A stretch of 64,000 nt of DNA from Hydrogenovibrio thermophilus (GTDB lineage Bacteria; Pseudomonadota; Gammaproteobacteria; Thiomicrospirales; Thiomicrospiraceae): NCBI RefSeq assembly GCF_004028275.1, contig NZ_CP035033.1, positions 2,414,501-2,478,500 on the forward strand, read 5' to 3'. Position numbers and translations under genes: made by a program. Shown here piece after piece: positions 1 to 64,000 of the stretch. The notes below the pieces were generated by a model, which was given only the letters and a program-made list of their open reading frames with translations, was not told the origin of the DNA and ran no database searches. Every line of letters starts with the position of its first letter. Position 1 is the stretch's first letter.

Positions 1-531
1 CGCCGCCAACAAGGCGGCCGGGCCGTGAAACTTATCCGGGTTCCACCAGAAAGACGGGCAACTGGTCGCACAACAACCGCACAGAATGCATTCGTAACTG
101 CCATCGAGTTTTTCCCGCTCTTCGGGGCTTTGCAGGAACTCATGGTCCAAATCAACGTTTTGACCAGGCCTGGTCGCTTTCAGGAAAGGGTCCACCGCGC
201 GGTAATGGTCGTAAAACAATTCCATATCGATAATCAAATCGCGAATCACCGGCAAGCCCGGTAACGGTTTCAACACCACCGGATCGCGTAGGCTGGACAT
301 TCGCGTAATGCAACTCAAATGGTTCTCGCCGTTGACGTTCATGCCGTCCGAGCCGCACACGCCTTCCTTGCAGGAACTGCGAAACGCCAGCGTCGGGTCT
401 TGTTCGCGTAGCTTATCCAGCGCTTCCAGCAACATCATGTCGTCGCGAATCTCCGCATCCGGCAACTCATAATCTTGCATGTAAGGCTGCTCATCGACTT
501 CCGGGTTGTAACGATAAATGGAAAACCGCAT
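1..531 (-). CDS. sdhB: succinate dehydrogenase iron-sulfur subunit (partial)
   Basis: This is the iron-sulfur subunit of succinate dehydrogenase (complex II), which passes electrons from the SdhA flavin to the membrane quinone site. The N-terminus reads MRFSIYRYNPEVDEQPYMQD, typical of SdhB. Further on lie CREGVCGSDGMNVNGE-type [2Fe-2S] residues and, close to the window edge, the ECILCGCCATSCPSFWWNPD cluster-binding block followed by the family's Lys-Phe-x-Gly-Pro-Ala-Ala stretch. The C-terminal quarter lies outside the window. The gene starts 15 bases after sdhA ends, as in a normal sdhCDAB operon. A CCAGGCCTGG palindrome lies inside it and is read as Thr-Arg-Pro-Gly. The identification is firm. 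Confidence 0.95.
   Translation of the reverse strand, partial: MRFSIYRYNPEVDEQPYMQDYELPDAEIRDDMMLLEALDKLREQDPTLAFRSSCKEGVCGSDGMNVNGENHLSCITRMSSLRDPVVLKPLPGLPVIRDLIIDMELFYDHYRAVDPFLKATRPGQNVDLDHEFLQSPEEREKLDGSYECILCGCCATSCPSFWWNPDKFHGPAALLAA
164..173. repeat. CCAGGCCTGG palindrome copy (in sdhB)
   Basis: Exact copy inside sdhB, with symmetry extending to 14 bp (162-175). It is read in the frame giving Arg-Pro-Gly. Confidence 0.85.
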
Positions 532-546
532 TGTTTTGTCCTTTTG

Positions 547-2331
547 TTAGTACACGCGAGGCTTGGGTTCGAATCCGGTCACGGTCAACGGCGTGACGCA
601 CACCGGCTTATAACGCAGACGATGGCCATCCAGAAAATACAGACTGTGTTGCAACCAGTTTTCGTCGTCACGCTCGGTAAAGTCCACGCGGGAATGCGCG
701 CCGCGACTTTCCGTTCGTTCAATCGCGGAATGCACGGTGGCATACGCCAGCGTCATCAGGTTTTCCAGCTCCAGCGCTTCCATGCGTTCCAAGTTGAACG
801 CCCGGCTGCGGTCGTGCAATACGGCTTCATCCAAACGCTGTTGAATCGGCTCCAAGGCTTCAATCAACGCCTGCATGGATTCCTGGTTGCGGAAAACCCC
901 GCAACCTTCCTGCATGGCGGCTTGTAAATCGTGTTTGATGGCGGCAATGGACTCCTTGCGGTCATGCGCTGGCGCTTCCCATTTGTTCAGTCGCGCTTCC
1001 ACCGGCGCCAAATCCAATCGGCGGTCGAAGTTGCGGTCCGATTTCTGCAAGTTCAACACCCGTTCGATTTCCTTGGCGGCGGCCCGTCCGAACACGACGA
1101 TGTCCAATAAAGAATTCCCGCCCAAGCGGTTCGCACCGTGCACCGACACACAAGCGCATTCGCCCACCGCATACAAGCCCGGTACACTGATGGCCTGACC
1201 GCTTTCATCCAGCGTCTGCACCTGACCGTGGAAATTGGTCGGAATGCCGCCCATCATATAATGCGCGGTCGGATACACCGGAATCGGGTCGTCGCACATG
1301 TCCAAGCCCAAAAACGTCAAGCCGATGTCGCGAATGCCCGGCAAACGCTTTTTAATCATCTCCGAATCGAGATGAGTCAAATCCAGCAACACATGATCTT
1401 TATTCGGGCCGCAACCACGTCCTTCCTTCACCTCGATGGCAATGGCGCGTGACACCACATCCCGCGACGCCAAATCCTTCACATGCGGCGCATAACGCAC
1501 CATAAAGGCTTCTCCTTCGGCATTGCGCAACACGCCGCCTTCGCCGCGCGCCGCTTCCGACAACAACATGCCTTTGTTCGCCACGCCGGTCGGGTGGAAC
1601 TGCCAGAACTCCATGTCCTGCAACGGCAAGCCCGCGCGCAGTACCATCGCCAAACCATCGCCGGTGTTGATTTTGGCGTTGGTGTTGGTTTTGAATAGCT
1701 GGCAAGCGCCGCCCGTGGCCACCATCACTGCATGAGCGCGCAACAACTGATATTCACCGTTTTGCAGGTTCATCACCACCATACCGCCGATATGGCCAAC
1801 TTCATCCTTGACCAAATCCACCGCAAAAAATTCATCAAAAAAGGTCGTGCCCGCCTGAATGTTCTGCTGATACAGGGTTTGCAAAATAGCATGTCCGGTG
1901 CGGTCCGCCGCCGCACAAGTGCGCGTGGCTTGGCTTTCGCCGAAATTGCGGCTTTGACCGCCGAACGGGCGTTGGTAGATTTTGCCTTGCTCGGTGCGGG
2001 AAAACGGCACCCCGAAATGCTCCAACTCGCGCACGATTTCCGTGGCTTCCCGGCACATGAATTCAATCGCATCCTGATCGCCCAGATAATCGCTGCCCTT
2101 GACGGTGTCGTACATATGCCAATGCCAGTTATCCTCGGTCAAGTTGCCCAAGGCCGCATTAATGCCGCCCTGCGCTGCCACCGTATGCGACCGGGTCGGA
2201 AACACTTTCGACACCACCGCCACCCGCAAATCCGACTTGGCCAATTGCAACGCAGCCCGAAGCCCCGCGCCCCCGGCTCCGACAATCACCGCATCAAAAT
2301 GAAAGGTATCGACCTGCTGCAATGAAACCAT
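547..2331 (-). CDS. sdhA: succinate dehydrogenase flavoprotein subunit
   Basis: The catalytic flavoprotein of complex II oxidises succinate to fumarate and sits on the cytoplasmic face of the membrane. The dinucleotide-binding motif GAGGAGLRAALQLAK is near the N-terminus. The SHTVAAQGGINAALGN block carries the histidine that binds FAD covalently, followed by the HPTGV segment and the C-terminal ANRLGGNSLLDIVVFGRAA block. I prefer the ATG at 2331 (MVSLQQVD, 594 aa) because a GAGAGG ribosome site lies 4 to 6 bases upstream and the length matches the family. An in-frame ATG at 2373 would add 14 residues and overlap the end of sdhD. The gene lies between sdhD and sdhB in one operon. Confidence 0.96.
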   Translation of the reverse strand: MVSLQQVDTFHFDAVIVGAGGAGLRAALQLAKSDLRVAVVSKVFPTRSHTVAAQGGINAALGNLTEDNWHWHMYDTVKGSDYLGDQDAIEFMCREATEIVRELEHFGVPFSRTEQGKIYQRPFGGQSRNFGESQATRTCAAADRTGHAILQTLYQQNIQAGTTFFDEFFAVDLVKDEVGHIGGMVVMNLQNGEYQLLRAHAVMVATGGACQLFKTNTNAKINTGDGLAMVLRAGLPLQDMEFWQFHPTGVANKGMLLSEAARGEGGVLRNAEGEAFMVRYAPHVKDLASRDVVSRAIAIEVKEGRGCGPNKDHVLLDLTHLDSEMIKKRLPGIRDIGLTFLGLDMCDDPIPVYPTAHYMMGGIPTNFHGQVQTLDESGQAISVPGLYAVGECACVSVHGANRLGGNSLLDIVVFGRAAAKEIERVLNLQKSDRNFDRRLDLAPVEARLNKWEAPAHDRKESIAAIKHDLQAAMQEGCGVFRNQESMQALIEALEPIQQRLDEAVLHDRSRAFNLERMEALELENLMTLAYATVHSAIERTESRGAHSRVDFTERDDENWLQHSLYFLDGHRLRYKPVCVTPLTVTGFEPKPRVY

Positions 2332-2362
2332 TTCGCCTCTCTTCTCTTTATTCTTTAAAATC

Positions 2363-2698
2363 TCAGTTCGCAACCAACTGCACGGCTAAAAACACGCCAT
2401 CAGCCAACACCAACAACCACACCAACGCCCAAAGCCATAATCCCGCTTGCAAGGCTCTGCGCGGCAGATAATCCAGCAACACATCCCGCAATCCGACCCA
2501 AGCGTGCACCATCAACAATCCAAAAGCCAGCAAGGACGGCCACAAAAACAGCCAATGCGACATCGCCGCTTGCAGCTGCGCGACGGATTCGGTCGGCGCT
2601 TGCCACCAGTACAACGCCGCCAAAGGGAAATACACCATCAGATACCAGGCGCTGAACCGTTGCCAAACATGCGCTCTCAAGCCGGATAACACGTTCAT
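2363..2698 (-). CDS. sdhD: succinate dehydrogenase membrane anchor subunit
   Basis: This hydrophobic anchor subunit of complex II helps bind haem b and quinone. From the ATG at 2698 the protein is 111 residues, begins MNVLSGLRAHVWQRFSAWYL and has three membrane segments, the usual SdhD size. An open frame extends further upstream, but the ATG at 2698 overlaps the sdhC stop codon in an ATGA arrangement, which indicates translational coupling and decides the start. The HAWVGLRDVLLDY stretch in the middle fits the haem-ligand helix of the family. Confidence 0.88.
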   Translation of the reverse strand: MNVLSGLRAHVWQRFSAWYLMVYFPLAALYWWQAPTESVAQLQAAMSHWLFLWPSLLAFGLLMVHAWVGLRDVLLDYLPRRALQAGLWLWALVWLLVLADGVFLAVQLVAN

Positions 2699-3090
2699 AA
2701 CCAGACTCCCGCAAAAACCACCACCGCCCCAACGGCAAACAACGCCAATAACAGCAGGCCGGATTGCCGCCCTTTTTGCGGCTGGCTTTGCCATTGAAAC
2801 GCATCATGTTCCATCATCAGATGCCGCACCCCAGCCAACCAGTGAAACCACAAGCTGACAGCAGCGAAAAACCAAATCAACTGCCCCAATGGATGCGTCA
2901 GGGCTTGCAAGGTGTCCGCTCTTTGTTCAGGAAACAAAACCCACAGATTCAACCAGACCAGGCCGGTCAACAGGAACAACAATAACCCCACACCGGTGAT
3001 GCGGTGCAAAATGGAAAGAATGGCGTTTAACGGAAAGCGAAAGGCGAACAGATTGAGGTAAACGGGGCGTTTGCCGGGATGGCGATACAT
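2695..3090 (-). CDS. sdhC: succinate dehydrogenase cytochrome b556 subunit
   Basis: The first gene of the sdhCDAB operon encodes the cytochrome b subunit (131 aa). It shows the family signature near the N-terminus (RPVYLNLFAFRFPLNAILSI followed by LHRITG) and the WFHWLAGVRHLMMEHD segment that supplies the haem b histidine. Three transmembrane helices are evident. The stop codon overlaps the sdhD start. A plausible sigma70 promoter lies about 95 bases upstream of the start codon. Confidence 0.93.
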   Translation of the reverse strand: MYRHPGKRPVYLNLFAFRFPLNAILSILHRITGVGLLLFLLTGLVWLNLWVLFPEQRADTLQALTHPLGQLIWFFAAVSLWFHWLAGVRHLMMEHDAFQWQSQPQKGRQSGLLLLALFAVGAVVVFAGVWL

Positions 3091-3183
3091 AAAAGAACTC
3101 CTAGCTTTTCACGACCGCTGCGTAGCGCCGTCGCGTTCATCCCCCGAATGACCGGAGGCATGACTGTCCATGAGATAATTCCA

Positions 3184-3212
3184 AGTATACTCCATACCCA
3201 AAATAAGGTTAA
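3184..3212 (-). promoter_or_regulatory. candidate sigma70 promoter for sdhCDAB
   Basis: On the reverse strand TTAACC (3212-3207) and TATACT (3189-3184) are separated by 17 bases. The minus-10 element matches 5 of 6 consensus bases and the minus-35 element 4 of 6. The position is about 95 bases before the sdhC start codon. No other gene start could use it. Confidence 0.5.
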
Positions 3213-3233
3213 CCCCACGATTTATAAAATTCA

Positions 3234-3243
3234 CCAGGCCTGG
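3234..3243. repeat. CCAGGCCTGG palindrome copy (intergenic)
   Basis: Exact copy of the iterated 10-bp palindrome. Here the symmetry extends to 16 bp (3231-3246). It lies just upstream of the sdhC promoter, between sdhC and an AT-rich gene. Confidence 0.85.
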
Positions 3244-3362
3244 TGAGATTATGCTTTTACGTAAAAATAAATACAGTTAAGATTAAAGCTATAGTAAATT
3301 TCAGATATATCGCGTTGACTTTATTTTAAATATGCAATATCTAAAAATAATTGGTTAATAAA

Positions 3363-4166
3363 ATGAGATATCAATTACAAAAATGGTGGGAAATACAACA
3401 AAAGTTATGTTTAAAACTTAATCGTAGTCAGAAAATTTATCTAATCGCTTTATATACTCTGCCTATATCAACCTTATTATGGTTATTTCAATCTAATAAT
3501 GACTCTATTTGGGCTTTTAGCTTTTCTATTGGCGCTCTATTTCTGGGTGTTCTCTCGGATGTAGCTTATCTATTTAACTACCTAAAAAAATACAAATTAG
3601 CAAAAAAGTTAACTATATACGGCTATGCCTTTATTTCATTTTTTTTATTGAGCTTCAGCTATCAAATAGTTAACCATTTAGCAGAGTTTGATGTAGGACT
3701 ATTAACTAATACTGTTATTTTCACCTCTTTTGTTCTCCTTCCCCTCCTAATTTTTCTGGTAATTATCGTACTTCTTACTATCGGCTTGCTGCTTGCCGAA
3801 ATTTATTTTTTTATTTCTCTTACCAGCACTAAGAGATTTAAAAGAACCAGCAATACTCTTTTTAAGATCAAGTCGGAAAGGTATCCAAAACACACATTTT
3901 TTGGAAGAATCGTTGCATACAGTCTGATTATTTTGATAACTTTTATGCTGGGAGCGTTCGCAAAAAAACCATACGAAAAATTACTATCCAAAAGTGTAGC
4001 TTGGTATATGTACCAATTTGAAGCCGTAAAGTACTCACGCTGCCAATTCCCAGAGGGAAAAGAAGGAAAGGCTATTTCATTAGACAATAATGAAATACTT
4101 TTTATTGAAAAAAAGAGTGATGGTTACCGGTTTCAGCCAATGAAATGTGTTGAGAAATTAAAATAA
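3363..4166 (+). CDS. orphan multi-pass membrane protein
   Basis: I do not recognise this protein (267 aa from the ATG at 3363; an upstream in-frame TTG at 3351 could add four residues, and neither start has a clear ribosome site). It has an N-terminal cytoplasmic stretch, about five membrane helices in the first 210 residues, and a short soluble C-terminal domain with a cysteine pair (in SRCQFPEG and in MKCVEKL). The gene is strikingly AT-rich and uses codons unlike its sdh and acetolactate synthase neighbours, which suggests horizontal acquisition. No partner gene is apparent: it lies alone between divergent sdhC and the next operon. Confidence 0.7.
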   Translation: MRYQLQKWWEIQQKLCLKLNRSQKIYLIALYTLPISTLLWLFQSNNDSIWAFSFSIGALFLGVLSDVAYLFNYLKKYKLAKKLTIYGYAFISFFLLSFSYQIVNHLAEFDVGLLTNTVIFTSFVLLPLLIFLVIIVLLTIGLLLAEIYFFISLTSTKRFKRTSNTLFKIKSERYPKHTFFGRIVAYSLIILITFMLGAFAKKPYEKLLSKSVAWYMYQFEAVKYSRCQFPEGKEGKAISLDNNEILFIEKKSDGYRFQPMKCVEKLK

Positions 4167-4380
4167 TAAAAAGTAATGGTAGGAATAAGCATCCCTCTTT
4201 TTGTTTTCTTGTTTGTGGGCACCATTAGTGGTTTCCACAATTAAAACCAAAACGCCAACCCCACCCAAAACTTAATCAAAACCACGTATAAAAATAATTT
4301 TCAGGGCATTAAATTTTCCATACTCCATCGCCTATTGAAGGCATGTTATGATGCAGACTCACTACACTACGGAGGCCCCC

Positions 4381-6045
4381 ATGAAAGCATCGGATCTGTT
4401 TGTCAAAGCGCTGGAAGCCGAAGGCGTGGAATACGTTTTCGGCATTCCAGGTGAAGAGAACCTGGATTTACTCAACTCCCTCAAAGACTCCCAAATCCAA
4501 GTCATCGTCACCCGCCACGAACAGGCCGCAGGTTTCATGGCCGCCACTTACGGCCGCCTTACCGGGATGGCCGGAGTTTGCATGTCCACCCTTGGGCCGG
4601 GCGCCACCAACCTGGTCACCGCCGCGGCTTACGCCCAACTCGGCGCCATGCCGATGGTAATGATCACCGGGCAAAAACCCGTCAAAACCAACCGACAGGG
4701 TCAGTTCCAGATTGTCGATGTGGTGGATATGATGCGCCCCATCACCAAATACACCTGCCAGATTCACAGCGGCCATAACATTCCGGCACGCATCCGCGAA
4801 GCCTTCCGCTCCGCCAAGACCGAGCGCCCCGGTGCCTCCCATTTGGAATTGCCGGAAGACATCGCCCGCGAAGAATCCGATTCGCCGGTGATCCAACAAG
4901 GCATGCACCGACGCCCGCTGGCGGAAGACAAGGCTGTGCGCAATGCGGTGGAAATGATTCAACGCGCCAAGCGCCCGCTGATTATGATTGGGGCCGGTGC
5001 CAACCGCAAAACCGCCGGGAAGATGCTGCGCCAGTTCATCGACAAGACCGGCATTCCGTTTTTCACCACTCAAATGGGGAAAGGCGTGGTGGACGAACGC
5101 CATCATTTGTATCTGGGCTGTGCTGCTCTGTCCGATAACGATTTCGTGCATTGCGCCATCCGCAATACGGATTTGATTATCAATGTCGGTCACGATGTGG
5201 TGGAAAAGCCGCCGTTCTTTATGGAACAGGACGGCTTCAAGGTGATTCACATTAACTTCACCAATGCCTCCGTCGACCCGGTGTATTTCCCCCAAGCCGA
5301 CGTGGTGGGCGATATTGCCAACAGCATTTATCAAATCAAAGAACGCATCGAACGCCAGGATACCTGGAATTTCGACTGTTTTATGGAAGCCAAGCGCCAA
5401 ATCGACAAAAACCTGTTGGAAGGCACCAACGACGGACGCTTCCCGATGTATCCACAGCGCGTGGTGGCGGACATCCGAAAAGTCATGCCCGACGACGGCA
5501 TGATTACGCTGGACAACGGCATCTATAAAATCTGGTTTGCGCGTAACTATCTGGCTTACCAGCACAATACCATTTTGCTGGACAACGCGCTCGCCACCAT
5601 GGGCGCCGGTTTGCCATCGGCCATCGCGGCCAAGTTGGTGTATCCGGAACGCCGGGTCATGGCCATCTGCGGCGACGGTGGTTTTATGATGAATTCACAG
5701 GAAATGGATACTGCCGTACGCCTCAAGCTGGATTTAGTTGTCGTCGTGCTTAACGACAACGCTTTCGGCATGATCAAGTGGAAGCAAGCCAATATGGGCT
5801 TCGAAGATTACGGGCTGGACTTGAACAATGCCGATTTCGTAATGTATGCGCAAAGTTATGGTGCCAAGGGGCATCGCATCCATAAAGCCGACGACTTGAT
5901 TCCGACCCTGGAAGGCTGTTTCGAAGATGGCGGCGTGCATCTAGTCGAAATTCCAATGGATTACAGCGAAAACAACCAAATCTTGAATCATGACATTAAA
6001 GAGCTCAGCCAAGCGGTTTCGGAACAGATAAAAACCCTACTTTAA
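4381..6045 (+). CDS. alsS: acetolactate synthase, large-subunit / AlsS type
   Basis: This ThDP-dependent enzyme condenses two pyruvates to 2-acetolactate. The 554-aa protein starts MKASDLFVKALEAEGVEYVF and has the GIPGEENLDLLNSL block. The catalytic glutamate is in TRHEQAAGFMAATYGRLTG, and the C-terminal ThDP motif runs from GDGGFMMNSQEMD to LNDNAFGMIKW. An upstream in-frame ATG exists at 4348, but GGAGG at 4371-4375 places translation at 4381. No small regulatory subunit (ilvN/ilvH) is adjacent, so it resembles the single-subunit catabolic AlsS or a stand-alone synthase more than the biosynthetic IlvB/IlvI. Whether it makes acetoin or feeds branched-chain amino acid synthesis cannot be told here. 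Confidence 0.85.
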   Translation: MKASDLFVKALEAEGVEYVFGIPGEENLDLLNSLKDSQIQVIVTRHEQAAGFMAATYGRLTGMAGVCMSTLGPGATNLVTAAAYAQLGAMPMVMITGQKPVKTNRQGQFQIVDVVDMMRPITKYTCQIHSGHNIPARIREAFRSAKTERPGASHLELPEDIAREESDSPVIQQGMHRRPLAEDKAVRNAVEMIQRAKRPLIMIGAGANRKTAGKMLRQFIDKTGIPFFTTQMGKGVVDERHHLYLGCAALSDNDFVHCAIRNTDLIINVGHDVVEKPPFFMEQDGFKVIHINFTNASVDPVYFPQADVVGDIANSIYQIKERIERQDTWNFDCFMEAKRQIDKNLLEGTNDGRFPMYPQRVVADIRKVMPDDGMITLDNGIYKIWFARNYLAYQHNTILLDNALATMGAGLPSAIAAKLVYPERRVMAICGDGGFMMNSQEMDTAVRLKLDLVVVVLNDNAFGMIKWKQANMGFEDYGLDLNNADFVMYAQSYGAKGHRIHKADDLIPTLEGCFEDGGVHLVEIPMDYSENNQILNHDIKELSQAVSEQIKTLL

Positions 6046-6237
6046 AAATGTTTCTCAAATAAAAACCTTTCTCAATCACTTGGTTTATCGCTGGGCTTAT
6101 GATAAGGTGCGTTCGCAGAGTAAATTTTCTTTAATTAAAGTTTAACCACAGTAAACTTAAGGTTAAAATAAAATTAAAATACTCAGCGCACGCAGTACAT
6201 AACAAGAAACATCGGACGTTTTCGGGGGAGCCATATC

Positions 6238-8874
6238 ATGTTTGATTTCAGCCGTTCACTCAAGGCCAAAGTCATTGGAATTTCGACGCTGGTCGGTATC
6301 ATCATTGCATTTTTAGTCGGCCTGACCATGTATCTGACAACGGTCAAGCCGGTGCCTGCACAAGTCGAAAAACGCATTTTCAAAGAAATGACCGCCTACA
6401 TTGATGCGCAGGTCGATTTGAAAGTCAAAGGCGGCATTATCGGTGCCACCATGATTTCCCTGCAAAACAACGTCATCCAATCCCTCGCCGTGGAAGACCG
6501 CGATGCGCTGAAACCCTTTTTCGCCAATATCAAAGCCGGATTTGCCCGCAAGACCGGCTTCAAGAATATCGCCACCCAGCTGATTACCTACGATGGCCGC
6601 TCGCTCATTCGTTCCTGGGATTTGGAGAATTACGGTCAAAACGTCTCCAATAACCCGCTGATCCAGAAAGTCATGAAAGAGAAAAAAGCCTATGGTGCGC
6701 TGGGTGTCGGCGCGCGTGGCATTGGTGTTATTGCGGTGTCACCGATTTTTGAAGATGACTCGGTTCTGGGTTACACCACACTGGTACAGGGCATGGCTTC
6801 GGTCGCCAAAGATTTCCGCGCCAACCAAGGCGGCGAATGGGTGCTACTGGTGGATAAACGTTACATTGACGAGAAATACGGCAATATGCCAATCATCGAA
6901 AAGAACGAAACCATCACCGACCATTATCTGCTTGCCAGCAACCGCTGGTTCGATGCCGATACGGTTGCTTTGGTGAAGGACAGCTTTCAGCCGACTGAAG
7001 GCAAAACTCGCCGCCTTTACACCACTCAGGACAAGGTTGTGATCGACATTCCGGCGCTGGACGAGTCGGGCAACGTGATGGGCCGCCACCTGTTCGTTCT
7101 ACCAAAAACCGAATACACCGGGCCAATCAATACAGCCATGAATACCGCCTGGATGTCTTTGGCGGGCGTCATTTTGGGCGTTCTTGCGCTGACAATTGCC
7201 CTGATCATTACCGTTACACGCATGGTCATCAACCCACTGAAACGCGTTCAAAAAGTCACCGGACAAATCATTGAAAGCGGCGACTTCGCGTTACGCGCGC
7301 CGGTCAACAGCCAGGATGAAGTCGGTCGTACCGGCGACGCCATCAACCAGCTTCTGGAACAGGTCTCGCAAGCCTTGACCCAAGCCAACCAAACCGTCGG
7401 CGCCATCGCCAAAGGCGATTTCTCCAAACGTCTCAACGGCGATTACAAAGGCGACCTGGAAACCCTGCAAACGGGCATCAATGAAAGTGTCGATATCATC
7501 GACCAAGTGATGAACGAACTGTCGGGCGTCATGCAAGCCATGCGCGACGGCCGCTTTGATGTTTCGCTCTCCAACCAGGGTGAAGGCGAATACCGTAAAA
7601 TGATGGACAACGCCCAGCAAGCCATGTCCGAAACCAACAGCATCATCACCGACATCAATGCCGTGATGGAACACATGCGCCAAGGGGAATTCCAACACCG
7701 CGTGCAGGTAAACGCCAGCGGCGACTTGGACAGCTTGAAGCAACGTATTAATGAATCCCTCTCCACGCTGGACGAAGCGGTTTCGGACATTACTCGTGTC
7801 GTCGTCGCACAAAGTGAAGGCGACCTGACGCAAACCATCGACGCCGAATACCAGGGCGATTTGATGCGCCTGAAAAACGCCGTCAACCAATCGTTACGAA
7901 AGTTGTCGGACATCGTTTCCCAAGCCATCATCACGTCGCAAGTGGTCAACACTGCGTCGGAAGAAGTCGCCAAAGGCGCGTTGGATTTGAGTTCTCGCGT
8001 ACAGGAACAAGCCGCCGCCATCGAGCAAACCTCGGCCACCATGGACGAAATGAACTCGGCGGTTCAGAACAATACCGACAACTCGCAACAAGCCGCGTCG
8101 GTAGCGCAAAAAGTGCAGACCGAATCCGAACAGGCGTCCAAAGTGATGCAACAGACCATCACCGCCATGAACACCATTCAGGAATCCAGTCACAAGATTT
8201 CCGAGATTGTCACCCTGATTGACAGCATCGCCTTCCAAACCAACCTGCTCGCGTTGAACGCCGCGGTGGAAGCGGCCCGAGCCGGTGATCACGGGCGCGG
8301 TTTCGCTGTCGTGGCCGGGGAAGTGCGTGCGCTGGCCCAGAAATCGGCCGACGCCGCCAAGGAAATCAACAGCCTGATTACCGAAAGCGTACAACGCATC
8401 GACGAAGGCACGCATTTGGCTGGCGAATCCGGTGAAGTCATCGGCAACATCACCCAGATGATCAATGAAATGTCGTTGATGATTAACCAGATTGCACAAG
8501 CCTCGACCGAGCAAGCGCAAGGTGTGGAACAAGTGCATAAAGCCATCGGTGAAATCGACGCCACCACGCAGCAAAACGCCGCCTTGGTGGAAGAAACGTC
8601 CGCCGCAGCCGAAAGCATGAGCGAACAGGCCACCGATTTGAGTCACAATATGGCCTTCTTCAAAACCAATACGGCCGGTCAACCAAAGGCCAATAAACCG
8701 GCCGCGCTATCGGCTCCGAAGCCGACACTGGAAGCGCCAAAGCCTGCGGCCCCCAAAACGGAGGCCCCAGCCAAACCGGCTCAGGCGGAAAAACCGGCCG
8801 ACAAGCCAACGGAAACGGCGAAATCCATTACGCCGCCTCCACCGCCAAGCGCCGATGAATGGGAAGATTTCTAA
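6238..8874 (+). CDS. methyl-accepting chemotaxis protein with periplasmic Cache-like domain
   Basis: A large chemoreceptor (878 aa). A transmembrane helix at about residues 11-34 leads into a periplasmic sensor of roughly 265 residues that looks like a Cache-type domain (segments [18 protein letters not shown] and [18 protein letters not shown]). A second helix follows at about 300-325, then several HAMP-like repeats, then the methyl-accepting signalling domain with its conserved tip ([20 protein letters not shown]). The tail is a Pro/Lys/Ala-rich linker ending in EWEDF, which fits the CheR/CheB-docking pentapeptide pattern. The start has a GGGGGAG ribosome site. The ligand is unknown. It is transcribed alone and followed by a strong terminator. 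Confidence 0.93.
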
Positions 8875-8899
8875 ACACTTTCTCTTTCCGTTCCAACTA

Positions 8900-8927
8900 A
8901 AAACGCCCGGTTCATCCGGGCGTTTTT
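8900..8927 (+). terminator. rho-independent terminator after chemoreceptor
   Basis: A 10-bp stem AAACGCCCGG / CCGGGCGTTT with a TTCAT loop is followed by a T run, 26 bases after the receptor stop codon. The A-rich left flank could let it serve the reverse-strand AraC gene as well. Confidence 0.85.
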
Positions 8928-8947
8928 GTTTCCAAAGTGAACAATGC

Positions 8948-9814
8948 TTACTGCAACGGTAAATAAATATCCGTCACCAGTTCATGCTCGTCCACTTCCG
9001 GAAACAGGTTTCGATAACGGACAAAACACGGAAAATCCCGCAAGCTTTCACCACTCTCCGGCAACCAGTCGCGATATAGAAAATACACGCTGGTGTCCAT
9101 GGCATCGTGCGAGCCGTAATGCACCAGATGCGCACAACGCCCCGCCGGAAGTTCTTTATTCATCACGCCCTGAGGGTTGTCCGGAATCGGCGCTTTGACC
9201 GAGCCGCAGATATCGAACCGGAAATCCTCCGGTGCCACCGCGGCCGGGTCATCGTATAAAATGCCGAAGCTGTCGCTGGTGTCCACCGGCGAGTGGCTTG
9301 TCTGTTTGCGCCATTCGATAAAGCTCGCAATCGACTCATTCAATTGCTCATGCGACGCGCGGTGCTCTTTCACCGCAATCAATGTTTTGGGGAAATCGAT
9401 GATTTCCACGGTTTTCGTTTGCATCGTTTGGTTTCCTTTTCTTGACGTTTCTGGATATTGTTGATGCCAAGAAACCCAATTCGGCTGCTTTCGAAACTGC
9501 GACGGCGTCTGCCCGAACGTTTTCTTAAACGCCCGTGAAAAGGCTTCCGAACTTTCAAATCCGGCCTGTAACGCCACATCCAACACGCGAAACTGTGGAT
9601 AAAACGCCAACTGATACGACGCCCGCTTCATGCGCATTAACTGGATAAACCGGAAAACATTAATGCCCATGGCCTGCGAAAACTGCCGATGGAAATGGAA
9701 TTTTGAAAAGTGCGCCACGTCGCACAACACCGCTAAGGATAAATCGTCATCGAGATGCTGCTCGATGTAATCACAAACTCGGTTCATACGCTGAAAATAA
9801 GATGCACGGCTCAC
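8948..9814 (-). CDS. AraC-family regulator with GyrI-like effector domain
   Basis: A 288-aa transcription factor. The first ~110 residues form the two helix-turn-helix motifs of the AraC/XylS family (DLSLAVLCDVAHFSKFHFHR and LDVALQAGFESSEAFSRAFK, ending KTFGQTPSQFRK). A linker leads to a C-terminal GyrI/SbmC-like ligand-binding fold from about residue 130, with SFGILYDDPAAVAPEDFRFD and GRCAHLVHYGSHD typical of Rob/YdeE-like proteins. DNA binding is N-terminal and effector binding C-terminal, the Rob-like arrangement. Target genes are not evident: mtfA lies upstream on the same strand, 97 bases away. Confidence 0.88.
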   Translation of the reverse strand: MSRASYFQRMNRVCDYIEQHLDDDLSLAVLCDVAHFSKFHFHRQFSQAMGINVFRFIQLMRMKRASYQLAFYPQFRVLDVALQAGFESSEAFSRAFKKTFGQTPSQFRKQPNWVSWHQQYPETSRKGNQTMQTKTVEIIDFPKTLIAVKEHRASHEQLNESIASFIEWRKQTSHSPVDTSDSFGILYDDPAAVAPEDFRFDICGSVKAPIPDNPQGVMNKELPAGRCAHLVHYGSHDAMDTSVYFLYRDWLPESGESLRDFPCFVRYRNLFPEVDEHELVTDIYLPLQ

Positions 9815-9900
9815 TTAACAATTCCCTCTTCTTGACGGCCTCTATTATGTCCGTGCCTCGACCCGACATCCTGACCGAAATTGCGCAATTCGAAAAAGGC

Positions 9901-9910
9901 CCAGGCCTGG
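9901..9910. repeat. CCAGGCCTGG palindrome copy (intergenic)
   Basis: Exact copy in the gap between the end of mtfA and the AraC gene start. Confidence 0.85.
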
Positions 9911-10708
9911 TCAAAAACCGGAATCGGCGGACTGTGCCCGGTGAAGTGTATCTTGACGATAATACTGTTTGAGTTGCTCGTATACGCCGGGAAAATGCTG
10001 TTTGAGCCGTTTCGGGGCGGTGAAGAAATACTCGGTCGTGACGGCGAAAAATTCCGCCGGAGACGTGGCGGCATAAGAATTGATGTCCGGGTTGTGGTAA
10101 TGCGCCAATTGCGCCTGCAAATGCTCGAACGCCTGACTAAAAGCTTGCGTCCAAACCGCGCGGTTCATCTCCGCATGCAGTGGCGGCATGCCATTGGCTT
10201 TGCCGTTCAACATATCCAGTTTGTGCGCGAACTCATGCAACACCACATTGTGGCCGGGGTGGTTTTCCGACAATTCCGCTTCGGCTTCATCCCAAGCCAA
10301 GACCACCGGCCCGTCGTACGACCAGGACTCCCCCGCCAGAACGTTATCCTCCTGCCGCACCAAACCGAGTTCGTCGTGCGCTTCGCGCCGGACGCGAAAG
10401 GCGCTCGGATAAACGATGATGTCATTGCAGCCATCCAAGGTGTCCAACCCCAAATTCAACACCAAGAGCGCCGCCTGAGCGGAAATGGCCGCGCCCATTT
10501 CCGACGTCACCACCTGCCCTTGCGCGCCTTTGAAATATTTCCGATGCAAAAACACCGTTGCCATTTCCCGCAACCGCGCTTTTTCCACCGCACTCAAACC
10601 GTGAAACAACGGGTCGGCCGTCATCAAATGATGCCAAGTCTCATGCGGAATCGGGAAACGTTTGAGAATCCGCCGAACGCGGAAATGTTCGAGCCACTTG
10701 GCAATCAT
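9911..10708 (-). CDS. mtfA: MtfA-type zinc peptidase (M90)
   Basis: This cytoplasmic zinc-dependent protein of the MtfA family (265 aa) is known in E. coli as the factor that binds the repressor Mlc/DgsA and has aminopeptidase activity. The zinc motif is visible as HEFAHKLDML (HExxH). Upstream lie LVLNLGLDTLDGCNDIIVYP and SYDGPVVLAWDEA, and downstream the SPAEFFAVTTEYFFTAP segment carries the third ligand. It ends the reverse-strand run that begins with two thioredoxin-fold proteins, only 4 bases after the nearest one. No Mlc homologue is in the window, so its partner here is unknown. Confidence 0.9.
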   Translation of the reverse strand: MIAKWLEHFRVRRILKRFPIPHETWHHLMTADPLFHGLSAVEKARLREMATVFLHRKYFKGAQGQVVTSEMGAAISAQAALLVLNLGLDTLDGCNDIIVYPSAFRVRREAHDELGLVRQEDNVLAGESWSYDGPVVLAWDEAEAELSENHPGHNVVLHEFAHKLDMLNGKANGMPPLHAEMNRAVWTQAFSQAFEHLQAQLAHYHNPDINSYAATSPAEFFAVTTEYFFTAPKRLKQHFPGVYEQLKQYYRQDTLHRAQSADSGF

Positions 10709-10712
10709 CGCG

Positions 10713-11234
10713 TCACTCCATCCGCTTATCGTTGCCCATCTCTTCTAACGCTTGATTAATGCGTTCTGTCAGATAATAAGGCACGTAATCATAAGCCCCG
10801 GAATTGACCATGCGTTTGCCGATTTCACTGCCGTCGGCATCGACAAAGACAATGGTCGGGAAGGTGGTGACATTATAGAGTTCTTGGAAAAAGGCATTAT
10901 CGACCGGCTCGCCGTAAAAATCGCGAATGGTTTCGTCCTTGGCATCGACACGGATTTCCACCATATGCACGTAACCGTCCAGCAAGCCGTTTTCAATCAT
11001 CGGCAAAATGGCGGCGTCCTTCAGCTTTTCGCACGCGCCGCAACGCACCCGGTTGAAATAAATGGCGATGGGCTGTTTATCCTGTTTGGCTTGCTTGGCC
11101 AATTGTTGGAAGTCCTCGGCCGGATTCAACGCCCAGGCATCGGCCCAAGCCGTCATGGGCGATACCCATAACCCGGCTAATAAAACCATCGCCAACCAGC
11201 CTGCAGCAGACTGTTTTATAACCTTTCGTCTCAT
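10713..11234 (-). CDS. exported thioredoxin-fold protein
   Basis: A secreted thioredoxin-like protein of about 173 residues. From the ATG at 11234 it begins MRRKVIKQSAAGWLAMVLLA, a classical signal peptide with a likely cleavage at AWA-DA. An alternative ATG at 11273 would add 13 residues. The mature protein has a CGAC redox motif (NRVRCGACEKLKD) and the cis-proline region TTFPTIVFVDADG, which resembles thioredoxin_7/SoxW-like periplasmic proteins. It sits between a TlpA-like protein and mtfA. A role in periplasmic thiol chemistry is likely; the substrate is unknown. Confidence 0.82.
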   Translation of the reverse strand: MRRKVIKQSAAGWLAMVLLAGLWVSPMTAWADAWALNPAEDFQQLAKQAKQDKQPIAIYFNRVRCGACEKLKDAAILPMIENGLLDGYVHMVEIRVDAKDETIRDFYGEPVDNAFFQELYNVTTFPTIVFVDADGSEIGKRMVNSGAYDYVPYYLTERINQALEEMGNDKRME

Positions 11235-11298
11235 CCTAATACGGCCTCGTGTTACATCCATGAAAAATTGCATTCCATGGATTTTACACTGGCGGGCA

Positions 11299-12597
11299 CT
11301 ATTTTTCTCGAATTAAGGCCTCGATTTGTTGAAGCGTGGCCGGATCGTCCCATTCGTGCCCGCCAAACAAGGCATAGCGAATGGTTCCTTTTTTGTCGAT
11401 GACGTAGGTGCTCGGATAGGCAAAAACTCGCCAGGCCTGCACGGCGGAACCTTTCGGGTCCAGCAGAATGGGAAAGTTCACCGGATGATCGGTCAGAAAC
11501 GACTCGATTTGCGGTTTTTCCTCCGCCAGATTGGCGGCGAGAATTTCAAACGGCTGGCCTTTTAAAGCAGTTTTCAAGCGGGTCATGGATGGAATTTCAT
11601 GCACACAAGGCGGGCACCAACTGGCCCAGAAATTCAACAGCAGCACCTGCCCGCGATAGTCTTTCAGGTTGTGCGTCGTGCCTGCCATATCCACCAATTG
11701 CAACGGACGGTTTTGCGGCCCGGTGTAGGGTTGCAACCCCACCGAACCCGGTTTTGCCGCAACGTCAGACCTGGTCGTTTTATCGGTTTCGACTGTTTGG
11801 TTGGATTCAGAAGCCGTTTGACGCGTCGCGTCCATATAAGGAATCAACGTGTGGATCGCCGACAGCACATCCTGCAACAAGGTCTTCGCTTGCGCGTTTT
11901 CCACCGCCAAAGCATCGGGGCGGAAATAATAACGGTCGCGCACCTCCGGCATGAGCCGTAGAAACACGTCCGAGCCGCTCGCTCCCAAGGTTTCTTGCAA
12001 TTCCGGTAAATGCCAACGCCAAGGGGACAGTTCCGCCTGAATCACATACACCGGCGCATCCAACCGCGACACCGACGGCCAATAATGCGCCTTTTGCCCG
12101 GCTTGCGGCGTTTCGACATACAGATTCGGATTAAGCAAAACCACCGCGATATCCGATTGCGGCGTTTGCATCGCCTCGACCAGTGCTTTCACTGCCAACG
12201 CCGCGCCCTGATTGGCGCTGATAACAATCAGCGGCAGCCCTTGCGCTTTCAGACGCTGGATTTCCTCGGCGATGACGGACGGCGGAATGCGCTCCAAACT
12301 GCTGGTGGTGGCGGGCAGGAAAAAGCTTTCGAACAGATTCGGCAAGGTGACGGTCAACCCTTTATCGGCCAAGCGTTCCGCCAGACGACGTTCCTGCGGC
12401 AACACGCCATGTTCGGACGGCACCCACAACACATTAGCTCGCGGTTGTTCCGCTTCGAACACCAACGACTCCAGCTCGCCTTCCAATCCGGTTTCCGCAC
12501 GTGCCTCCAACACTGTGCCCGCCGCTTCGGCCGCCCAGCTTGACGGCCCGCTCAGCACCAGTAAACACGGCACTATCCAGTATGGCATCCATCGCAT
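11299..12597 (-). CDS. exported fusion: alpha/beta-hydrolase-like domain + TlpA thioredoxin domain
   Basis: An exported two-domain protein (432 aa from the ATG at 12597, which has an AGAGG site; a longer start at 12618 is possible). A signal peptide is followed by a domain of about 230 residues with alpha/beta-hydrolase topology. Where a GxSxG nucleophile elbow is expected the sequence is VISANQGAALAVKAL, so the serine is missing. After a polar linker the C-terminal 140 residues form a TlpA/ResA thioredoxin with the motif NFWASWCPPCVHEIPSMTRL and the cis-proline loop FAYPSTYVIDKKG. It lies 64 bases upstream of the second exported thioredoxin. The hydrolase half may bind rather than cleave. 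Confidence 0.8.
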   Translation of the reverse strand: MRWMPYWIVPCLLVLSGPSSWAAEAAGTVLEARAETGLEGELESLVFEAEQPRANVLWVPSEHGVLPQERRLAERLADKGLTVTLPNLFESFFLPATTSSLERIPPSVIAEEIQRLKAQGLPLIVISANQGAALAVKALVEAMQTPQSDIAVVLLNPNLYVETPQAGQKAHYWPSVSRLDAPVYVIQAELSPWRWHLPELQETLGASGSDVFLRLMPEVRDRYYFRPDALAVENAQAKTLLQDVLSAIHTLIPYMDATRQTASESNQTVETDKTTRSDVAAKPGSVGLQPYTGPQNRPLQLVDMAGTTHNLKDYRGQVLLLNFWASWCPPCVHEIPSMTRLKTALKGQPFEILAANLAEEKPQIESFLTDHPVNFPILLDPKGSAVQAWRVFAYPSTYVIDKKGTIRYALFGGHEWDDPATLQQIEALIREK

Positions 12598-12840
12598 CCT
12601 TATCCACCTCTTTCCCATCCCAGGGTTATATCGACTCGGGTTTTGATCAAATTATACCGCTCGGCCGCCCACAAACCATTAGGGGAAACCCGATAAAAGC
12701 CCGATACCAATCAATAACCTTACTTTAAGTATTTGAATTTTATGGCGCAACCTTCTATATTGACACCTTAGCCAACGGTTGCCGGCACACACTGTGGTAA
12801 TATTGGTTGGGCCGATTTCAAAAAACGGACGTTTTCGATT

Positions 12841-14847
12841 ATGTGGCGTAAACTCAGCATTCAACTGCAATTGATGACTTTGATGATTGCCGTCACCGTC
12901 ACGGTGGCGCTCAGTTCGCTTGCCGTGGCTTTCTGGCTCGACATTGAAGAACGCAAATCCCTCGCCATCGAACTCACCCAAACCGTGAAAAACGCCCTCG
13001 ACCATGACTTGATCAACGGCATCACCCATCAGGACGCCGCCCTCTTCGCCAACCTCAAGCGACGTTTGCAAGGCTTCCCGAAAATCGACCGCGTTCTGGT
13101 TTTAAGCACCGCCGATGAGGTCATTTTCAACTATCAGCACAGTGACGAACACTACAACGACCTGGTGCAGAAAAGCACCAACAAGCCGCGTTTTTCAGGT
13201 GAAGACCTGTATGTTCGTTACCCTCTCACCGATGGGCAACAGCAATACGGCTCGGTGACCTTTATCGTCGACATTGAATCCTTCGCCACCCAGTTTCGAC
13301 AACACCTGATTTTTTTGGTGATGGCGCTGCCGATTGAGTTGTTGCTGGCGATGATTCTGGCCTGGTGGATCAGCCGAAGCTACAACCAGCCGTTTACGGT
13401 GTTGGTGGAGGCGATGAAACGCAGTGATGTCGCCAACAACCGTTTCAAACGGGTTGAAACCGAGGCCCAGAACGAAGTCGGCGACCTGTTCGACGGCTAT
13501 AACCACATGATCGAACGCATCGAAACCACCACCCGACAAATCCGTTTCCAATCCGAACACGACGCCCTGACCGGCCTATACAACCGCTTTTACATCGAAA
13601 ATCGTTTGCGCCAAGCCCTCACCCAAGAAAGCGACAAGCCACACCTGCTGCTGTGTTTCGACCTCGACCGTTTCAAACTCATCAATGACGCAGCCGGTTA
13701 CCGCGCCGGTGACGAACTGCTGAAAATGCTGGCACACAGTTGTCAGGAACAATTGCCTGACAAAGCGGTGATGGCTCGCCTCGGCGGCGATGATTTCTAC
13801 GTTTTGTTGCCGGACACCGAGGCCGAGACCGGATTGAAGCAAGCGGAAAATTTACGGCAGTTGCTGGCCGACTACCGCTTTACCTGGGAAGGTTCGGCCT
13901 ATTCGGTGTCCGCCACCTTCGGCGTAGTATGTTTCCGGGCGCACGACTTCACACTCGACGAACTGGTCAAAGCCACCGATTCAGCCTTTGCCGAAGCCAA
14001 ATCACGCGGCCGCAACCAACTGCATCTGTATCAGCCCGACGAAGGTTACACCGAAAACCATCAACATCAGGTTCAGGTCGCCGGTTGGATAAAGGATGCC
14101 CTCAAGGCTCACTCCGGCTCACACCCCAGCCCCGGGACGGCCCGTTTCGAACTCTACGCCCAGGCCATCAAACCGTTACAAACCCAAACCTCGCAACTCG
14201 GTTACGAAGTGCTGCTGCGGATGCACGACGATCAAGGTCGTTTGATTGCACCGGATAATTTCCTCCCCACCGCCGAGCGCTACCAACTGATGACCGAAGT
14301 CGATATCTTCGTTCTCAACACCTACGTCGACACGGTGATGCAACAACCGGCGCATTTGGACAAACTCGGTCTCGTACACGTCAACCTGTCCGGTTCCAGC
14401 CTCAATCATCCGGACTTCCAGTCCAACCTCAAGCACCTGATCCAAACCCGTGATTTCCCTTGGCACAAATTGGAACTGGAAGTCACCGAAACCGCGGCGG
14501 TGGATAACTTCAACCAGGCCGTCACCTTCATTGAATACTGCAAATCGCAAGGCATCGGTCTGGCACTGGACGACTTCGGCACCGGCATGTCGTCATTCGA
14601 ATACCTCAAAAGCCTGCCGTTCGATGTGGTGAAAATCGACGGCAGTTTCGTCAAAGACATGCATTCCGACCCGACCGACCACGCCGTCATTCGCTACATT
14701 CAGGAAATCAGCGCGTTACGCCACCAAAAAACCGTGGCCGAATACGTTGAGACCGAGCAGGATGTCCGGGCGCTGACCGACATCGGCGTCACCTACGGCC
14801 AAGGCTATTTCCTCGGCAAACCCAAACCGCTGACGGATTGGTTCTAA
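12841..14847 (+). CDS. membrane GGDEF-EAL c-di-GMP protein
   Basis: A 668-aa protein of cyclic di-GMP metabolism. One helix at about residues 9-32 and another at about 155-178 enclose a periplasmic sensor. A short HAMP-like segment leads to the GGDEF domain (DALTGLYNRFYIENRL, DLDRFKLINDAAGYRAGDEL, active loop RLGGDDFYVLL). The EAL domain follows with YEVLLRM (EVL instead of EAL), HVNLSGSSL, ELEVTET, LDDFGTGMSSFEYL and VKIDGSFVKDM. Metal-binding and catalytic residues of the phosphodiesterase are present. The GGDDF loop is close to canonical and no RxxD inhibitory site is evident, so either activity is possible. The next gene starts 10 bases later. Confidence 0.92.
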   Translation: MWRKLSIQLQLMTLMIAVTVTVALSSLAVAFWLDIEERKSLAIELTQTVKNALDHDLINGITHQDAALFANLKRRLQGFPKIDRVLVLSTADEVIFNYQHSDEHYNDLVQKSTNKPRFSGEDLYVRYPLTDGQQQYGSVTFIVDIESFATQFRQHLIFLVMALPIELLLAMILAWWISRSYNQPFTVLVEAMKRSDVANNRFKRVETEAQNEVGDLFDGYNHMIERIETTTRQIRFQSEHDALTGLYNRFYIENRLRQALTQESDKPHLLLCFDLDRFKLINDAAGYRAGDELLKMLAHSCQEQLPDKAVMARLGGDDFYVLLPDTEAETGLKQAENLRQLLADYRFTWEGSAYSVSATFGVVCFRAHDFTLDELVKATDSAFAEAKSRGRNQLHLYQPDEGYTENHQHQVQVAGWIKDALKAHSGSHPSPGTARFELYAQAIKPLQTQTSQLGYEVLLRMHDDQGRLIAPDNFLPTAERYQLMTEVDIFVLNTYVDTVMQQPAHLDKLGLVHVNLSGSSLNHPDFQSNLKHLIQTRDFPWHKLELEVTETAAVDNFNQAVTFIEYCKSQGIGLALDDFGTGMSSFEYLKSLPFDVVKIDGSFVKDMHSDPTDHAVIRYIQEISALRHQKTVAEYVETEQDVRALTDIGVTYGQGYFLGKPKPLTDWF

Positions 14848-14857
14848 CGGGGGACTC

Positions 14858-16225
14858 ATGGTTTTACGGCTTCTGATTTATTTGCTGGTCGGCTTGTTCG
14901 TCGTGTGGTTTTTCACCGTCGGCTTAGAGCGTATCATGACCCCGCCCAAAGACCTTTCCGACATTCCGACACTGCAAAAAAACTACCAGAAAACGCCCGC
15001 CATTCGCCCGGTCACACCGCAAATGGCGCAAGCGCAGGAAGCGGAAGCCTTGCGATACCTCAACCGCATTCGTCAATCCTTGCAGCTCAACCCGCTCAGC
15101 GGCAATGCCAAACTGGCCGAGGCGGCCCGTCATCACGCCAATTATTCCACATTGAACAATATTCAGGCGCACCCGGAACAGCCAGGCCTGGCCGGTTTCA
15201 CGGGTGAAACACCGCAGTTGCGCGCCAACGCCGCCGGATACCAAAGCCCGGTCGCAGAAGTCATCGCCTACAATCACGCCAGCCCCTACCCGATGGTGGA
15301 CGACCTGATGTCCGCCATCTATCACCGACTCGGACTGCTGAACATGACTCAGGACCAAATCGGCATCGGCGTGGCGGGTAACGGCGAAGGCCAGGTCAAA
15401 TCCGCACTAGTCGGACTGCTGGGCAATAAAACCTTGGAAACGCTGTGCGAGCAACCGCCAGCCCCCAAACCGGGCGCCTTAGCGTTCACCCAACTCTGCC
15501 CGTCCGGCGCCCCCATCCCGAAACGCGATGTCGCCCGCGCGATGAGTGCCGTCGCCAAAACCAACCCCAAACTGGTGGCCTGGCCCAAATCCGGCGCCAC
15601 GGTGCCACCGGTGTTTTATGAAGAAAGCCCCGACCCGTTACCGGAGTGCAATGTCAGCGGTTATCCAGTGCACGTGCAAATCAACCCCATTTTTGTCGGT
15701 CGCATCCAATTCGATGCCGACAGTTTCCAACTTCATGAACTCATCGACGGAGAATCCCATCCGGTGGAAGCCGCCGCCATTTTCGGCAACCGCAACGACC
15801 CAAACCGACAGGAGGACGCTCCGGCGCCGAATAAAGACCAGTGGATCGCATTTTTCCCGCAACAACGTTTGAACTGGAACAGCCGTTATCAGGCGGAAAT
15901 CCAGTATCGGGAAAATCACACCACCAAAACCATGCGTTGGAACTTCTTTACCGAAAAACAGCCAGGCCTGGTGGAAATCCGCCGCAGCCAAACGCTTAGC
16001 ATCCGTGAAGGTCAGACGCTCACCCTCTACTTCCCGCCCAAGTCTTGTCACAACCCGGACGACATTCGCCTGCAACGCCAGATTCCGCCCGGCATCAACG
16101 CCCAGGCTCGCTTTGTGGACGGCGAAACATTACAAGTGACCTTGAAGTCCGCCCCATTCGGCGGGGCATTTAACCTGCGCTATCAGCCGGGCGATATTCA
16201 AATCCGATTTGAAGTGGACTCCTAA
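14858..16225 (+). CDS. membrane-anchored CAP (SCP/PR1)-domain protein
   Basis: A 455-aa protein with an N-terminal membrane anchor (MVLRLLIYLLVGLFVVWFFT) and a CAP/SCP-like domain at about residues 60-185. There EALRYLNRIRQSLQLNPLS, AARHHANYSTLNN and YHRLGLLNMTQDQIGIGVAG match the family's helix and strand pattern. The remaining ~250 residues look beta-rich and are not recognised. The CAP tetrad histidines appear partly present. It overlaps no neighbour but lies 10 bases after the GGDEF-EAL gene and is probably co-transcribed. It contains two copies of the CCAGGCCTGG palindrome, both read as Pro-Gly-Leu. Function is unknown. Confidence 0.8.
   Translation: MVLRLLIYLLVGLFVVWFFTVGLERIMTPPKDLSDIPTLQKNYQKTPAIRPVTPQMAQAQEAEALRYLNRIRQSLQLNPLSGNAKLAEAARHHANYSTLNNIQAHPEQPGLAGFTGETPQLRANAAGYQSPVAEVIAYNHASPYPMVDDLMSAIYHRLGLLNMTQDQIGIGVAGNGEGQVKSALVGLLGNKTLETLCEQPPAPKPGALAFTQLCPSGAPIPKRDVARAMSAVAKTNPKLVAWPKSGATVPPVFYEESPDPLPECNVSGYPVHVQINPIFVGRIQFDADSFQLHELIDGESHPVEAAAIFGNRNDPNRQEDAPAPNKDQWIAFFPQQRLNWNSRYQAEIQYRENHTTKTMRWNFFTEKQPGLVEIRRSQTLSIREGQTLTLYFPPKSCHNPDDIRLQRQIPPGINAQARFVDGETLQVTLKSAPFGGAFNLRYQPGDIQIRFEVDS
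15182..15191. repeat. CCAGGCCTGG palindrome copy (in CAP-domain gene)
   Basis: Exact copy read as Pro-Gly-Leu. Confidence 0.85.
15962..15971. repeat. CCAGGCCTGG palindrome copy (in CAP-domain gene)
   Basis: Second exact copy in this gene, again read as Pro-Gly-Leu in the context Gln-Pro-Gly-Leu. Confidence 0.85.
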
Positions 16226-16285
16226 CGTCTAAATGCCCCCATATCTAAAGCAGACGTCCGTAATGATTTCCGTTAAAATGCCGGT

Positions 16286-18442
16286 ATGACTTCTTCCAAT
16301 GCACCAAGCAACCCGGCTCAAATTTGGGCCGATGACTTATGCACACAGCTGGAACAACAGCGCCACCGTGCCTGCTTAGTGCTTTGCGGTTCAGCCGACT
16401 GGCACCAGGCCTGGTTAAAACGATTGATTCGACCCAACTGGCAAGGCCTGTTTATTGGCGAAACCAGTCCGCACCCGCAAGCGACGCCTCAAAACCCCAA
16501 ACAACTCCGCCACCTACTCGGACAGGAAACCGACTTCGCGCTGTTCGACGCCGAAGCCGGTTTGGAAGCGGATGCCCTCGGCATTGTCGGCGGCTTGATT
16601 CGCGCCGGCGGTTTGTGCTTGATCTGTCTGCCGCCGAAAGCAGATTTTCTGAATCATCCCAATCCCGCTTTGGCGGCGTTTTTGAACTACCCGCTCACCC
16701 CGGAAGACAGTTTGAAAGGGTTCCAGGCACACCTGTGGCATCAGCTCCACCGACACGCGCTGTGGTTGGAAGAAAACCAAATCGACCCGGCCTGGCCAAA
16801 TTTGCATCACTTACCGTCGGCCCCCTCAACACCGCCGTTAAACCGCGACGTCACCCAACCGACCGCCGACCAGGCCGAGGCCTTACACGCCATTCAACAT
16901 GTGGCCTTCGGGCATCGCAAACGTCCGTTACTGCTCACCGCTGACCGGGGGCGTGGAAAATCAACCACACTCGGACTGGCCTGCGTCGCGTTATTGCAAG
17001 CCGGGAAGCGCCGCCTCACCCTTTCCGCCGCGCGCTTGCCACAGGTGCAAACAGCCTTCGATACGATTGAAAATGCGCTCCCGCAGTTGGCGCTCTCCGG
17101 TTTCGTGTTACGGGAAAAACGTCCAGGCCTGGTAATTTTCGACATCGACCAGGACGTCGCGGAAATTCGGTTCCGCGCGCCGGATGACTTAATCCGCGCA
17201 CCGGCCGACACCGAACTCTTGCTGGTGGACGAAGCCGCCCATTTGCCACTACCAATGCTGTTTGCGCTGCTGAAAAGTCATTCCAGAACGGTTCTGGCCA
17301 GCACCGAACACGGGTACGAAGGCTCAGGGCGAGGCTTCCGCCTGAAGTTGACCGAACATCTTGATGCCCATTATCCGGGCTGGAAACGCCACACCCTGAC
17401 CACGCCGATTCGCTGGGCGGACAAAGACCCGCTGGAAAACACGCTGAACCAACTGTTTTTGCTGGACACCGCTCCGGAAAAAGACATCACCGATCCAACC
17501 CTGATTCGTCAGGTGCAAATCGAACGCATCGACCACCCGGCCGAACTGGCCCAACCAGACAACCGTGCCGACCTGCAACGCCTGTTCCAACTGCTGACCC
17601 AAGCCCATTACCAAACTCGCCCCAACGACTTGATGCAGTTATTGGAAATTCCCAATCAACAACTCTGGGTGGCCCGAGCGCAGGGGCAAATCGTCGCCGT
17701 GCTGTTTGCGGTGGGCGAAGGCGGCTTGCCGAATGAACCCGGCCGCCGCTTTCAAGGCCACCTGTTCCCGCAACTGTTAAAACGTCATACCCATCATCCG
17801 GACTGGTTGTCATTAAACGGCTGGCGCATTCAGCGTTTGGCGGTCTGGCCTTCCGTACAGCGTCTCGGGCTAGGGCGCCAGTTGACAGCGCACTTTATCG
17901 AAGCCAACCAAACCGAAGCCGACACCCTGTCCGTCAGTTTCAGCGCCGACGCCGGATTGATTCGTTTCTGGACCTCGCTGGATTTTCAGCCATTACATCT
18001 CGGCTTGAAGCGCGACCAGGCCAGCGGCCAACATTCCGCCGCCTTGTGTTATCCGCTGACGGAAAAGGCGGCACGACTGACCCAACAAGCCCAACAACAA
18101 TTCCAATCCGAATTCGCCTGGAACCTGACTCAGCCCTTCCAGCACCTGGAAAGCGATTTGGCTCTGGCGATTCTCCGTGGTCAACCGCCTGCCCTGCCGA
18201 GCCATTTTCCAAACGGTTACCTGCAAGACCAACCCTTTGAAAGCGTCGCTTTCGCCTTGCGCCAATGGACGCTGGGCCAACTCACCCAACTGGAAGATTC
18301 CGATACCTTGGCACTTTGGCTTCGCAAAGTCGTCCAGCATCAGGCCTGGTCGGATGTCGTTGCCGCATCACCTTTTCCGCACCGCAAAGCGCTGGAAGCC
18401 CACTTCAAAAACTGGTTAGCCCAACAACTGGCACCGATTTAG
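16286..18442 (+). CDS. tmcA: tRNA(Met) cytidine acetyltransferase
   Basis: TmcA acetylates the wobble cytidine of elongator tRNA-Met (ac4C34), using acetyl-CoA and ATP. The 718-aa protein has the full family layout: an N-terminal DUF1726-like domain, an ATPase module with the P-loop DRGRGKSTTLGLA and Walker B LLVDEAAHLPLPML, and a GNAT acetyltransferase domain around QRLAVWPSVQRLGLGRQL. A C-terminal tRNA-binding domain follows. Two exact CCAGGCCTGG copies lie in the gene (as Gln-Ala-Trp and Pro-Gly-Leu), plus a one-mismatch copy at 18340. It stands alone on the forward strand. Confidence 0.93.
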   Translation: MTSSNAPSNPAQIWADDLCTQLEQQRHRACLVLCGSADWHQAWLKRLIRPNWQGLFIGETSPHPQATPQNPKQLRHLLGQETDFALFDAEAGLEADALGIVGGLIRAGGLCLICLPPKADFLNHPNPALAAFLNYPLTPEDSLKGFQAHLWHQLHRHALWLEENQIDPAWPNLHHLPSAPSTPPLNRDVTQPTADQAEALHAIQHVAFGHRKRPLLLTADRGRGKSTTLGLACVALLQAGKRRLTLSAARLPQVQTAFDTIENALPQLALSGFVLREKRPGLVIFDIDQDVAEIRFRAPDDLIRAPADTELLLVDEAAHLPLPMLFALLKSHSRTVLASTEHGYEGSGRGFRLKLTEHLDAHYPGWKRHTLTTPIRWADKDPLENTLNQLFLLDTAPEKDITDPTLIRQVQIERIDHPAELAQPDNRADLQRLFQLLTQAHYQTRPNDLMQLLEIPNQQLWVARAQGQIVAVLFAVGEGGLPNEPGRRFQGHLFPQLLKRHTHHPDWLSLNGWRIQRLAVWPSVQRLGLGRQLTAHFIEANQTEADTLSVSFSADAGLIRFWTSLDFQPLHLGLKRDQASGQHSAALCYPLTEKAARLTQQAQQQFQSEFAWNLTQPFQHLESDLALAILRGQPPALPSHFPNGYLQDQPFESVAFALRQWTLGQLTQLEDSDTLALWLRKVVQHQAWSDVVAASPFPHRKALEAHFKNWLAQQLAPI
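16405..16414. repeat. CCAGGCCTGG palindrome copy (in tmcA)
   Basis: Exact copy read as Gln-Ala-Trp. Confidence 0.85.
17123..17132. repeat. CCAGGCCTGG palindrome copy (in tmcA)
   Basis: Exact copy read as Pro-Gly-Leu. Confidence 0.85.
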
Positions 18443-18556
18443 TCATCTTTTTTCTCGCCCGCTTCAAGGCATCTTCAAGCCTTTTTATCTCACCTGATTG
18501 ATAAATTTCATGCGAATCCGGCATATAAGGGTTGCTCTAATAATTTATTTGAATAC

Positions 18557-18575
18557 AATAATCATTATCATTAAT
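18557..18575. promoter_or_regulatory. Fur box upstream of exbB-exbD-tonB
   Basis: AATAATCATTATCATTAAT matches 15 of 19 bases of the classical Fur consensus GATAATGATTATCATTATC, including the unbroken ATTATCATT core. It lies 109 bases before exbB, so the TonB energy system is probably repressed by Fur with iron. Confidence 0.75.
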
Positions 18576-18683
18576 ATTAACTTAAGCGCTTAATTTCGTC
18601 TGCTGCATTTTCCGATAAGCGCCCATCAATAAACCGGCCAGACGGCATAGACGCTTTCGGCCAGATTTGGACACTGAATTGAT

Positions 18684-19133
18684 ATGGACATTTTAAAACT
18701 CTATCTCGACATTACGGTTTTCAGCCTCTTGGGACTGATGGCGTTCATCGCCACCTGGTTCACGCTGGAACGCCTGCTCGCTTACCGAAAAGTCGATGTC
18801 ACCACCTACAACCATATCGATTTACTGACGGTCGACCTGACCCGTAACCTGACGATGATTTCCACCGTCGGTGCCAACGCGCCTTATGTCGGTCTGCTGG
18901 GCACCGTATTGGGCATTTTGGTGACGTTTTACGAGCTGGGCATGTCCGGCACCATGAACACCGGCGACATTATGGTCGGATTGGCGCTGGCACTGAAAGC
19001 CACCGCCGGCGGTATCGCCTTGGCGATTCCAAGCATCATTGCCTACAACCTGCTGATGCGCCGCGTCGAGGTCTGCCAAGCCGAATACCGTGCTTACGAA
19101 GCGTTGAACCAAGCCGGAGCCGCGCGCGGATGA
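18684..19133 (+). CDS. exbB: ExbB proton-channel subunit of TonB system
   Basis: An inner-membrane component of the TonB energy-transducing complex (149 aa, MotA/TolQ/ExbB family). It has three membrane helices and the conserved region APYVGLLGTVLGILVTFYEL, followed by GLALALKATAGGIALAIPSI. The short length resembles the Helicobacter/Campylobacter ExbB type rather than the ~240-aa enteric form. The stop codon overlaps the exbD start (ATGA), and tonB follows. A Fur box precedes the operon. Confidence 0.92.
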   Translation: MDILKLYLDITVFSLLGLMAFIATWFTLERLLAYRKVDVTTYNHIDLLTVDLTRNLTMISTVGANAPYVGLLGTVLGILVTFYELGMSGTMNTGDIMVGLALALKATAGGIALAIPSIIAYNLLMRRVEVCQAEYRAYEALNQAGAARG

Positions 19134-19519
19134 AACGTTTCGACGACATCAATGTCATTCCGCTGATTGACGTCATGCTGGTGTTGCTGGCCGTGGTGCT
19201 GACCTCCGCCAGCTTCATCGTGCAGGATTCGCTGGACATCAAACTGCCGGAAACCGAAAGCACCACCGAATACGTGCCACCGAAAGAGAAAGTGGTGAAT
19301 TTCGCCATTGATGCCGACGGCCAATTGTTTATGGATGAAAAACCGACCCAATACCCGGCGTTGCCGACCGTTTTGAAGCCGCTGAACCCGAAAACCCCGC
19401 TGGTCATTAAAGTGGACGACAAAGCGGAATTCGGACGATTCATTCAATTGGTGGACGCCCTGAAAGCCCATAACCTGACCAATCTGACGTTTTTAACCGA
19501 AAAAGCGCAGAGCGAATAG
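19130..19519 (+). CDS. exbD: ExbD biopolymer transport protein
   Basis: The single-pass partner of ExbB (129 aa). The N-terminal helix DVMLVLLAVVLTSASFIV carries the conserved aspartate (in PLIDVMLVLL) used for proton translocation. The periplasmic domain follows with VVNFAIDADGQLFMDEKP, typical of ExbD/TolR. It overlaps exbB by four bases and lies nine bases before tonB. Confidence 0.92.
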   Translation: MKRFDDINVIPLIDVMLVLLAVVLTSASFIVQDSLDIKLPETESTTEYVPPKEKVVNFAIDADGQLFMDEKPTQYPALPTVLKPLNPKTPLVIKVDDKAEFGRFIQLVDALKAHNLTNLTFLTEKAQSE

Positions 19520-19528
19520 GAGGCCAAA

Positions 19529-20353
19529 ATGCCAAAACGTACCCATACATCGCTCAAAGCCTTTGTGCTGACTCTGTTTCTATACAGCTCGGCCATCCTC
19601 GCCGCCGTCTGGCAATTCGACAGCCTGACCTACAGCGAAAAAACGCCGAACGTCCGCGAAGTGCCAATCAACATCAGCATGTATCAGACGCCAACACCGG
19701 TCAAGCCGGTTAAGGCCGTTGAACCACCGAAGCCTAAGCCTGCCGAGCCGGTAGAAGAAACCGTAACCGAACCGGAACCCATTGCGGAAATTCCGAAGCC
19801 GGAGCCGATTGCCAAGCCCAAACCAGCCAAGCAACCAAAGCCGGAACCTAAAAAAGTGGTCAAAAAAGAGGTTCCGAAGGTCGTTAAAAAGCCGGTCGAA
19901 AAACCGAAACAAACGGCCAAAAAAGCACCGACTCAGCCGGTGAAAAAAGTGGCGAAAGCCGCAACGCCGAAAGTGGTTGAACCGCAACCGGTGGAAAAAA
20001 CCATTACCGAACAGCCCGCGCCTCCGACTTACAGCGCCTCGCAAATCGCCGATGCCGAAGACCGCTATCTTTCCGAACTGAGTCGCACCCTGGCGCAACT
20101 GGCGCAGGACAGTTATCCGCGACGTGCCAAACGTCGTCACTGGGAAGGCGAAGTGGTGCTGAAGTTCGTGCTCTATCGTAATGGCGACATCAAACAGCTT
20201 CAGATTGTCGACGGCGATCGTCGCACCGTTTTAAACGACGCGGCTGTTGGCATCATTAAAGACAAAATGGGAATGCGTTTCAAACCCTTCTATAAGGAAA
20301 TCGAACGTAACCAATGGCACCTGACGGTGCCGGTCAACTTCTCATTGAACTGA
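19529..20353 (+). CDS. tonB: TonB energy transducer
   Basis: TonB couples the inner-membrane proton-motive force to outer-membrane receptors (274 aa). A single N-terminal helix (SLKAFVLTLFLYSSAILAAV) is followed by a long Pro/Lys/Glu-rich periplasmic spacer at about residues 50-165. The C-terminal TonB domain contains YPRRAKRRHWEGEVVLKFVL and ends in HLTVPVNFSLN. A ribosome site AGGAGG precedes the start. It is the third gene of exbB-exbD-tonB. A likely client is the thiamine-linked receptor at 38543 in this same window. Confidence 0.93.
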   Translation: MPKRTHTSLKAFVLTLFLYSSAILAAVWQFDSLTYSEKTPNVREVPINISMYQTPTPVKPVKAVEPPKPKPAEPVEETVTEPEPIAEIPKPEPIAKPKPAKQPKPEPKKVVKKEVPKVVKKPVEKPKQTAKKAPTQPVKKVAKAATPKVVEPQPVEKTITEQPAPPTYSASQIADAEDRYLSELSRTLAQLAQDSYPRRAKRRHWEGEVVLKFVLYRNGDIKQLQIVDGDRRTVLNDAAVGIIKDKMGMRFKPFYKEIERNQWHLTVPVNFSLN

Positions 20354-20364
20354 TTGAAGCATCG

Positions 20365-20393
20365 AAAAAAGACAAGGGCGGGATGAATCCCGC
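20365..20393 (-). terminator. terminator for purU (reverse strand)
   Basis: Read on the reverse strand, the stem GCGGGA / TCCCGC (20393-20378) is followed by a T-rich run. It lies between the convergent ends of tonB and purU. No T run follows on the forward strand, so it serves purU mainly. Confidence 0.6.
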
Positions 20394-20394
20394 A

Positions 20395-21252
20395 TCAGGC
20401 GCTGAACACCACCGTTTTGTTGCCGTGAATCAAAACCCGGTCTTCCAGGTGATAACGTAAACCGCGGGACAACACGGTTTTTTCGACATCCCGGCCAAGA
20501 CGGCGCATATCGTCGATGCTGTGGGAGTGGCTGACGCGAATCACGTCCTGTTCGATAATCGGCCCCGCATCGAGCTCTTCGGTCACGTAATGGCAGGTTG
20601 CGCCAATCAATTTCACGCCGCGCTCGTAGGCTTGATGATACGGCTTAGCCCCGACAAAGGACGGCAGAAAGCTGTGGTGGATATTGATCACTTTTCCGGC
20701 GTAATCCACACACATTTGCGGCGGCAGAATCTGCATATACCGCGCCAACACAATGACATCGGCATCGTACCGCGCCACCAGTTCCTGCGATTTCGCGAAG
20801 GCTTCCGGTTTGGTGTCCGGCGTCACCGGCACATGATGGAACGGAATGTCATACCATTCCACCATGCGGCGCAAGTCGTCGTGATTGGCGATAACGCAGG
20901 CGACTTCACCCGGCAAATCGCCTTCGTGCCAGCGGTACAATAAGTCCGCCAAACAGTGCGATTCTTTGGACGCGAACAGTGCGATGCGTTTTGGCTGGGC
21001 CGAATCGGTGACCTGCCAATCCATTTGAAAGCGTTCCGCAATGGCGGCGAATTTCGTTTTGAAGCCTTCCAAATCGTCGTTCAACGACCCCGCCAGAATC
21101 TCGTGGCGCATAAAAAACCACTTGTTCATGGCATCGGTATGGTGATTGGCTTCCACAATGGAACCGCCTTCGTCGGCGATAAACCCGGCCACGGTGGCGA
21201 CGATGCCGACCTGATCCGGACAGGAAATGATTAAACGAAACACACGACTCAT
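20395..21252 (-). CDS. purU: formyltetrahydrofolate deformylase
   Basis: PurU hydrolyses 10-formyl-THF to formate and THF, supplying formate for PurT and balancing one-carbon pools. The 285-aa protein has an N-terminal ACT domain (IISCPDQVGIVATVAGFIAD, EGGSIVEANHHTD) and a C-terminal formyl-transferase-like domain. The catalytic block is NIHHSFLPSFVGAKPYHQAY, followed by GATCHYVTEELDAGPIIEQD with the conserved aspartate. It is monocistronic and convergent with tonB. Confidence 0.95.
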   Translation of the reverse strand: MSRVFRLIISCPDQVGIVATVAGFIADEGGSIVEANHHTDAMNKWFFMRHEILAGSLNDDLEGFKTKFAAIAERFQMDWQVTDSAQPKRIALFASKESHCLADLLYRWHEGDLPGEVACVIANHDDLRRMVEWYDIPFHHVPVTPDTKPEAFAKSQELVARYDADVIVLARYMQILPPQMCVDYAGKVINIHHSFLPSFVGAKPYHQAYERGVKLIGATCHYVTEELDAGPIIEQDVIRVSHSHSIDDMRRLGRDVEKTVLSRGLRYHLEDRVLIHGNKTVVFSA

Positions 21253-21353
21253 TCGTTTGACGCTCTCTTAATTCGTTAACTGGTTAAAAAGAAAAGGTAT
21301 TTTAGCAGAAGCGCCGCCCGACGGCACGAAAACAGAAACTATTCTCAAATCGG

Positions 21354-21363
21354 CCAGGCCTGG
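21354..21363. repeat. CCAGGCCTGG palindrome copy (intergenic)
   Basis: Exact copy in the divergent gap between purU and xthA, flanked by CGG and GCG, and followed by a TTTT run. Confidence 0.85.
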
Positions 21364-21502
21364 GCGTTTTACGACTGACGATTTTTCACCTCGATTGAAG
21401 GCTTGGGTATGGGGGTTTGATTCCCTTTCTGTTATACTTTTGTACCATTAATTTTATTTATTACTATTTTGCTAAACCTTACCCTGAGCGGGCCGGAATT
21501 CT

Positions 21503-22324
21503 ATGAAAATCGTTTCTTTTAATGTCAACAGCGTGCGCATGCGCCTTCACCAACTGCAAGCTTTAACCGACCAATACGCGCCCGACATCATCGGGTTGCA
21601 GGAAACCAAGGTTCAGGACCATGAGTTCCCGATTAAAGACATCGAAGCCATGGGCTACCAAGCCATCTTCATGGGGCAAAAAACCCATTACGGTGTGGCC
21701 TTGCTTTTCAAGAACAACCTGACGTTGAAAGACAGCCAATTCGGTTGGGACCACGATGGCGACGACGCCCAAAAACGCATGATCATCGGCGACTTTGTCG
21801 ATGCCGACGGAAATGAAGTCCGCGTCATCAACGGTTACTTCCCGCAAGGCGAAAACCGCAGCCATCCAACGAAATTTCCGGCCAAAGAAGCGTTTTATCA
21901 GGATTTGATGCAGTACCTGAACGAAAAGTGTTCACCGGAGCAGAACCTCATCGTAATGGGCGATTTCAATATCTCGCCGGAAGACAAAGACATCGGCATC
22001 GGCGAACCCAACCGTAAGCGCTGGTTGCGTGACGGCAAAACCAGCTTCCTGCCGGAAGAACGCGAATGGTGGGGCACGCTCATCAACTGGGGCCTGAAAG
22101 ACACTTTCCGTCAAATCCACCCGGACGAAGATCGTATCTTCAGCTGGTTTGATTATCGCTCCAAAGGGTTTGCCGACGATCCGAAACGCGGACTGCGCAT
22201 CGACACCTTATTGGCGACCAAACCGTTGGCGGCGAAAGCCACCGACAGCGGCGTGGCTTACGACATCCGCGCCATGGAAAAGCCGTCCGACCACGCGCCG
22301 GTCTGGACCGACTTTCAGTTTTAA
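21503..22324 (+). CDS. xthA: exodeoxyribonuclease III
   Basis: An AP endonuclease and 3'-5' exonuclease of base-excision repair (273 aa). It has MKIVSFNVNSVRMRLHQLQA at the start and the metal-binding glutamate in IGLQETKVQDHEFP. GDFNISPEDKDIG and the terminal SDHAPVWTDFQF supply catalytic Asp, Asn and His. Length and motif order match the family. The next gene starts 40 bases downstream and may be co-transcribed. Confidence 0.95.
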   Translation: MKIVSFNVNSVRMRLHQLQALTDQYAPDIIGLQETKVQDHEFPIKDIEAMGYQAIFMGQKTHYGVALLFKNNLTLKDSQFGWDHDGDDAQKRMIIGDFVDADGNEVRVINGYFPQGENRSHPTKFPAKEAFYQDLMQYLNEKCSPEQNLIVMGDFNISPEDKDIGIGEPNRKRWLRDGKTSFLPEEREWWGTLINWGLKDTFRQIHPDEDRIFSWFDYRSKGFADDPKRGLRIDTLLATKPLAAKATDSGVAYDIRAMEKPSDHAPVWTDFQF

Positions 22325-22364
22325 TGCCACGACACGCGCTTAACAGAAAACTTTAGGAACCATC

Positions 22365-23057
22365 ATGCCGAATACCGAAATGCAGCCCATGACTCTCGTC
22401 GAAAAGCACTTGCTGAACGACACCACGCTGCTGATGAAACTCAAACCGTCCAAAGCTTTCGATTATCAAAGCGGGCAATACGTCATGCTCGGCTTGACCC
22501 CGACGGAACTCAAGCCCTTTTCCATCGCGTCCGCACCGAAAGACGACGGTTTGATTGAACTGCACATTCGCAATCAGGACAACTCCGAGTGGATGCAGGA
22601 CTTGTTCGGCCTTGATACCGGTGTGACCCTATACATTCAAGGGCCGAACGACCAATATCGTTTGGATACGCCGGAGGCGCTCGCCAAAAAACAACGCACC
22701 ATCTTCGTGGCCGGCGGCACCGGTTTTGCGCCGATGTTTGCGTTATTGGAAAGCTTGCTGGAACGCGGTCATGACCGACCGATTGAATTTTATTGGGGCG
22801 CTCAAATCCAAGCGGATCTTTACCGTGACGCGGAAATGAAAGCGCTGGCCGAACGTCATCCGTCATTGGGTTACACGACGGTTTTGTCTGGACAAGTGGA
22901 TGAAAGCGCGCCGGAAAAACTGGTGCACCACCAAGTCTTGAAGGACTTCCCGGATTTGAGCGATGCCCGCGTCTATCTTTGTGGCCCTTGGCCGATGCAG
23001 GAAGCCGCCAAAGCCGATTTCATCGCCGCCGGCTTGCCCGCCGACGCCTTTAACTGA
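22365..23057 (+). CDS. NAD(P)H-flavin / FAD-binding oxidoreductase
   Basis: A 230-aa flavoprotein reductase of the ferredoxin-NADP reductase superfamily, closest in layout to Fre/LuxG-type flavin reductases or to the reductase domain of multicomponent oxygenases. It has the FAD-binding KPFSIASAP motif (RxxS/T variant), the pyridine-nucleotide motif IFVAGGTGFAPMFALLESLL and the C-terminal VYLCGPWPMQEAAK. No [2Fe-2S] domain is fused. The electron acceptor is unknown. It converges on the P-II-like gene, 11 bases away. Confidence 0.8.
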   Translation: MPNTEMQPMTLVEKHLLNDTTLLMKLKPSKAFDYQSGQYVMLGLTPTELKPFSIASAPKDDGLIELHIRNQDNSEWMQDLFGLDTGVTLYIQGPNDQYRLDTPEALAKKQRTIFVAGGTGFAPMFALLESLLERGHDRPIEFYWGAQIQADLYRDAEMKALAERHPSLGYTTVLSGQVDESAPEKLVHHQVLKDFPDLSDARVYLCGPWPMQEAAKADFIAAGLPADAFN

Positions 23058-23068
23058 TTCGATTCCGC

Positions 23069-23494
23069 TCAATCACTGGCCAGCTTTTTCAAGGCCTCAA
23101 TGCGCGCCTCGTCAAAGCCTTCCGGCCACTTCTCGGGGTGCTCCAAATCTTTCAGGTGCACGCCCTCTTCCGGCAGTTTCGGTAACTCGAAGTGCGTTAC
23201 CCAAGGCACATTATGTTGATACATATACGCGCCCTCGGTACTGTCGACCGCCGATAAATGATACAGGTGTTCAAACACTTCGTCGGCGTATTGCGGCGCC
23301 ACAATGACGCGCAACATGTCCATTTCCTGCCAGTCTTTTTCCGACAACAGCGAATGCTGGTTACGGATCGACACATACTCCGTCGCCAGAATGTGGTCTC
23401 TTTGATACAGGTCATCCAAAATGGCTTTGGAGTGTCCACGCGACAGTACGCATACAATGGATTTGGCCTGCAGGCAATGGTCTTGATTCAACAC
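23069..23494 (-). CDS. P-II-like small protein linked to DUF1538 transporter
   Basis: A 141-aa protein I do not recognise with certainty. The SIVCVLSRGHSKAILDDLYQ segment and the beta-alpha-beta spacing, with DMLRVIVAPQYADEVFEHLY as the second unit, resemble the ferredoxin-like fold of P-II (GlnB) proteins. The C-terminal third is polar and specific to this protein. It is the last gene of a three-gene reverse-strand operon: DUF1538 membrane protein, P-II protein, then this one, with gaps of 1 and 14 bases. A regulatory role for the transporter is an inference. Confidence 0.65.
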   Translation of the reverse strand: MLNQDHCLQAKSIVCVLSRGHSKAILDDLYQRDHILATEYVSIRNQHSLLSEKDWQEMDMLRVIVAPQYADEVFEHLYHLSAVDSTEGAYMYQHNVPWVTHFELPKLPEEGVHLKDLEHPEKWPEGFDEARIEALKKLASD

Positions 23495-23508
23495 AATTCC
23501 GTCTCCAC

Positions 23509-23919
23509 TTATTGCTCAGGCATGGCGATGGTGGTCGCGGCGGTTTTCAAAGCGCGCTCTTTCTCAATGCGTTCGATGATGTTCGGCGGAATGTAAGCGG
23601 CGGCTTTTTCCAACGGCGTGACAAACATAATGCCCATGCCCGGCGTGTCCAACTGACCGGCGATGAACATCTCGGCAAAGACTTCCTCTTCCTGCTGTTT
23701 GGACACCATGATTTGGATAACTTCCTTTTCCGCCTCCACGGTGATACTCAACAGCCCCAAGCGTTCACGCACCCCGGCGCCCCGGCCGTAATGAATGGAC
23801 GCGCCCTGCGCCCCGGCCGCCCTGGCCGCCGCCACAATGGCATCGCCCTTGCCGCGCGGCACCATGCAGGTAATCAGCGACACATCGGTCAAAATCGTCA
23901 TTTCTTTCTGTAATTTCAT
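23509..23919 (-). CDS. P-II family regulatory protein
   Basis: A 136-aa GlnB/GlnK-superfamily protein. The fold is indicated by VSLITCMVPRGKGDAIVAAA, the T-loop-position segment GAQGASIHYGRGAGVRERLG and the second unit KEVIQIMVSKQQEEEVFAEM. The uridylylated tyrosine context of GlnB is not conserved, so it probably senses a small molecule without UTase control. It starts one base after the DUF1538 gene and belongs to the same operon, as GlnK does with AmtB. That the P-II protein gates the transporter is inferred from this layout. Confidence 0.8.
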   Translation of the reverse strand: MKLQKEMTILTDVSLITCMVPRGKGDAIVAAARAAGAQGASIHYGRGAGVRERLGLLSITVEAEKEVIQIMVSKQQEEEVFAEMFIAGQLDTPGMGIMFVTPLEKAAAYIPPNIIERIEKERALKTAATTIAMPEQ

Positions 23920-23920
23920 C

Positions 23921-25651
23921 TTACGACTCCTTAGCGTCCATGGCGGTTTTCAGCGCAGCCTTTTCCTGGCGCATGCAACGTAATTTAATCCACAACCCGG
24001 TCAATAATACGGTGATGATCGGCCCAATGGAGGCCATCGACAGAATGCCGAATCCCTCCACCACACCGACGGCCTGACCCAGCCCCAACCCCATTGCCAG
24101 AACCAGTGGCACCGTGACCGGCCCGGTGGTCACCCCGGCACTGTCCCAGGCGACGTTCACAAACTCTTCCGACGACAACACCGTCAGCACCAACGCAAAC
24201 AGGTAAGCCGGAATCAACAACCAGGCCAGTGACCAGTCGAAAATGATTTTCGACACCCCGACCGCGATACCGATACCGACGCCGAGCGACACCGCCATCA
24301 TCAAGGTTTGTTTTTTGAAAGCCCCGTTGGTCAGGCGCTCCACCGTCATGCCCAAGGCATTCAAGGCCGGTTCCGCCAAAGTCGCCCCAAAGCCGAGCGC
24401 AAACGCAAACAATACCGTAATGGCAATGCCCATACTGAACCAGTACAGTGGCGATTCTTTAATGGATTCAATACCGGTAAACGCGCCGGGAATCATTTCA
24501 CCGGCCTGACCGCCGAGTTTCGCCAACCCATAGGTCAGCCCCAGATTGAAAATAATCATCCCCACCACCGAAAACGCCAACCCAAGCATCACCACCTGAG
24601 CGTTTTGCAAACGATCCCGCAACAAGAACACCAGCACCAATCCCAGAAATAATACCAGCGGCACGATGGCGCGAATCCCGGCGATGATCTCCACATAAGG
24701 CGTGGTTTCATACCAAAAAACCGGAGCTTTATTCATGAAATGGCTCAAGGCTTCGATTTCCGCCACCGATACCGTGCTATGGATGTAAAGCGCCAATAAT
24801 TGCACCCCCATAATCGGGAACAAGGACGCCAAGGTTACAATACCGAAGCCGGACAACGATTGATTGCCGCTCCCCGCCGCCGAGGCAATGCCGATGCCCA
24901 GCGCCAACACCAACGGCACCGTGACCGGCCCGGTGGTCACCGCTCCACTGTCCCACGCCAGTCCAATCAGATGCACCAGTTCGGGGTGCTGCATACTGTA
25001 AAGGGTAATCAACAAGGTCGGAATCACCGTCAAGAAAATCAGCGGTTTCAGACTCCAATCATAAATGAACCGCAAAGTGCCCAGCACGGCCGCCAATCCC
25101 ACACCGCCGCCGACCACCAAAACCAGCATGCCCGGCCAATGGTTCAATAAAGCATACAGATAGGGCGCGCTTTTCGGGTCGACATTGGCTCCGGCGGCTT
25201 TCAAAGCGCCGATGGCCGGTTCCGCGAACGTCACCCCGATACCGAGCAGAAAAGCGATCAACAGCACCACCGGCAAGGTCGATTTCTGCGGTAGCTTATT
25301 ACCGATTACCTCCCCGAATGGCATTAACCCGAGGCGCAGGCCCTCCATAAAAAACATCAGTCCGAAAATCACCGCCAACATGCCGCCGAGAATAATGGAC
25401 GCATCGGCAACCGGCTGCCGCAAAATCAATATCTGAAACAACGCCAGATAAATCGTCAAAGGCATGACCGCTTTCAGCTGTTCAAAGACTTTGGATTGCA
25501 GATAAGGCCGCAATAAACGATAGGCATCAACCGGTTTGATTTGGAATTTCTGATACGCCGCTTCCGGCGAATGGGTCAGTTCATTGTAGGTGATGACTTT
25601 GGTGTTGAAACGTTCGTGTTGGACGATGTCGTGAAACGAGACCTTTTTCAT
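23921..25651 (-). CDS. DUF1538 family membrane transporter-like protein
   Basis: A 576-aa polytopic inner-membrane protein of the DUF1538 family. It is an internal duplication: WDSGAVTTGPVTVPLVLALG in the first half recurs as AWDSAGVTTGPVTVPLVLAM in the second, and FAEPAIGALKAAG as LAEPALNALGMT. Such inverted or direct duplication with re-entrant GPVTVP loops is usual for transporters. The first ~55 residues are a soluble extension. It leads an operon with two P-II-like proteins. The substrate is not known to me; P-II linkage and the likely autotrophic host make a nitrogen or inorganic carbon substrate worth testing. Confidence 0.82.
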   Translation of the reverse strand: MKKVSFHDIVQHERFNTKVITYNELTHSPEAAYQKFQIKPVDAYRLLRPYLQSKVFEQLKAVMPLTIYLALFQILILRQPVADASIILGGMLAVIFGLMFFMEGLRLGLMPFGEVIGNKLPQKSTLPVVLLIAFLLGIGVTFAEPAIGALKAAGANVDPKSAPYLYALLNHWPGMLVLVVGGGVGLAAVLGTLRFIYDWSLKPLIFLTVIPTLLITLYSMQHPELVHLIGLAWDSGAVTTGPVTVPLVLALGIGIASAAGSGNQSLSGFGIVTLASLFPIMGVQLLALYIHSTVSVAEIEALSHFMNKAPVFWYETTPYVEIIAGIRAIVPLVLFLGLVLVFLLRDRLQNAQVVMLGLAFSVVGMIIFNLGLTYGLAKLGGQAGEMIPGAFTGIESIKESPLYWFSMGIAITVLFAFALGFGATLAEPALNALGMTVERLTNGAFKKQTLMMAVSLGVGIGIAVGVSKIIFDWSLAWLLIPAYLFALVLTVLSSEEFVNVAWDSAGVTTGPVTVPLVLAMGLGLGQAVGVVEGFGILSMASIGPIITVLLTGLWIKLRCMRQEKAALKTAMDAKES

Positions 25652-25820
25652 GGGTCGAGAGTGCCTTAAGGGTTATTGGAATTATTTTTATAATCGATTG
25701 TTTTTATTATTTAAAACGCGGTTAATGCGTCGTTATGCTTAATGCTTGCAATCTTAGCAGGGAAATTTGCAAAGATAAACCAATCTGAACCGCTTCACAC
25801 TGACCACGTGCGAAATCTGC

Positions 25821-25844
25821 AAAACCGCCAGGCCTGGCCGTTTT
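25821..25844. terminator. palindrome-based hairpin between rdgB and DUF1538 gene
   Basis: A 24-bp inverted repeat with one mismatch, centred on an exact CCAGGCCTGG (25828-25837). The outer arms are AAAACCG and CCGTTTT. It is downstream of rdgB on the reverse strand and probably acts as the rph-rdgB terminator. Confidence 0.6.
25828..25837. repeat. CCAGGCCTGG palindrome copy (intergenic hairpin)
   Basis: Exact copy at the centre of the rdgB downstream hairpin. Confidence 0.85.
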
Positions 25845-25866
25845 CAGGCCATCAACCAACACTTGG

Positions 25867-26475
25867 TTATAACGTTTTCAGCTGTTTCACCAAAGCCTGC
25901 ACGGCTTGCGCACGGTGGCTGACCTGATTTTTAACCGCTTTCGGCAGCTCTGCCACGGCGCACTCGTGGGCGTCCATCCAAATCAACGGGTCATAACCGA
26001 AGCCGCCTTCACCGCGCGGTTCGGTCAGCACCTCGCCGCACCATTGCCCCAACCCGATGACGGGCACCGGGTCTTCGCTGTGGCGCACAAACACCATGGC
26101 ACAGTAATAGCAGGCCTGGCGATTTTCCACATCGGCCATTTCGTCCAGCAGTTTCTGGTTATTCAAGGCATCGGAGGCCGGATGACCGTGATACCCTTCC
26201 GCATAACGCGCCGAATAAATGCCCGGCCGCCCTTGCAAGGCCTCCACTTCCAACCCGGAGTCGTCGGCGATGGCGGGCAAGCCGGTTTTCGCGCTGGCGA
26301 AGCGGGCTTTGATAATGGCGTTTTCGATAAAGCTCAAACCGTCTTCCACCGCTTCTTCGGCGAAGAATTCGGATTGCGCACGTACCTGACACCCCAACGG
26401 CGCCAGGAGTTCGCGCATTTCCGCCAGCTTACCGGCGTTGCCGGTCGCCAGCACCAGTTCACGCGGCATCGTCAT
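25867..26475 (-). CDS. rdgB: XTP/dITP diphosphatase
   Basis: A house-cleaning nucleotide pyrophosphatase that removes dITP/XTP (202 aa, HAM1/RdgB family). The substrate-binding start LVLATGNAGKLAEMRELL, the SFIENAIIKARFASAKTGLP block, IADDSGLEVEALQGRPGIYS and the C-terminal SHRAQAVQAL are all present. It starts one base after rph ends, and the two form an operon, a common pairing. Confidence 0.95.
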   Translation of the reverse strand: MTMPRELVLATGNAGKLAEMRELLAPLGCQVRAQSEFFAEEAVEDGLSFIENAIIKARFASAKTGLPAIADDSGLEVEALQGRPGIYSARYAEGYHGHPASDALNNQKLLDEMADVENRQACYYCAMVFVRHSEDPVPVIGLGQWCGEVLTEPRGEGGFGYDPLIWMDAHECAVAELPKAVKNQVSHRAQAVQALVKQLKTL

Positions 26476-26476
26476 C

Positions 26477-27196
26477 TCAAGCCCCTGCCAACATGTTTTT
26501 CTGCAAACCGATCAGTTCCTGAATGCCTTTTTGCCCCAAGGCAATCATCGCATTCATTTCCTCCAGCGAGTAAGGTTCCGCTTCCGCCGTGCCTTGTACT
26601 TCGATAAAACGGCCGTCCTCGGCCATCACCAAATTCATATCGGTTTCGGCATTGGAGTCTTCCGCATAATCCAAGTCCAGCACCGGCGTGCCCTGATAAA
26701 TGCCCACCGACACCGAACCGACGTGATGCAAAATCGGGCTTTCCGTCAAAACGCCTTTGGCGATCAAACGTTCCACCGCCAGGGCCAGAGCCGCAAAACC
26801 GCCGGTAATGGAGGCGGTGCGCGTGCCGCCGTCGGCCTGAATCACATCGCAATCCACCACAATGGTTCTTTCGCCCAGTTTTTTCATGTCCACACCGGCG
26901 CGTAAGGAACGGCCAATCAAACGCTGAATCTCCACCGTGCGGCCGCCTTGTTTACCGGCATTGGCTTCACGACGCATGCGGCTATCGGTCGAGCGCGGCA
27001 ACATACCGTATTCCGCGGTAATCCAACCCTGGCTCTGGCCTTTCAAAAACGGCGGCACCTTTTCTTCCACGGTGGCATTGCAAATGACTTTGGTATCGCC
27101 GAACTCGATCAATACCGACCCTTCTGCGTGTTTGGTAAAGTCCTTGGTCAAGGTCACGGCTCTTAATTGATCGGTTTGTCTGCCACTCGGTCTCAT
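26477..27196 (-). CDS. rph: ribonuclease PH
   Basis: A phosphorolytic 3'-5' exoribonuclease that trims tRNA 3' ends (239 aa). Conserved features are [14 protein letters not shown] at the start, [20 protein letters not shown], the [20 protein letters not shown] phosphate-site block and [20 protein letters not shown]. Full length, not truncated as in E. coli K-12. It lies divergent from yicC, a frequent arrangement. Confidence 0.96.
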
Positions 27197-27359
27197 AGTC
27201 TCTTCCTTTCATTTCATAACGGAATCGATGACCAACGCCATCGACACCTGCAAAACGGTTCATAAATCTTTAAAATGGTGGCAATTATACCAATCCGATT
27301 CCCTGAACCGTCAAAAAATCCGGGTTCGACAATCGATGCACCGCCATAAGGACATACCT

Positions 27360-28217
27360 ATGAAAAGCATGACCGCCTTTTTCATCCATCCACAGTCATT
27401 CGACTGGGGCGCGCTACGCTGGGAAATGCGTTCCGTCAACCACCGTTATCTGGAACTGCACCTCAAACTGCCCGACACCGCCAAAGCACTGGAACCGGCG
27501 ATTCGCGAAACTATCAAACCGTTTCTGGCCCGCGGGAAAGTGGAACTGCAATTGCATCTATCCCCCACGCAAAACACCCAAAACTTCAGCCTCAACCAGC
27601 CATTGCTTTCCGGACTGACCGACGCCATCAACCAGATTCAAACCGCCTTGCCGGAAGCCACTCAGGTGAATCCGGTGGAATTGCTGAAATGGCCAGGCCT
27701 GGTGGAAACCGATGTGGAGAACAGCGTTCACACCGATGACATTCTCGCCGCACTCAACAATGGTTTGAGCGAATTCGACCAGATTCGCCAGCGCGAAGGC
27801 GAGGCTCTGAGCCAATTCATCCACGAAAAACTGCAAGCGATGCGTGAACACGTCACCCAGGCACGCCAACTGTTGCCCGGCATCCGCCAGCACTACGCCG
27901 ACCAATTGAAACAACGCATCGCCGAACACACCGACACCTTGGATGAAGGGCGTTTTCATCAGGAAATCGCCATCCAGGCTCAGAAAATGGATGTCGCCGA
28001 AGAATTGGATCGGCTGGAAACCCACTTGAACGAAGTCGAGCGATTACGACATGAACCCGGGCTTATCGGACGGCGACTGGATTTCCTAATGCAAGAACTC
28101 AACCGCGAAGCCAACACGCTCGGCGCCAAGTCCATCGACAGCCGAACCGCGCAAATCGGCGTGGAACTGAAAGTATTGATTGAACAGATTCGCGAACAAG
28201 TACAAAATATCGAATAA
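27360..28217 (+). CDS. yicC: YicC family endoribonuclease-like protein
   Basis: A 285-aa YicC/RloC-family protein; E. coli YicC is reported as an endoribonuclease acting on small RNAs. The N-terminal MKSMTAFFIHPQSFDWGALR, EMRSVNHRYLELHLKLPD and FLARGKVELQLHLS stretches and the C-terminal DUF1732 block (EELDRLETHLNEVERL, GRRLDFLMQELNREANTLGA) are diagnostic. I chose the ATG at 27360, with AAGGA upstream; the open frame extends 44 codons further but without family similarity. It contains one CCAGGCCTGG copy (Pro-Gly-Leu). Confidence 0.93.
   Translation: MKSMTAFFIHPQSFDWGALRWEMRSVNHRYLELHLKLPDTAKALEPAIRETIKPFLARGKVELQLHLSPTQNTQNFSLNQPLLSGLTDAINQIQTALPEATQVNPVELLKWPGLVETDVENSVHTDDILAALNNGLSEFDQIRQREGEALSQFIHEKLQAMREHVTQARQLLPGIRQHYADQLKQRIAEHTDTLDEGRFHQEIAIQAQKMDVAEELDRLETHLNEVERLRHEPGLIGRRLDFLMQELNREANTLGAKSIDSRTAQIGVELKVLIEQIREQVQNIE
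27693..27702. repeat. CCAGGCCTGG palindrome copy (in yicC)
   Basis: Exact copy read as Pro-Gly-Leu. Confidence 0.85.
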
Positions 28218-28238
28218 CAACCTCATCGAGCCAACACT

Positions 28239-28874
28239 ATGCATGATTTGATACAGCAGTTCATTATCCTCTGGGCCGTCATTGACCCCATCGGCACCAT
28301 TCCGGTCTTCCTCGCGGTCGCGGCGGGCTACACCGCCGTTCAGCAGCGCAAGCTTGCGCTCTTCGCCATCGTCACCTCTGCGGGCGTGTTATTGTTTTTC
28401 ATCATTGCCGGCCAGTTACTGCTGGAATCGATGAACATCGCCTTGTCGGCCTTTCAAATCGCCGGCGGCATCGTGCTGTTCCTGTTCGCTTTGACGATGA
28501 TTTTCGGCGAAGGCAAACCCCAGGAAGAAAAAGAATTGCTCGCCCAACAAGATACCCGTTCAAGCTCGCCGGTTAATCACGCTATTTTTCCGCTGGCCAT
28601 TCCGTCCATCGCGTCGCCCGGCGCAATGATGGCGGTGGTCATGCTCACCGACAATCACCGTTTTGAAGTCATGGAACAGGGGATCACCGCCGGCTTGATG
28701 TTGCTGGTCTTGCTCATCACCTTTATTTTGTTGCTGGGTGCCACCTTTATCCACCGATTGATCGGCGATGCGGGTGCCAGTGTCATCAGTCGGGTCATGG
28801 GGTTGATTCTCGCCGCCGTCGCGACCAACAGTATTTTGGAAGGCATTAAAACCTACTTTGCGCTAAGTGTATGA
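28239..28874 (+). CDS. MarC family integral membrane protein
   Basis: A 211-aa protein with six predicted membrane helices of the MarC/UPF0056 family. It has the conserved FIILWAVIDPIGTIPVFLAV start and the central HAIFPLAIPSIASPGAMMAV loop. The biochemical function of the family is unclear; early links to multidrug resistance in E. coli were not upheld. It starts 21 bases after yicC and is probably co-transcribed with it. Confidence 0.9.
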   Translation: MHDLIQQFIILWAVIDPIGTIPVFLAVAAGYTAVQQRKLALFAIVTSAGVLLFFIIAGQLLLESMNIALSAFQIAGGIVLFLFALTMIFGEGKPQEEKELLAQQDTRSSSPVNHAIFPLAIPSIASPGAMMAVVMLTDNHRFEVMEQGITAGLMLLVLLITFILLLGATFIHRLIGDAGASVISRVMGLILAAVATNSILEGIKTYFALSV

Positions 28875-28983
28875 ATCCGTGCGGGATAGTGGACACCCAG
28901 AACCGAACGGCAGCCGAGTTCAACCTACAAAAAAACTTTTGCGATCATAAGGATTCTTTCTTGACCTCAATCAAGATTTTTAT

Positions 28984-29012
28984 TTGAAATTTGACCCTAA
29001 CGTCAGTATAGT
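28984..29012 (+). promoter_or_regulatory. sigma70 promoter for small membrane protein
   Basis: TTGAAA (28984-28989) and TATAGT (29007-29012) are 17 bases apart. The start of the small gene follows 44 bases later. Confidence 0.6.
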
Positions 29013-29056
29013 TCGAAACTGTTGTAAGGATTCACAACTCATCTGAGGAATAAGAA

Positions 29057-29266
29057 ATGAGCAATTTAATGAAAATGATCGGCGTCCTTTTGATCACTGT
29101 GGTCATTCCACTCGCCGTTTTACTAGGTATCTGGGCAGGTTATTTGCCACAGTCTCTACAGGTCGGCATCGGCATGTTCGGCGTTGTTGCGGCGATTGTG
29201 ACCATTGTTGTCGGTAACCTTTACCTGATCTACAGCGACATCAAAACCAAACGTTACTCGAAATAA
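29057..29266 (+). CDS. small two-helix membrane protein
   Basis: A 69-aa protein with two hydrophobic helices at about residues 7-27 and 35-58 and a basic C-terminus (DIKTKRYSK). It has its own promoter, a GAGGAA ribosome site before the ATG and a strong terminator, so it is a genuine monocistronic gene despite its size. I do not recognise a family. Composition matches its neighbours, so it is probably native. Confidence 0.75.
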   Translation: MSNLMKMIGVLLITVVIPLAVLLGIWAGYLPQSLQVGIGMFGVVAAIVTIVVGNLYLIYSDIKTKRYSK

Positions 29267-29289
29267 TCTCGTTTTCATTTCGCTGATTG

Positions 29290-29316
29290 AAAAGCCCGGC
29301 CGATTGCCGGGCTTTT
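29290..29316 (+). terminator. rho-independent terminator
   Basis: An 11-bp stem AAAAGCCCGGC / GCCGGGCTTTT with a five-base loop and T-rich tail, 23 bases after the small membrane gene. Confidence 0.9.
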
Positions 29317-29520
29317 GTTTTCAGGCCTGTTTTCCAATCCCGTCTTTTGTATCGATTTGATTTCCCGTATAATTCGCGTGATAGCCGTCATGGCCCAACC
29401 GATTCGCCCAGTTCAACAAAATATCAAGACTTTAGCGCTCGATACGATATATAAAAGAACGAACGTCAAAAGATGAAACGCATCGGTTGACCACCCCCAA
29501 CTTTGACATAAGACACCATA

Positions 29521-31944
29521 ATGAACGACGAAACACAGAACAGCACACCTGAACAGGGCGCCGAGCAGGCGCCGAAACCGAAAAAGAAGCGCGGATTTTT
29601 CAAACGCTTTTTCTGGATTTCCACCTTTCTGGGTGCCATCGTCGCCCCGTTGGTCGTCGTCATCCTTTATGCCGTGACCATTTACCCGACCCTGCCGGAC
29701 GCCTCGGCGCTGAAAGACGTCACCTATCAAGTACCGCTGAAAATCGTCACCCGCGACGGACAGCTCATCAGTGAAATCGGCACCAAAAAGCGCATTCCGC
29801 TCGACTACTCGGAAATTCCGGAACGCATGACGCAAGCCATCATCTCCTCGGAAGACGAGAACTTTTTCGAACACGGCGGCGTCGACTTCAAAGGCTTGGC
29901 GCGTGCCGCCTACGAGCTGATTACGACCGGCAGCAAACAATCCGGCGGCTCCACCATCACCATGCAGGTAGCACGGAACTTCTTCCTGAGCAAAAAGAAA
30001 ACCTATTTGCGTAAGCTCAATGAAATCGTGCTGTCCTACAAAATCGAGCACCAGATTTCAAAACAGGAAATCCTCGCCATTTACCTGAACAAAATTTTCC
30101 TCGGTTACCGTTCTTACGGCGTGGCCGCAGCCGCCCAGACCTATTACGGCAAGCCCATCGACCAATTATCCCTTGACGAATACGCCATGATTGCCGGTCT
30201 GCCGAAAGCGCCTTCCCGTTACAATCCGATTTACAATCCGGAAAGAGCCAAGTTGCGCCGTAACTATGTTTTGCGCCGAATGTATGAAAACCACTACATC
30301 ACCGAAGAGCAGATGAAAGAGGCGCAAGCCGTGCCGGTGCACGCCAAGCTGACCGGTGCCCGCATTGACATCGAAGCCGGTTACGTGGCGGAAATGGCAC
30401 GCAGCTTCGCCATCGACAATTTCGGGGAAGATGCGCTGAAAAACGGCCTGACCATCACCACCACCATCGACAGCCAATTACAGAGCACCGCTAATTTGTC
30501 CGTCCGTAACGGTTTGCAGGATTACGAGCGTCGCCACGGCTACCGCGGACCGATTAAACATGTCGCCCCAACCTTGCTGACTAACAAAGAACAACTGCTG
30601 GAAGCCCTCGATCCAATCGAGAAATTCGGTTATCTGGAAACCGGCGTGGTGCTTCGCGTCACCGAAAAGACCGCCGATGTACTGGTTTCAAACGGCGAAG
30701 AAACCCAATTGCAGCTGGACAACATGCTGTGGGCGGCCCCTTACATCGACGTGAACAAAACCGGTTCCGAGCCACAATCGGTGGCCGAGGTTCTGAAGCG
30801 CGGCGACGTCATTTACCTGCAAAAACTCGACGACCAATGGCGCTTGGCGCAAGACCCAAAAACCGAAGCCGCCTTGGTCTCGGTTGACCCCAGCAATGGC
30901 CGCATCATTTCGTTGGTCGGCGGATTCGACTATTTCCGCAGCAAGTTCAACCGCGTCACCCAGGCGGTGCGTCAGGTCGGTTCCAACATCAAACCCTTCC
31001 TGTATTCCGCGGGCTTGAACAAAGGCATGACCGCCGCCACCATCATCAACGATGCGCCGGTGGTCTTCCACGACCGCGCACTGGAAGACACCTGGCGTCC
31101 GGAAAACTACTCCGGGCGCTTCTATGGCCCAACTCGTTTGAGAATGGCGCTGGCCCATTCCCGTAACCTGGTATCGATTCGCCTTTTGCAGCAAATCGGT
31201 ATCCGTTACGCGGTCGATTATCTGGAACGGTTCGGCTTCCCGCAAGATCAGCTGAACGCGCACCGCGATTTGTCATTGGCGCTGGGCTCGGTGCAGTTGA
31301 CACCGTTGCAAGTGGTGCGCGGCTACGCCACCTTCGCCAATACCGGCTATTTAATCGAACCCTACCTGATTGATTCGGTGCAGGACTTCAGCGGCCAGAC
31401 CATTTATCAGGCCCAGCCGCAGCGCGCCTGTAACGCCCAGTGTGTGGAAGGCGACCCGCAAAACGCACCGCGTGTCGTCACCCCGCAGAACGCTTACATC
31501 ATGACCTCGATGATGCAGGACGTCATCAACCACGGCTCCGGACGCAAAGCAAAAGTATTGGAACGCAATGACATCGCCGGGAAAACCGGGACCACCAACG
31601 ACCAGAAAGACGCTTGGTTCTCAGGCTTCAACCCGGACATTGCCACCACCGTCTGGGTCGGCTTCGACACCCCAACCACATTGGGTCGTTCGGAAGTCGG
31701 TGGCCGCGCCGCCCTGCCGATTTGGATCGACTACATGCGCGAAGCTTTGAAACCTTATCCGAACGCCCCCTTCGGTTTACCGGAAGGTTTAGTGAACGTG
31801 CCCATCGACCGCTCAACCGGCTTGGCCGTGCCGGCGGACACTCCGGGCGCTTTCTTCGAAATCTTCCGCGAGCAGAACGCACCGGAAATTCCGGACATCT
31901 CCGAGACCAAAATGGAGCAAATCACCCAGGAACTGTTCGACTGA
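29521..31944 (+). CDS. mrcA: penicillin-binding protein 1A (class A, bifunctional)
   Basis: A bifunctional peptidoglycan synthase (807 aa). A basic cytoplasmic tail (KPKKKRGFFKRFFWIS) and one membrane helix lead to the glycosyltransferase domain with the catalytic glutamate in SSEDENFFEHGGVDFKGLAR, GGSTITMQVARNFFLS and EILAIYLNKIFLGYRSYGVA. An OB-like insert follows, then the transpeptidase domain: active-site serine in VGSNIKPFLYSAGL, SRN in AHSRNLVSIRLL and KTGTTNDQKDAWF. The protein acts at the inner membrane on lipid II. The length fits PBP1A of gammaproteobacteria. Confidence 0.95.
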   Translation: MNDETQNSTPEQGAEQAPKPKKKRGFFKRFFWISTFLGAIVAPLVVVILYAVTIYPTLPDASALKDVTYQVPLKIVTRDGQLISEIGTKKRIPLDYSEIPERMTQAIISSEDENFFEHGGVDFKGLARAAYELITTGSKQSGGSTITMQVARNFFLSKKKTYLRKLNEIVLSYKIEHQISKQEILAIYLNKIFLGYRSYGVAAAAQTYYGKPIDQLSLDEYAMIAGLPKAPSRYNPIYNPERAKLRRNYVLRRMYENHYITEEQMKEAQAVPVHAKLTGARIDIEAGYVAEMARSFAIDNFGEDALKNGLTITTTIDSQLQSTANLSVRNGLQDYERRHGYRGPIKHVAPTLLTNKEQLLEALDPIEKFGYLETGVVLRVTEKTADVLVSNGEETQLQLDNMLWAAPYIDVNKTGSEPQSVAEVLKRGDVIYLQKLDDQWRLAQDPKTEAALVSVDPSNGRIISLVGGFDYFRSKFNRVTQAVRQVGSNIKPFLYSAGLNKGMTAATIINDAPVVFHDRALEDTWRPENYSGRFYGPTRLRMALAHSRNLVSIRLLQQIGIRYAVDYLERFGFPQDQLNAHRDLSLALGSVQLTPLQVVRGYATFANTGYLIEPYLIDSVQDFSGQTIYQAQPQRACNAQCVEGDPQNAPRVVTPQNAYIMTSMMQDVINHGSGRKAKVLERNDIAGKTGTTNDQKDAWFSGFNPDIATTVWVGFDTPTTLGRSEVGGRAALPIWIDYMREALKPYPNAPFGLPEGLVNVPIDRSTGLAVPADTPGAFFEIFREQNAPEIPDISETKMEQITQELFD

Positions 31945-31984
31945 CCGTCACGGTTCCCGACGCACCTTCAGCAAAGGAGTGACT

Positions 31985-32875
31985 ATGAACTGGCAAGCCC
32001 TTTCCGAATCCATCGCCCTGAGCACCGGGCGCCCGTTCGACATCGAAAGCGCCGCACCGGTCTCGGGCGGCGACATCCATCGCTCCTACCATCTGCACAC
32101 TCAGCAAGGCGAGTTTTTCCTCAAGACCAATCACAGCCATCTGTCACACCTGTTTGAAACCGAAGCCAACAGCCTCAATGCCTTAGGCAAAACCTTGAGC
32201 GTGCGGGTGCCGAAGGTAGTCGCCACCGGCCTCGAAAACGACCAGGCCTGGCTGGTTTTGGAATACCTGCCTTTGACGTCTCGCGGAGACGACGAGCAAC
32301 GCGGTAAGGATTTGGCCTTGTTGCACCACCAAGTCAATGCGGACAATCGCTTCGGCTGGCCGGAAGACAATTACATCGGTCATACGTTGCAACCCAATAC
32401 CTGGTCCGACGACTGGGTGGCATTTTACAGCCAGCAGCGACTGGCCCACCAACTGACTCTGGCGCAAGATCACGGCGCATCGAACAGCCTGGTCGAACAG
32501 GGGCAGGCACTGATCGAAGCTTTGCCGAAATTTTTCGACGACTATCAACCGGAAGCCTCACCCTTGCATGGCGACCTCTGGGGCGGCAACAGCGCCTTCA
32601 CCACTGACGGCGACGCGGTGTTTTTCGACCCGGCCAGTTACTATGGCGACCGTGAAGCCGACTTGGCGATGACCGAACTTTTCGGTGGCTTTTCACCCGA
32701 ATTCTATGCCGGTTATAACAGCGTTTTCCCGTTGGACAAAGGCTATGCGACCCGTAAGGAACTGTATAACCTCTACCATGTGTTGAATCATTTCAACCTG
32801 TTCGGCGGCGGTTATCAACAACAGGCGGCCCGAATGATTCAAACCCTTTTAAAGGAAGCCTCCATTCATTCGTGA
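31985..32875 (+). CDS. fructosamine kinase family protein
   Basis: A 296-aa protein-kinase-fold protein of the fructosamine/ketosamine-3-kinase family (YniA-like), which phosphorylates sugars attached to protein amines and so promotes deglycation. Diagnostic segments are PVSGGDIHRSYHL, FFLKTNHSH (ATP lysine), DNYIGHTLQPNTWSDDWVAF, the catalytic loop SPLHGDLWGGN and FFDPASYYGDREADLAM. The ATG at 31985 with AAAGGAG upstream is preferred over a GTG six bases earlier. It lies 40 bases after mrcA. It contains a CCAGGCCTGG copy (Gln-Ala-Trp). Confidence 0.9.
   Translation: MNWQALSESIALSTGRPFDIESAAPVSGGDIHRSYHLHTQQGEFFLKTNHSHLSHLFETEANSLNALGKTLSVRVPKVVATGLENDQAWLVLEYLPLTSRGDDEQRGKDLALLHHQVNADNRFGWPEDNYIGHTLQPNTWSDDWVAFYSQQRLAHQLTLAQDHGASNSLVEQGQALIEALPKFFDDYQPEASPLHGDLWGGNSAFTTDGDAVFFDPASYYGDREADLAMTELFGGFSPEFYAGYNSVFPLDKGYATRKELYNLYHVLNHFNLFGGGYQQQAARMIQTLLKEASIHS
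32242..32251. repeat. CCAGGCCTGG palindrome copy (in fructosamine kinase gene)
   Basis: Exact copy read as Gln-Ala-Trp. Confidence 0.85.
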
Positions 32876-32989
32876 ACGGGCCTCTTGAGTCCAAAATTCG
32901 CCCTATCGGCACTGAAAAAACCCATTTTGACTCTCAATCGGCTCCGTCCAGAATTAATAGAGGTTCCCTTGTTCAATTTGATAAAATAG

Positions 32990-33676
<687 letters not shown>

Positions 33677-33849
33677 GCCGCGTATGCCTTTCGTCCAGCC
33701 GTGTCATCGGCTGGGCACCCAACCTGCCTCGTCGGCTCTATTGTTGCAATTCAAGCAACAGTTATTTGCTTTATCGCTGGTTTATTCACATTTTCTTTCT
33801 TTATAAAATAGTCTCAACCCAAGCAAATACCTTTTCAGGAGAAACCACT

Positions 33850-34458
33850 ATGACCACGTTACTTCGTGTTGACAGCAGCGCCTTATCACAAGGTTCGCAT
33901 TCCAAAGAACTGGCCGACTATTTCCTATCGAAATGGCAATCCCAGCACCACGATGCCGACATCCAGACAGTCGACTTGGCTGCCACTCCGCCGCCACACA
34001 TGGACCAAGCCATGATCGGAGCCATGTACACCATGCCGAATGAACGCGACGAAGCACAAAAAAGCGCCCTGACCCTGTCAGAGCAATATGTGGCGCAAAT
34101 CCGTGCCGCAGACACCCTTGTGCTGACCAGCCCGATGTATAACTTCGCCATTCCTTCCACGCTGAAAGCCTATCTGGACCACATCCTGCGTGTGGGCGAA
34201 ACTTTCCAATACGGCGAAAACGGTCCGGAAGGATTGTTGAAAGGGAAAAAGGCCTATGTCTTCATCGCTTCCGGCGGGGATTACACCCAACCGCCAATGG
34301 ACGCGTTGAATTTCGTCAAGCCGTATTTAAAAACCGCCTTGAACTTCATCGGCATCGAAGACATCACCTTTATCGAAGCCCCGGGCATGGGGATGGGCGA
34401 CGACGCCGTCGCCCAATCCATCGAAGCGGCCAAAGCGCGTATCGATTCCTTGTTGTAA
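33850..34458 (+). CDS. azoR: FMN-dependent NADH-azoreductase
   Basis: A flavodoxin-fold quinone/azo reductase (202 aa). It starts MTTLLRVDSSALSQGSHSKE with the phosphate-binding loop, has TLVLTSPMYNFAIPSTLKAY (FMN site) and AYVFIASGGDY. AGGAG lies upstream of the ATG at 33850; the open frame extends 28 codons further without family match. The physiological substrate is probably quinones. It ends at a symmetrical hairpin shared with convergent mgtE. Confidence 0.92.
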   Translation: MTTLLRVDSSALSQGSHSKELADYFLSKWQSQHHDADIQTVDLAATPPPHMDQAMIGAMYTMPNERDEAQKSALTLSEQYVAQIRAADTLVLTSPMYNFAIPSTLKAYLDHILRVGETFQYGENGPEGLLKGKKAYVFIASGGDYTQPPMDALNFVKPYLKTALNFIGIEDITFIEAPGMGMGDDAVAQSIEAAKARIDSLL

Positions 34459-34469
34459 TCGAATAAATG

Positions 34470-34493
34470 AAAACGCCCAGGCCTGGGCGTTTT
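34470..34493. terminator. bidirectional terminator built on CCAGGCCTGG
   Basis: A perfect 24-bp palindrome with AAAACGC and GCGTTTT arms around CCAGGCCTGG, flanked by A and T runs so that it can terminate both azoR and the convergent mgtE. It lies 11 bases after azoR and 24 bases after mgtE. Confidence 0.85.
34477..34486. repeat. CCAGGCCTGG palindrome copy (terminator core)
   Basis: Exact copy forming the centre of the azoR/mgtE terminator. Confidence 0.9.
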
Positions 34494-34517
34494 TGAGATG
34501 CCTTCGGGTTTGGTTGT

Positions 34518-35879
34518 TTAGTGCAGAATCAGCACCGTCGCCAAGCCCAAGAAGGATAAGAAACCGACCACATCGGTCACGGTCGTGAGAATCACCGCGC
34601 CGGATAACGCCGGGTCGATTTTCATACGTTTCAATATTAATGGAATCGCGATACCGGACACATTGGCGACGGTCATATTGATGACAATGGCCAGCGTAAT
34701 CACCAGACTCACGATCCAATTATCAAACCATAACTGCGCAATCACACCGACAACGAAGGCCCACACCAAACCGTTCAACACCCCGACCCAAAGTTCTTTA
34801 TTGAACAACCACCAACGGTTGTTGCCCCCGACCTGCCCCATCGCCAAGCCGCGAATAATCACCGTCAAGGTCTGACTGCCGGCAATGCCGCCCATGCTCG
34901 CCACCACCGGCATCAATACCGCCAACGCCACCACCTGCGACAACACCGCCTCAAACTGACCGATGACGTAAGCCGCCAGAAACGCCGTCGCCAGATTGAT
35001 GCCGAGCCAGACACCCCGGCTTTTCGCACTGGTCATCACCGGCGCGAACAGTTCCTCGTCGTCGCTGACACGGGACATCCCCAATAACGTATTGTCGGCG
35101 TCTTCACGGGTGATTTCCATGATGTTGTCGATGTTCAACTGCCCGACCAGAATGCCGTCGGCATTCACCACCGGTACAAAGCGCAATTCCTTGGAACGCA
35201 ATACCACCGCGGCTTCGTGCACGTCCATTTCATCCAGCAACGACACCGACTGATGCATGAATTCCGTCACCTGCGCTTCCTGGTTGTTTTTCACCAAATC
35301 GACCAGACTCAAAGATCCCACCAGACGGTTTTCCTTATCTGTCACCATGAATTCCTGAGAACGCTCGTCCAACAACCCTTTGATGCGGATGTATCGTTGC
35401 ACGGTTTCCAAGGTCACATCTTCCTTGACGTTGACGGTGTTCGGGTCCATATAACGCCCCACCGTATTGTCGCCATAGGCATGCAACACCTGCACCTGCT
35501 CACGGGTACTGTCATCCAGATTGTCGATGACCGCCTCTTTGACCGACGGCTCGACCGTATCGAGAATTTCCGCAATGTCCTGTGCGTCCAGATCGCGCGT
35601 CAGGTCGGAAACCGCTTCGGCCTCCATGTCGGACATCAAAGACGCCCGCACCTCTTCGCCGACCTCCGCCAGCACTTCCCCTTTCAACTCTTCCGGTACG
35701 CAAATCCAGATGCGTTCGCGGGCGCTGGCCGGGAAGGACTCCAACAAATGGGCAATTTCGGTGTCGTTCTGTTCTGCGAAGAATTCGCAGACTTTTTCCT
35801 GGTCGCCTTCGCTCAATAGGGTTTGCAGTTCAAGCAATTTTTCTTCGGAACGGGAGAGGGTTTCGTCGCTGGTGGTCAT
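34518..35879 (-). CDS. mgtE: magnesium transporter MgtE
   Basis: A 453-aa Mg2+ channel/transporter. It has the N-terminal superhelical MgtE_N domain (from LSRSEEKLLELQTLLSEGDQ), a CBS pair (TLETVQRYIRIKGLLDERSQ and LRFVPVVNADGILVGQLNID) and five membrane helices. The conserved pore block LPVVASMGGIAGSQTLTVII is present. It gates on cytoplasmic Mg2+ through the CBS domains in known homologues. Transcribed alone, convergent with azoR. Confidence 0.95.
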   Translation of the reverse strand: MTTSDETLSRSEEKLLELQTLLSEGDQEKVCEFFAEQNDTEIAHLLESFPASARERIWICVPEELKGEVLAEVGEEVRASLMSDMEAEAVSDLTRDLDAQDIAEILDTVEPSVKEAVIDNLDDSTREQVQVLHAYGDNTVGRYMDPNTVNVKEDVTLETVQRYIRIKGLLDERSQEFMVTDKENRLVGSLSLVDLVKNNQEAQVTEFMHQSVSLLDEMDVHEAAVVLRSKELRFVPVVNADGILVGQLNIDNIMEITREDADNTLLGMSRVSDDEELFAPVMTSAKSRGVWLGINLATAFLAAYVIGQFEAVLSQVVALAVLMPVVASMGGIAGSQTLTVIIRGLAMGQVGGNNRWWLFNKELWVGVLNGLVWAFVVGVIAQLWFDNWIVSLVITLAIVINMTVANVSGIAIPLILKRMKIDPALSGAVILTTVTDVVGFLSFLGLATVLILH

Positions 35880-36209
35880 GGAATCATTTTCTTTTCGTCA
35901 TGCGGTTTAAAAAGGTTGGTCGGTTTCAAAACGCTCAAAGGGGCTTAGCCGACGCCGCTCTCTTTATACCTTAAAAACGCCCGAAACGAAAGCGCCAATC
36001 ATGGTTTTCGCCTGTCATAACAAGGTGTTGCAACACCATGAAAAAAGAGTATGAATTCCCCGTAAATTGACATAGAATTCCACTTAAAGGGTGTCGACAT
36101 ATCAAACCAAACATCGAGCCATCCAACGGACGCTCAAACAGCACCTACCCAGCTCAAAACCCGTTAACAACGCCGCACCCGCAACACAATACAACGGAAA
36201 GATTCACTT
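35880..36209. other. 330-bp intergenic region, divergent mgtE / RimK-like
   Basis: No gene seen. It must hold promoters for mgtE (reverse) and the RimK-like gene (forward), but I could not identify a convincing pair of elements. It contains a perfect 14-bp palindrome GGTGTTGCAACACC at 36024-36037, a candidate operator. Confidence 0.5.
36024..36037. promoter_or_regulatory. 14-bp palindrome, candidate operator
   Basis: GGTGTTGCAACACC is perfectly symmetrical and has no T tail, so it looks more like a protein-binding site than a terminator. Its regulator is unknown. Confidence 0.35.
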
Positions 36210-37115
36210 ATGAAAATCGCTATTTTATCGCGCAACGCACACCTTTATTCCACCCGTCGATTGATTGAAGCGGCCGAGGAGCGCGGGCACGAAGTACGTG
36301 TCATCGACGCACTACGCTGCTACATGAACATCTCGGCAAACCACCCGCAAATCCATTACAAAGGCGAAATACTGGAAGGGTTCGACGCCATCATTCCTCG
36401 CATCGGCGCCTCCATTACCTTCTATGGCACTGCGGTTTTGCGTCAGTTCGAAATGATGGGCGTTTATCCTTTGAACGAATCGGTCGCCATTTCCCGTTCG
36501 CGCGATAAACTGCGCAGTTTGCAACTGTTGTCACGCCGCGGGGTCGGCCTGCCGGTGACCGGCTTTGCCCACTCGCCGGATGATGTCAACGACCTGCTGG
36601 AAACCGTTGGCGGCGCGCCGGTGGTCATCAAATTGTTGGAAGGCACGCAAGGCGTCGGCGTGGTGTTGGCCGAAACCCACTCGGCGGCCGAATCGGTCAT
36701 CCAGGCCTTCAATGGCTTGAAGGCCAACATTCTGGTGCAGGAATTCATCAAAGAAGCCCGTGGGGCGGACTTGCGTTGTTTTGTCATCGGCGGCAAAGTG
36801 GTTGCGGCGATGAAGCGTCAGGCCAAGGAAGGTGAATTCCGTTCCAACCTGCACCAGGGCGGTAGCGCTTCGCTGGTCCGCATCACCCCCGAAGAACGTG
36901 CCACGGCGGTACGCGCGGCGAAAATCATGGGGCTGAATGTCTGCGGGGTCGATTTACTGCGCTCCAATCACGGGCCGGTGGTGATGGAAGTCAATTCCTC
37001 CCCGGGCATTGAAGGCATTGAATATGCCACCGGTAAAAACGTGGCGGGCCAAATCATCGAATTCATCGAAAAAAACGCCAAGCCACATCGCACCAAAACC
37101 CGCGGTAAGGGTTAA
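36210..37115 (+). CDS. rimK: RimK-like ATP-grasp alpha-L-glutamate ligase
   Basis: A 301-aa ATP-grasp ligase of the RimK family, which adds glutamates to ribosomal protein S6 or to related acceptors. It has the N-terminal [39 protein letters not shown], the ATP-binding [17 protein letters not shown] and the metal-binding [14 protein letters not shown]. It is followed at 33 bases by an aspartoacylase-like gene, a pairing seen in other proteobacteria. The acceptor protein is not certain, so the symbol is by family. Confidence 0.87.
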
Positions 37116-37148
37116 GACTAAGATGGTCGTCGCCACAGGAAAACCGCT

Positions 37149-38216
37149 ATGAAAAAACCGGCCAATCACGCCATCACCATCGGTTCGGAAACCATCAAAC
37201 CCGGCGAGCGTAAAACCGTCGATTTGCAAGTGGGCAAACTTTATACCCACGGCGAACTGAATATGCCGGTGCAGGTCATCAATGGCAAACGTAAAGGGCC
37301 GACGCTGTTCATCTGCGCCGCCATTCACGGCGACGAACTCAACGGTGTGGAAATCATTCGCCGCCTGATGAAGGTCAAAGCCTTACAACGCTTGAAAGGC
37401 ACCCTCATTGCCGTGCCCATCGTCAACCTGCACGGTTTCATCAACCAAAGCCGCTACCTGCCCGACCGGCGCGACCTCAACCGCAGCTTTCCGGGGTCGT
37501 CAAAAGGCTCGCTGGCGAGCCGAATGGCTTACCTGTTCCTGAATGAAATCGTCGGCCAGTGCAGCCACGGCATCGACCTGCACACCGGCGCCATCAATCG
37601 CACCAACCTACCGCAGATTCGCGCCGATCTCGAAAACGACGAAACTCTGGCGATGGCCGAAGCCTTCGGCGCCCCCTTGATGATGAACGCCACCTTGCGC
37701 CCCGGCTCCCTCCGCGCTTCTGCGGTGAAAAAAGACATCCCCATTCTGCTGTACGAAGCGGGAGAGGCCTTGCGGTTCGACGAGTTCGCCATCCGTGCCG
37801 GTGTCAAAGGCGTGCTGAACGTTATGAAACACCTTGGCATGATTGCGCCTGGACGCGTGCCGAAAAAACCGGCGAAAAGCCCGGTCATCGCACGTTCCAG
37901 CTATTGGGTGCGTGCCCCGCACAGCGGTATTTTCCGGGCATTGGTCAAGGATGGCGACCGGGTACAGAAAGACCAAACCTTGCTCGGTGTGATTTCCGAC
38001 CCTTTCGGTGAAGCGGAATTCGAGGTCTATGCCAATGCCAGCGGCATTGTCATCGGCCAAATGGTGATGCCGTTGGTCAACGAAGGCGAAGCGCTTTTCC
38101 ACATCGCGCAATTTGCGCGCACCGACATCGCGGAAGAACGGGTCGAATCCTTTTCGGAAGAAATCTACGGCGACGAACGCCTGCCTTACGACTCGGACGA
38201 CATCCCGTCGATTTAA
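37149..38216 (+). CDS. succinylglutamate desuccinylase / aspartoacylase family protein
   Basis: A 355-aa zinc-dependent amidohydrolase/carboxypeptidase-like protein (M14-type fold). Zinc ligands are in AAIHGDELNGVEIIRRL (HxxE) and the histidine of HGIDLHTGAINRTNLPQI; the catalytic glutamate is in LLYEAGEALRFDEFA. The C-terminal ~90 residues (APHSGIFRALVKDGDRVQKD) look like a biotinyl-lipoyl-type beta domain. With the upstream RimK-like ligase it may remove or edit the amino acid that the ligase attaches; that is inference. Confidence 0.87.
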   Translation: MKKPANHAITIGSETIKPGERKTVDLQVGKLYTHGELNMPVQVINGKRKGPTLFICAAIHGDELNGVEIIRRLMKVKALQRLKGTLIAVPIVNLHGFINQSRYLPDRRDLNRSFPGSSKGSLASRMAYLFLNEIVGQCSHGIDLHTGAINRTNLPQIRADLENDETLAMAEAFGAPLMMNATLRPGSLRASAVKKDIPILLYEAGEALRFDEFAIRAGVKGVLNVMKHLGMIAPGRVPKKPAKSPVIARSSYWVRAPHSGIFRALVKDGDRVQKDQTLLGVISDPFGEAEFEVYANASGIVIGQMVMPLVNEGEALFHIAQFARTDIAEERVESFSEEIYGDERLPYDSDDIPSI

Positions 38217-38240
38217 ACGAGTAACGTAACGGTTTCCCAA

Positions 38241-38262
38241 TTTCGGCCAGGCCTGGTCGAAA
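38241..38262. terminator. hairpin built on CCAGGCCTGG after the aspartoacylase gene
   Basis: A 22-bp inverted repeat with a single G-T pair, TTTCG and CGAAA as outer arms, 24 bases after the stop codon. There is no long T run, so termination efficiency is uncertain. Confidence 0.5.
38247..38256. repeat. CCAGGCCTGG palindrome copy (intergenic hairpin)
   Basis: Exact copy at the centre of the hairpin downstream of the aspartoacylase gene. Confidence 0.85.
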
Positions 38263-38288
38263 TTCATGTCATATCAATGCCTTGAATA

Positions 38289-38317
38289 TTTAAATCCGAA
38301 CGCTTTTGCTTTATAAT
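38289..38317 (+). promoter_or_regulatory. candidate promoter for TPP riboswitch transcript
   Basis: A perfect minus-10 TATAAT (38312-38317) has a weak minus-35 TTTAAA (38289-38294) at 17-base spacing. Transcription would start about 45-50 bases before the TPP aptamer, leaving room for the hairpin 38335-38366. Confidence 0.55.
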
Positions 38318-38373
38318 CGCGCTCACGTTTTTAGAGAGACGTGGTCTATACACAATTAACGTCTCTGAATTTA

Positions 38374-38458
38374 TGCCGAGGGGTGGTCGAAAGGCCTGAG
38401 ATCCTGATGAAAGGGAACCCTTATAACCTGATCCAGTTAATACTGGCGTAGGAACAGG
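38374..38458 (+). ncRNA. TPP riboswitch (THI element)
   Basis: The conserved TPP aptamer landmarks occur in order: GGGGTGG, GGCCTGAGA (CUGAGA motif), the ACCCTT strand, and AACCTGATCCAGTTAATACT followed by GGCGTAGGAA. Downstream, CCTTTT (38514-38519) can pair with AAAAGG (38530-38535), masking the AAGGAAG ribosome site of the TonB receptor at 38543. No T-run terminator is evident, so control is probably translational: TPP bound means the start site is hidden. Confidence 0.93.
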
Positions 38459-38542
38459 CTGCAACACTCGATCTTAGCCGCTTCACAGGCGACTGTCCGA
38501 ATTGCATACCTGTCCTTTTTGGTGAACTGAAAAGGAAGCAAC

Positions 38543-40660
38543 ATGCACCTGAAACCCATTTTATCCGCCGTCATTCCGGCCTCATTCTTATCATTCGGTT
38601 TATTGCACCTCACACCGTCTCTGGCCGAGGAAACCGCCAGCGAGGCCAAAACCGTCAAACTCAAGCCGGTCCAAATTGAAGCCGATTTTCGGGAGGCCGA
38701 CATTCAACAAAGTACCTCCAGTGTCACGGTGGTGACGCCGGCCGAGATGCAAGAGCGCGATGCCCAAAACATTGAAGATGTGATTGGTTTAATGCCGAAT
38801 GTGAATGCCTCCAGTGGTGGCGCAACCGCGCACTATTATCAGATTCGCGGCATGGGAATCACAGAACAGTATTACACCCCCGTGAACTCCTCTGTTGGGG
38901 TATTAGTCGATGACTTCGATTACAGCCAAATGGGAGCGGCCGCCACAATGTTTGATGTCAAACAAGTGGAAGTATTGCGCGGTCCACAAGGGACACGTTT
39001 TGGCTCTTCTGCTCTGGCTGGCTTGATCCAGGTACAAACCAATGAAGCCTCTTATCAGCCCTCGGCCAGATTGGAAGGCACGGTGGGTTCGCATAATACC
39101 TATGCCGGTGGCGTGATGCTGAATGGCCCAATCGTAAAGGATAAATTAGCGGGGCGTTTGGCGGTGTACCAATACAATTCCGATGGGTATATGGAAAATG
39201 ATTATTTGGATAAAAAGAACACCCAAAACCGAGATGAACTGACCGCCAGAGCGAACTTGAAATGGGATGTAAACGAACGCCTATCATTGGATTTAAAGCT
39301 TTTACACATTGATATTGACAATGGCTATGATGCCTTCAATTTTAAAAACGGTTACACCACCCTTTCGGATGAACCGGGGCAAGACACACTCAAGTCGGAC
39401 GGCGTGGCTCTGAAAGCCGATTATGCGGTGAACCCATTCATCGACATGGTCGCGGCCATCACTCACATCAATAGCAAAAGCACTTATTCGTATGACGGTG
39501 ATTGGGCCAACCCAGGATACGATCCCAGCCTGGTCACTCAAACGGATCATAACGAACGTAAACGGAACAACCAAACATTAGATTTACGTTTCTTATCCTC
39601 TGAAGATGGTCGTATTTTCAACGGAACAACAGACTGGGTGGCCGGTTTTTATTATCTGGCACAAGATGAAGACTACACAGGAGGCTATGATTACGGCGGC
39701 TATTTAACCCCTTCCGGATACGATTACAAAACCTCCAGCCAATCCCTGTACGGGCAATTAGACCATCATTTAACGGATAAATGGATATTGATGGCGGGTT
39801 TGAGAGTTGAAAACTATCATTACGATTATGACGGTACCGTCAGTGGGTTCAGCAAAAAATCCAGTGAGGTCCTTTACGGTGGGAAACTCGGTGCCAGTTA
39901 CCAAATCACCCCAAACCATCTCAGCTTTATAACCTTATCCAGAGGTTATAAAGCGGGCGGCGTCAATGATGAAGGGCGTTTGCCGAGTGACAAACCGGTT
40001 CTTTATGATACCGAGACACTTTGGAACCTGGAAGGGGGCCTCAACTCATCCATGCTCAATAACCGCCTCAACACCCGTTTGAATGTTTTCTACGGGCAAA
40101 ATCAAGACCGCCAAATTCCTGTGTCCTACTATGACACCCATGGAAACTGGATGCTTTATACCGAGAATGCGCCGAAATCAACCTATTACGGGTTAGAGGG
40201 ACAAATGGATTGGCTGATTGTGGATGACTTCAGATTTTTAGGGTCTTTAGGGTTGTTAAAGAGCACCTATACGGACTATACCTATGAGGAACAAGGGCAA
40301 CCGGATCTCGTCTTAGATGACCGAGAAACCGCTCGTTCGCCCAACTATACCTTTAGTGTCGGCGGCGAATATTTCTTGACCGATCATTGGACCTTGTCCG
40401 CCAATATCGAAGGGAAAGATGCGTATTACTTCTCCAGCACCCAACCGCAGAAGTCCAAAGCCTACTCCTTAGTCAACAGTGCCGTGACCTATCAACGTAA
40501 AAACTGGACCGTCATTGTATGGGGCAAAAACCTAGGCGATACGAAATATGCCACGGAAGGGTTTTATTTTAATGCCGACCCGAAAAGAACGGATGCCGCT
40601 TTATACACTCAACAGGGCGCGCCCAGAACCTATGGCGTGACCGTCGCTTACGATTATTAA
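38543..40660 (+). CDS. TonB-dependent outer-membrane receptor, predicted thiamine uptake
   Basis: A 705-aa outer-membrane receptor with a signal peptide (cleavage near SLA-EE), a plug domain (IEDVIGLMPNVNASSGGATA, QVEVLRGPQGTRFGSSALAG) and a 22-strand-type barrel ending in an aromatic residue after YGVTVAYD. A TPP riboswitch directly controls it, and the two following genes encode a YKOF-type thiamine-binding-like protein and a PnuC-family permease. The ligand is therefore most likely thiamine or a derivative, with energy from the TonB system at 18684-20353. Substrate is inferred from regulation and context. Confidence 0.9.
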   Translation: MHLKPILSAVIPASFLSFGLLHLTPSLAEETASEAKTVKLKPVQIEADFREADIQQSTSSVTVVTPAEMQERDAQNIEDVIGLMPNVNASSGGATAHYYQIRGMGITEQYYTPVNSSVGVLVDDFDYSQMGAAATMFDVKQVEVLRGPQGTRFGSSALAGLIQVQTNEASYQPSARLEGTVGSHNTYAGGVMLNGPIVKDKLAGRLAVYQYNSDGYMENDYLDKKNTQNRDELTARANLKWDVNERLSLDLKLLHIDIDNGYDAFNFKNGYTTLSDEPGQDTLKSDGVALKADYAVNPFIDMVAAITHINSKSTYSYDGDWANPGYDPSLVTQTDHNERKRNNQTLDLRFLSSEDGRIFNGTTDWVAGFYYLAQDEDYTGGYDYGGYLTPSGYDYKTSSQSLYGQLDHHLTDKWILMAGLRVENYHYDYDGTVSGFSKKSSEVLYGGKLGASYQITPNHLSFITLSRGYKAGGVNDEGRLPSDKPVLYDTETLWNLEGGLNSSMLNNRLNTRLNVFYGQNQDRQIPVSYYDTHGNWMLYTENAPKSTYYGLEGQMDWLIVDDFRFLGSLGLLKSTYTDYTYEEQGQPDLVLDDRETARSPNYTFSVGGEYFLTDHWTLSANIEGKDAYYFSSTQPQKSKAYSLVNSAVTYQRKNWTVIVWGKNLGDTKYATEGFYFNADPKRTDAALYTQQGAPRTYGVTVAYDY

Positions 40661-40714
40661 CGACCCTGTTTAAAGCGAAACGTTTAAACCCAATGCCGCA
40701 TTAAGGAGATATTC

Positions 40715-40993
40715 ATGCCATTACAAGCGTCCATCGACATCAGCATGTACCCATTGCAGGATCAATATTGTCAGCCGATTCTCGATTTCATCGAATCGCT
40801 GGAAAAACGGCCGGACATTCGTATCGCCCGCAATGCGATGAGCACGCAGATTTTCGGCGATTATCGCACCTTGATGGCCGCCCTCACCGACGACATCGAA
40901 ACCGTGCTCGCCGACCAGCCCAAAACCGTTTTCGTGCTGAAACTGCTCGGCACGGATCGCTCCGAAGCGGATATTGAACGCTGTGGCGATTGA
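40715..40993 (+). CDS. YKOF / MTH1187-like thiamine-associated protein
   Basis: A 92-aa protein with the ferredoxin-like fold of the YkoF/MTH1187 (thiamine-binding) family: ASIDISMYPLQDQYCQPILD at the start, then ARNAMSTQIFGDYRTLMAAL. Such proteins bind thiamine or its pyrimidine and often accompany thiamine transporters. A ribosome site AAGGAG precedes the ATG. It overlaps the next gene start and sits in the riboswitch-controlled operon. Confidence 0.78.
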   Translation: MPLQASIDISMYPLQDQYCQPILDFIESLEKRPDIRIARNAMSTQIFGDYRTLMAALTDDIETVLADQPKTVFVLKLLGTDRSEADIERCGD

Positions 40994-41606
40994 ACAATTT
41001 GCCGACGGCATTCTGGCGTCCATGTCGGCCTTATCCGGCTGGGAAATCGTCGCCACGCTACTCGGTTTGGGCTACATCCTGTTTGCCATCCGTCAATCAG
41101 TTTGGGCCTGGCCCTGTGCCTTTTTCAGCACGCTGATCTACACCCTGCTGTTCTGGCAAGGCCAATTGCCCTTGCAGGCGGTGCTGAACGGCTATTATCT
41201 GTTGATGGCCATTTACGGCTTCTGGCTCTGGCGCCAACCGGTGAAAAGTGACAACGGCATTGCCGTGCATCGCAAATCGCTTGGGTTCCACTTGCTGTAT
41301 TTGGTGACGGGGTTCAGTTTGACGTTCGCGCTGGGCGGTTTTCTGGAAAGCGGCGACCATTCACGCTTTCCGTATCTGGATGCGGGAGTCATGGTGTTTT
41401 CGGTCATGAACACCTATCTGATGGCGCGCAAAGTGCTGGAAAACTGGCTCTACTGGTTGGTCATCAATTCGGCCGCCATCGTGCTTTATTGGCAAAGCGG
41501 CTTCTACTTCACCATCGTGATGTTTGTGCTGTATTTCGGCCTGGCGATTGTCGGGTATCGGGAATGGCGTCAGGACTGGATACAACGCCAGCACTCCGAA
41601 CCTTAA
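40974..41606 (+). CDS. pnuT: PnuC-family permease, predicted thiamine transporter PnuT
   Basis: A ~207-210-aa inner-membrane transporter of the PnuC family with seven predicted helices. The family pattern is visible in GWEIVATLLGLGYILFAI, WAWPCAFFSTLIYTLLFWQG, NGYYLLMAIYGFWLWRQ and a WLVINSAAIVLYWQS segment. PnuC members carry nicotinamide riboside, PnuT members thiamine. The TPP riboswitch and TonB receptor upstream favour thiamine. The start is uncertain: TTG at 40974, GTG at 40983 or ATG at 41022 are all in frame; the first two overlap the preceding gene. Confidence 0.85.
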   Translation: MNAVAIEQFADGILASMSALSGWEIVATLLGLGYILFAIRQSVWAWPCAFFSTLIYTLLFWQGQLPLQAVLNGYYLLMAIYGFWLWRQPVKSDNGIAVHRKSLGFHLLYLVTGFSLTFALGGFLESGDHSRFPYLDAGVMVFSVMNTYLMARKVLENWLYWLVINSAAIVLYWQSGFYFTIVMFVLYFGLAIVGYREWRQDWIQRQHSEP

Positions 41607-41632
41607 AAAAAGAAGCACTCGGTCAGTCTGGC

Positions 41633-42553
41633 TCAATCCAGCCAAACCGGCCGTTCCTGCCAGGCCTGGTAGTTTGATTCCCCAAAGACATTCATCAGAA
41701 ACAACGCGGCGCGATACGGCTCACGAACCTCAGAAACCGTCGGAATTTCCGCCACTTTTTGATATTCGTTACAAAATTCATCAAATTGATTTTCGTTCAG
41801 CAGCAGTTCAACCAATACCCAATCCAAAGCGATCGGCCCGGCCACCAACGCATCCAAATCGGTCAAACCGGTCAATCGGCCGTCCTGTTGCAGAAACTGA
41901 TCCCAACGTAAATCCGGCATAATGATGCCAAACGGCCCCGCATCGACATCCGGCTGAAAAACCTTATCACACTCGGCCAGCAAAGCGTCGCGCTCAGAAG
42001 CCGGCACACCCTTCTCCGGCGTCGCTTGTTGTTCCAACCACGTTTTCAAATGGTTTGACCAGGCCTGGTGGTTTTGCCGATTAAACTCTGGACAGGTGAT
42101 GTCGCCAAATCCCTCGAAAGACACACGATGCAACCCCGCCAAATGGCGCGCCAACTGTGCCACCATTTCCGAAGTAACCGACTCGGCCGTCACCGCTCGG
42201 CCCGGCAAACAATCCGTGCGCAATCCCCACAGCCCGGCAGACGGTTTTAACCACAGTTGCCGAAGAGCCGGAATCCGCAACTCGGTCGCGTCCGCCACCA
42301 TCGGATACAGGGTTTCAAACTTGGAAATCTGCTGCGGTAAATCCACATCGAATAACGCTTGCATTCCCTGCCAGAAGGGCCCGGCATCATGTGTAACGGA
42401 ATTCAAAACCTTAATAACATCACGCTGTCCAGCGTCGTCGTAAAACCAAATTTGATGACTGCTGTCTTCAAACACCGTCGGCAAAACGGTAAACCGCCCG
42501 TTAAGCAAGTCTGGGAAATATTGGCAAAGTGTTTTCTGTAAATCGGATGTCAT
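41633..42553 (-). CDS. phosphotransferase (APH/choline kinase-like fold)
   Basis: A 306-aa kinase-fold protein. The catalytic loop reads GIIMPDLRWDQFL, a variant of HGDLxxxN with Pro-Asp in place of Gly-Asp and without the usual histidine. The metal-binding segment is TDLDALVAGPIALDW. The N-lobe lysine may be in QRDVIKVLNS. The nearest known families are aminoglycoside phosphotransferases and ThiK/choline kinases. Position next to the thiamine uptake operon, convergent at 27 bases, makes thiamine kinase an idea, but the loop is divergent and the substrate unknown. Two CCAGGCCTGG copies lie within, both on the reverse strand reading Gln-Ala-Trp. Confidence 0.75.
   Translation of the reverse strand: MTSDLQKTLCQYFPDLLNGRFTVLPTVFEDSSHQIWFYDDAGQRDVIKVLNSVTHDAGPFWQGMQALFDVDLPQQISKFETLYPMVADATELRIPALRQLWLKPSAGLWGLRTDCLPGRAVTAESVTSEMVAQLARHLAGLHRVSFEGFGDITCPEFNRQNHQAWSNHLKTWLEQQATPEKGVPASERDALLAECDKVFQPDVDAGPFGIIMPDLRWDQFLQQDGRLTGLTDLDALVAGPIALDWVLVELLLNENQFDEFCNEYQKVAEIPTVSEVREPYRAALFLMNVFGESNYQAWQERPVWLD
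41660..41669. repeat. CCAGGCCTGG palindrome copy (in phosphotransferase gene)
   Basis: Exact copy near the 3' end of the gene, read as Gln-Ala-Trp. Confidence 0.85.
42059..42068. repeat. CCAGGCCTGG palindrome copy (in phosphotransferase gene)
   Basis: Second exact copy in the same gene, read as Gln-Ala-Trp. Confidence 0.85.
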
Positions 42554-42600
42554 TAAAACAACTCGAAACCTTTAGATAAGCTGTTGGCAACACTATACCA

Positions 42601-42624
42601 AAAACGGCCAGACCTGGCCGTTTT
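42601..42624. repeat. hairpin with one-mismatch CCAGACCTGG core
   Basis: A 24-bp inverted repeat with arms AAAACGG and CCGTTTT around CCAGACCTGG (42608-42617). It shares its outer arms with the terminators at 25821 and 34470. It lies upstream of the divergent phosphotransferase and chemoreceptor genes, so a terminator role is not obvious. Confidence 0.6.
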
Positions 42625-42820
42625 CGTCCATCATTCGTTCACCCAAAATTGGTGCAACCCTGTAACAAATTAAAATATTTTTTGCCCAACATCGTCGCTA
42701 TCTCTTTTATTTTTAAGTGTTTTTCCTAATCAGAACAAAAATTGCTTTTATACTGCAAAGAACTTATTTTAACTAATAGGAATTTTTCTGGAATTTCCAT
42801 AGAATCTGATAGGAACTGAA

Positions 42821-44875
42821 ATGCGCATAACGTTTGTTGGAATCGTCTTCATCAACCTTCTACTCGGAGCCTTGATATCGGCCTTGTATGTCAATAATCC
42901 CGACCTCAGCCCCTGGGGACTGGTACCGGCCGCTCTAGCCGTTGGGCTGGTGTCGGTGGCCATCTTTTATCAAAAACTCCTGTCACACCAACAAGCCTTT
43001 ATCGCCGACTTACAGAAAGACCGGGAGGCCTCAGCGGACCTTCCCAGCGGTTTGCAGAACCAGCTACGCGCGCTCGTCGAAGTGCCGAGTTCCAATCAGG
43101 ATTACGAAGTCTTGTTGGAAGCCTTCAAGACGGGGCAAACCGACGCGCTCGCCGAACAAGGCTTGCCGGAAAAAGTCGTCACCGAACTGAATGATCTGAC
43201 CCGACAAAATCAACGCGCCGACCAGGTCATGAGCGACGTCATTGAAGCGATTCAATCCGCCGACTTTGGCGGGCAATTGACGTTGGTGAAAGCGGAAAAC
43301 GACATCCAAACCGCCCAAACCGTGGTAGCAAAGATGGCGGACGACTTGCTGGCCCTGCACAAACAAGGAGCCGACCGCGAAACCGCCTTGAACCGCATTC
43401 AGGAACACCTGAAAGACAACCCGACGTTTCTGGCCTGCTGGAGCGGCTGGGAGCCGAATGCCTACGACGGCCAGGACACAAAATTTCAATCTAAGGACTG
43501 GCACGATGCCACCGGACGCTTTATGCCGTTTTGGGGGCGTTCCGGCGACCAGATGGCGTTGGAACCGCTGGTGGATTACGAAGTACCCGGCCTGGGCGAT
43601 TTTTACCTGCAACCCTTGCAGACACGCCAACCGCAAATTGTCGAACCCTATATGTATCCAGTCGGTGACGACGAATTCCTCATCACCAGCGTGGTCACGC
43701 CAATTATCGATAACGGCACCGTCGTCGGGGTGGCCGGGATCGACATTTCCTTGTCGCAACACCTGGACGCCCTGTCCGACAACCTAATGCCACAGCATCA
43801 AAAAATCGTGCAAAACAGCGTTCAAGCGATGATGACATTGAAAAGCGCGCTGGCCGAAGTCACTCGCGTGATGTTCTTTATGGCCAACGGCCAATTCTCC
43901 TACCGTGTCGACCAAACCCTGCCGGGCGATTTGGAAGCACTGAAAACCACAGTCAACGATTCGGTCTCCGCTTTGGACAAGGCTTTCAGCGACATCAACC
44001 GAAGCATGAACGCTTTCTCACAAGGCGACTTAACCCAGCAGATTCAAAACCAGTACAGCGGCGACCTGGAAAACCTCAAACAAGGCATCAATCAGGCCAT
44101 GGACAACCTGCACCAAATTCTGATTCAAACCGCCGAAACCGCCGACTCGGTGGTCGACAATATGCAAGCGCTCGGCCAGGACAACCAAAACCTGAACGCC
44201 CGCACCCAACAACAGGCGGCTTCCTTGGAAGAAACCGCCTCGAGCATGGAAGAACTCACCCACACCATCCGTAACACGGCGCAAGAGTCCAAAACGGCGA
44301 TGCAACTGGGGAATCAGGTGAAATCGCACGTGGCACAAGGCAGCGACATCGCCAACCAAAGTCAAGAAGCCATGAATGAAATCAGTGCCGCCAGCCAGAA
44401 AATCGCCGACATTGTGCAAATCATCGACGGCATATCCTTCCAAACCAATCTCTTGGCCTTGAACGCTTCAGTGGAATCGGCCCGTGCCGGTGAGCATGGT
44501 CGCGGCTTTGCCGTGGTGGCGGGTGAAGTCCGCTCTTTGGCCTTGCGCGCCTCGCAATCGTCCAACGACATTAAAGAGCTGGTGGAGAAAAACCTGGCCT
44601 CGGTCAACCGCGGTCAGCAACTCTCGGAGCAATCCGCGCAGTCGCTGAACGAAATCAACCAGACCATTGACGAACTGGCGACCATCGTCACCGAAATCAG
44701 TGCGGCGGCCGATCAAGAAATGAGCAGCGTCGAACAGGTTAATCAAGCGGTGTCGCAATTGGACCAATTCACGCAGGAAAACGCGGCACTGTCCGACCAG
44801 TCGGCGCAGCTCAGTGCAACCATGACCAGCAAAGCGCAAGAACTGCAAAAAACCATGAACGCCATCAAGCTGTAA
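42821..44875 (+). CDS. methyl-accepting chemotaxis protein with cytoplasmic Cache-like domain
   Basis: A 684-aa chemoreceptor with unusual topology. Two helices (about 4-23 and 32-50) are separated by only a few residues, so almost nothing is periplasmic. After a coiled segment comes a Cache/PDC-like sensor at about residues 195-315 ([56 protein letters not shown]), which should then be cytoplasmic. HAMP-like linkers lead to the signalling domain with tip [20 protein letters not shown]. There is no CheR-docking pentapeptide. The ligand is unknown. A strong terminator follows. Confidence 0.9.
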
Positions 44876-44893
44876 AAACGTTGGCGCCAACGC

Positions 44894-44920
44894 AAAAAGC
44901 CCGGAATATCCGGGCTTTTT
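44894..44920 (+). terminator. rho-independent terminator
   Basis: A 12-bp stem (AAAAAGCCCGGA with TCCGGGCTTTTT), three-base loop and T tail, 18 bases after the chemoreceptor. Its A-rich left side also suits the convergent cynS. Confidence 0.9.
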
Positions 44921-44958
44921 TATAATGGAAAGAATCCATTAAACAGTAAAAGCGAAGC

Positions 44959-45402
44959 TTACCAAGCCTTATACGGCAGGAATTTTCCGTTCATGGTAAT
45001 CACCACGCGATCACCGGCCGGATTCACTTCTTTGTCGATGTCCATGGAAAAGTCGATGGCGCTCATGATGCCGTCACCGAATTTTTCGTGAATCAGCTCT
45101 TTCATGGTCGGCCCGTAAACGCCCACGATTTCATACAAACGATAAATCAACGGGTCGGTCGGCACCGCCTTTTCCCAGGTTTTCATCGGGAACGCTTGCA
45201 AGGCCGTCGACACGCTGGCGTCCAATCCCAGATAAGCGGCCACCTTGTCCGCAACGTCCGGTTTCAAGCTGTTCATCCCCAAACAGGCGGACGTAACAAA
45301 CACTTCACTCAAACCGGCGGCTTCCGCAATACTGCCCCAGGAAGCCCCTTTTTCGCTTTTGGCCAGAATGATGGCCTCGGTCATTTCGATTTTTGTCATC
45401 AT
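44959..45402 (-). CDS. cynS: cyanate hydratase (cyanase)
   Basis: Cyanase decomposes cyanate with bicarbonate to ammonia and CO2 (147 aa). It has an N-terminal helical domain (EKGASWGSIAEAAGLSEVFV). The catalytic C-terminal part has Arg and Glu in DPLIYRLYEIVGVYGPTMKE and Ser in GDGIMSAIDFSMDI, matching Arg96, Glu99 and Ser122 of the E. coli enzyme. It closes the operon after a cyanate-type ABC transporter, 15 bases behind the ATPase gene. The products supply nitrogen and inorganic carbon. Confidence 0.96.
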   Translation of the reverse strand: MMTKIEMTEAIILAKSEKGASWGSIAEAAGLSEVFVTSACLGMNSLKPDVADKVAAYLGLDASVSTALQAFPMKTWEKAVPTDPLIYRLYEIVGVYGPTMKELIHEKFGDGIMSAIDFSMDIDKEVNPAGDRVVITMNGKFLPYKAW

Positions 45403-45417
45403 CAGTTTTCTCCTCTT

Positions 45418-46266
45418 TTAACTGGCTAAATTCACCACTGTCGGCTGATCCTGTTCGGACGCATCGACCTTCTCGCCGGACAGTTCCTTGGAACGGTTGA
45501 CCAGGAAGTCGACCAGGTGGTTACGAATCTTGTAATAATCGTCGTGGTGGATGATATCGGTGCGGTTCCGCGGCCGCGGAATTGTCACTTCGACCGACTC
45601 GGCCACACGGGCTTTCGGCCCGTTTGACATCAACAGAATGCGGTCCGACAACAGAATGGCTTCGTCCACGTCGTGCGTAATCATGAACACCGTCTGCTTG
45701 GATTCACTCCAAATCTTGATCAGCTCTTCCTGAATCACGCCACGCGTCAGAGCATCCAACGCCCCGAAAGGTTCATCCAACAACAGTAACTGCGGCTGGG
45801 TGGCGAAGGCGCGGGCAATACTGACCCGCTGACGCATCCCGCCGGACAACTCCGCCGGTTTACGGTTTTCCGCCCCTTTCAAGCCGACCAGCTCCAAATA
45901 TTTACGGCTGTGTTCGGCAACCTTGTCTTTCGACCAGTCTTTCCAGCGTGCCTGCACCCCAAACATAATGTTCTGAAGCGCGGAGCGCCACGGCAACAGA
46001 CTGTAGTTCTGAAACACAACGCCGCGGTCCAAACTTGGCCCGGCCACTTCGCGCCCGTTCATGAACACAAAACCGTCACTCGCCTCGTCCAGACCGGCGA
46101 GGATGTTCAAAATGGTCGATTTACCGCAACCGGAGTGACCGATGACGCAAACGAACTCACCCTTTTCAATATTGAAATTGACGTGATCGAAAATCACCGC
46201 ATCCGGCGCTTTTCCTTCACCGGGATAACTTTTCTTTAACCCTTGTACTTCTAAAAAATGTCCCAT
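45418..46266 (-). CDS. cynD: cyanate/nitrate-type ABC transporter ATP-binding protein
   Basis: The ATPase of a NrtD/SsuB/TauB-type importer (282 aa). It has Walker A GHSGCGKSTILN, Q-loop VFQNYSLLPWRSA, signature LSGGMRQRVSIARAFA, Walker B LLLLDEPFGALDALTR and the H-loop MITHDVDEAILLSDRILLMS. It lies between permease and cyanase genes in the order A-B-D-S, the arrangement of cyanobacterial cynABDS, so cyanate is the expected substrate. Confidence 0.9.
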   Translation of the reverse strand: MGHFLEVQGLKKSYPGEGKAPDAVIFDHVNFNIEKGEFVCVIGHSGCGKSTILNILAGLDEASDGFVFMNGREVAGPSLDRGVVFQNYSLLPWRSALQNIMFGVQARWKDWSKDKVAEHSRKYLELVGLKGAENRKPAELSGGMRQRVSIARAFATQPQLLLLDEPFGALDALTRGVIQEELIKIWSESKQTVFMITHDVDEAILLSDRILLMSNGPKARVAESVEVTIPRPRNRTDIIHHDDYYKIRNHLVDFLVNRSKELSGEKVDASEQDQPTVVNLAS

Positions 46267-46275
46267 TAAGTCCTC

Positions 46276-47106
46276 CTATTCCCGGTATGAAATCCAGCGT
46301 CCGGCATAGGCCAGAATCATATCCAGCACCATACCAACCACACCAATCATCAGAATCGAGAAAATCACGCTGGATAAATCCAGGTTATTCCACTCGTTCC
46401 AGACGTAGTAACCGATACCGGTTCCACCGACCAGCATTTCCGCGGCCACGATCACCAACCAGGCAATCCCGATGGAAATACGCATCCCCGTCAGAATCGT
46501 CGGCGCGGCGGCCGGCAAAATCACCAACCAGGCAGTTTTCAACGGACTCAGTTCATGCGTTTTCGCGACATTCACCCAGTCTTTACGGACATTGGCGACA
46601 CCGAAGGCGGTGTTCAGCAACATCGGCCAGATGGAACAAATGAAAATCACGAAAATCGCCGAAATTTCGGAATCCTTAATCACAAACAACGCCAGCGGCA
46701 TCCACGCCAGCGGCGAAATCGGCCGCAGGACTTGAATGAACGGATTCAAGGCGTTGTACATCAAAGGGGACATCCCGATCAGGAACCCGACCGGAATCGC
46801 TATAAGGGCCGCAAAAAAGAAGCCGACCAGCACCCGGTAAATGGAATACCCCAACTGAATGCCAATGCCCTTGTCATTCGGCCCGGCATCGTAGAACGGG
46901 TCGCTCAGCTCTTCATAACCCAGCTTAATGACTTCCGACGGCGGCGGCACCCGCGCCTCTTGCGAGGCACCGCCCATCAGCAGTTCGTACTCCGTGAGTG
47001 GCTTGGTGTCGGTTGGTGCCTGGTTAGTCCATTCCCAGATGCCAAGCAACACCACCAAAATCACGATGGATAACAGTATTGATTTGACTCTTAATCCAGT
47101 CAGCAT
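46276..47106 (-). CDS. cynB: cyanate/nitrate-type ABC transporter permease
   Basis: A 276-aa inner-membrane permease of the NrtB/SsuC family. Six helices are predicted, with the ATPase-coupling EAA-type loop around NVAKTHELSPLKTAWLVILP and conserved RPISPLAWMPLALFVI. Nine bases separate it from cynD. The substrate is inferred from cynS. Confidence 0.9.
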   Translation of the reverse strand: MLTGLRVKSILLSIVILVVLLGIWEWTNQAPTDTKPLTEYELLMGGASQEARVPPPSEVIKLGYEELSDPFYDAGPNDKGIGIQLGYSIYRVLVGFFFAALIAIPVGFLIGMSPLMYNALNPFIQVLRPISPLAWMPLALFVIKDSEISAIFVIFICSIWPMLLNTAFGVANVRKDWVNVAKTHELSPLKTAWLVILPAAAPTILTGMRISIGIAWLVIVAAEMLVGGTGIGYYVWNEWNNLDLSSVIFSILMIGVVGMVLDMILAYAGRWISYRE

Positions 47107-47130
47107 AAAAACACCTTTGTTCTTTCTATA

Positions 47131-48609
47131 TTAAGTTCGACGGATCTTGAAGCTTTCGATGTACTCTTCAGGCCTGTTGTAGTCGAACTCTTTCCCCATG
47201 ATCATGTAGTTGGAATAAGTTTCCGTTGGCGGCTCATACCCCATTTCCTTCATGACCTTACCGGTGTCGGTCGCCAGATAGACCTCTTCGGCGATTTTCT
47301 TGTAATCGATGTCGCCTTTGACGTAGCCCCAACGCTTCATTTGCGTCAGAATCCAGACCCCCATCGAATGCCATGGGAAGGGGTCGAAGTCGATACGATC
47401 CGGCACGTCCATGACGGATCCCAGGCCGTCGGCATAACGCCCGGTCAGGACCTGGTTCACCACCGGCACCGGTTGGTTGAGGTAGTTTTTCGGCGAAATG
47501 GCCTCGGCGATTTCCTTACGGTTTTCCGGTTTGGCGGAATACTCGGTGGCATCAACAATGGAGCGCAGCAAAGCGCCGTATGTATTCGGATTCTCCATTG
47601 CGAATTCCTTACTGCACGCGAAAGCACAGCATGGATGCCCTTCCCAAATGTCTTTGGTCAACATGTGGATAAAGCCGACTTTCTCCCAAACCGCACGCTG
47701 GTTGAACGGATCCGGCGACAAATAACCGTCTAGGTTACCGGCACGCAGGTTCGCCACCATTTCCGGTGGTGGCACCACACGGATTTGAATGTCTTTATCC
47801 GGGTCCAACCCGAATTCGGCCACGTAATAACGCAGCAGGAAGTTATGCATGGAGTATTCAAACGGTACCCCGAATTTGAACCCTTTCCACTGTTTCGGGT
47901 CACGCTTGTCTTTGTGGTCGTTGTGCAGCACAATGGCTTGGCCATTGATGTTTTCGACCGTCGGCATCAGGAACGGTTTGGCGGTTGAACCGGCCCCCAT
48001 CGACATCGCCAGCGGCATCGGCGTCAGCATGTGGGAAGCGTCGTATTCACCGGCCAGAGACTTGTCACGCGCCACCGCCCAACCGGCGGTTTTAATGACA
48101 TCCACATCCAAACCGTAACGCTCATAGAAGCCCATCGGATGCGCCATGATAATCGGCGTCGCACAGGTAATCGGCACGAAACCGATATTGAGTTTTTTCT
48201 TCTCGAGTTTGCCCAACCCCATGGTTTCTTTCATGGCGGCTTTGGCTTCCTCCATCGGGAACACCGTGCTCAAGGCCGCGGCGGCGGTACCGGCACCGAT
48301 CATGCTCAAAAACGAGCGACGACTGAATTCGTTATGGCCGAACACTTCGCGCACCACGGCACTTTCCACCGCTCGGTCGATAATGTCTTCGGACGACGTC
48401 AAGGCCGTATCTTGCGCTTCGACATGGGCACTGTGAGACGCGCTGGCACCATATTCCTCATCGACTCGACGTTCGATCATCTCCTGTTTTTCGTAATCGG
48501 ACAGATGCGAACCAGACTTTTCCGTCTGGCAGACCGGGCAGTCGCAATCGGACTTATGCAGCAAACTTTTATTCGGGTTGAACGGATCACTCAAGCTTTT
48601 AAATGACAT
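47131..48609 (-). CDS. cynA: cyanate-type ABC transporter substrate-binding protein with Tat signal and long N-terminal extension
   Basis: A 492-aa NrtA/CmpA-family binding protein. The fold is visible in LNIGFVPITCATPIIMAHPM, MGFYERYGLDVDVIKTAGWA and VVPPPEMVANLRAGNLDGYL. A twin-arginine signal (SRRSFLSMIGAGTAAAALST) begins only near residue 96. The preceding 95 residues are hydrophilic and contain a Cys-x-Cys-x-x-Cys group (C22, C24, C27). Such an n-region is far longer than normal, and the extension is cytoplasmic or cleaved. It is first in the cynABDS operon, downstream of a sigma54 promoter. Confidence 0.9.
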   Translation of the reverse strand: MSFKSLSDPFNPNKSLLHKSDCDCPVCQTEKSGSHLSDYEKQEMIERRVDEEYGASASHSAHVEAQDTALTSSEDIIDRAVESAVVREVFGHNEFSRRSFLSMIGAGTAAAALSTVFPMEEAKAAMKETMGLGKLEKKKLNIGFVPITCATPIIMAHPMGFYERYGLDVDVIKTAGWAVARDKSLAGEYDASHMLTPMPLAMSMGAGSTAKPFLMPTVENINGQAIVLHNDHKDKRDPKQWKGFKFGVPFEYSMHNFLLRYYVAEFGLDPDKDIQIRVVPPPEMVANLRAGNLDGYLSPDPFNQRAVWEKVGFIHMLTKDIWEGHPCCAFACSKEFAMENPNTYGALLRSIVDATEYSAKPENRKEIAEAISPKNYLNQPVPVVNQVLTGRYADGLGSVMDVPDRIDFDPFPWHSMGVWILTQMKRWGYVKGDIDYKKIAEEVYLATDTGKVMKEMGYEPPTETYSNYMIMGKEFDYNRPEEYIESFKIRRT

Positions 48610-48705
48610 ACAAAATACCTCGCACGATTTTGAGTTGAAGAATGTTCTTTATTAGTGCATCCGACAAACGTCGCCCAGATGACCCAGAAACGTTACCGCT
48701 ATTAC

Positions 48706-48721
48706 AGCATCGGTCATGCCA
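48706..48721 (-). promoter_or_regulatory. sigma54 promoter of cynABDS
   Basis: On the reverse strand TGGCATGACCGATGCT fits the consensus TGGCACGNNNNTTGCW with two mismatches and the required GG-N10-GC spacing. Transcription would start near 48695, about 85 bases before cynA. The divergent gene encodes a sigma54 activator, which supports the call. Confidence 0.8.
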
Positions 48722-48794
48722 TTCACACAAAACTGAAATAACCAGTTGTTTTAACAGATTTTTAACACCATTTCCCTAACAAAAAAATGCGATT

Positions 48795-48818
48795 AAATTT
48801 CGTCGAATTACGAGATTT
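48795..48818. promoter_or_regulatory. upstream activator site 1 for cyn operon
   Basis: An inverted repeat AAATTTCGT - 6 bases - ACGAGATTT (one mismatch), centred about 110 bases upstream of the predicted sigma54 start. It is probably bound by the divergent activator. Confidence 0.55.
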
Positions 48819-48827
48819 CATATTCTT

Positions 48828-48847
48828 AAATACGATATTTCGTATTT
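48828..48847. promoter_or_regulatory. upstream activator site 2 for cyn operon
   Basis: A perfect inverted repeat AAATACGA - TATT - TCGTATTT. Its centre is 31 bp (three helical turns) from site 1, so both would sit on the same DNA face. Confidence 0.6.
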
Positions 48848-48901
48848 TGGTCTGTTTATTGTTTATAAGCAGTTATCACACCTAATTGGACTGCTGAATC
48901 C

Positions 48902-50791
48902 ATGATTTCGCCGTTTTTATATCAGACCCTGTTTCATCAAAGCCCGGATGCCATGCTGTTGATCGACCCCATCAACAATCGTGTCCTGCACAGCAATCGC
49001 GCCGCGACCGAATTATTGGCTCAAAGCTTCCAATCCCTGCAAAAAACCTCGGTTTCCGAACTGTTTCGTCCCAGCCTGGCCAAACTGGTGGTCTTTACCG
49101 AAGAAACCCTCGAAAACGGCCAGGCCTGGAGCGACGAACTGCAACTGCTGATCAACGGGAGAGAGTGCCTGGACCTGGAAACCACCGCCGTTCTGATTCG
49201 ACACAACTCGCCGGTCACCATCAGTTTGATTCTGCGCAAGAAAAAACGCGAACAGCAACAGCTTTCCGAAGCCAACAAACTGCACCGTGAAGGCCTGGAG
49301 CAATGGAAGACCATCGAAAATGTCTTCCGGGAATTTGAACGCGAAAACCAACTGATTTTACAAGCCGCCGGGGAAGGCATTTACGGCGTCGACGCCAAAG
49401 GCGACACCACCTTCGTCAACCCGGCCGCCGAGCGCATTCTCGGCTGGAAGGCCAGCGAACTGAACGGCAAGAACATGCACGCCATGATTCACCACAGCCA
49501 CAGCGACGGCAGCCAGTACGAAGGTCAGGATTGCCACATCTACGCCGCTTTTCGCGACGGCGAAGTGCGTCATATCGAAAACGAATTCTTCTGGCGCAAG
49601 GACGGTAAACCCATTCCGGTGGAATACACCAGTACGCCGATTATCGACAATGGCCGCCTGGTCGGCGCGGTGGTGATTTTCCGCGACATCAGCGAACGCA
49701 AACTGGCGGAAGAAAAGCTGCACGCCGCACTCAACGAAGTGCAAACCCTGAAAAAGCGCCTGGAAATGGAAAATGCCTATTTACAGGAAGAGTACCGCGC
49801 CGAACACAACTACAAAGAAATCGTCGGCCAAAGCGCCGCCATTCACAAAATCATCCAGCAAATCGACCTGGTCGCCCCCACCAACGCCAACGTCTTGATT
49901 AGCGGCGAATCCGGCACCGGTAAGGAACTGATTGCCCGCGCCATCCACGAAGCCAGCGGCCGCAAAAACCGGCCGCTGATTCGCGTCAATTGCGCTTCCA
50001 TTCCACGGGAACTGTTTGAAAGCGAATTTTTCGGCCACATCAAAGGCGCCTTCACCGGCGCCGTCAACGACCGCGCCGGGCGTTTCGAGCTGGCCGACGG
50101 CGGTTCATTGTTTCTCGACGAAGTCGGGGAAATTCCGATGGAACTGCAAAGTAAATTGTTACGCGTATTGCAAGAACAGCAATTCGAACGCGTCGGCGAT
50201 TCCAAAACCCGTTCGGTGGACGTGCGCATCATCGCCGCCACCAACCGTGATTTAAAACAAGCGGTTCAAGACCAAACGTTTCGCGAAGACCTCTATTTCC
50301 GACTGAACGTGTTCCCAATCGAATCCATTCCGTTGCGGGATCGGATTGAAGATATCCCTCTGCTGTCCAATCACTTCTTGAAAATCGCCTGCCAGAAATT
50401 CGGCAAACCGGAACGCAAGCTAACACTGGGGCACATCCAGAAAATGCAAGGTTACGCCTGGCCTGGTAATATTCGCGAATTGGTCAACGTCATTGAACGC
50501 GCCGTCATTCTCAGTCACGACCAGAAACTGGAACTCAACCTGCCACGCTTGAACGACACCGCGACCAACACCCCGAACGATTCCGACGGCGCCCCGATTG
50601 TCATTCAGACCCGTGACGAATTATTGGAACTGGAAAAACAGAACATCATCAAAGCCCTGAAGTGCTGTAACGGAAAAGTGTTCGGTGATGACGGCGCCGC
50701 CAAATTGTTGAAAATGAAACCCACCACCCTGACATCGCGCCTCAAAAAATTGGCCATCAACCGCCATCAATTCGTGCAACTCGATGCCTGA
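48902..50791 (+). CDS. PAS-domain sigma54-dependent transcriptional activator
   Basis: A 629-aa enhancer-binding protein. Two PAS-like sensor domains occupy about residues 10-115 and 150-275 (LLIDPINNRVLHSNRAATEL; ILQAAGEGIYGVDAKGDTTF, followed by a PAC block DISERKLAEEKL). The AAA+ domain has Walker A GESGTGKELIARAIHEASG, the sigma54-contact loop GAFTGA, Walker B GGSLFLDEVGEIPMEL and R-finger region. The C-terminal helix-turn-helix is atypical (GDDGAAKLLKMKPTTLTSRL). It is divergent from cynABDS and most likely activates it. The PAS ligand, perhaps cyanate or a nitrogen signal, is unknown. It contains a CCAGGCCTGG copy (Gln-Ala-Trp). Confidence 0.92.
   Translation: MISPFLYQTLFHQSPDAMLLIDPINNRVLHSNRAATELLAQSFQSLQKTSVSELFRPSLAKLVVFTEETLENGQAWSDELQLLINGRECLDLETTAVLIRHNSPVTISLILRKKKREQQQLSEANKLHREGLEQWKTIENVFREFERENQLILQAAGEGIYGVDAKGDTTFVNPAAERILGWKASELNGKNMHAMIHHSHSDGSQYEGQDCHIYAAFRDGEVRHIENEFFWRKDGKPIPVEYTSTPIIDNGRLVGAVVIFRDISERKLAEEKLHAALNEVQTLKKRLEMENAYLQEEYRAEHNYKEIVGQSAAIHKIIQQIDLVAPTNANVLISGESGTGKELIARAIHEASGRKNRPLIRVNCASIPRELFESEFFGHIKGAFTGAVNDRAGRFELADGGSLFLDEVGEIPMELQSKLLRVLQEQQFERVGDSKTRSVDVRIIAATNRDLKQAVQDQTFREDLYFRLNVFPIESIPLRDRIEDIPLLSNHFLKIACQKFGKPERKLTLGHIQKMQGYAWPGNIRELVNVIERAVILSHDQKLELNLPRLNDTATNTPNDSDGAPIVIQTRDELLELEKQNIIKALKCCNGKVFGDDGAAKLLKMKPTTLTSRLKKLAINRHQFVQLDA
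49120..49129. repeat. CCAGGCCTGG palindrome copy (in sigma54 activator gene)
   Basis: Exact copy read as Gln-Ala-Trp; the last copy in the window. None occurs in the remaining 14.9 kb. Confidence 0.85.
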
Positions 50792-50869
50792 AAAAATACC
50801 CAAATCGCAAGCGGTTTCAACCGAAAACCCAAATAATCGAAACAACACCGATAATTTTCAAATAAAGGT

Positions 50870-50898
50870 TTGACAGCGCCTTGGGGCATCTCTATAAT
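50870..50898 (+). promoter_or_regulatory. perfect consensus sigma70 promoter of tRNA-Phe
   Basis: TTGACA (50870-50875), a 17-base spacer and TATAAT (50893-50898) match the consensus at every position. Transcription should start near 50905, about ten bases before the tRNA. Confidence 0.95.
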
Positions 50899-50914
50899 AC
50901 GCCGAATTAATTCA

Positions 50915-50958
50915 GGCCACATAGCTCAGTCGGTAGAGCAAAGATTGAAAATCCTTTT
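50915..50958 (+). pseudogene. 5' half of tRNA-Phe (GAA), truncated at the anticodon arm
   Basis: The sequence follows tRNA-Phe exactly in layout: acceptor strand GGCCACA, TA, D stem GCTC/GAGC with loop AGTCGGTA, then the anticodon loop TTGAAAA with anticodon GAA. The anticodon stem is one base short on its 5' side (AAGA facing TCCTT). After TCCTTTT there is no variable loop, no TTCGA T-loop and no strand matching GGCCACA. The 3' half is therefore missing and AT-rich DNA begins. This looks like an integration junction of the element that follows. Confidence 0.85.
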
Positions 50959-50992
50959 ACCCACACAAATTAGAAACAACACAAACATACTT

Positions 50993-51018
50993 AAACCGCT
51001 TTAAATAGCGGTTTTTTT
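50993..51018 (+). terminator. rho-independent terminator after truncated tRNA
   Basis: An 8-bp stem AAACCGCT / AGCGGTTT with a TTAAAT loop and a run of seven Ts. It would end a transcript of about 110 nt from the tRNA promoter. Confidence 0.85.
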
Positions 51019-51125
51019 ATGCCTAAAGGAAAATAAATAGTGTCCTTTAAGGTTATTTACTTTGATTTATATCCTATAAAATGGAACAATTCTTAGTGTA
51101 GATATCGACATAAAGACTAATCAAA

Positions 51126-53816
51126 ATGACCTCTTCTCCGTCAAGCCATAGTAACAATTTAGATGCTATTCGAACAGAGATTATTCGAACCTCTTTTTCA
51201 AACTTTCGACAGAAATTTTCTATTCAAAACAACTTGTTTTCATGCGTTCCTGGAATTAATTCAGAATTAGCTTCAAAGCTCTATGAACAAATCTCCCCTA
51301 TCAGCTTAACTGAATACGATATAACACAAAAAAAACAACGGACGCACGTAGCAACACCATTAATTTTCATTGTTGATGCTTTAAAACACTTTGAGAAAAT
51401 GCACGAAATATTGATTGATAATGAGCTTATTGAAAACAAGGATGAAATTTCAAATAGCTGGAATGAGATAAAAGAGGTCACAAGTATCGCCCTGCCTTTT
51501 TTTGAAAAGCAGTCAGAAACATACCCCTTTTTGAGTAGCGAAAAATTTATTCAAGCTATCCAACATAACTTCTCAAAACCGATTGATTCTGTTGAAATCG
51601 AAACCCAAATCCGACGATCAATTCATGGAATGAAAACTAAACAATTTGTTTACCTTTCTTTGATTGAACCAATTATTCACAATCCTTCAGAAGAAAAACA
51701 GCAATACATTCACGACTTGATGACACTAAAGGCAATCATATTCAATGCCTTTTTTTACCAACCTTTTTATTGCAATTTTAACCATTCTATCTCGAGTGCC
51801 CTGCGCGACTTGCATGAAGCAGAGTTAAAAATGCTAAACATTGAAGCTGAATATGAAGATACCGAAGACTGTTTAATCACATTGGAGTCTCTAAACAGCC
51901 AACTACGATCTAATGAATATCGTAGACTCGTTAAGAGCTTGAAAACTATTATAAATTTTTTGAAAAAGTTCTATAAAAAGGTCAGCTTAAGTAAGAGAAA
52001 AGGAGGGTCGGGCGGTCAAAAAGGAAATAAAACATCCCATAATTCATGGATAGAGATTAACCCTCAAACACTCATCAAAGAAACCTTTTTCGATTCTGAG
52101 CAAGCAATTAGAACAATAAACACTCTCTCTAAAACAGACCCTGAAGAGCTCAGAGATACCGCCAGTGATGAACTTATAGAAAACGTATATCTTGATGACA
52201 CCTCTTCGAATAATAGCCTTCCTGAAGTCAGGGTTTTAAACCGCTCCTCTCAACTTCAACAAATTGAAAAACAAAATCAATTTTTAAAAGAAGAGTTAAC
52301 ACCAAATGAACTCGAACAAATTCTCATTGGCTTAGAAAAAACAGCATCCCAATCAAGCGTATCTGAAAAAAGAATTCGCGTATCGATCTTGCTCGCTGTG
52401 TCATTGTTTACAGGCTACAACCTTCTGCAGTCTCATTATTTACGCTGGCTTGCAATGAACCCAAAACTTAGACCCCGCTATATTAACTTAAGTGAAAATT
52501 GCGAATTTATATACATCCCTACACCAATATACCCCCATAGCCAATCATCAAAGGCTAGCTCTTTTTACTTCAACACTCAAAAAGCCATGGTAAAGCTTGC
52601 CGTACCTAGTCGATTCCAATCAATCCTGTTTAATTTACTTACCGCATATTACTCTCATGATAAAGCAAAAAAATCATCTGCTATACGCAATGACATAACT
52701 CAAAACGACATTAAAAAAGTCATTAAAAGCTATAAGTTAGACTCCCGAGTCACCATAAATTTAATTCAAAATAACTTTGCTAAAAACATCTTGTTTTATA
52801 CAAATGGTGACTTATGGGCGACTGCTGCAATCTCTGGTCGTGAAGATGTGATCTCTTCAACACAAAAGCACTACACAACAGTTGAGCAACCTTATTTACA
52901 AGTAGCCTATCAACAAGCAATTAAAAATCTATTTTTTGAAGATATACCAATGAACGACAAACCAAATGCTAAATCCTTTTTAGCTCATGGCGATTCATTT
53001 AGACCCAAAAAATATGAAGTGGTTAAATTTTTGAACCACCTATCCAGAGTCATTCAAGAGACATATTCCATGTTGGCGCAACCCAATACAAACTGGTCGA
53101 GTAAATCCGTGGTTAATACACTTAATCTTTTAATGATTTTTATGGAAACGCATCAGAGTTATATAACAGGAGCCAGAGATATAAAAAATCCTTTTATATC
53201 TCCCTTACAACTGGATTCTGAGAACTTCTACACTTTGAATGACAAAAACATTAACAACGGCTATACCACCAGGCTAGGATATCTTCCGTCAAAACTGGTA
53301 ACAGAGCTTGAACACTTTATAAAGCACATAGAAACCTTGTTATATAAATTAAAAAAACAGCCTAATTTTAAGAAGGCAACTCTTGATAAGGTTTCCCTTT
53401 CAGAGACTTGGTTGAACGCGAAATTAAGTGCTAAACGAGGGAATTCTTTTCCTGGTTTTTTCTTGATTGAATCGCGAAATGAGAATAAAAACTTTGTTGC
53501 GATACCCTATACACGAATTCAAGCGGCAAAGATTGCTTCCACTTTACTCGGAAAGGAAGCTGAAACATTTGCTTCACTCAAACCCAATGCCAATAGACAC
53601 TTTTTCCGCTCTACCCTTATTGAACGAGGGTTAAATCCTGAATATATAGACGAGCTAATGGGGCACCGACATATCGGCACAGAGACATGGAATCCAAAGG
53701 GTCTATTTAACCCTAGAGACTTTCGCAAAGAAGTTAAGAAAACCATTGACCTGCTCTATAAGGATTTTGTGGTGGAATCGCCTTTTAAGAAAGGATTAAC
53801 CGATGGAGCCAACTGA
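51126..53816 (+). CDS. very large tyrosine-recombinase-like protein, partner 1
   Basis: An 896-aa protein, AT-rich gene. The first ~400 residues are helical and unrecognised. At about 410-590 there is a recombinase-reminiscent stretch (AISGREDVISSTQKHYTT). The C-terminal third has a clearer pattern: a possible Arg-I box YITGARDIKNPF near 680, then NRHFFRSTLIERGLNPEYID (HxxR near 825-828) and LMGHRHIGTETWNP (GH near 847). No tyrosine follows at the expected distance after GH: the sequence continues KGLFNPRDF. It may therefore be catalytically inactive or use another residue. It overlaps the next gene by 14 bases, so the two proteins probably work together. Confidence 0.75.
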   Translation: MTSSPSSHSNNLDAIRTEIIRTSFSNFRQKFSIQNNLFSCVPGINSELASKLYEQISPISLTEYDITQKKQRTHVATPLIFIVDALKHFEKMHEILIDNELIENKDEISNSWNEIKEVTSIALPFFEKQSETYPFLSSEKFIQAIQHNFSKPIDSVEIETQIRRSIHGMKTKQFVYLSLIEPIIHNPSEEKQQYIHDLMTLKAIIFNAFFYQPFYCNFNHSISSALRDLHEAELKMLNIEAEYEDTEDCLITLESLNSQLRSNEYRRLVKSLKTIINFLKKFYKKVSLSKRKGGSGGQKGNKTSHNSWIEINPQTLIKETFFDSEQAIRTINTLSKTDPEELRDTASDELIENVYLDDTSSNNSLPEVRVLNRSSQLQQIEKQNQFLKEELTPNELEQILIGLEKTASQSSVSEKRIRVSILLAVSLFTGYNLLQSHYLRWLAMNPKLRPRYINLSENCEFIYIPTPIYPHSQSSKASSFYFNTQKAMVKLAVPSRFQSILFNLLTAYYSHDKAKKSSAIRNDITQNDIKKVIKSYKLDSRVTINLIQNNFAKNILFYTNGDLWATAAISGREDVISSTQKHYTTVEQPYLQVAYQQAIKNLFFEDIPMNDKPNAKSFLAHGDSFRPKKYEVVKFLNHLSRVIQETYSMLAQPNTNWSSKSVVNTLNLLMIFMETHQSYITGARDIKNPFISPLQLDSENFYTLNDKNINNGYTTRLGYLPSKLVTELEHFIKHIETLLYKLKKQPNFKKATLDKVSLSETWLNAKLSAKRGNSFPGFFLIESRNENKNFVAIPYTRIQAAKIASTLLGKEAETFASLKPNANRHFFRSTLIERGLNPEYIDELMGHRHIGTETWNPKGLFNPRDFRKEVKKTIDLLYKDFVVESPFKKGLTDGAN

Positions 53817-56800
53817 CCTTGAAGAATTCAAACCCATTTTATTGACCGAAACAAAGATAATCCAATCAATACTGATTCAGTTTTGGACGAAAATCTTAGA
53901 AGACGCTGAAAATGATGAAATACGCCAACATATAAAGCTTACCCAATCTAGCGTCGCATCTAAATTAAAAAAACAAATGCCACCTAAAACGCCTGAACCA
54001 TTTATTTATTCCTTTCTCATCTTCTTGTTTGAACCTACACATGGCATTGAGATTAACTCACAGCGCTATTCCAACATTCGCATCAAACCCGAACAGGTTG
54101 AAGAATGCTTTGGAAAATTGGATGTGGGAGTACATGTCTTAGCAACAGCGTCTCAAATATATAATATGCTCGTTGAGCAAGGTAATATAGAACAACTGTG
54201 GCAACTGCACTATATTCATGAAATCCATAAAGTTAATCGCATTACAAACCCCATTTCTGAACAAAAAGAGTGGCAACGATACCTATTTATAGAGACCTTA
54301 CATCAAACCTATCAAGACGCGATTACAGCAGTCGGATTTCAACCTAAATTGCTGACTAGACAAGAACAATCCGCCTTGATAATACTCAGTCTGCTATTTG
54401 ATAGCGGTGTGCCAAATCCCAAGTACCTAATGTCCTTGCTGAGACAACTTCATGCGCTCGAGAATTACCAATATTTTAAAGGGCGATTATTTTTTGAAAT
54501 TATCACTCATTCAACTAACCCACCAAAAAAATTCTTTATTTCCAAACAAACTGAAGTGCTTCTCTACCGAATAAAGCCTTGGAAAATGCCATTAAAAAAA
54601 CAAGATAAATCTCTTCATAAAGATCTACTCGAATCCATGCGAGCCATCTTAAAAAACTGGTCACTGAAGGTATCTATTTTTCCAACTAGCTTGCAGGGCT
54701 GGTGCCGATGGGTGTCGCTATATCAATCTAAATATTGGAGTCCTATCTTACTTGCTTGCAATAAGGGAAAGCACGTCAATCACTCCTTAAACGACTCTGC
54801 AACAAAAAGGCTGTTTCGAACTGAATCTAACATCCATTCAACGATAGAATTTGATGACGAAAGTAATCAGAAGCAAACAACGTTACGAAGCTATACCTTT
54901 TCTGAAATCCGGAAGGTTTTTGATATCAATGTTGGCAAATCAAACCATAAAAAACAATTTGATGAGATAAACGCCAAATACGCCTTACTCGCTCCAAAGC
55001 TTAAGGACAACTACTTGTTAATTTTAGACTGGGGAAAAAGCTATATACAATTAGACCATAAGGGTCAATTTAAGAAAAACCCTAAACAAATACTCAAGAA
55101 AATAAGCGCAATTGGCCGCCATCTTGTTGCGGTAGCAAACACACAGTTTTTACAAAAAATCAGTGCCGAAGAAAGAACCGCTATTTTTAGAGAGGTCATT
55201 GATCAGGCCATTTCAATAAAAAACAAAAACGACATTCAATATCACTTACGCGATTTTAATATTTGGTTAGAAAAATCACATCGTTCGGAAAAAATTCAAC
55301 ATAAGGAAGACGTCTTCGGCACCCCTTCTATGACCGACATGACAGTCAATGCGAACCTAATCAGTTTTGATGAATATGAATCCATAAAATCCTCACTCAC
55401 CGAGTTAATCACGAAGTACCCAGAAGACGAATCTTACAAAGTCATGTTGGCTATTCTTATACTTGGGTTTAGACTTGGACTCCGTATAACGGAAGCCATT
55501 GAATTAAAGTTTATAGATTATCTATTTTGTAACACAAGTCCTCAAATTCTGATTAGAGAAAGTGAAGAAAGAAAAACCAAGAGCCTTAATGCAAAACGAG
55601 CTCAAAAACTGACGGATTTTCTGACGGATGATGAAGTTAAATTATTGAATGAGCATCACCAATTCCAACAAAAACGTTTCGGCCGCTTTACAAATGGTAA
55701 AAACAACTATTATTTCTTTTCTACAGAAGACAACGGCTGTAAATTAAAATCCGTAGAAGATATTAAAAAGAAGTTAATGCACCTTATTCGAGAAGTGTGT
55801 AAAGATACCAGCCTCAAATATCACCATTTAAGGCACAGTTTTGCCTCTTGGCACTTTTTCTCTTCCGCGATCTCTGAATTGGATTTAAATATCGGTGATT
55901 ACTTTGCTCACCTGCCAAAAACAGAAGCCTGGCTGCAACAAGCTAACACTCGTAAACTTCAACACTTACCGACCCAGCTAAAAAGCAAAAAATACCCTTA
56001 TTGGCTGGCTCAAAGAATTGGTCATGGTTCGATTGAAACCACTCTAGAGCATTACATTCACAGCGTAGATCTCATTAATATGCTTTATCAGGATTCATTG
56101 GTCTCCAATCTAACCATTAACGACTTGCACGGATTAACTAACATTCCAATCAGCACGTTAAAAAAACAAAAAAATCGTTTAGATTTTGCTTTAACCCGTC
56201 TTACAAATTCCATTCCTAAATTAAAAGCAAAAAAACATCAAAGCTTATTGAGCTTACGGGAAGAATGGCTTGCGCCTGAAGAGATTCAAAAGTGTATCGA
56301 ACCGATTACTGCGAATCTGCCCTATTATCGCTACATGTCATTTCTTTACCACTCCAGCTCGACAGGCAATATTTCTAACTTAGGGTTTACACGAAAAGAA
56401 ATTAAGCAATTGACCAGATTGTTTCAGGATACCCCTGCATTTCGAATTCGGGCTTTGAATATTGCTGAGCAATCTCTATTAGCAAGCTATTTAGATAAAA
56501 TTATGGATGTCTATCAATTTACACCTAATAAAGATACTGCGTTTCCTCGCCGATTAGATGCCCTTTTGGATACCTTTAAGAGCAGACTTCATCCTTATTC
56601 GTCAGACACGGATAGCTTACAAATTCAGCGTAGCTATCACTTGATATTTAGAGATGAAACGAGTGGAAAAATATTGGTCGAATTTGCTCAAAAAATGAAT
56701 ATTCCCATAAAACTTATCTTAAGACACTCTGGTCAAATGAAACCTTTACATACCACGAAAGAAAAACGTTATTGGAAAAAGATCCTGGGGTTAAAGCACA

Positions 56801-56964
56801 ATACTGCATTTACTACACAAAAAGACATAAACTCACGCTTAGGTGACCATGGTCGTGTTGAAATGGTGTTTTTAAGCCATACAGGCAAAAGAGATCATAC
56901 AATGTATTTCTTACTTGTAATGTTAAATGTAGCTAGTCTATGGCAGTCAAAGCAAACCCTTTGA
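53803..56964 (+). CDS. very large tyrosine recombinase, partner 2
   Basis: A 1053-aa protein with a complete tyrosine recombinase core in its middle. Arg-I is in GFRLGLRITEAIELKF (near 560), followed by the HLRHSFASWHFF box (near 674-678), a ~55-residue insertion, and RIGHGSIETTLEHYIHS with the nucleophile tyrosine near 751. About 550 residues precede the core and 300 follow it, far more than the usual 300-400-aa integrase. The far C-terminus (ILRHSGQMKPLHTTKEKRYW) is not recognised. It is translationally coupled to partner 1 and is presumably the catalytic integrase of the element next to the broken tRNA-Phe. Confidence 0.85.
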   Translation: MEPTDLEEFKPILLTETKIIQSILIQFWTKILEDAENDEIRQHIKLTQSSVASKLKKQMPPKTPEPFIYSFLIFLFEPTHGIEINSQRYSNIRIKPEQVEECFGKLDVGVHVLATASQIYNMLVEQGNIEQLWQLHYIHEIHKVNRITNPISEQKEWQRYLFIETLHQTYQDAITAVGFQPKLLTRQEQSALIILSLLFDSGVPNPKYLMSLLRQLHALENYQYFKGRLFFEIITHSTNPPKKFFISKQTEVLLYRIKPWKMPLKKQDKSLHKDLLESMRAILKNWSLKVSIFPTSLQGWCRWVSLYQSKYWSPILLACNKGKHVNHSLNDSATKRLFRTESNIHSTIEFDDESNQKQTTLRSYTFSEIRKVFDINVGKSNHKKQFDEINAKYALLAPKLKDNYLLILDWGKSYIQLDHKGQFKKNPKQILKKISAIGRHLVAVANTQFLQKISAEERTAIFREVIDQAISIKNKNDIQYHLRDFNIWLEKSHRSEKIQHKEDVFGTPSMTDMTVNANLISFDEYESIKSSLTELITKYPEDESYKVMLAILILGFRLGLRITEAIELKFIDYLFCNTSPQILIRESEERKTKSLNAKRAQKLTDFLTDDEVKLLNEHHQFQQKRFGRFTNGKNNYYFFSTEDNGCKLKSVEDIKKKLMHLIREVCKDTSLKYHHLRHSFASWHFFSSAISELDLNIGDYFAHLPKTEAWLQQANTRKLQHLPTQLKSKKYPYWLAQRIGHGSIETTLEHYIHSVDLINMLYQDSLVSNLTINDLHGLTNIPISTLKKQKNRLDFALTRLTNSIPKLKAKKHQSLLSLREEWLAPEEIQKCIEPITANLPYYRYMSFLYHSSSTGNISNLGFTRKEIKQLTRLFQDTPAFRIRALNIAEQSLLASYLDKIMDVYQFTPNKDTAFPRRLDALLDTFKSRLHPYSSDTDSLQIQRSYHLIFRDETSGKILVEFAQKMNIPIKLILRHSGQMKPLHTTKEKRYWKKILGLKHNTAFTTQKDINSRLGDHGRVEMVFLSHTGKRDHTMYFLLVMLNVASLWQSKQTL

Positions 56965-57060
56965 TAGGATAAAGTCTTCGCTTTAACCGCTTCAAGAAAG
57001 CAGTCATAAGTCCAATTCATTCATATAACATTTAAATTGTTTAACAACTCTGCATGGACT

Positions 57061-57090
57061 TAGTCAATTAACTAATTAGTTAATTGGCTA
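57061..57090. repeat. 30-bp near-perfect palindrome
   Basis: Fifteen bases on each side of the centre at 57075/57076 pair with one exception (T-G). The core is TTAACTAATTAGTTAA. It lies 97 bases after the large recombinase gene with no T tail, so it could be a recombinase or regulator binding site rather than a terminator. Confidence 0.75.
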
Positions 57091-57125
57091 AGTGATGTGA
57101 AAAAGAATGGCATTATGGGCCGTCA

Positions 57126-57141
57126 AAAAGTGCACACTTTT
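57126..57141. repeat. short inverted repeat AAAAGTG-CA-CACTTTT
   Basis: A perfect 7+2+7 inverted repeat 35 bases after the 30-bp palindrome and about 100 bases before the next small gene. A candidate operator or weak terminator. Confidence 0.4.
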
Positions 57142-57244
57142 CTTATGACTTCGGAGAGTAAATAATAAAAATGGAAAAGAGCAAATCTTTTTGACATTAC
57201 AATAACAAGAAAAAAATAAGCATTTCTATGAAGAGGCTAACATA

Positions 57245-57505
57245 ATGACCGGTTTTTCCGACTGCACTTCAGAAGTTGATCAATACATTATGGGTTATCA
57301 GTACGATCCTGAAAAAGAAATGCGACCTATAGATATTGCCGTCATGTATAAAAAATTTGAAATGGTTTTTGGTTTTTGTATCGCAGACAGAACAAGCAAC
57401 CGTTTGGGAAATAGAATCTTTGAACAGATAGAAGAACAAGTTAATAAGAATAAGTATGACAAGAAATGGTTAGATGAATCGAAAATTGAAGGATTGGCTG
57501 AATAA
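57245..57505 (+). CDS. small orphan protein, possibly the first part of a stop-interrupted gene
   Basis: An 86-aa acidic protein of unknown family, with AAGAGG placed correctly before the ATG. Directly after its TAA stop the same frame stays open for 60 further codons to 57688, reading like ordinary protein (VVIITSPKVFSLYKIIT). The gene may therefore have been a 147-codon frame broken by a nonsense change. It follows the recombinase pair by 280 bases and could be a third component of the element. Confidence 0.5.
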   Translation: MTGFSDCTSEVDQYIMGYQYDPEKEMRPIDIAVMYKKFEMVFGFCIADRTSNRLGNRIFEQIEEQVNKNKYDKKWLDESKIEGLAE

Positions 57506-57819
57506 CTCTATCGAGGGATTCATTCAGATTTCGGATTTGATTTACCAAAAACCATATACAAGACAATAAAACATAAAGCTAACGAAGAAGCCATTACTAC
57601 AATGCCTAACAAGAATGTGGTAATCATTACTTCACCTAAAGTATTTTCTCTTTATAAAATTATAACACAAGCAGTATCCACCCCATAGAGCCGAACTATT
57701 TATTACTGGTAGCTTCAGCCCCGTCAAAACCCAAAACCTTAATAAAAGATTGACTGAATAAAGTTATCGAGGGGGTTATCAAAATCATTACATAAAACAG
57801 TAAGGCTTGAGGACTACAT
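57506..57819. other. 314-bp region after small orphan gene
   Basis: Holds the in-frame continuation of the small orphan gene (to 57688) and then AT-rich DNA before the convergent gene at 57820. I see no RNA gene or terminator. Confidence 0.4.
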
Positions 57820-58335
57820 TCAACTCGATGCTCTAATCGGTGCCGCAAACTGAAGAAACGCTTCGTCTGAATTTTGAAAAAAACGATCGAAATATTCGTT
57901 TGATCCGATAAATACATAGCTTATATATTTATGCTTTTGAATAAAGGCTCTGATCTGCCAAACAAAACTAGACTCAATTAAATGGCTTGTATTAAAAAAT
58001 CCATTTAGAACCACGGTAGCCCGCCCTTTTGCTCTACATGCCTCATCAACTTCATCCAGTATATTTCCAATGATAATTCCCGGTGACATAGGCATTTCCA
58101 TGGAATCAAGATTGAGATCACGAAGGGGTTGATGTAAATATGGTCGAAATGTCTCTAAGCTAGAAAGGTCAAAATAGTAATAGGGAGTCGAATAACGCCT
58201 AAAGAGTTCTTCTATCGATTCTTGTGAGGGTTTATTCTCAACTATCATATAAACGGGCTGCCCGGATTCTAAACAATGCTCAAGCTCCACGTTATCTTTA
58301 AAATCAGTATAAAAAACATTGTCTGTATGATTCAT
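57820..58335 (-). CDS. orphan protein resembling the Walker-B region of archaeal-type ATPases
   Basis: A 171-aa protein that I cannot assign. The C-terminal half, with ESSFVWQIRAFIQKHKYISY, VFIGSNEYFDRFF and AAPIRAS, resembles the part of archaeal-type/STAND ATPases that follows Walker B. There is no P-loop and a Walker B aspartate is not clear (VVLNGFFNT). It may be a decayed remnant or a small adaptor. It is AT-rich and on the opposite strand from the recombinases. Confidence 0.5.
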   Translation of the reverse strand: MNHTDNVFYTDFKDNVELEHCLESGQPVYMIVENKPSQESIEELFRRYSTPYYYFDLSSLETFRPYLHQPLRDLNLDSMEMPMSPGIIIGNILDEVDEACRAKGRATVVLNGFFNTSHLIESSFVWQIRAFIQKHKYISYVFIGSNEYFDRFFQNSDEAFLQFAAPIRASS

Positions 58336-58641
58336 GGTTGCTCACTTGCGATAAATAAAGAGAACCGCAGTAATACCTTTTCTGCGTATAGCGTTTAAAA
58401 CATTAACATCATGCCGAAATACGCGTGTCCTATATTTTGAATTGCGAGCAGTGGTTTCCAAGCGAGCTCGATACTCATTCTGGGGACAAATTTAAAAATT
58501 GCATCCACAAAGAAGCAATCATTTGGCATTTGATGAACTTCAGTACTCATAACTCCTGACAGACGTTTTAGATCATTAAAACGTATCTATATAATTACAT
58601 AGAATTAAATAAAAATAACCCTTAGAGTAAAAATTGGGTGA

Positions 58642-58737
58642 TTAACTCATACACTTGTGCCAAACCGGATAACCTCGTTCGACAATCTGTTTTAGTGCTT
58701 CAATTTTAAATTCTTCAGGGTATCGTTGACAGCTCAT
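58642..58737 (-). pseudogene. remnant of IS3-family transposase OrfA
   Basis: Read on the reverse strand, the 31 codons begin MSCQRYPEEFKIEALKQIVE, followed by Arg-Gly-Tyr-Pro-Val. This is the characteristic start of IS3-family OrfA proteins (helix-turn-helix part). The frame then ends after six unrelated residues, and no orfB is present, so only about a quarter of orfA survives. The bases just upstream (to about 58800) resemble an IS end, but I cannot confirm inverted repeats. Confidence 0.75.
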
Positions 58738-58973
58738 TTAGCACCTCTTTTTTTGACCATTATAAAATGGCTAAGAAGTGTCTAGTAAATTAGTGGCGAT
58801 TCAGTATATCTAAAAGCATTAAACGATTCGTCTGGCCTAAAGCTTTGCTTACTTGTGCTGTTTTCTAAGGTGTCTAAATAGCATTTTACTGCGCCAACCA
58901 AATATTTCATCTTCTAACTTTAAACTGCAGTTTAGTGAAGTTGGCAACAATTTAAAATCTTTACAAACTATAT

Positions 58974-58992
58974 AATAATGATTATGATATTC
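58974..58992. promoter_or_regulatory. Fur box upstream of FTR1 iron uptake genes
   Basis: AATAATGATTATGATATTC matches 15 of 19 bases of the Fur consensus and lies 33 bases before the cupredoxin gene, so it probably overlaps the promoter. Confidence 0.75.
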
Positions 58993-59024
58993 ATTCTTAT
59001 TAACCCTATCAGTAATGGAAAGTT

Positions 59025-59357
59025 ATGAAACCGTTAGTATTATTACAAATTATTTTAGGGAGTTTTTTCTACTCCACTTTAGCAACGGCTACGATGCCAA
59101 AATATGAGATTACCATTAAAGACCATCGGTTTTTGCCAGCTGAAATTACTATAGAAGCTGGCAAAAAGGTGTTATTAATTGTCCATAATCAAGATGCAAC
59201 CGCAGAAGAATTTGAGAGCTACTCGCTTAATAGAGAAAAATTAATTCGTGGACAGACTAAAGCCAAAATATTTATTGGTCCTTTAAAGCCTGGTAAATAT
59301 CCTTTTTTTGGCGAGTTTTTTCACAAAACTGCACAAGGCACCATTGTTGTTAAATAA
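59025..59357 (+). CDS. exported cupredoxin-domain protein
   Basis: A 110-aa secreted protein with an N-terminal signal peptide (cleavage near TATA-TM) and a cupredoxin_1/EfeO-like domain (EITIKDHRFLPAEITIEAGK, PGKYPFFGEFFHKTAQGTIV). It precedes an FTR1 permease by 11 bases. In such clusters the cupredoxin protein is thought to oxidise or bind iron or copper for the permease. Classical type-1 copper ligands (Cys) are absent, so electron transfer copper is unlikely. Regulated by Fur judging from the upstream box. Confidence 0.83.
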   Translation: MKPLVLLQIILGSFFYSTLATATMPKYEITIKDHRFLPAEITIEAGKKVLLIVHNQDATAEEFESYSLNREKLIRGQTKAKIFIGPLKPGKYPFFGEFFHKTAQGTIVVK

Positions 59358-59368
59358 GGAAATTTAAA

Positions 59369-60202
59369 ATGTTTGAAACGGCCATTATTGTTTTTAGAGA
59401 AGTACTGGAAGCCGCCATTGTTATTGGTATTATGGCGGCCGCCACACAAGCCATTCCAAATAAGAATAAATGGCTATTGTCTGGTATTTTTTTGGGGTTG
59501 CTGGGAGCGGTGTTAGTGGCACTTTTAGGTAACCAACTGGGCGAGCTTGCCGATGGACTTGGGCAAGAGTTATTTAATGCCAGCGTGGTAGGTATTGCGG
59601 TTGTAATGCTTGCTTGGCAAACCATTTGGATGTCGACACAAGGAGCGTCGATCTCCAATGATGCTAAAAAAACGGGGATGGCGATTAAAGAAGGACAAAA
59701 AGCTTTGTCTGTTTTATTGGTTATCGTGGGCCTCGCCATTTTAAGAGAGGGTTCTGAAGTCGTTGTCTTTTTATATGGTATTTCGGCTTCGGGTGCACAA
59801 GCCAACTCAATGCTTTTGGGTGGAGGCATAGGGATTTTGTCTGGCATGCTAGTAGGATTCATTATTTACACTGGATTGTTACATCTTCCCATTGGCCTAT
59901 TTTTTAAAGGCACAGCTATTTTAATAGCTTTTTTGTCCGCCGGAATGGCATCACAAGCAGCGAACTATCTGGTACAGGCAAATAAAATCCCCGTATTAGC
60001 GAGTCCTTTATGGGATTTGTCTTCTGTTCTGCCAAATGCATCTATTTTGGGGAGTTTTTTACAAACTCTTTTAGGCTATAACGCAAGACCTGATGGAATC
60101 CAAGTGGTGTTTTATGTTGTTACTCTGCTCACAATATTTTTTGCCATCAAGTGGTTAAATTACCGAAGTAAACGTTTAATACGCAAGGACGCAATGTTAT
60201 GA
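59369..60202 (+). CDS. FTR1-family iron permease
   Basis: A 277-aa inner-membrane high-affinity iron permease of the FTR1/EfeU family, with seven helices. Both REXXE iron-binding motifs are present: VFREVLEAAIVIGIMA near the N-terminus and AILREGSEVVVFLYG in the fourth helix. It is flanked by the cupredoxin gene and overlaps the outer-membrane gene (ATGA). Substrate: ferric or ferrous iron. Confidence 0.93.
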   Translation: MFETAIIVFREVLEAAIVIGIMAAATQAIPNKNKWLLSGIFLGLLGAVLVALLGNQLGELADGLGQELFNASVVGIAVVMLAWQTIWMSTQGASISNDAKKTGMAIKEGQKALSVLLVIVGLAILREGSEVVVFLYGISASGAQANSMLLGGGIGILSGMLVGFIIYTGLLHLPIGLFFKGTAILIAFLSAGMASQAANYLVQANKIPVLASPLWDLSSVLPNASILGSFLQTLLGYNARPDGIQVVFYVVTLLTIFFAIKWLNYRSKRLIRKDAML

Positions 60203-60942
60203 AAAAATTAATAAAACCAACGGCCACTCTATTTTTGTCTTTAGGAGTGATGCATTCAAATGCCACTTTTGCTGGCGCTGCGGACTATGTCTATACACCT
60301 AACGTAGAAGAAGGTGAATTTGAAATAGACTTCAAATATGGCACAAGTGGCCGAACAGATACCTCGCCCAATCAAAAACAAAATGTGACCAGTCTTGGTT
60401 TTGGATATGGCGTCAGTGAAAAATGGTTTTCAGAGCTCTATCTTAAATCTGAAAAAGAAAATGGGAAACCAGCGCAGAATGTACTTGAGTTTGAAAATAA
60501 GTTTCAATTGACTCAAACGGGGCAATACCCAATCGACATTGGTCTTATTACCGAGCTTGAACTGCCCTCGAATGGCGAAGACCCATCGGAGTTTAAGGTA
60601 GGCCCACTGTTTCAAATAAATTCAGGAAAAATGCAGTATAACGTTAACCTTCTTTTTGAAGCGAAGTTTGGTGGTAATAATCCTGCCGCGAATGAAGTAG
60701 TCGGTCAATACCAATTGCAAGCAAAATATCGGTTAAAAAAAGCGTTTGAGTTTGGAGTACAAGGGTTTGGTGAGGTGGGTGCTTGGGATAAATGGCTGCC
60801 GGCTTCGCAGCAATCTCATAAGATAGGCCCTGCACTCTTTGGCAAAATTGGCAATATTAAGTACAACACCGCCTATTTATTTGGATTAACTAAAGCAACT
60901 GAAAATAGAACCGCACGATTGCAACTTGAATATGAATTTTAA
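60199..60942 (+). CDS. outer-membrane protein associated with FTR1 system
   Basis: A 247-aa exported beta-rich protein with a signal peptide (cleavage near TFA-GA) and alternating hydrophobic strands typical of a small outer-membrane barrel (VTSLGFGYGVSEKWFSELYL, FGVQGFGEVGAWDKW), ending in aromatic ...LEYEF as barrel proteins do. It is translationally coupled to the permease by a four-base overlap. It probably provides an outer-membrane route or sensor for the iron system; this is inference. Confidence 0.8.
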   Translation: MKKLIKPTATLFLSLGVMHSNATFAGAADYVYTPNVEEGEFEIDFKYGTSGRTDTSPNQKQNVTSLGFGYGVSEKWFSELYLKSEKENGKPAQNVLEFENKFQLTQTGQYPIDIGLITELELPSNGEDPSEFKVGPLFQINSGKMQYNVNLLFEAKFGGNNPAANEVVGQYQLQAKYRLKKAFEFGVQGFGEVGAWDKWLPASQQSHKIGPALFGKIGNIKYNTAYLFGLTKATENRTARLQLEYEF

Positions 60943-60976
60943 GATTTATTTCTTAAAATAACTAAATATTTTTTGA

Positions 60977-61198
60977 GCTTCCCAAAACACCGTTTTTCAA
61001 TGTCAAATCCAAACCTTTTGGTATGGACTGGCTTACTTTATAGTTAGCTTGTTGCTAACCGCCATTGTGATCGGCAGCTTTATTCTCTTGTGGTGGATTG
61101 TTTGGCTAATCACTCGCTCAATTAAAGGGTTGAGTGCATTGGAAAGACAAAAAGTCATTGAAGGCACTTTTTTTGGCTTTGACAATGAGCTCTCTTAA
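60977..61198 (+). pseudogene. truncated small membrane protein (DUF4870-like C-terminus)
   Basis: An open stretch without usable start codon encodes FQCQIQTFWYGLAYFIVSLL, a second hydrophobic run (GSFILLWWIVWLITRSIKGL) and a stop. This resembles the C-terminal two helices of small membrane proteins with an HFRWQIRTFW-type motif. The 5' part is missing, so it is a remnant. Confidence 0.55.
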
Positions 61199-61273
61199 GT
61201 CTTAGTTGGGTCAATGTGTGACCCAACTTAATTTTAATATTCGTGAGGCACAAATAAATCAAGGTTGATTTGT

Positions 61274-62221
61274 TTAAGGAATCAATTTGTCTCCACGAAT
61301 CTCATCAACATTTAAACCAAAATCTTGAAAATTACTTCGAACTGAATGCTTCTCAGATTGTATTTTTGAATTGTAATACCCCATTTCATTTCTGTCTTGT
61401 AATCTGTTCTGTAAATCAAAATTGGCACGGGGTTGAGCATTAATATATAAAGCAATATCTGCTACTTGCCTATCGTTCAATGTACCTCCTTGACCTAAAG
61501 GCATATTTTTTTGAATCCAGACAGGTGCCTTATGAAGCTTGCTCATTCCTGCGCCTGTGTTATAAGAAAGCCAATGGCCATTTTTTTCACCCCAAAGTGG
61601 TGGAAAGTGAGATAATCCGGCACCTTCTTTGCCATGACACACGCTACATTTTTGTATATAAAGCTTTTGACCGTTCAGATAATTTAAGTGTGTGGCTTTT
61701 TTCTGGAGTTTGGCAAATTTCTTAGCATTCTTTACCCAAAACTCTGAATATTTTGGGTTCACAGGACGCTTCGCATCCATTTTAATCGGAGTCCCTTCCG
61801 ACAACCATGTAATGTAAGCAGCCATTGCAATACTGACTTCCGTATCAATAATCGGACGCTTGCCATTCATGCTACGCATAAAACAGTTGTTAATTCTATC
61901 TTGCAATGTCTGAACCGTTTTTTCTCTTGATGAATAGGCCGGAAAAGCTGCTGCTGTGCCAATAAATGTGCCTAAACTTGGAAAAGTGCCGGGCTTCCCA
62001 TCTTTGCCTGGTAAATGACAACTCTTACACTGTAAACGATTACCAACTAAGTCTTTTGTCATGTCATGAGTATCAGTTTTGCTCATCACTTCTTCACCCA
62101 GACGTATCATTTTTCCAAGCTGACCTTCAGGGTAAGCTTCAGATGTTTTAAAACTATCAGCCAAAACCAGCACAGGTAAACTGACAAAAATAATTATCAA
62201 TAATTTGTTAAGTAATCTCAT
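61274..62221 (-). CDS. dihaem cytochrome c, TsdA-like
   Basis: A 315-aa periplasmic cytochrome c with a signal peptide (cleavage near VLA-DS) and two haem sites: LQCKSCHLPG (residues 65-69) and QKCSVCHGKEG (192-196). Between them NCFMRSMNGKRP resembles the TsdA region that supplies a cysteine haem ligand (C113 here). TsdA oxidises thiosulfate to tetrathionate or reduces it. The ATG at 62221 with GGAGG nine bases upstream is preferred over one at 62248. It stands upstream of nothing on its strand, with a beta-propeller gene 120 bases behind. Exact substrate is uncertain. Confidence 0.82.
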   Translation of the reverse strand: MRLLNKLLIIIFVSLPVLVLADSFKTSEAYPEGQLGKMIRLGEEVMSKTDTHDMTKDLVGNRLQCKSCHLPGKDGKPGTFPSLGTFIGTAAAFPAYSSREKTVQTLQDRINNCFMRSMNGKRPIIDTEVSIAMAAYITWLSEGTPIKMDAKRPVNPKYSEFWVKNAKKFAKLQKKATHLNYLNGQKLYIQKCSVCHGKEGAGLSHFPPLWGEKNGHWLSYNTGAGMSKLHKAPVWIQKNMPLGQGGTLNDRQVADIALYINAQPRANFDLQNRLQDRNEMGYYNSKIQSEKHSVRSNFQDFGLNVDEIRGDKLIP

Positions 62222-62344
62222 TGGTGTCTTCCTCCAGTCCCTATTCACGTCCTTTCCGATTTAAAATGCACGTGGTGACTTAATCAAACGACATTAACGT
62301 GTAAAAATTAACGCCATACGAGATAAACATTATTCTTATACCAG

Positions 62345-63298
62345 TTAATGAATAACCGCTATTTGATGTCCCTCTCCTCTTGGTAAAGAAATGGCTTGTA
62401 GGACTTCAAAGGAGCGTTCATCTAACAACCATATGATCGGTTTTTGGCGGCTAGATACATAAACTTTATGCGTTCCTTTAATAGTATTTAAGTGGTAAGG
62501 TGACGGAGATAAAGATAAAAACTTAATAGCCCCCGTTTTTAATTGAATTGCTGCAACCTTATTATCTTTAATACTGCTTACAAATAACTGAGAGCCATCA
62601 TTACTGATATCCAGTCCATGAACCTTTTTGCCAATTTCATACTCATTCACAATTTCACCGGTTTTACGGTCGATAGCTACAACAGTTTGCATACTCGGAT
62701 TCGCAGCATAAATCATTTCCTGGTCTTTTGAAAAAATGAGGTGTGTCGGTTGATCTCCGCCATCCAGCTCTCTAACCACAGCCATCTTATCAAGGTCAAT
62801 TTCACTAATATTATTACTACTCGTATTGCTAACATAAACATAGCGGCTATCCATACTCATAATGGCATAATTTGGAACCTTGCCAGTTTCTAAAGTTTTT
62901 ATAACTTTATTTGTGGCTAAATCAGTAATACTAACCTGCTTAATCTTTAAATGTGTAGATACAACATAACTTCCATTCGGGGTAATTTCTAAATGATGGG
63001 TAACACTTGGAAGAGGTATGGTTTTGACAACCTTATGCGTTTTCGTAGAAATAAAATACAACTTTGGCTCTTTTAAACTACTGGCAATGACATGTTGGCC
63101 ATCGGGTGTCGCGACTACTGCATGAGACATAGGAATGCCGGGAATTTCATATTTTATTTTTCCATCTGCCGCATCCATGACTACAACTTCATTCCCTGAT
63201 CCTAAAGGAATATATACCAGCGGTGCAGCATAACTTCCAAAAGAAAGTAAGTATAACAACACACCTACTATTTTATTTAATGGCAATACGGTGTTCAT
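62345..63298 (-). CDS. exported YVTN-type beta-propeller protein
   Basis: A 317-aa exported protein with a signal peptide (cleavage near SYA-AP) and about seven YVTN/cytochrome-d1-like repeats, for instance YVYVSNTSSNNISEIDLDKM and MIYAANPSMQTVVAIDRKTG. No haem-binding motif, so it is not a nitrite reductase; a binding or scaffold role is likely. It is transcribed toward the TsdA-like gene and may be co-expressed. Confidence 0.85.
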   Translation of the reverse strand: MNTVLPLNKIVGVLLYLLSFGSYAAPLVYIPLGSGNEVVVMDAADGKIKYEIPGIPMSHAVVATPDGQHVIASSLKEPKLYFISTKTHKVVKTIPLPSVTHHLEITPNGSYVVSTHLKIKQVSITDLATNKVIKTLETGKVPNYAIMSMDSRYVYVSNTSSNNISEIDLDKMAVVRELDGGDQPTHLIFSKDQEMIYAANPSMQTVVAIDRKTGEIVNEYEIGKKVHGLDISNDGSQLFVSSIKDNKVAAIQLKTGAIKFLSLSPSPYHLNTIKGTHKVYVSSRQKPIIWLLDERSFEVLQAISLPRGEGHQIAVIH

Positions 63299-63679
63299 AT
63301 TAAGCTCCTTAAAATCGTTATAAAATTAAAATTTAACGTCAGGATATGATTCAGGTGAGTTCTCAACAAAATAAACACTGTGAAACTTATACTCCAACGC
63401 TCTCTACAGACTTAGAAAGTCTTAATAAGTTAAATCTATATTGCGTGCTATCTCTCGACCCTGAAGACGTACGTTCTAATTTTTAGAGAAGGCTACATTT
63501 ACAACGAATTCCTGTGTATTGAATACCTAATCTATTATTCCTCTAGGAACATACTGTCAAACCGTGTCATCTTTGGCTCCTGAATGTTTTGTGTGGTAAC
63601 TTAACCATTCTCAAGCCGATAATATCCACTTCCTTCTACAGGTTTCAGGTGGTGTGTTTATTATCTGAATCAGGATCAA
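63299..63679. other. 381-bp intergenic region
   Basis: AT-rich stretch between the DsbA-like and beta-propeller genes. I see no open frame with a plausible protein, no RNA gene and no clear promoter. Confidence 0.4.
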
Positions 63680-64000
63680 TTAAAGTAGTGCCTCAATATT
63701 TGCTTTAATAACTTCGTAGCCAATATTGCCATACAATTTTTGACGATTTTCATTCAACAACAAGGTCGGACTTCCATCAAGTTTTAGTTGTGGCTCAAGC
63801 TCGTAATCACTTAGTAATGATGCCATAGCTGAACCATCCTCTAGAAAGGGGGTAATTTGTACAGGATCTATGTTAGCGTTTTTTAATAAATCATCCAGAA
63901 TTTTTGTATTAGAAATGTCTTTACCCTGTTCAAAAAAAAGCACTCTCATTTGCCAAAGTACTTCTTCACTTTTACGTTTTAGTGGATTTTGGTTATCAGA
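63680..64000 (-). CDS. DsbA-like thioredoxin-fold protein (partial)
   Basis: The frame is open to the window edge, so the N-terminus, including any CxxC motif, lies outside. The visible 106 residues have the helical insert and the cis-proline region LKLDGSPTLLLNENRQKLYG followed by YEVIKANIEALL, typical of the C-terminal part of DsbA/FrnE-like proteins. It is on the same strand as the beta-propeller and cytochrome genes. Confidence 0.75.
   Translation of the reverse strand, partial: SDNQNPLKRKSEEVLWQMRVLFFEQGKDISNTKILDDLLKNANIDPVQITPFLEDGSAMASLLSDYELEPQLKLDGSPTLLLNENRQKLYGNIGYEVIKANIEALL

Follow-up and report, generated by a model that had tools for sequence, protein, structure and literature searches.

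It is probable that the three-gene operon described here, from a 64,000-nucleotide stretch of Hydrogenovibrio thermophilus DNA (the window), encodes an antiporter of monovalent cations and protons together with the P-II proteins that control it. Judging from its family, the fused UmpA-UmpB-like membrane protein would exchange Na+ and/or K+ for H+, and P-II-1, which probably forms a mixed P-II trimer with P-II-2, would dock on the cytoplasmic face of the transporter and, depending on a small ligand, close or open it. The main canonical phosphate-binding residues are missing from both P-II proteins, and for this reason that ligand would more likely be an adenylate without a triphosphate (AMP, ADP or cAMP, compare SbtB and CPII), or otherwise something other than ATP plus 2-oxoglutarate. 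A broader proposal, which we advance tentatively as a possibility that falls short of probable, is that direct control by P-II extends to an entire family of cation/proton antiporters, which would form a P-II target class not yet recognised; in the window P-II-1, as the ligand-binding member, and a degenerate P-II-2 would make up a mixed ring that caps a trimeric fused antiporter and reads the adenylate status of the cell instead of ATP plus 2-oxoglutarate, and in sulfur oxidisers and other bacteria ion exchange would follow energy charge. The P-II family counts among the best-known metabolic sensors in bacteria. Its membrane targets, as given in the accessible part of a review, are few and comprise ammonium, nitrate, urea and bicarbonate uptake (PMC10710835). 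If P-II proteins are indeed tied in a conserved way to antiporters of monovalent cations and protons, pH and Na+/K+ balance would be coupled to metabolic state, DUF1538, a family that has received little study, would gain a regulator, and the two-P-II form, together with a chain of several P-II domains described below, would show P-II rings built from unlike parts. The recurring pairing of exchanger and P-II in many bacteria suggests a possible, little-noticed metabolic on/off switch for ion exchange.

In the list of open reading frames the transporter gene is followed after 1 nt by P-II-1 and after a further 14 nt by P-II-2 (Table 1), and ribosome-binding-like sites read from the sequence lie 7 nt before P-II-1 and 8 nt before P-II-2. 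A promoter/terminator scan gave fewer sites than shuffles (1 vs 2.3; 3 vs 4.3). The first-pass annotation had described a duplicated, transporter-like membrane protein tied by spacings of 1 and 14 bases to a P-II protein and a second, divergent P-II-like protein; the spacing is confirmed by the ORF coordinates, the duplication by the two DUF1538 halves that Pfam finds, and both partners by profiles, with a fold model in addition for P-II-2. Its description of the transporter as uncharacterised is not borne out, since DUF1538 includes UmpAB of Halomonas zhaodongensis, for which Na+(Li+,K+)/H+ antiport has been demonstrated by experiment (PMC5484666).

Table 1. Features of the transporter/P-II operon, in window coordinates
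Feature	Position	Strand	Remarks
Fused DUF1538 (UmpA-UmpB type) membrane transporter	23921..25651	-	576 aa
Transporter N-terminal extension, about residues 1-62	25466..25651	-	typical of the fused, two-P-II form
DUF1538 half A (UmpA-like)	24788..25456	-	invariant TxAEP (E144), WDxxxVTTGP (D234)
DUF1538 half B (UmpB-like)	23993..24655	-	invariant TxAEP (E427), WDxxGVTTG (D503)
P-II-1, conserved P-II-family partner	23509..23919	-	136 aa
P-II-2, divergent P-II-family partner with C-terminal helical tail	23069..23494	-	141 aa, GTG start
AAGGAG, ribosome-binding-like site of P-II-1, within the end of the transporter gene	23927..23932	-	from sequence
GGAG, ribosome-binding-like site of P-II-2	23503..23506	-	from sequence

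The window transporter passes the gathering score of Pfam DUF1538 (PF07556; 22.6) with a total of 364.7 bits over two domains, the halves scoring 186 and 185.6 bits separately. Its only NCBIfam matches are UmpA (233.3 bits) and UmpB (178.6 bits), far under the equivalog cut-offs of 490 bits (NF041627) and 500 bits (NF041628), and unlike the two separate subunits of these equivalogs it is a single fused ORF. By sequence it resembles an UmpA-UmpB fusion: it shares the Pfam family of UmpAB, with half A close to UmpA and half B to UmpB, and differs in its single chain, its N-terminal extension, its two P-II partners and its scores below the equivalog cut-offs, a distance that counts against the antiporter reading. 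In 30 other DUF1538 loci, the alignment to the fused profile starts only at position 43-71 for 58 of the 59 transporter ORFs, for most of them at 60 or later, and at 328 for the 59th. UmpAB by itself is active in E. coli (PMC5484666) and the terms 'P-II' and 'PII' are absent from the text of that paper, so basic activity does not require a P-II protein, which also weighs against that reading. Among solved structures the transporter model has no convincing relative (Foldseek best E 0.043; in VIA the best Z was 6.0, for an MRP4 chain, and 5.0 for ClC, both under the tool's stated noise level), an observation that speaks against the antiporter reading, and PDB searches with single window sequences gave no usable match. 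P-II-gated transporters are described as trimers in the accessible part of the review cited above (PMC10710835), whereas UmpAB has been shown only as a heterodimer, a further point against that reading.

Both window partners belong to the P-II family. As a single sequence P-II-1 reaches 23.1 bits against Pfam P-II, slightly below the cut-off of 25; searched as a profile, it reaches solved P-II proteins at E 1.9e-6, and all 49 aligned relatives (of 79, window included) have a P-II match at E up to 0.1. P-II-2 as a single sequence has no Pfam P-II match, whereas a profile search with it reaches a solved P-II at E 1.4e-6, hhalign aligns it with P-II-1 at 99.4%, and such a match at E up to 0.1 is present in 19 of 48 relatives (aligned from 67, window included). 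Its single-chain model (pLDDT 90.3) matches structures of GlnK, DUF3240, SbtB, CutA and CPII. Residues were tabulated for 77 of the 79 P-II-1 sequences (two short ones were dropped), all 67 P-II-2 sequences and 22 single P-IIs hand-picked from the fetched loci, with two of the three ordinary P-IIs of the window's genome as rulers. At Y51, the uridylylated tyrosine of GlnB/GlnK, no tyrosine occurs in any of the 77, 67 and 22 sequences, the alignment being loose in the T-loop. Among the ATP and 2-oxoglutarate residues of GlnB/GlnK (R38, Q39, K58, K90, R101 and R103), K90 is missing from all three sets, and R101 and R103 from all aligned P-II-1 and single P-IIs. P-II-1 retains only K58 of the six (76/77, with Q39 in 1/77) and keeps the glycines G24, G35, G37, G87 and G89, each in 77/77; P-II-2 has R38 in 21, K58 in 12, R101 in 3 and R103 in 6 of its 67 sequences. 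The P-IIs of the proposed antiporter would thus be forms that have dropped the main residues for ATP binding as well as the tyrosine for uridylylation. Another nucleotide, c-di-AMP, which PstA binds, was considered as a ligand and rejected: the window's genome has no diadenylate cyclase domain (0/1; control 11/14), which makes a self-made c-di-AMP signal unlikely in this host.

The pairing of transporter and P-II is widely conserved. Among 78 related loci, 72 show the transporter gene followed by P-II-1, and of the other six, five are cut by a contig end at or just inside P-II-1 or the end of the transporter and one (L077) is only a fragment. Since the junction is an identical 4-nt overlap in 56 of the 72 loci and the order recurs in several phyla, the pairing is beyond chance. 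P-II-2 was found in 66 of the 78 loci by single-sequence search and in four more by profile; the 12 loci initially without it thus comprise three contig-end cuts, the four recovered by profile, and five that remain (L031, L032, L038, L077 and L069, the last of these unsure, being a near-copy of L067, which has one). Positions were available for 80 of the 90 DUF1538-bearing gammaproteobacterial genomes, and in 74 of the 80 a P-II-profile match stands no more than 3 kb from DUF1538, in 67 no more than 400 bp. The six misses are G121, which shows a P-II in locus L092; G032, G038 and G033, where the P-II match lies on a different contig of a fragmented genome (the G032 locus ends 176 bases past the transporter ORF); G196; and G097. 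Nine of the 10 DUF1538 genomes outside the 80 have the pairing in their fetched loci, the tenth being G134. Fetched DUF1538 loci include a P-II in 29 of 30 cases in the Gammaproteobacteria and likewise in 29 of 30 in the Nitrospinae phylum; L098 and L165 have none within the fetched stretch. P-II-1-profile matches also occur in 15 genomes without DUF1538, and in 13 of these they are weak (E 5e-7 or worse), at the level that ordinary P-IIs would give; G098 and G191, both in many contigs, have a close match (E 6.7e-16 and 2.1e-14) and no DUF1538, which weighs against the antiporter reading. Three layouts occur: a split pair with one P-II, the fused transporter with two P-IIs as in the window, and a transporter beside a multi-P-II-domain chain. 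The last, in which the chain follows the transporter, was found in three loci, with two clear P-II domains and, in two of the loci, a third, weak one; a single chain with several P-II domains in this place points to a mixed P-II assembly. The gene-neighbourhood survey that the first-pass annotation had proposed as a check shows a recurring module. The pairing was not found in the literature searched, which was open-access, most subscription journals lying outside its coverage. The fused operon was also considered as a mobile unit and this was rejected: in the Gemmatimonadetes, the phylum of L068, DUF1538 occurs in 1 of 240 genomes, namely the centre genome, which was chosen for the operon, and the count shows only that the operon is rare there.

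It is unlikely, though the likeliest of the alternatives, that the DUF1538 protein of the fused, two-P-II type moves something other than Na+ or K+, either a different cation or a solute whose transport a cation gradient drives, while still being P-II-controlled. Its distance from the equivalog cut-offs would fit, as would several Nitrospinae-phylum genomes in which split-size and fused-size DUF1538 frames stand side by side, suggesting different jobs. Hand-picked loci have, as neighbouring genes, a cNMP-domain ZIP transporter in L019, a cation ATPase of the P-type in L007 and a cNMP-domain Na+/H+ exchanger in L011; all three speak for the antiporter reading, and the first two also for such a solute. 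In all, four of nine neighbours, chosen by size and strand and so not at random, are cation transporters or cNMP-domain proteins, the remainder being an enolase, Ppx-GppA, a nucleotidyltransferase, EamA and one without a match; a tenth pick was itself a DUF1538 protein and was excluded. Against a different solute, little or no variation is seen in the acidic and TTGP motifs of either half across the 45 aligned fused forms (of 73 transporter sequences, window included), and the sole tested member of the family moves Na+, Li+ and K+.

The host had been thought likely to fix CO2, and its genome does contain RuBisCO and the carboxysome protein CsoS2. An inorganic-carbon transporter gated as SbtA is by SbtB would accord with the distribution of RuBisCO (counted only at E < 1e-100, 128/142) in 274 Gammaproteobacteria, where it is present in 67 of 90 genomes with DUF1538 and 61 of 184 without; the sampled genomes are mutually related, and with about one genome per family, a check made for RuBisCO only, the figures are 42/53 and 32/106. 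It would accord also with RuBisCO in 19 of the 30 two-P-II genomes examined (from those of the 78 loci) and with CsoS2 in 26/90 versus 31/184 (p 0.026). SoxB (counted at E < 1e-100, 114/124, of which 112 are above the curated cut-off) explains more, however, at 66/90 versus 48/184; with SoxB held fixed the link of RuBisCO to DUF1538 shrinks, although a residual RuBisCO effect stays. CsoS2 is unlinked to DUF1538 within RuBisCO-bearing Gammaproteobacteria (26/67 versus 30/61), 11 of the 30 two-P-II genomes show no RuBisCO, only 4 of 9 fused-type genomes in the class sample have it, and 'DUF1538' is absent from a review of DIC transport genes and from a Thiomicrospira CCM paper. The distribution of DUF1538 tracks sulfur oxidation more closely than it tracks RuBisCO, and does not follow carboxysomes at fixed RuBisCO, and carbon as the cargo is accordingly very improbable. 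Of the cargoes suggested at first, inorganic carbon, a nitrogen compound or an ion, the ion stands as possible through the UmpAB family, carbon is weakened by the missing CsoS2 link, and for nitrogen no evidence was found, the P-IIs being without the uridylylation tyrosine and most ATP/2-oxoglutarate residues. A link to sodium respiration was likewise considered and rejected, as NqrA (counted only at E < 1e-15, 45/112) is not enriched with DUF1538 (17/90 versus 28/184).

It is as improbable as a carbon cargo that the P-II-like proteins, instead of sensing, serve the transporter as structural subunits or as factors in its assembly, a role that the lost ligand residues, the long branch of P-II-2 of the window's subgroup in the tree and its RNQ in the window where most relatives have RG (R 67/67, G35 56/67) would suit, but against which stand the five glycines and K58 of P-II-1, kept as expected for a retained pocket, and the regulatory part played by transporter-linked P-IIs in the accessible part of PMC10710835. 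The P-II-controlled antiporter proposed here has parallels in several known systems. It is like SbtA-SbtB, a bicarbonate symporter and its PII-like inhibitor, in that a transporter has its own P-II-like protein and the P-II-2 model matches the SbtB fold, and unlike it in that the transporter comes from another family and there are two P-IIs. SbtB has a C-terminal redox cysteine pair (the R-loop), whereas neither window P-II has a cysteine in its C-terminal half. NifI1 and NifI2 are encoded by two divergent P-II genes in tandem and act on nitrogenase, not a transporter; the window likewise has two divergent P-II genes adjoining, with a transporter as their predicted target. The genes for AmtB and its P-II protein (glnK) stand together. 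A membrane protein and a protein of the P-II superfamily are thus encoded side by side there too (PMC10710835, accessible part), but the window transporter is no ammonium channel and its P-IIs are without Y51 and K90 and mostly without R101 and R103. In the accessible part of its description, PII-NG is a P-II-type protein encoded with the proton/cation antiporter CzcABC (PMC7726332), which gives it a likeness to the window operon; CzcABC is a metal pump of another family with one P-II, whereas the neighbour in the window is a DUF1538 protein.

The three-gene module of the window is filed here as a DUF1538 family member with a P-II-superfamily module that would work like a P-II-gated transporter. 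The spacing of 1 and 14 bases that the first-pass annotation read between the fused transporter gene, the P-II-1 gene and the gene for the divergent P-II-2 is borne out by the ORF coordinates, and since the ribosome-binding-like AAGGAG of the P-II-1 gene, as read from the sequence, lies within the 3' end of the transporter gene, translation of these two is probably coupled. On the 3' side a convergent gene for a flavin-reductase-like protein comes to within 11 nt, and a same-strand Ham1 family gene ends 215 nt ahead of the transporter gene, and from these flanks the transcription unit would most likely be just the three genes. The window occupies C1:2414501-2478500 of a single-contig genome of 2,612,894 bases, which carries a single DUF1538 gene, matched twice, and, away from the operon, three ordinary P-II genes. 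Elsewhere in the window are a TonB-like protein, judged by eye, and a MarC family membrane protein.

Coordinates of features in the window and at related loci (L-handles)
Feature	Location	Coordinates	Strand	Remarks
Fused DUF1538 membrane protein	window	25651..23921	minus	576 aa
P-II-1	window	23919..23509	minus	136 aa
P-II-2	window	23494..23069	minus	141 aa; GTG start
TonB-like protein	window	19529-20353	plus	long proline/lysine-rich stretch
MarC family protein	window	28239-28874	plus	outside operon
Multi-P-II-domain chain	L125	338-1591		layout III
Multi-P-II-domain chain	L126	1099-2271		layout III
Multi-P-II-domain chain	L127	1099-2286		layout III
Second DUF1538 protein	L007	2-1336		Thiomicrospira microaerophila
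P-type cation ATPase	L007	1407-4133		Thiomicrospira microaerophila
cNMP-binding-domain neighbour	L011	1368-3863		
cNMP-binding-domain neighbour	L019	6735-8084		
cNMP-binding-domain neighbour	L016	6831-8222		

Both halves of the transporter match DUF1538, and the NCBIfam models for UmpA and UmpB match it at 233 bits (best over the first half) and 179 bits (second half), below the 490 and 500 bits set as cut-offs for the equivalogs. UmpAB of Halomonas zhaodongensis, encoded by two genes, was shown to be a Na+(Li+,K+)/H+ antiporter by growth complementation and everted vesicles, and UmpA and UmpB to form a heterodimer by co-immunoprecipitation; the text of that paper contains none of the terms 'P-II', 'PII' or 'nitrogen' (PMC5484666). 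Among 45 aligned fused relatives T-x-A-E-P (E144, E427) and W-D-x-x-x-V-T-T-G-P (D234, D503) are kept in each half, invariant or at least 95% conserved, and these motifs would be obvious places for ions and protons to bind. The fused form carries an N-terminal extension of about 60 residues beyond other DUF1538 transporters: of 59 transporter ORFs at 30 other DUF1538 loci, 58 start aligning to the fused profile only at positions 43-71, and the last at 328. A structure model of the window transporter (pLDDT 82.6, pTM 0.82) found no convincing solved relative.

A gene-neighbourhood survey, which the first-pass annotation had proposed, establishes that the pairing recurs. Scanning genomes with P-II-1 gave 78 loci from genomes labelled Gammaproteobacteria, Rhodospirillales, Nitrospinae, Nitrospirae, Lentisphaerae, Gemmatimonadetes, Opitutales, Mariprofundaceae and Campylobacteraceae, among others, and the transporter precedes P-II-1 in 72 of them, including three with a broken transporter frame (L010, L036, L047); of the other six, L008, L040, L076, L079 and L080 run off a contig end and L077 shows only a fragment. 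The transporter and P-II-1 genes overlap by 4 nt in 56/72 loci, and P-II-2 follows in 66/78, with four more by profile. DUF1538 is present in 90 of 274 Gammaproteobacteria genomes, and among the 80 listed with positions a P-II-1-profile match lies within 3 kb of DUF1538 in 74 and within 400 bp in 67, against a rough chance expectation of about 1% that assumes a few P-II genes per 3-Mb genome. Of the 30 DUF1538 loci that score best, almost all hold split umpA-umpB pairs (L092 has the fused form), and 29 have one adjoining P-II, the exception (L098) stopping at a contig edge. In the Nitrospinae phylum, to which the genome of L019 belongs, DUF1538 occurs in 48/77 genomes and 29 of 30 loci examined carry a P-II. 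In fifteen of these genomes DUF1538 is matched at least four times, and in several of them split-size frames stand alongside fused-size ones (G277, G280 and G287 among those where they coexist), which suggests that the two layouts do different jobs. Against the pairing, two genomes (G098 and G191) give a close P-II match but no DUF1538 match.

P-II-1 alone falls just under the Pfam P-II cut-off, but all 49 aligned members match the family at E up to 0.1, and its profile picks up P-II structures (E 1.9e-6). The single P-II-2 sequence gave no P-II match; its profile reaches a solved P-II at E 1.4e-6, hhalign relates it to P-II-1 at 99.4% probability, and its confident model (pLDDT 90.3) resembles GlnK, DUF3240, SbtB, CutA and CPII structures (best E 5.6e-5). 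A tree of 70 P-II domains, many of whose forks are unresolved, puts P-II-2 in one group (support 95/92), with the window's subgroup on a long branch (2.02), and the single P-IIs in another (97/97); P-II-1 takes two changes, L077 standing apart from the rest.

Residues with functional roles in classical P-IIs (K58, K90, R101, R103, R38, Q39, Y51, glycines) were scored against an ordinary P-II from the window's own genome in 77 P-II-1, 67 P-II-2 and 22 single P-II sequences. In P-II-1, glycines G24, G35, G37, G87 and G89 are kept in 77/77 and K58 in 76/77; K90 is replaced by I, F or Y, R101 by T, A or S, R103 by I or V, and Q39 by R in 76/77, and none of the 77 has tyrosine at 51. K90, R101, R103 and Y51 are absent from all 22 single P-IIs, and K90 and Y51 from 67/67 of the more varied P-II-2 (R101 3/67, R103 6/67, R38 21/67, K58 12/67). 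Given such losses, these P-IIs are unlikely to read ATP plus 2-oxoglutarate classically or to undergo GlnD-type uridylylation. AMP, ADP or cAMP, as for SbtB and CPII, are candidate ligands here. AMP binding by SbtB is also covered in a review (PMC10710835). c-di-AMP is unlikely, because the window's genome lacks a diadenylate cyclase domain.

Three layouts can be distinguished: umpA, umpB and one P-II (I); fused transporter, P-II-1 and P-II-2, the window's form (II); and a transporter followed by one multi-P-II-domain chain (III), found at three loci, in 3/274 genomes of the Gammaproteobacteria sample, with the second half of the transporter visible in the stretch examined. These chains of about 390-420 aa have two clear P-II domains and, in L126 and L127, a third, weakly P-II-like stretch; Pfam alone gives 2, 1 and 2. 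As P-II proteins act as trimers, layout III hints that a single ring can be built from unlike P-II units, and that the window's P-II-1 and P-II-2 may likewise share a mixed one. The chain itself is perhaps a natural single-chain P-II ring.

Already known are UmpAB as an antiporter and P-II control of AmtB, Nrt, Urt and SbtA (PMC10710835); P-II-type PII-NG genes adjoin CzcABC proton/cation pumps (PMC7726332). The review's remark that P-II targets are apparently trimers (PMC10710835) yields a sharp prediction for the fused DUF1538 protein. A general, recurring association of DUF1538 antiporters with P-II partners was not found in the open-access literature searched, most subscription journals lying outside it. 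Tested features of UmpA/UmpB equivalogs, GlnB/GlnK and SbtB were not found in the module, which is therefore kept apart from them.

As to what the operon serves, RuBisCO accompanies DUF1538 in 67/90 genomes versus 61/184 without it (42/53 versus 32/106 at about one genome per family), and in 4/9 fused-type genomes of this sample and 19/30 two-P-II genomes from the P-II-1 scan. The SoxB link is stronger (66/90 versus 48/184) and persists among RuBisCO-positive genomes (58/67 versus 37/61, p 0.001); the RuBisCO effect is small among SoxB-positive genomes (58/66 versus 37/48, p 0.14) and borderline among SoxB-negative ones (9/24 versus 24/136, p 0.05), its term in a joint model staying positive (bootstrap 0.19 to 1.96). 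CsoS2 is weakly linked overall (26/90 versus 31/184, p 0.026) and not within RuBisCO-positive genomes (26/67 versus 30/61, p 0.29); NqrA shows no link across the 274 (17/90 versus 28/184). From the stronger SoxB link and the CsoS2 null, correlations among related genomes, the operon seems to go with sulfur chemolithotrophy rather than with carbon concentration.

Cation transporters are among some operon neighbours at hand-picked loci. In L007 a second DUF1538 protein, followed by a P-type cation ATPase, is encoded immediately upstream of the fused two-P-II operon. Neighbours with a cyclic-nucleotide-binding domain occur at L011, L019 and L016, and two of these also have a Na+/H+ exchanger or ZIP portion, which hints at cNMP signalling next to the P-II system.
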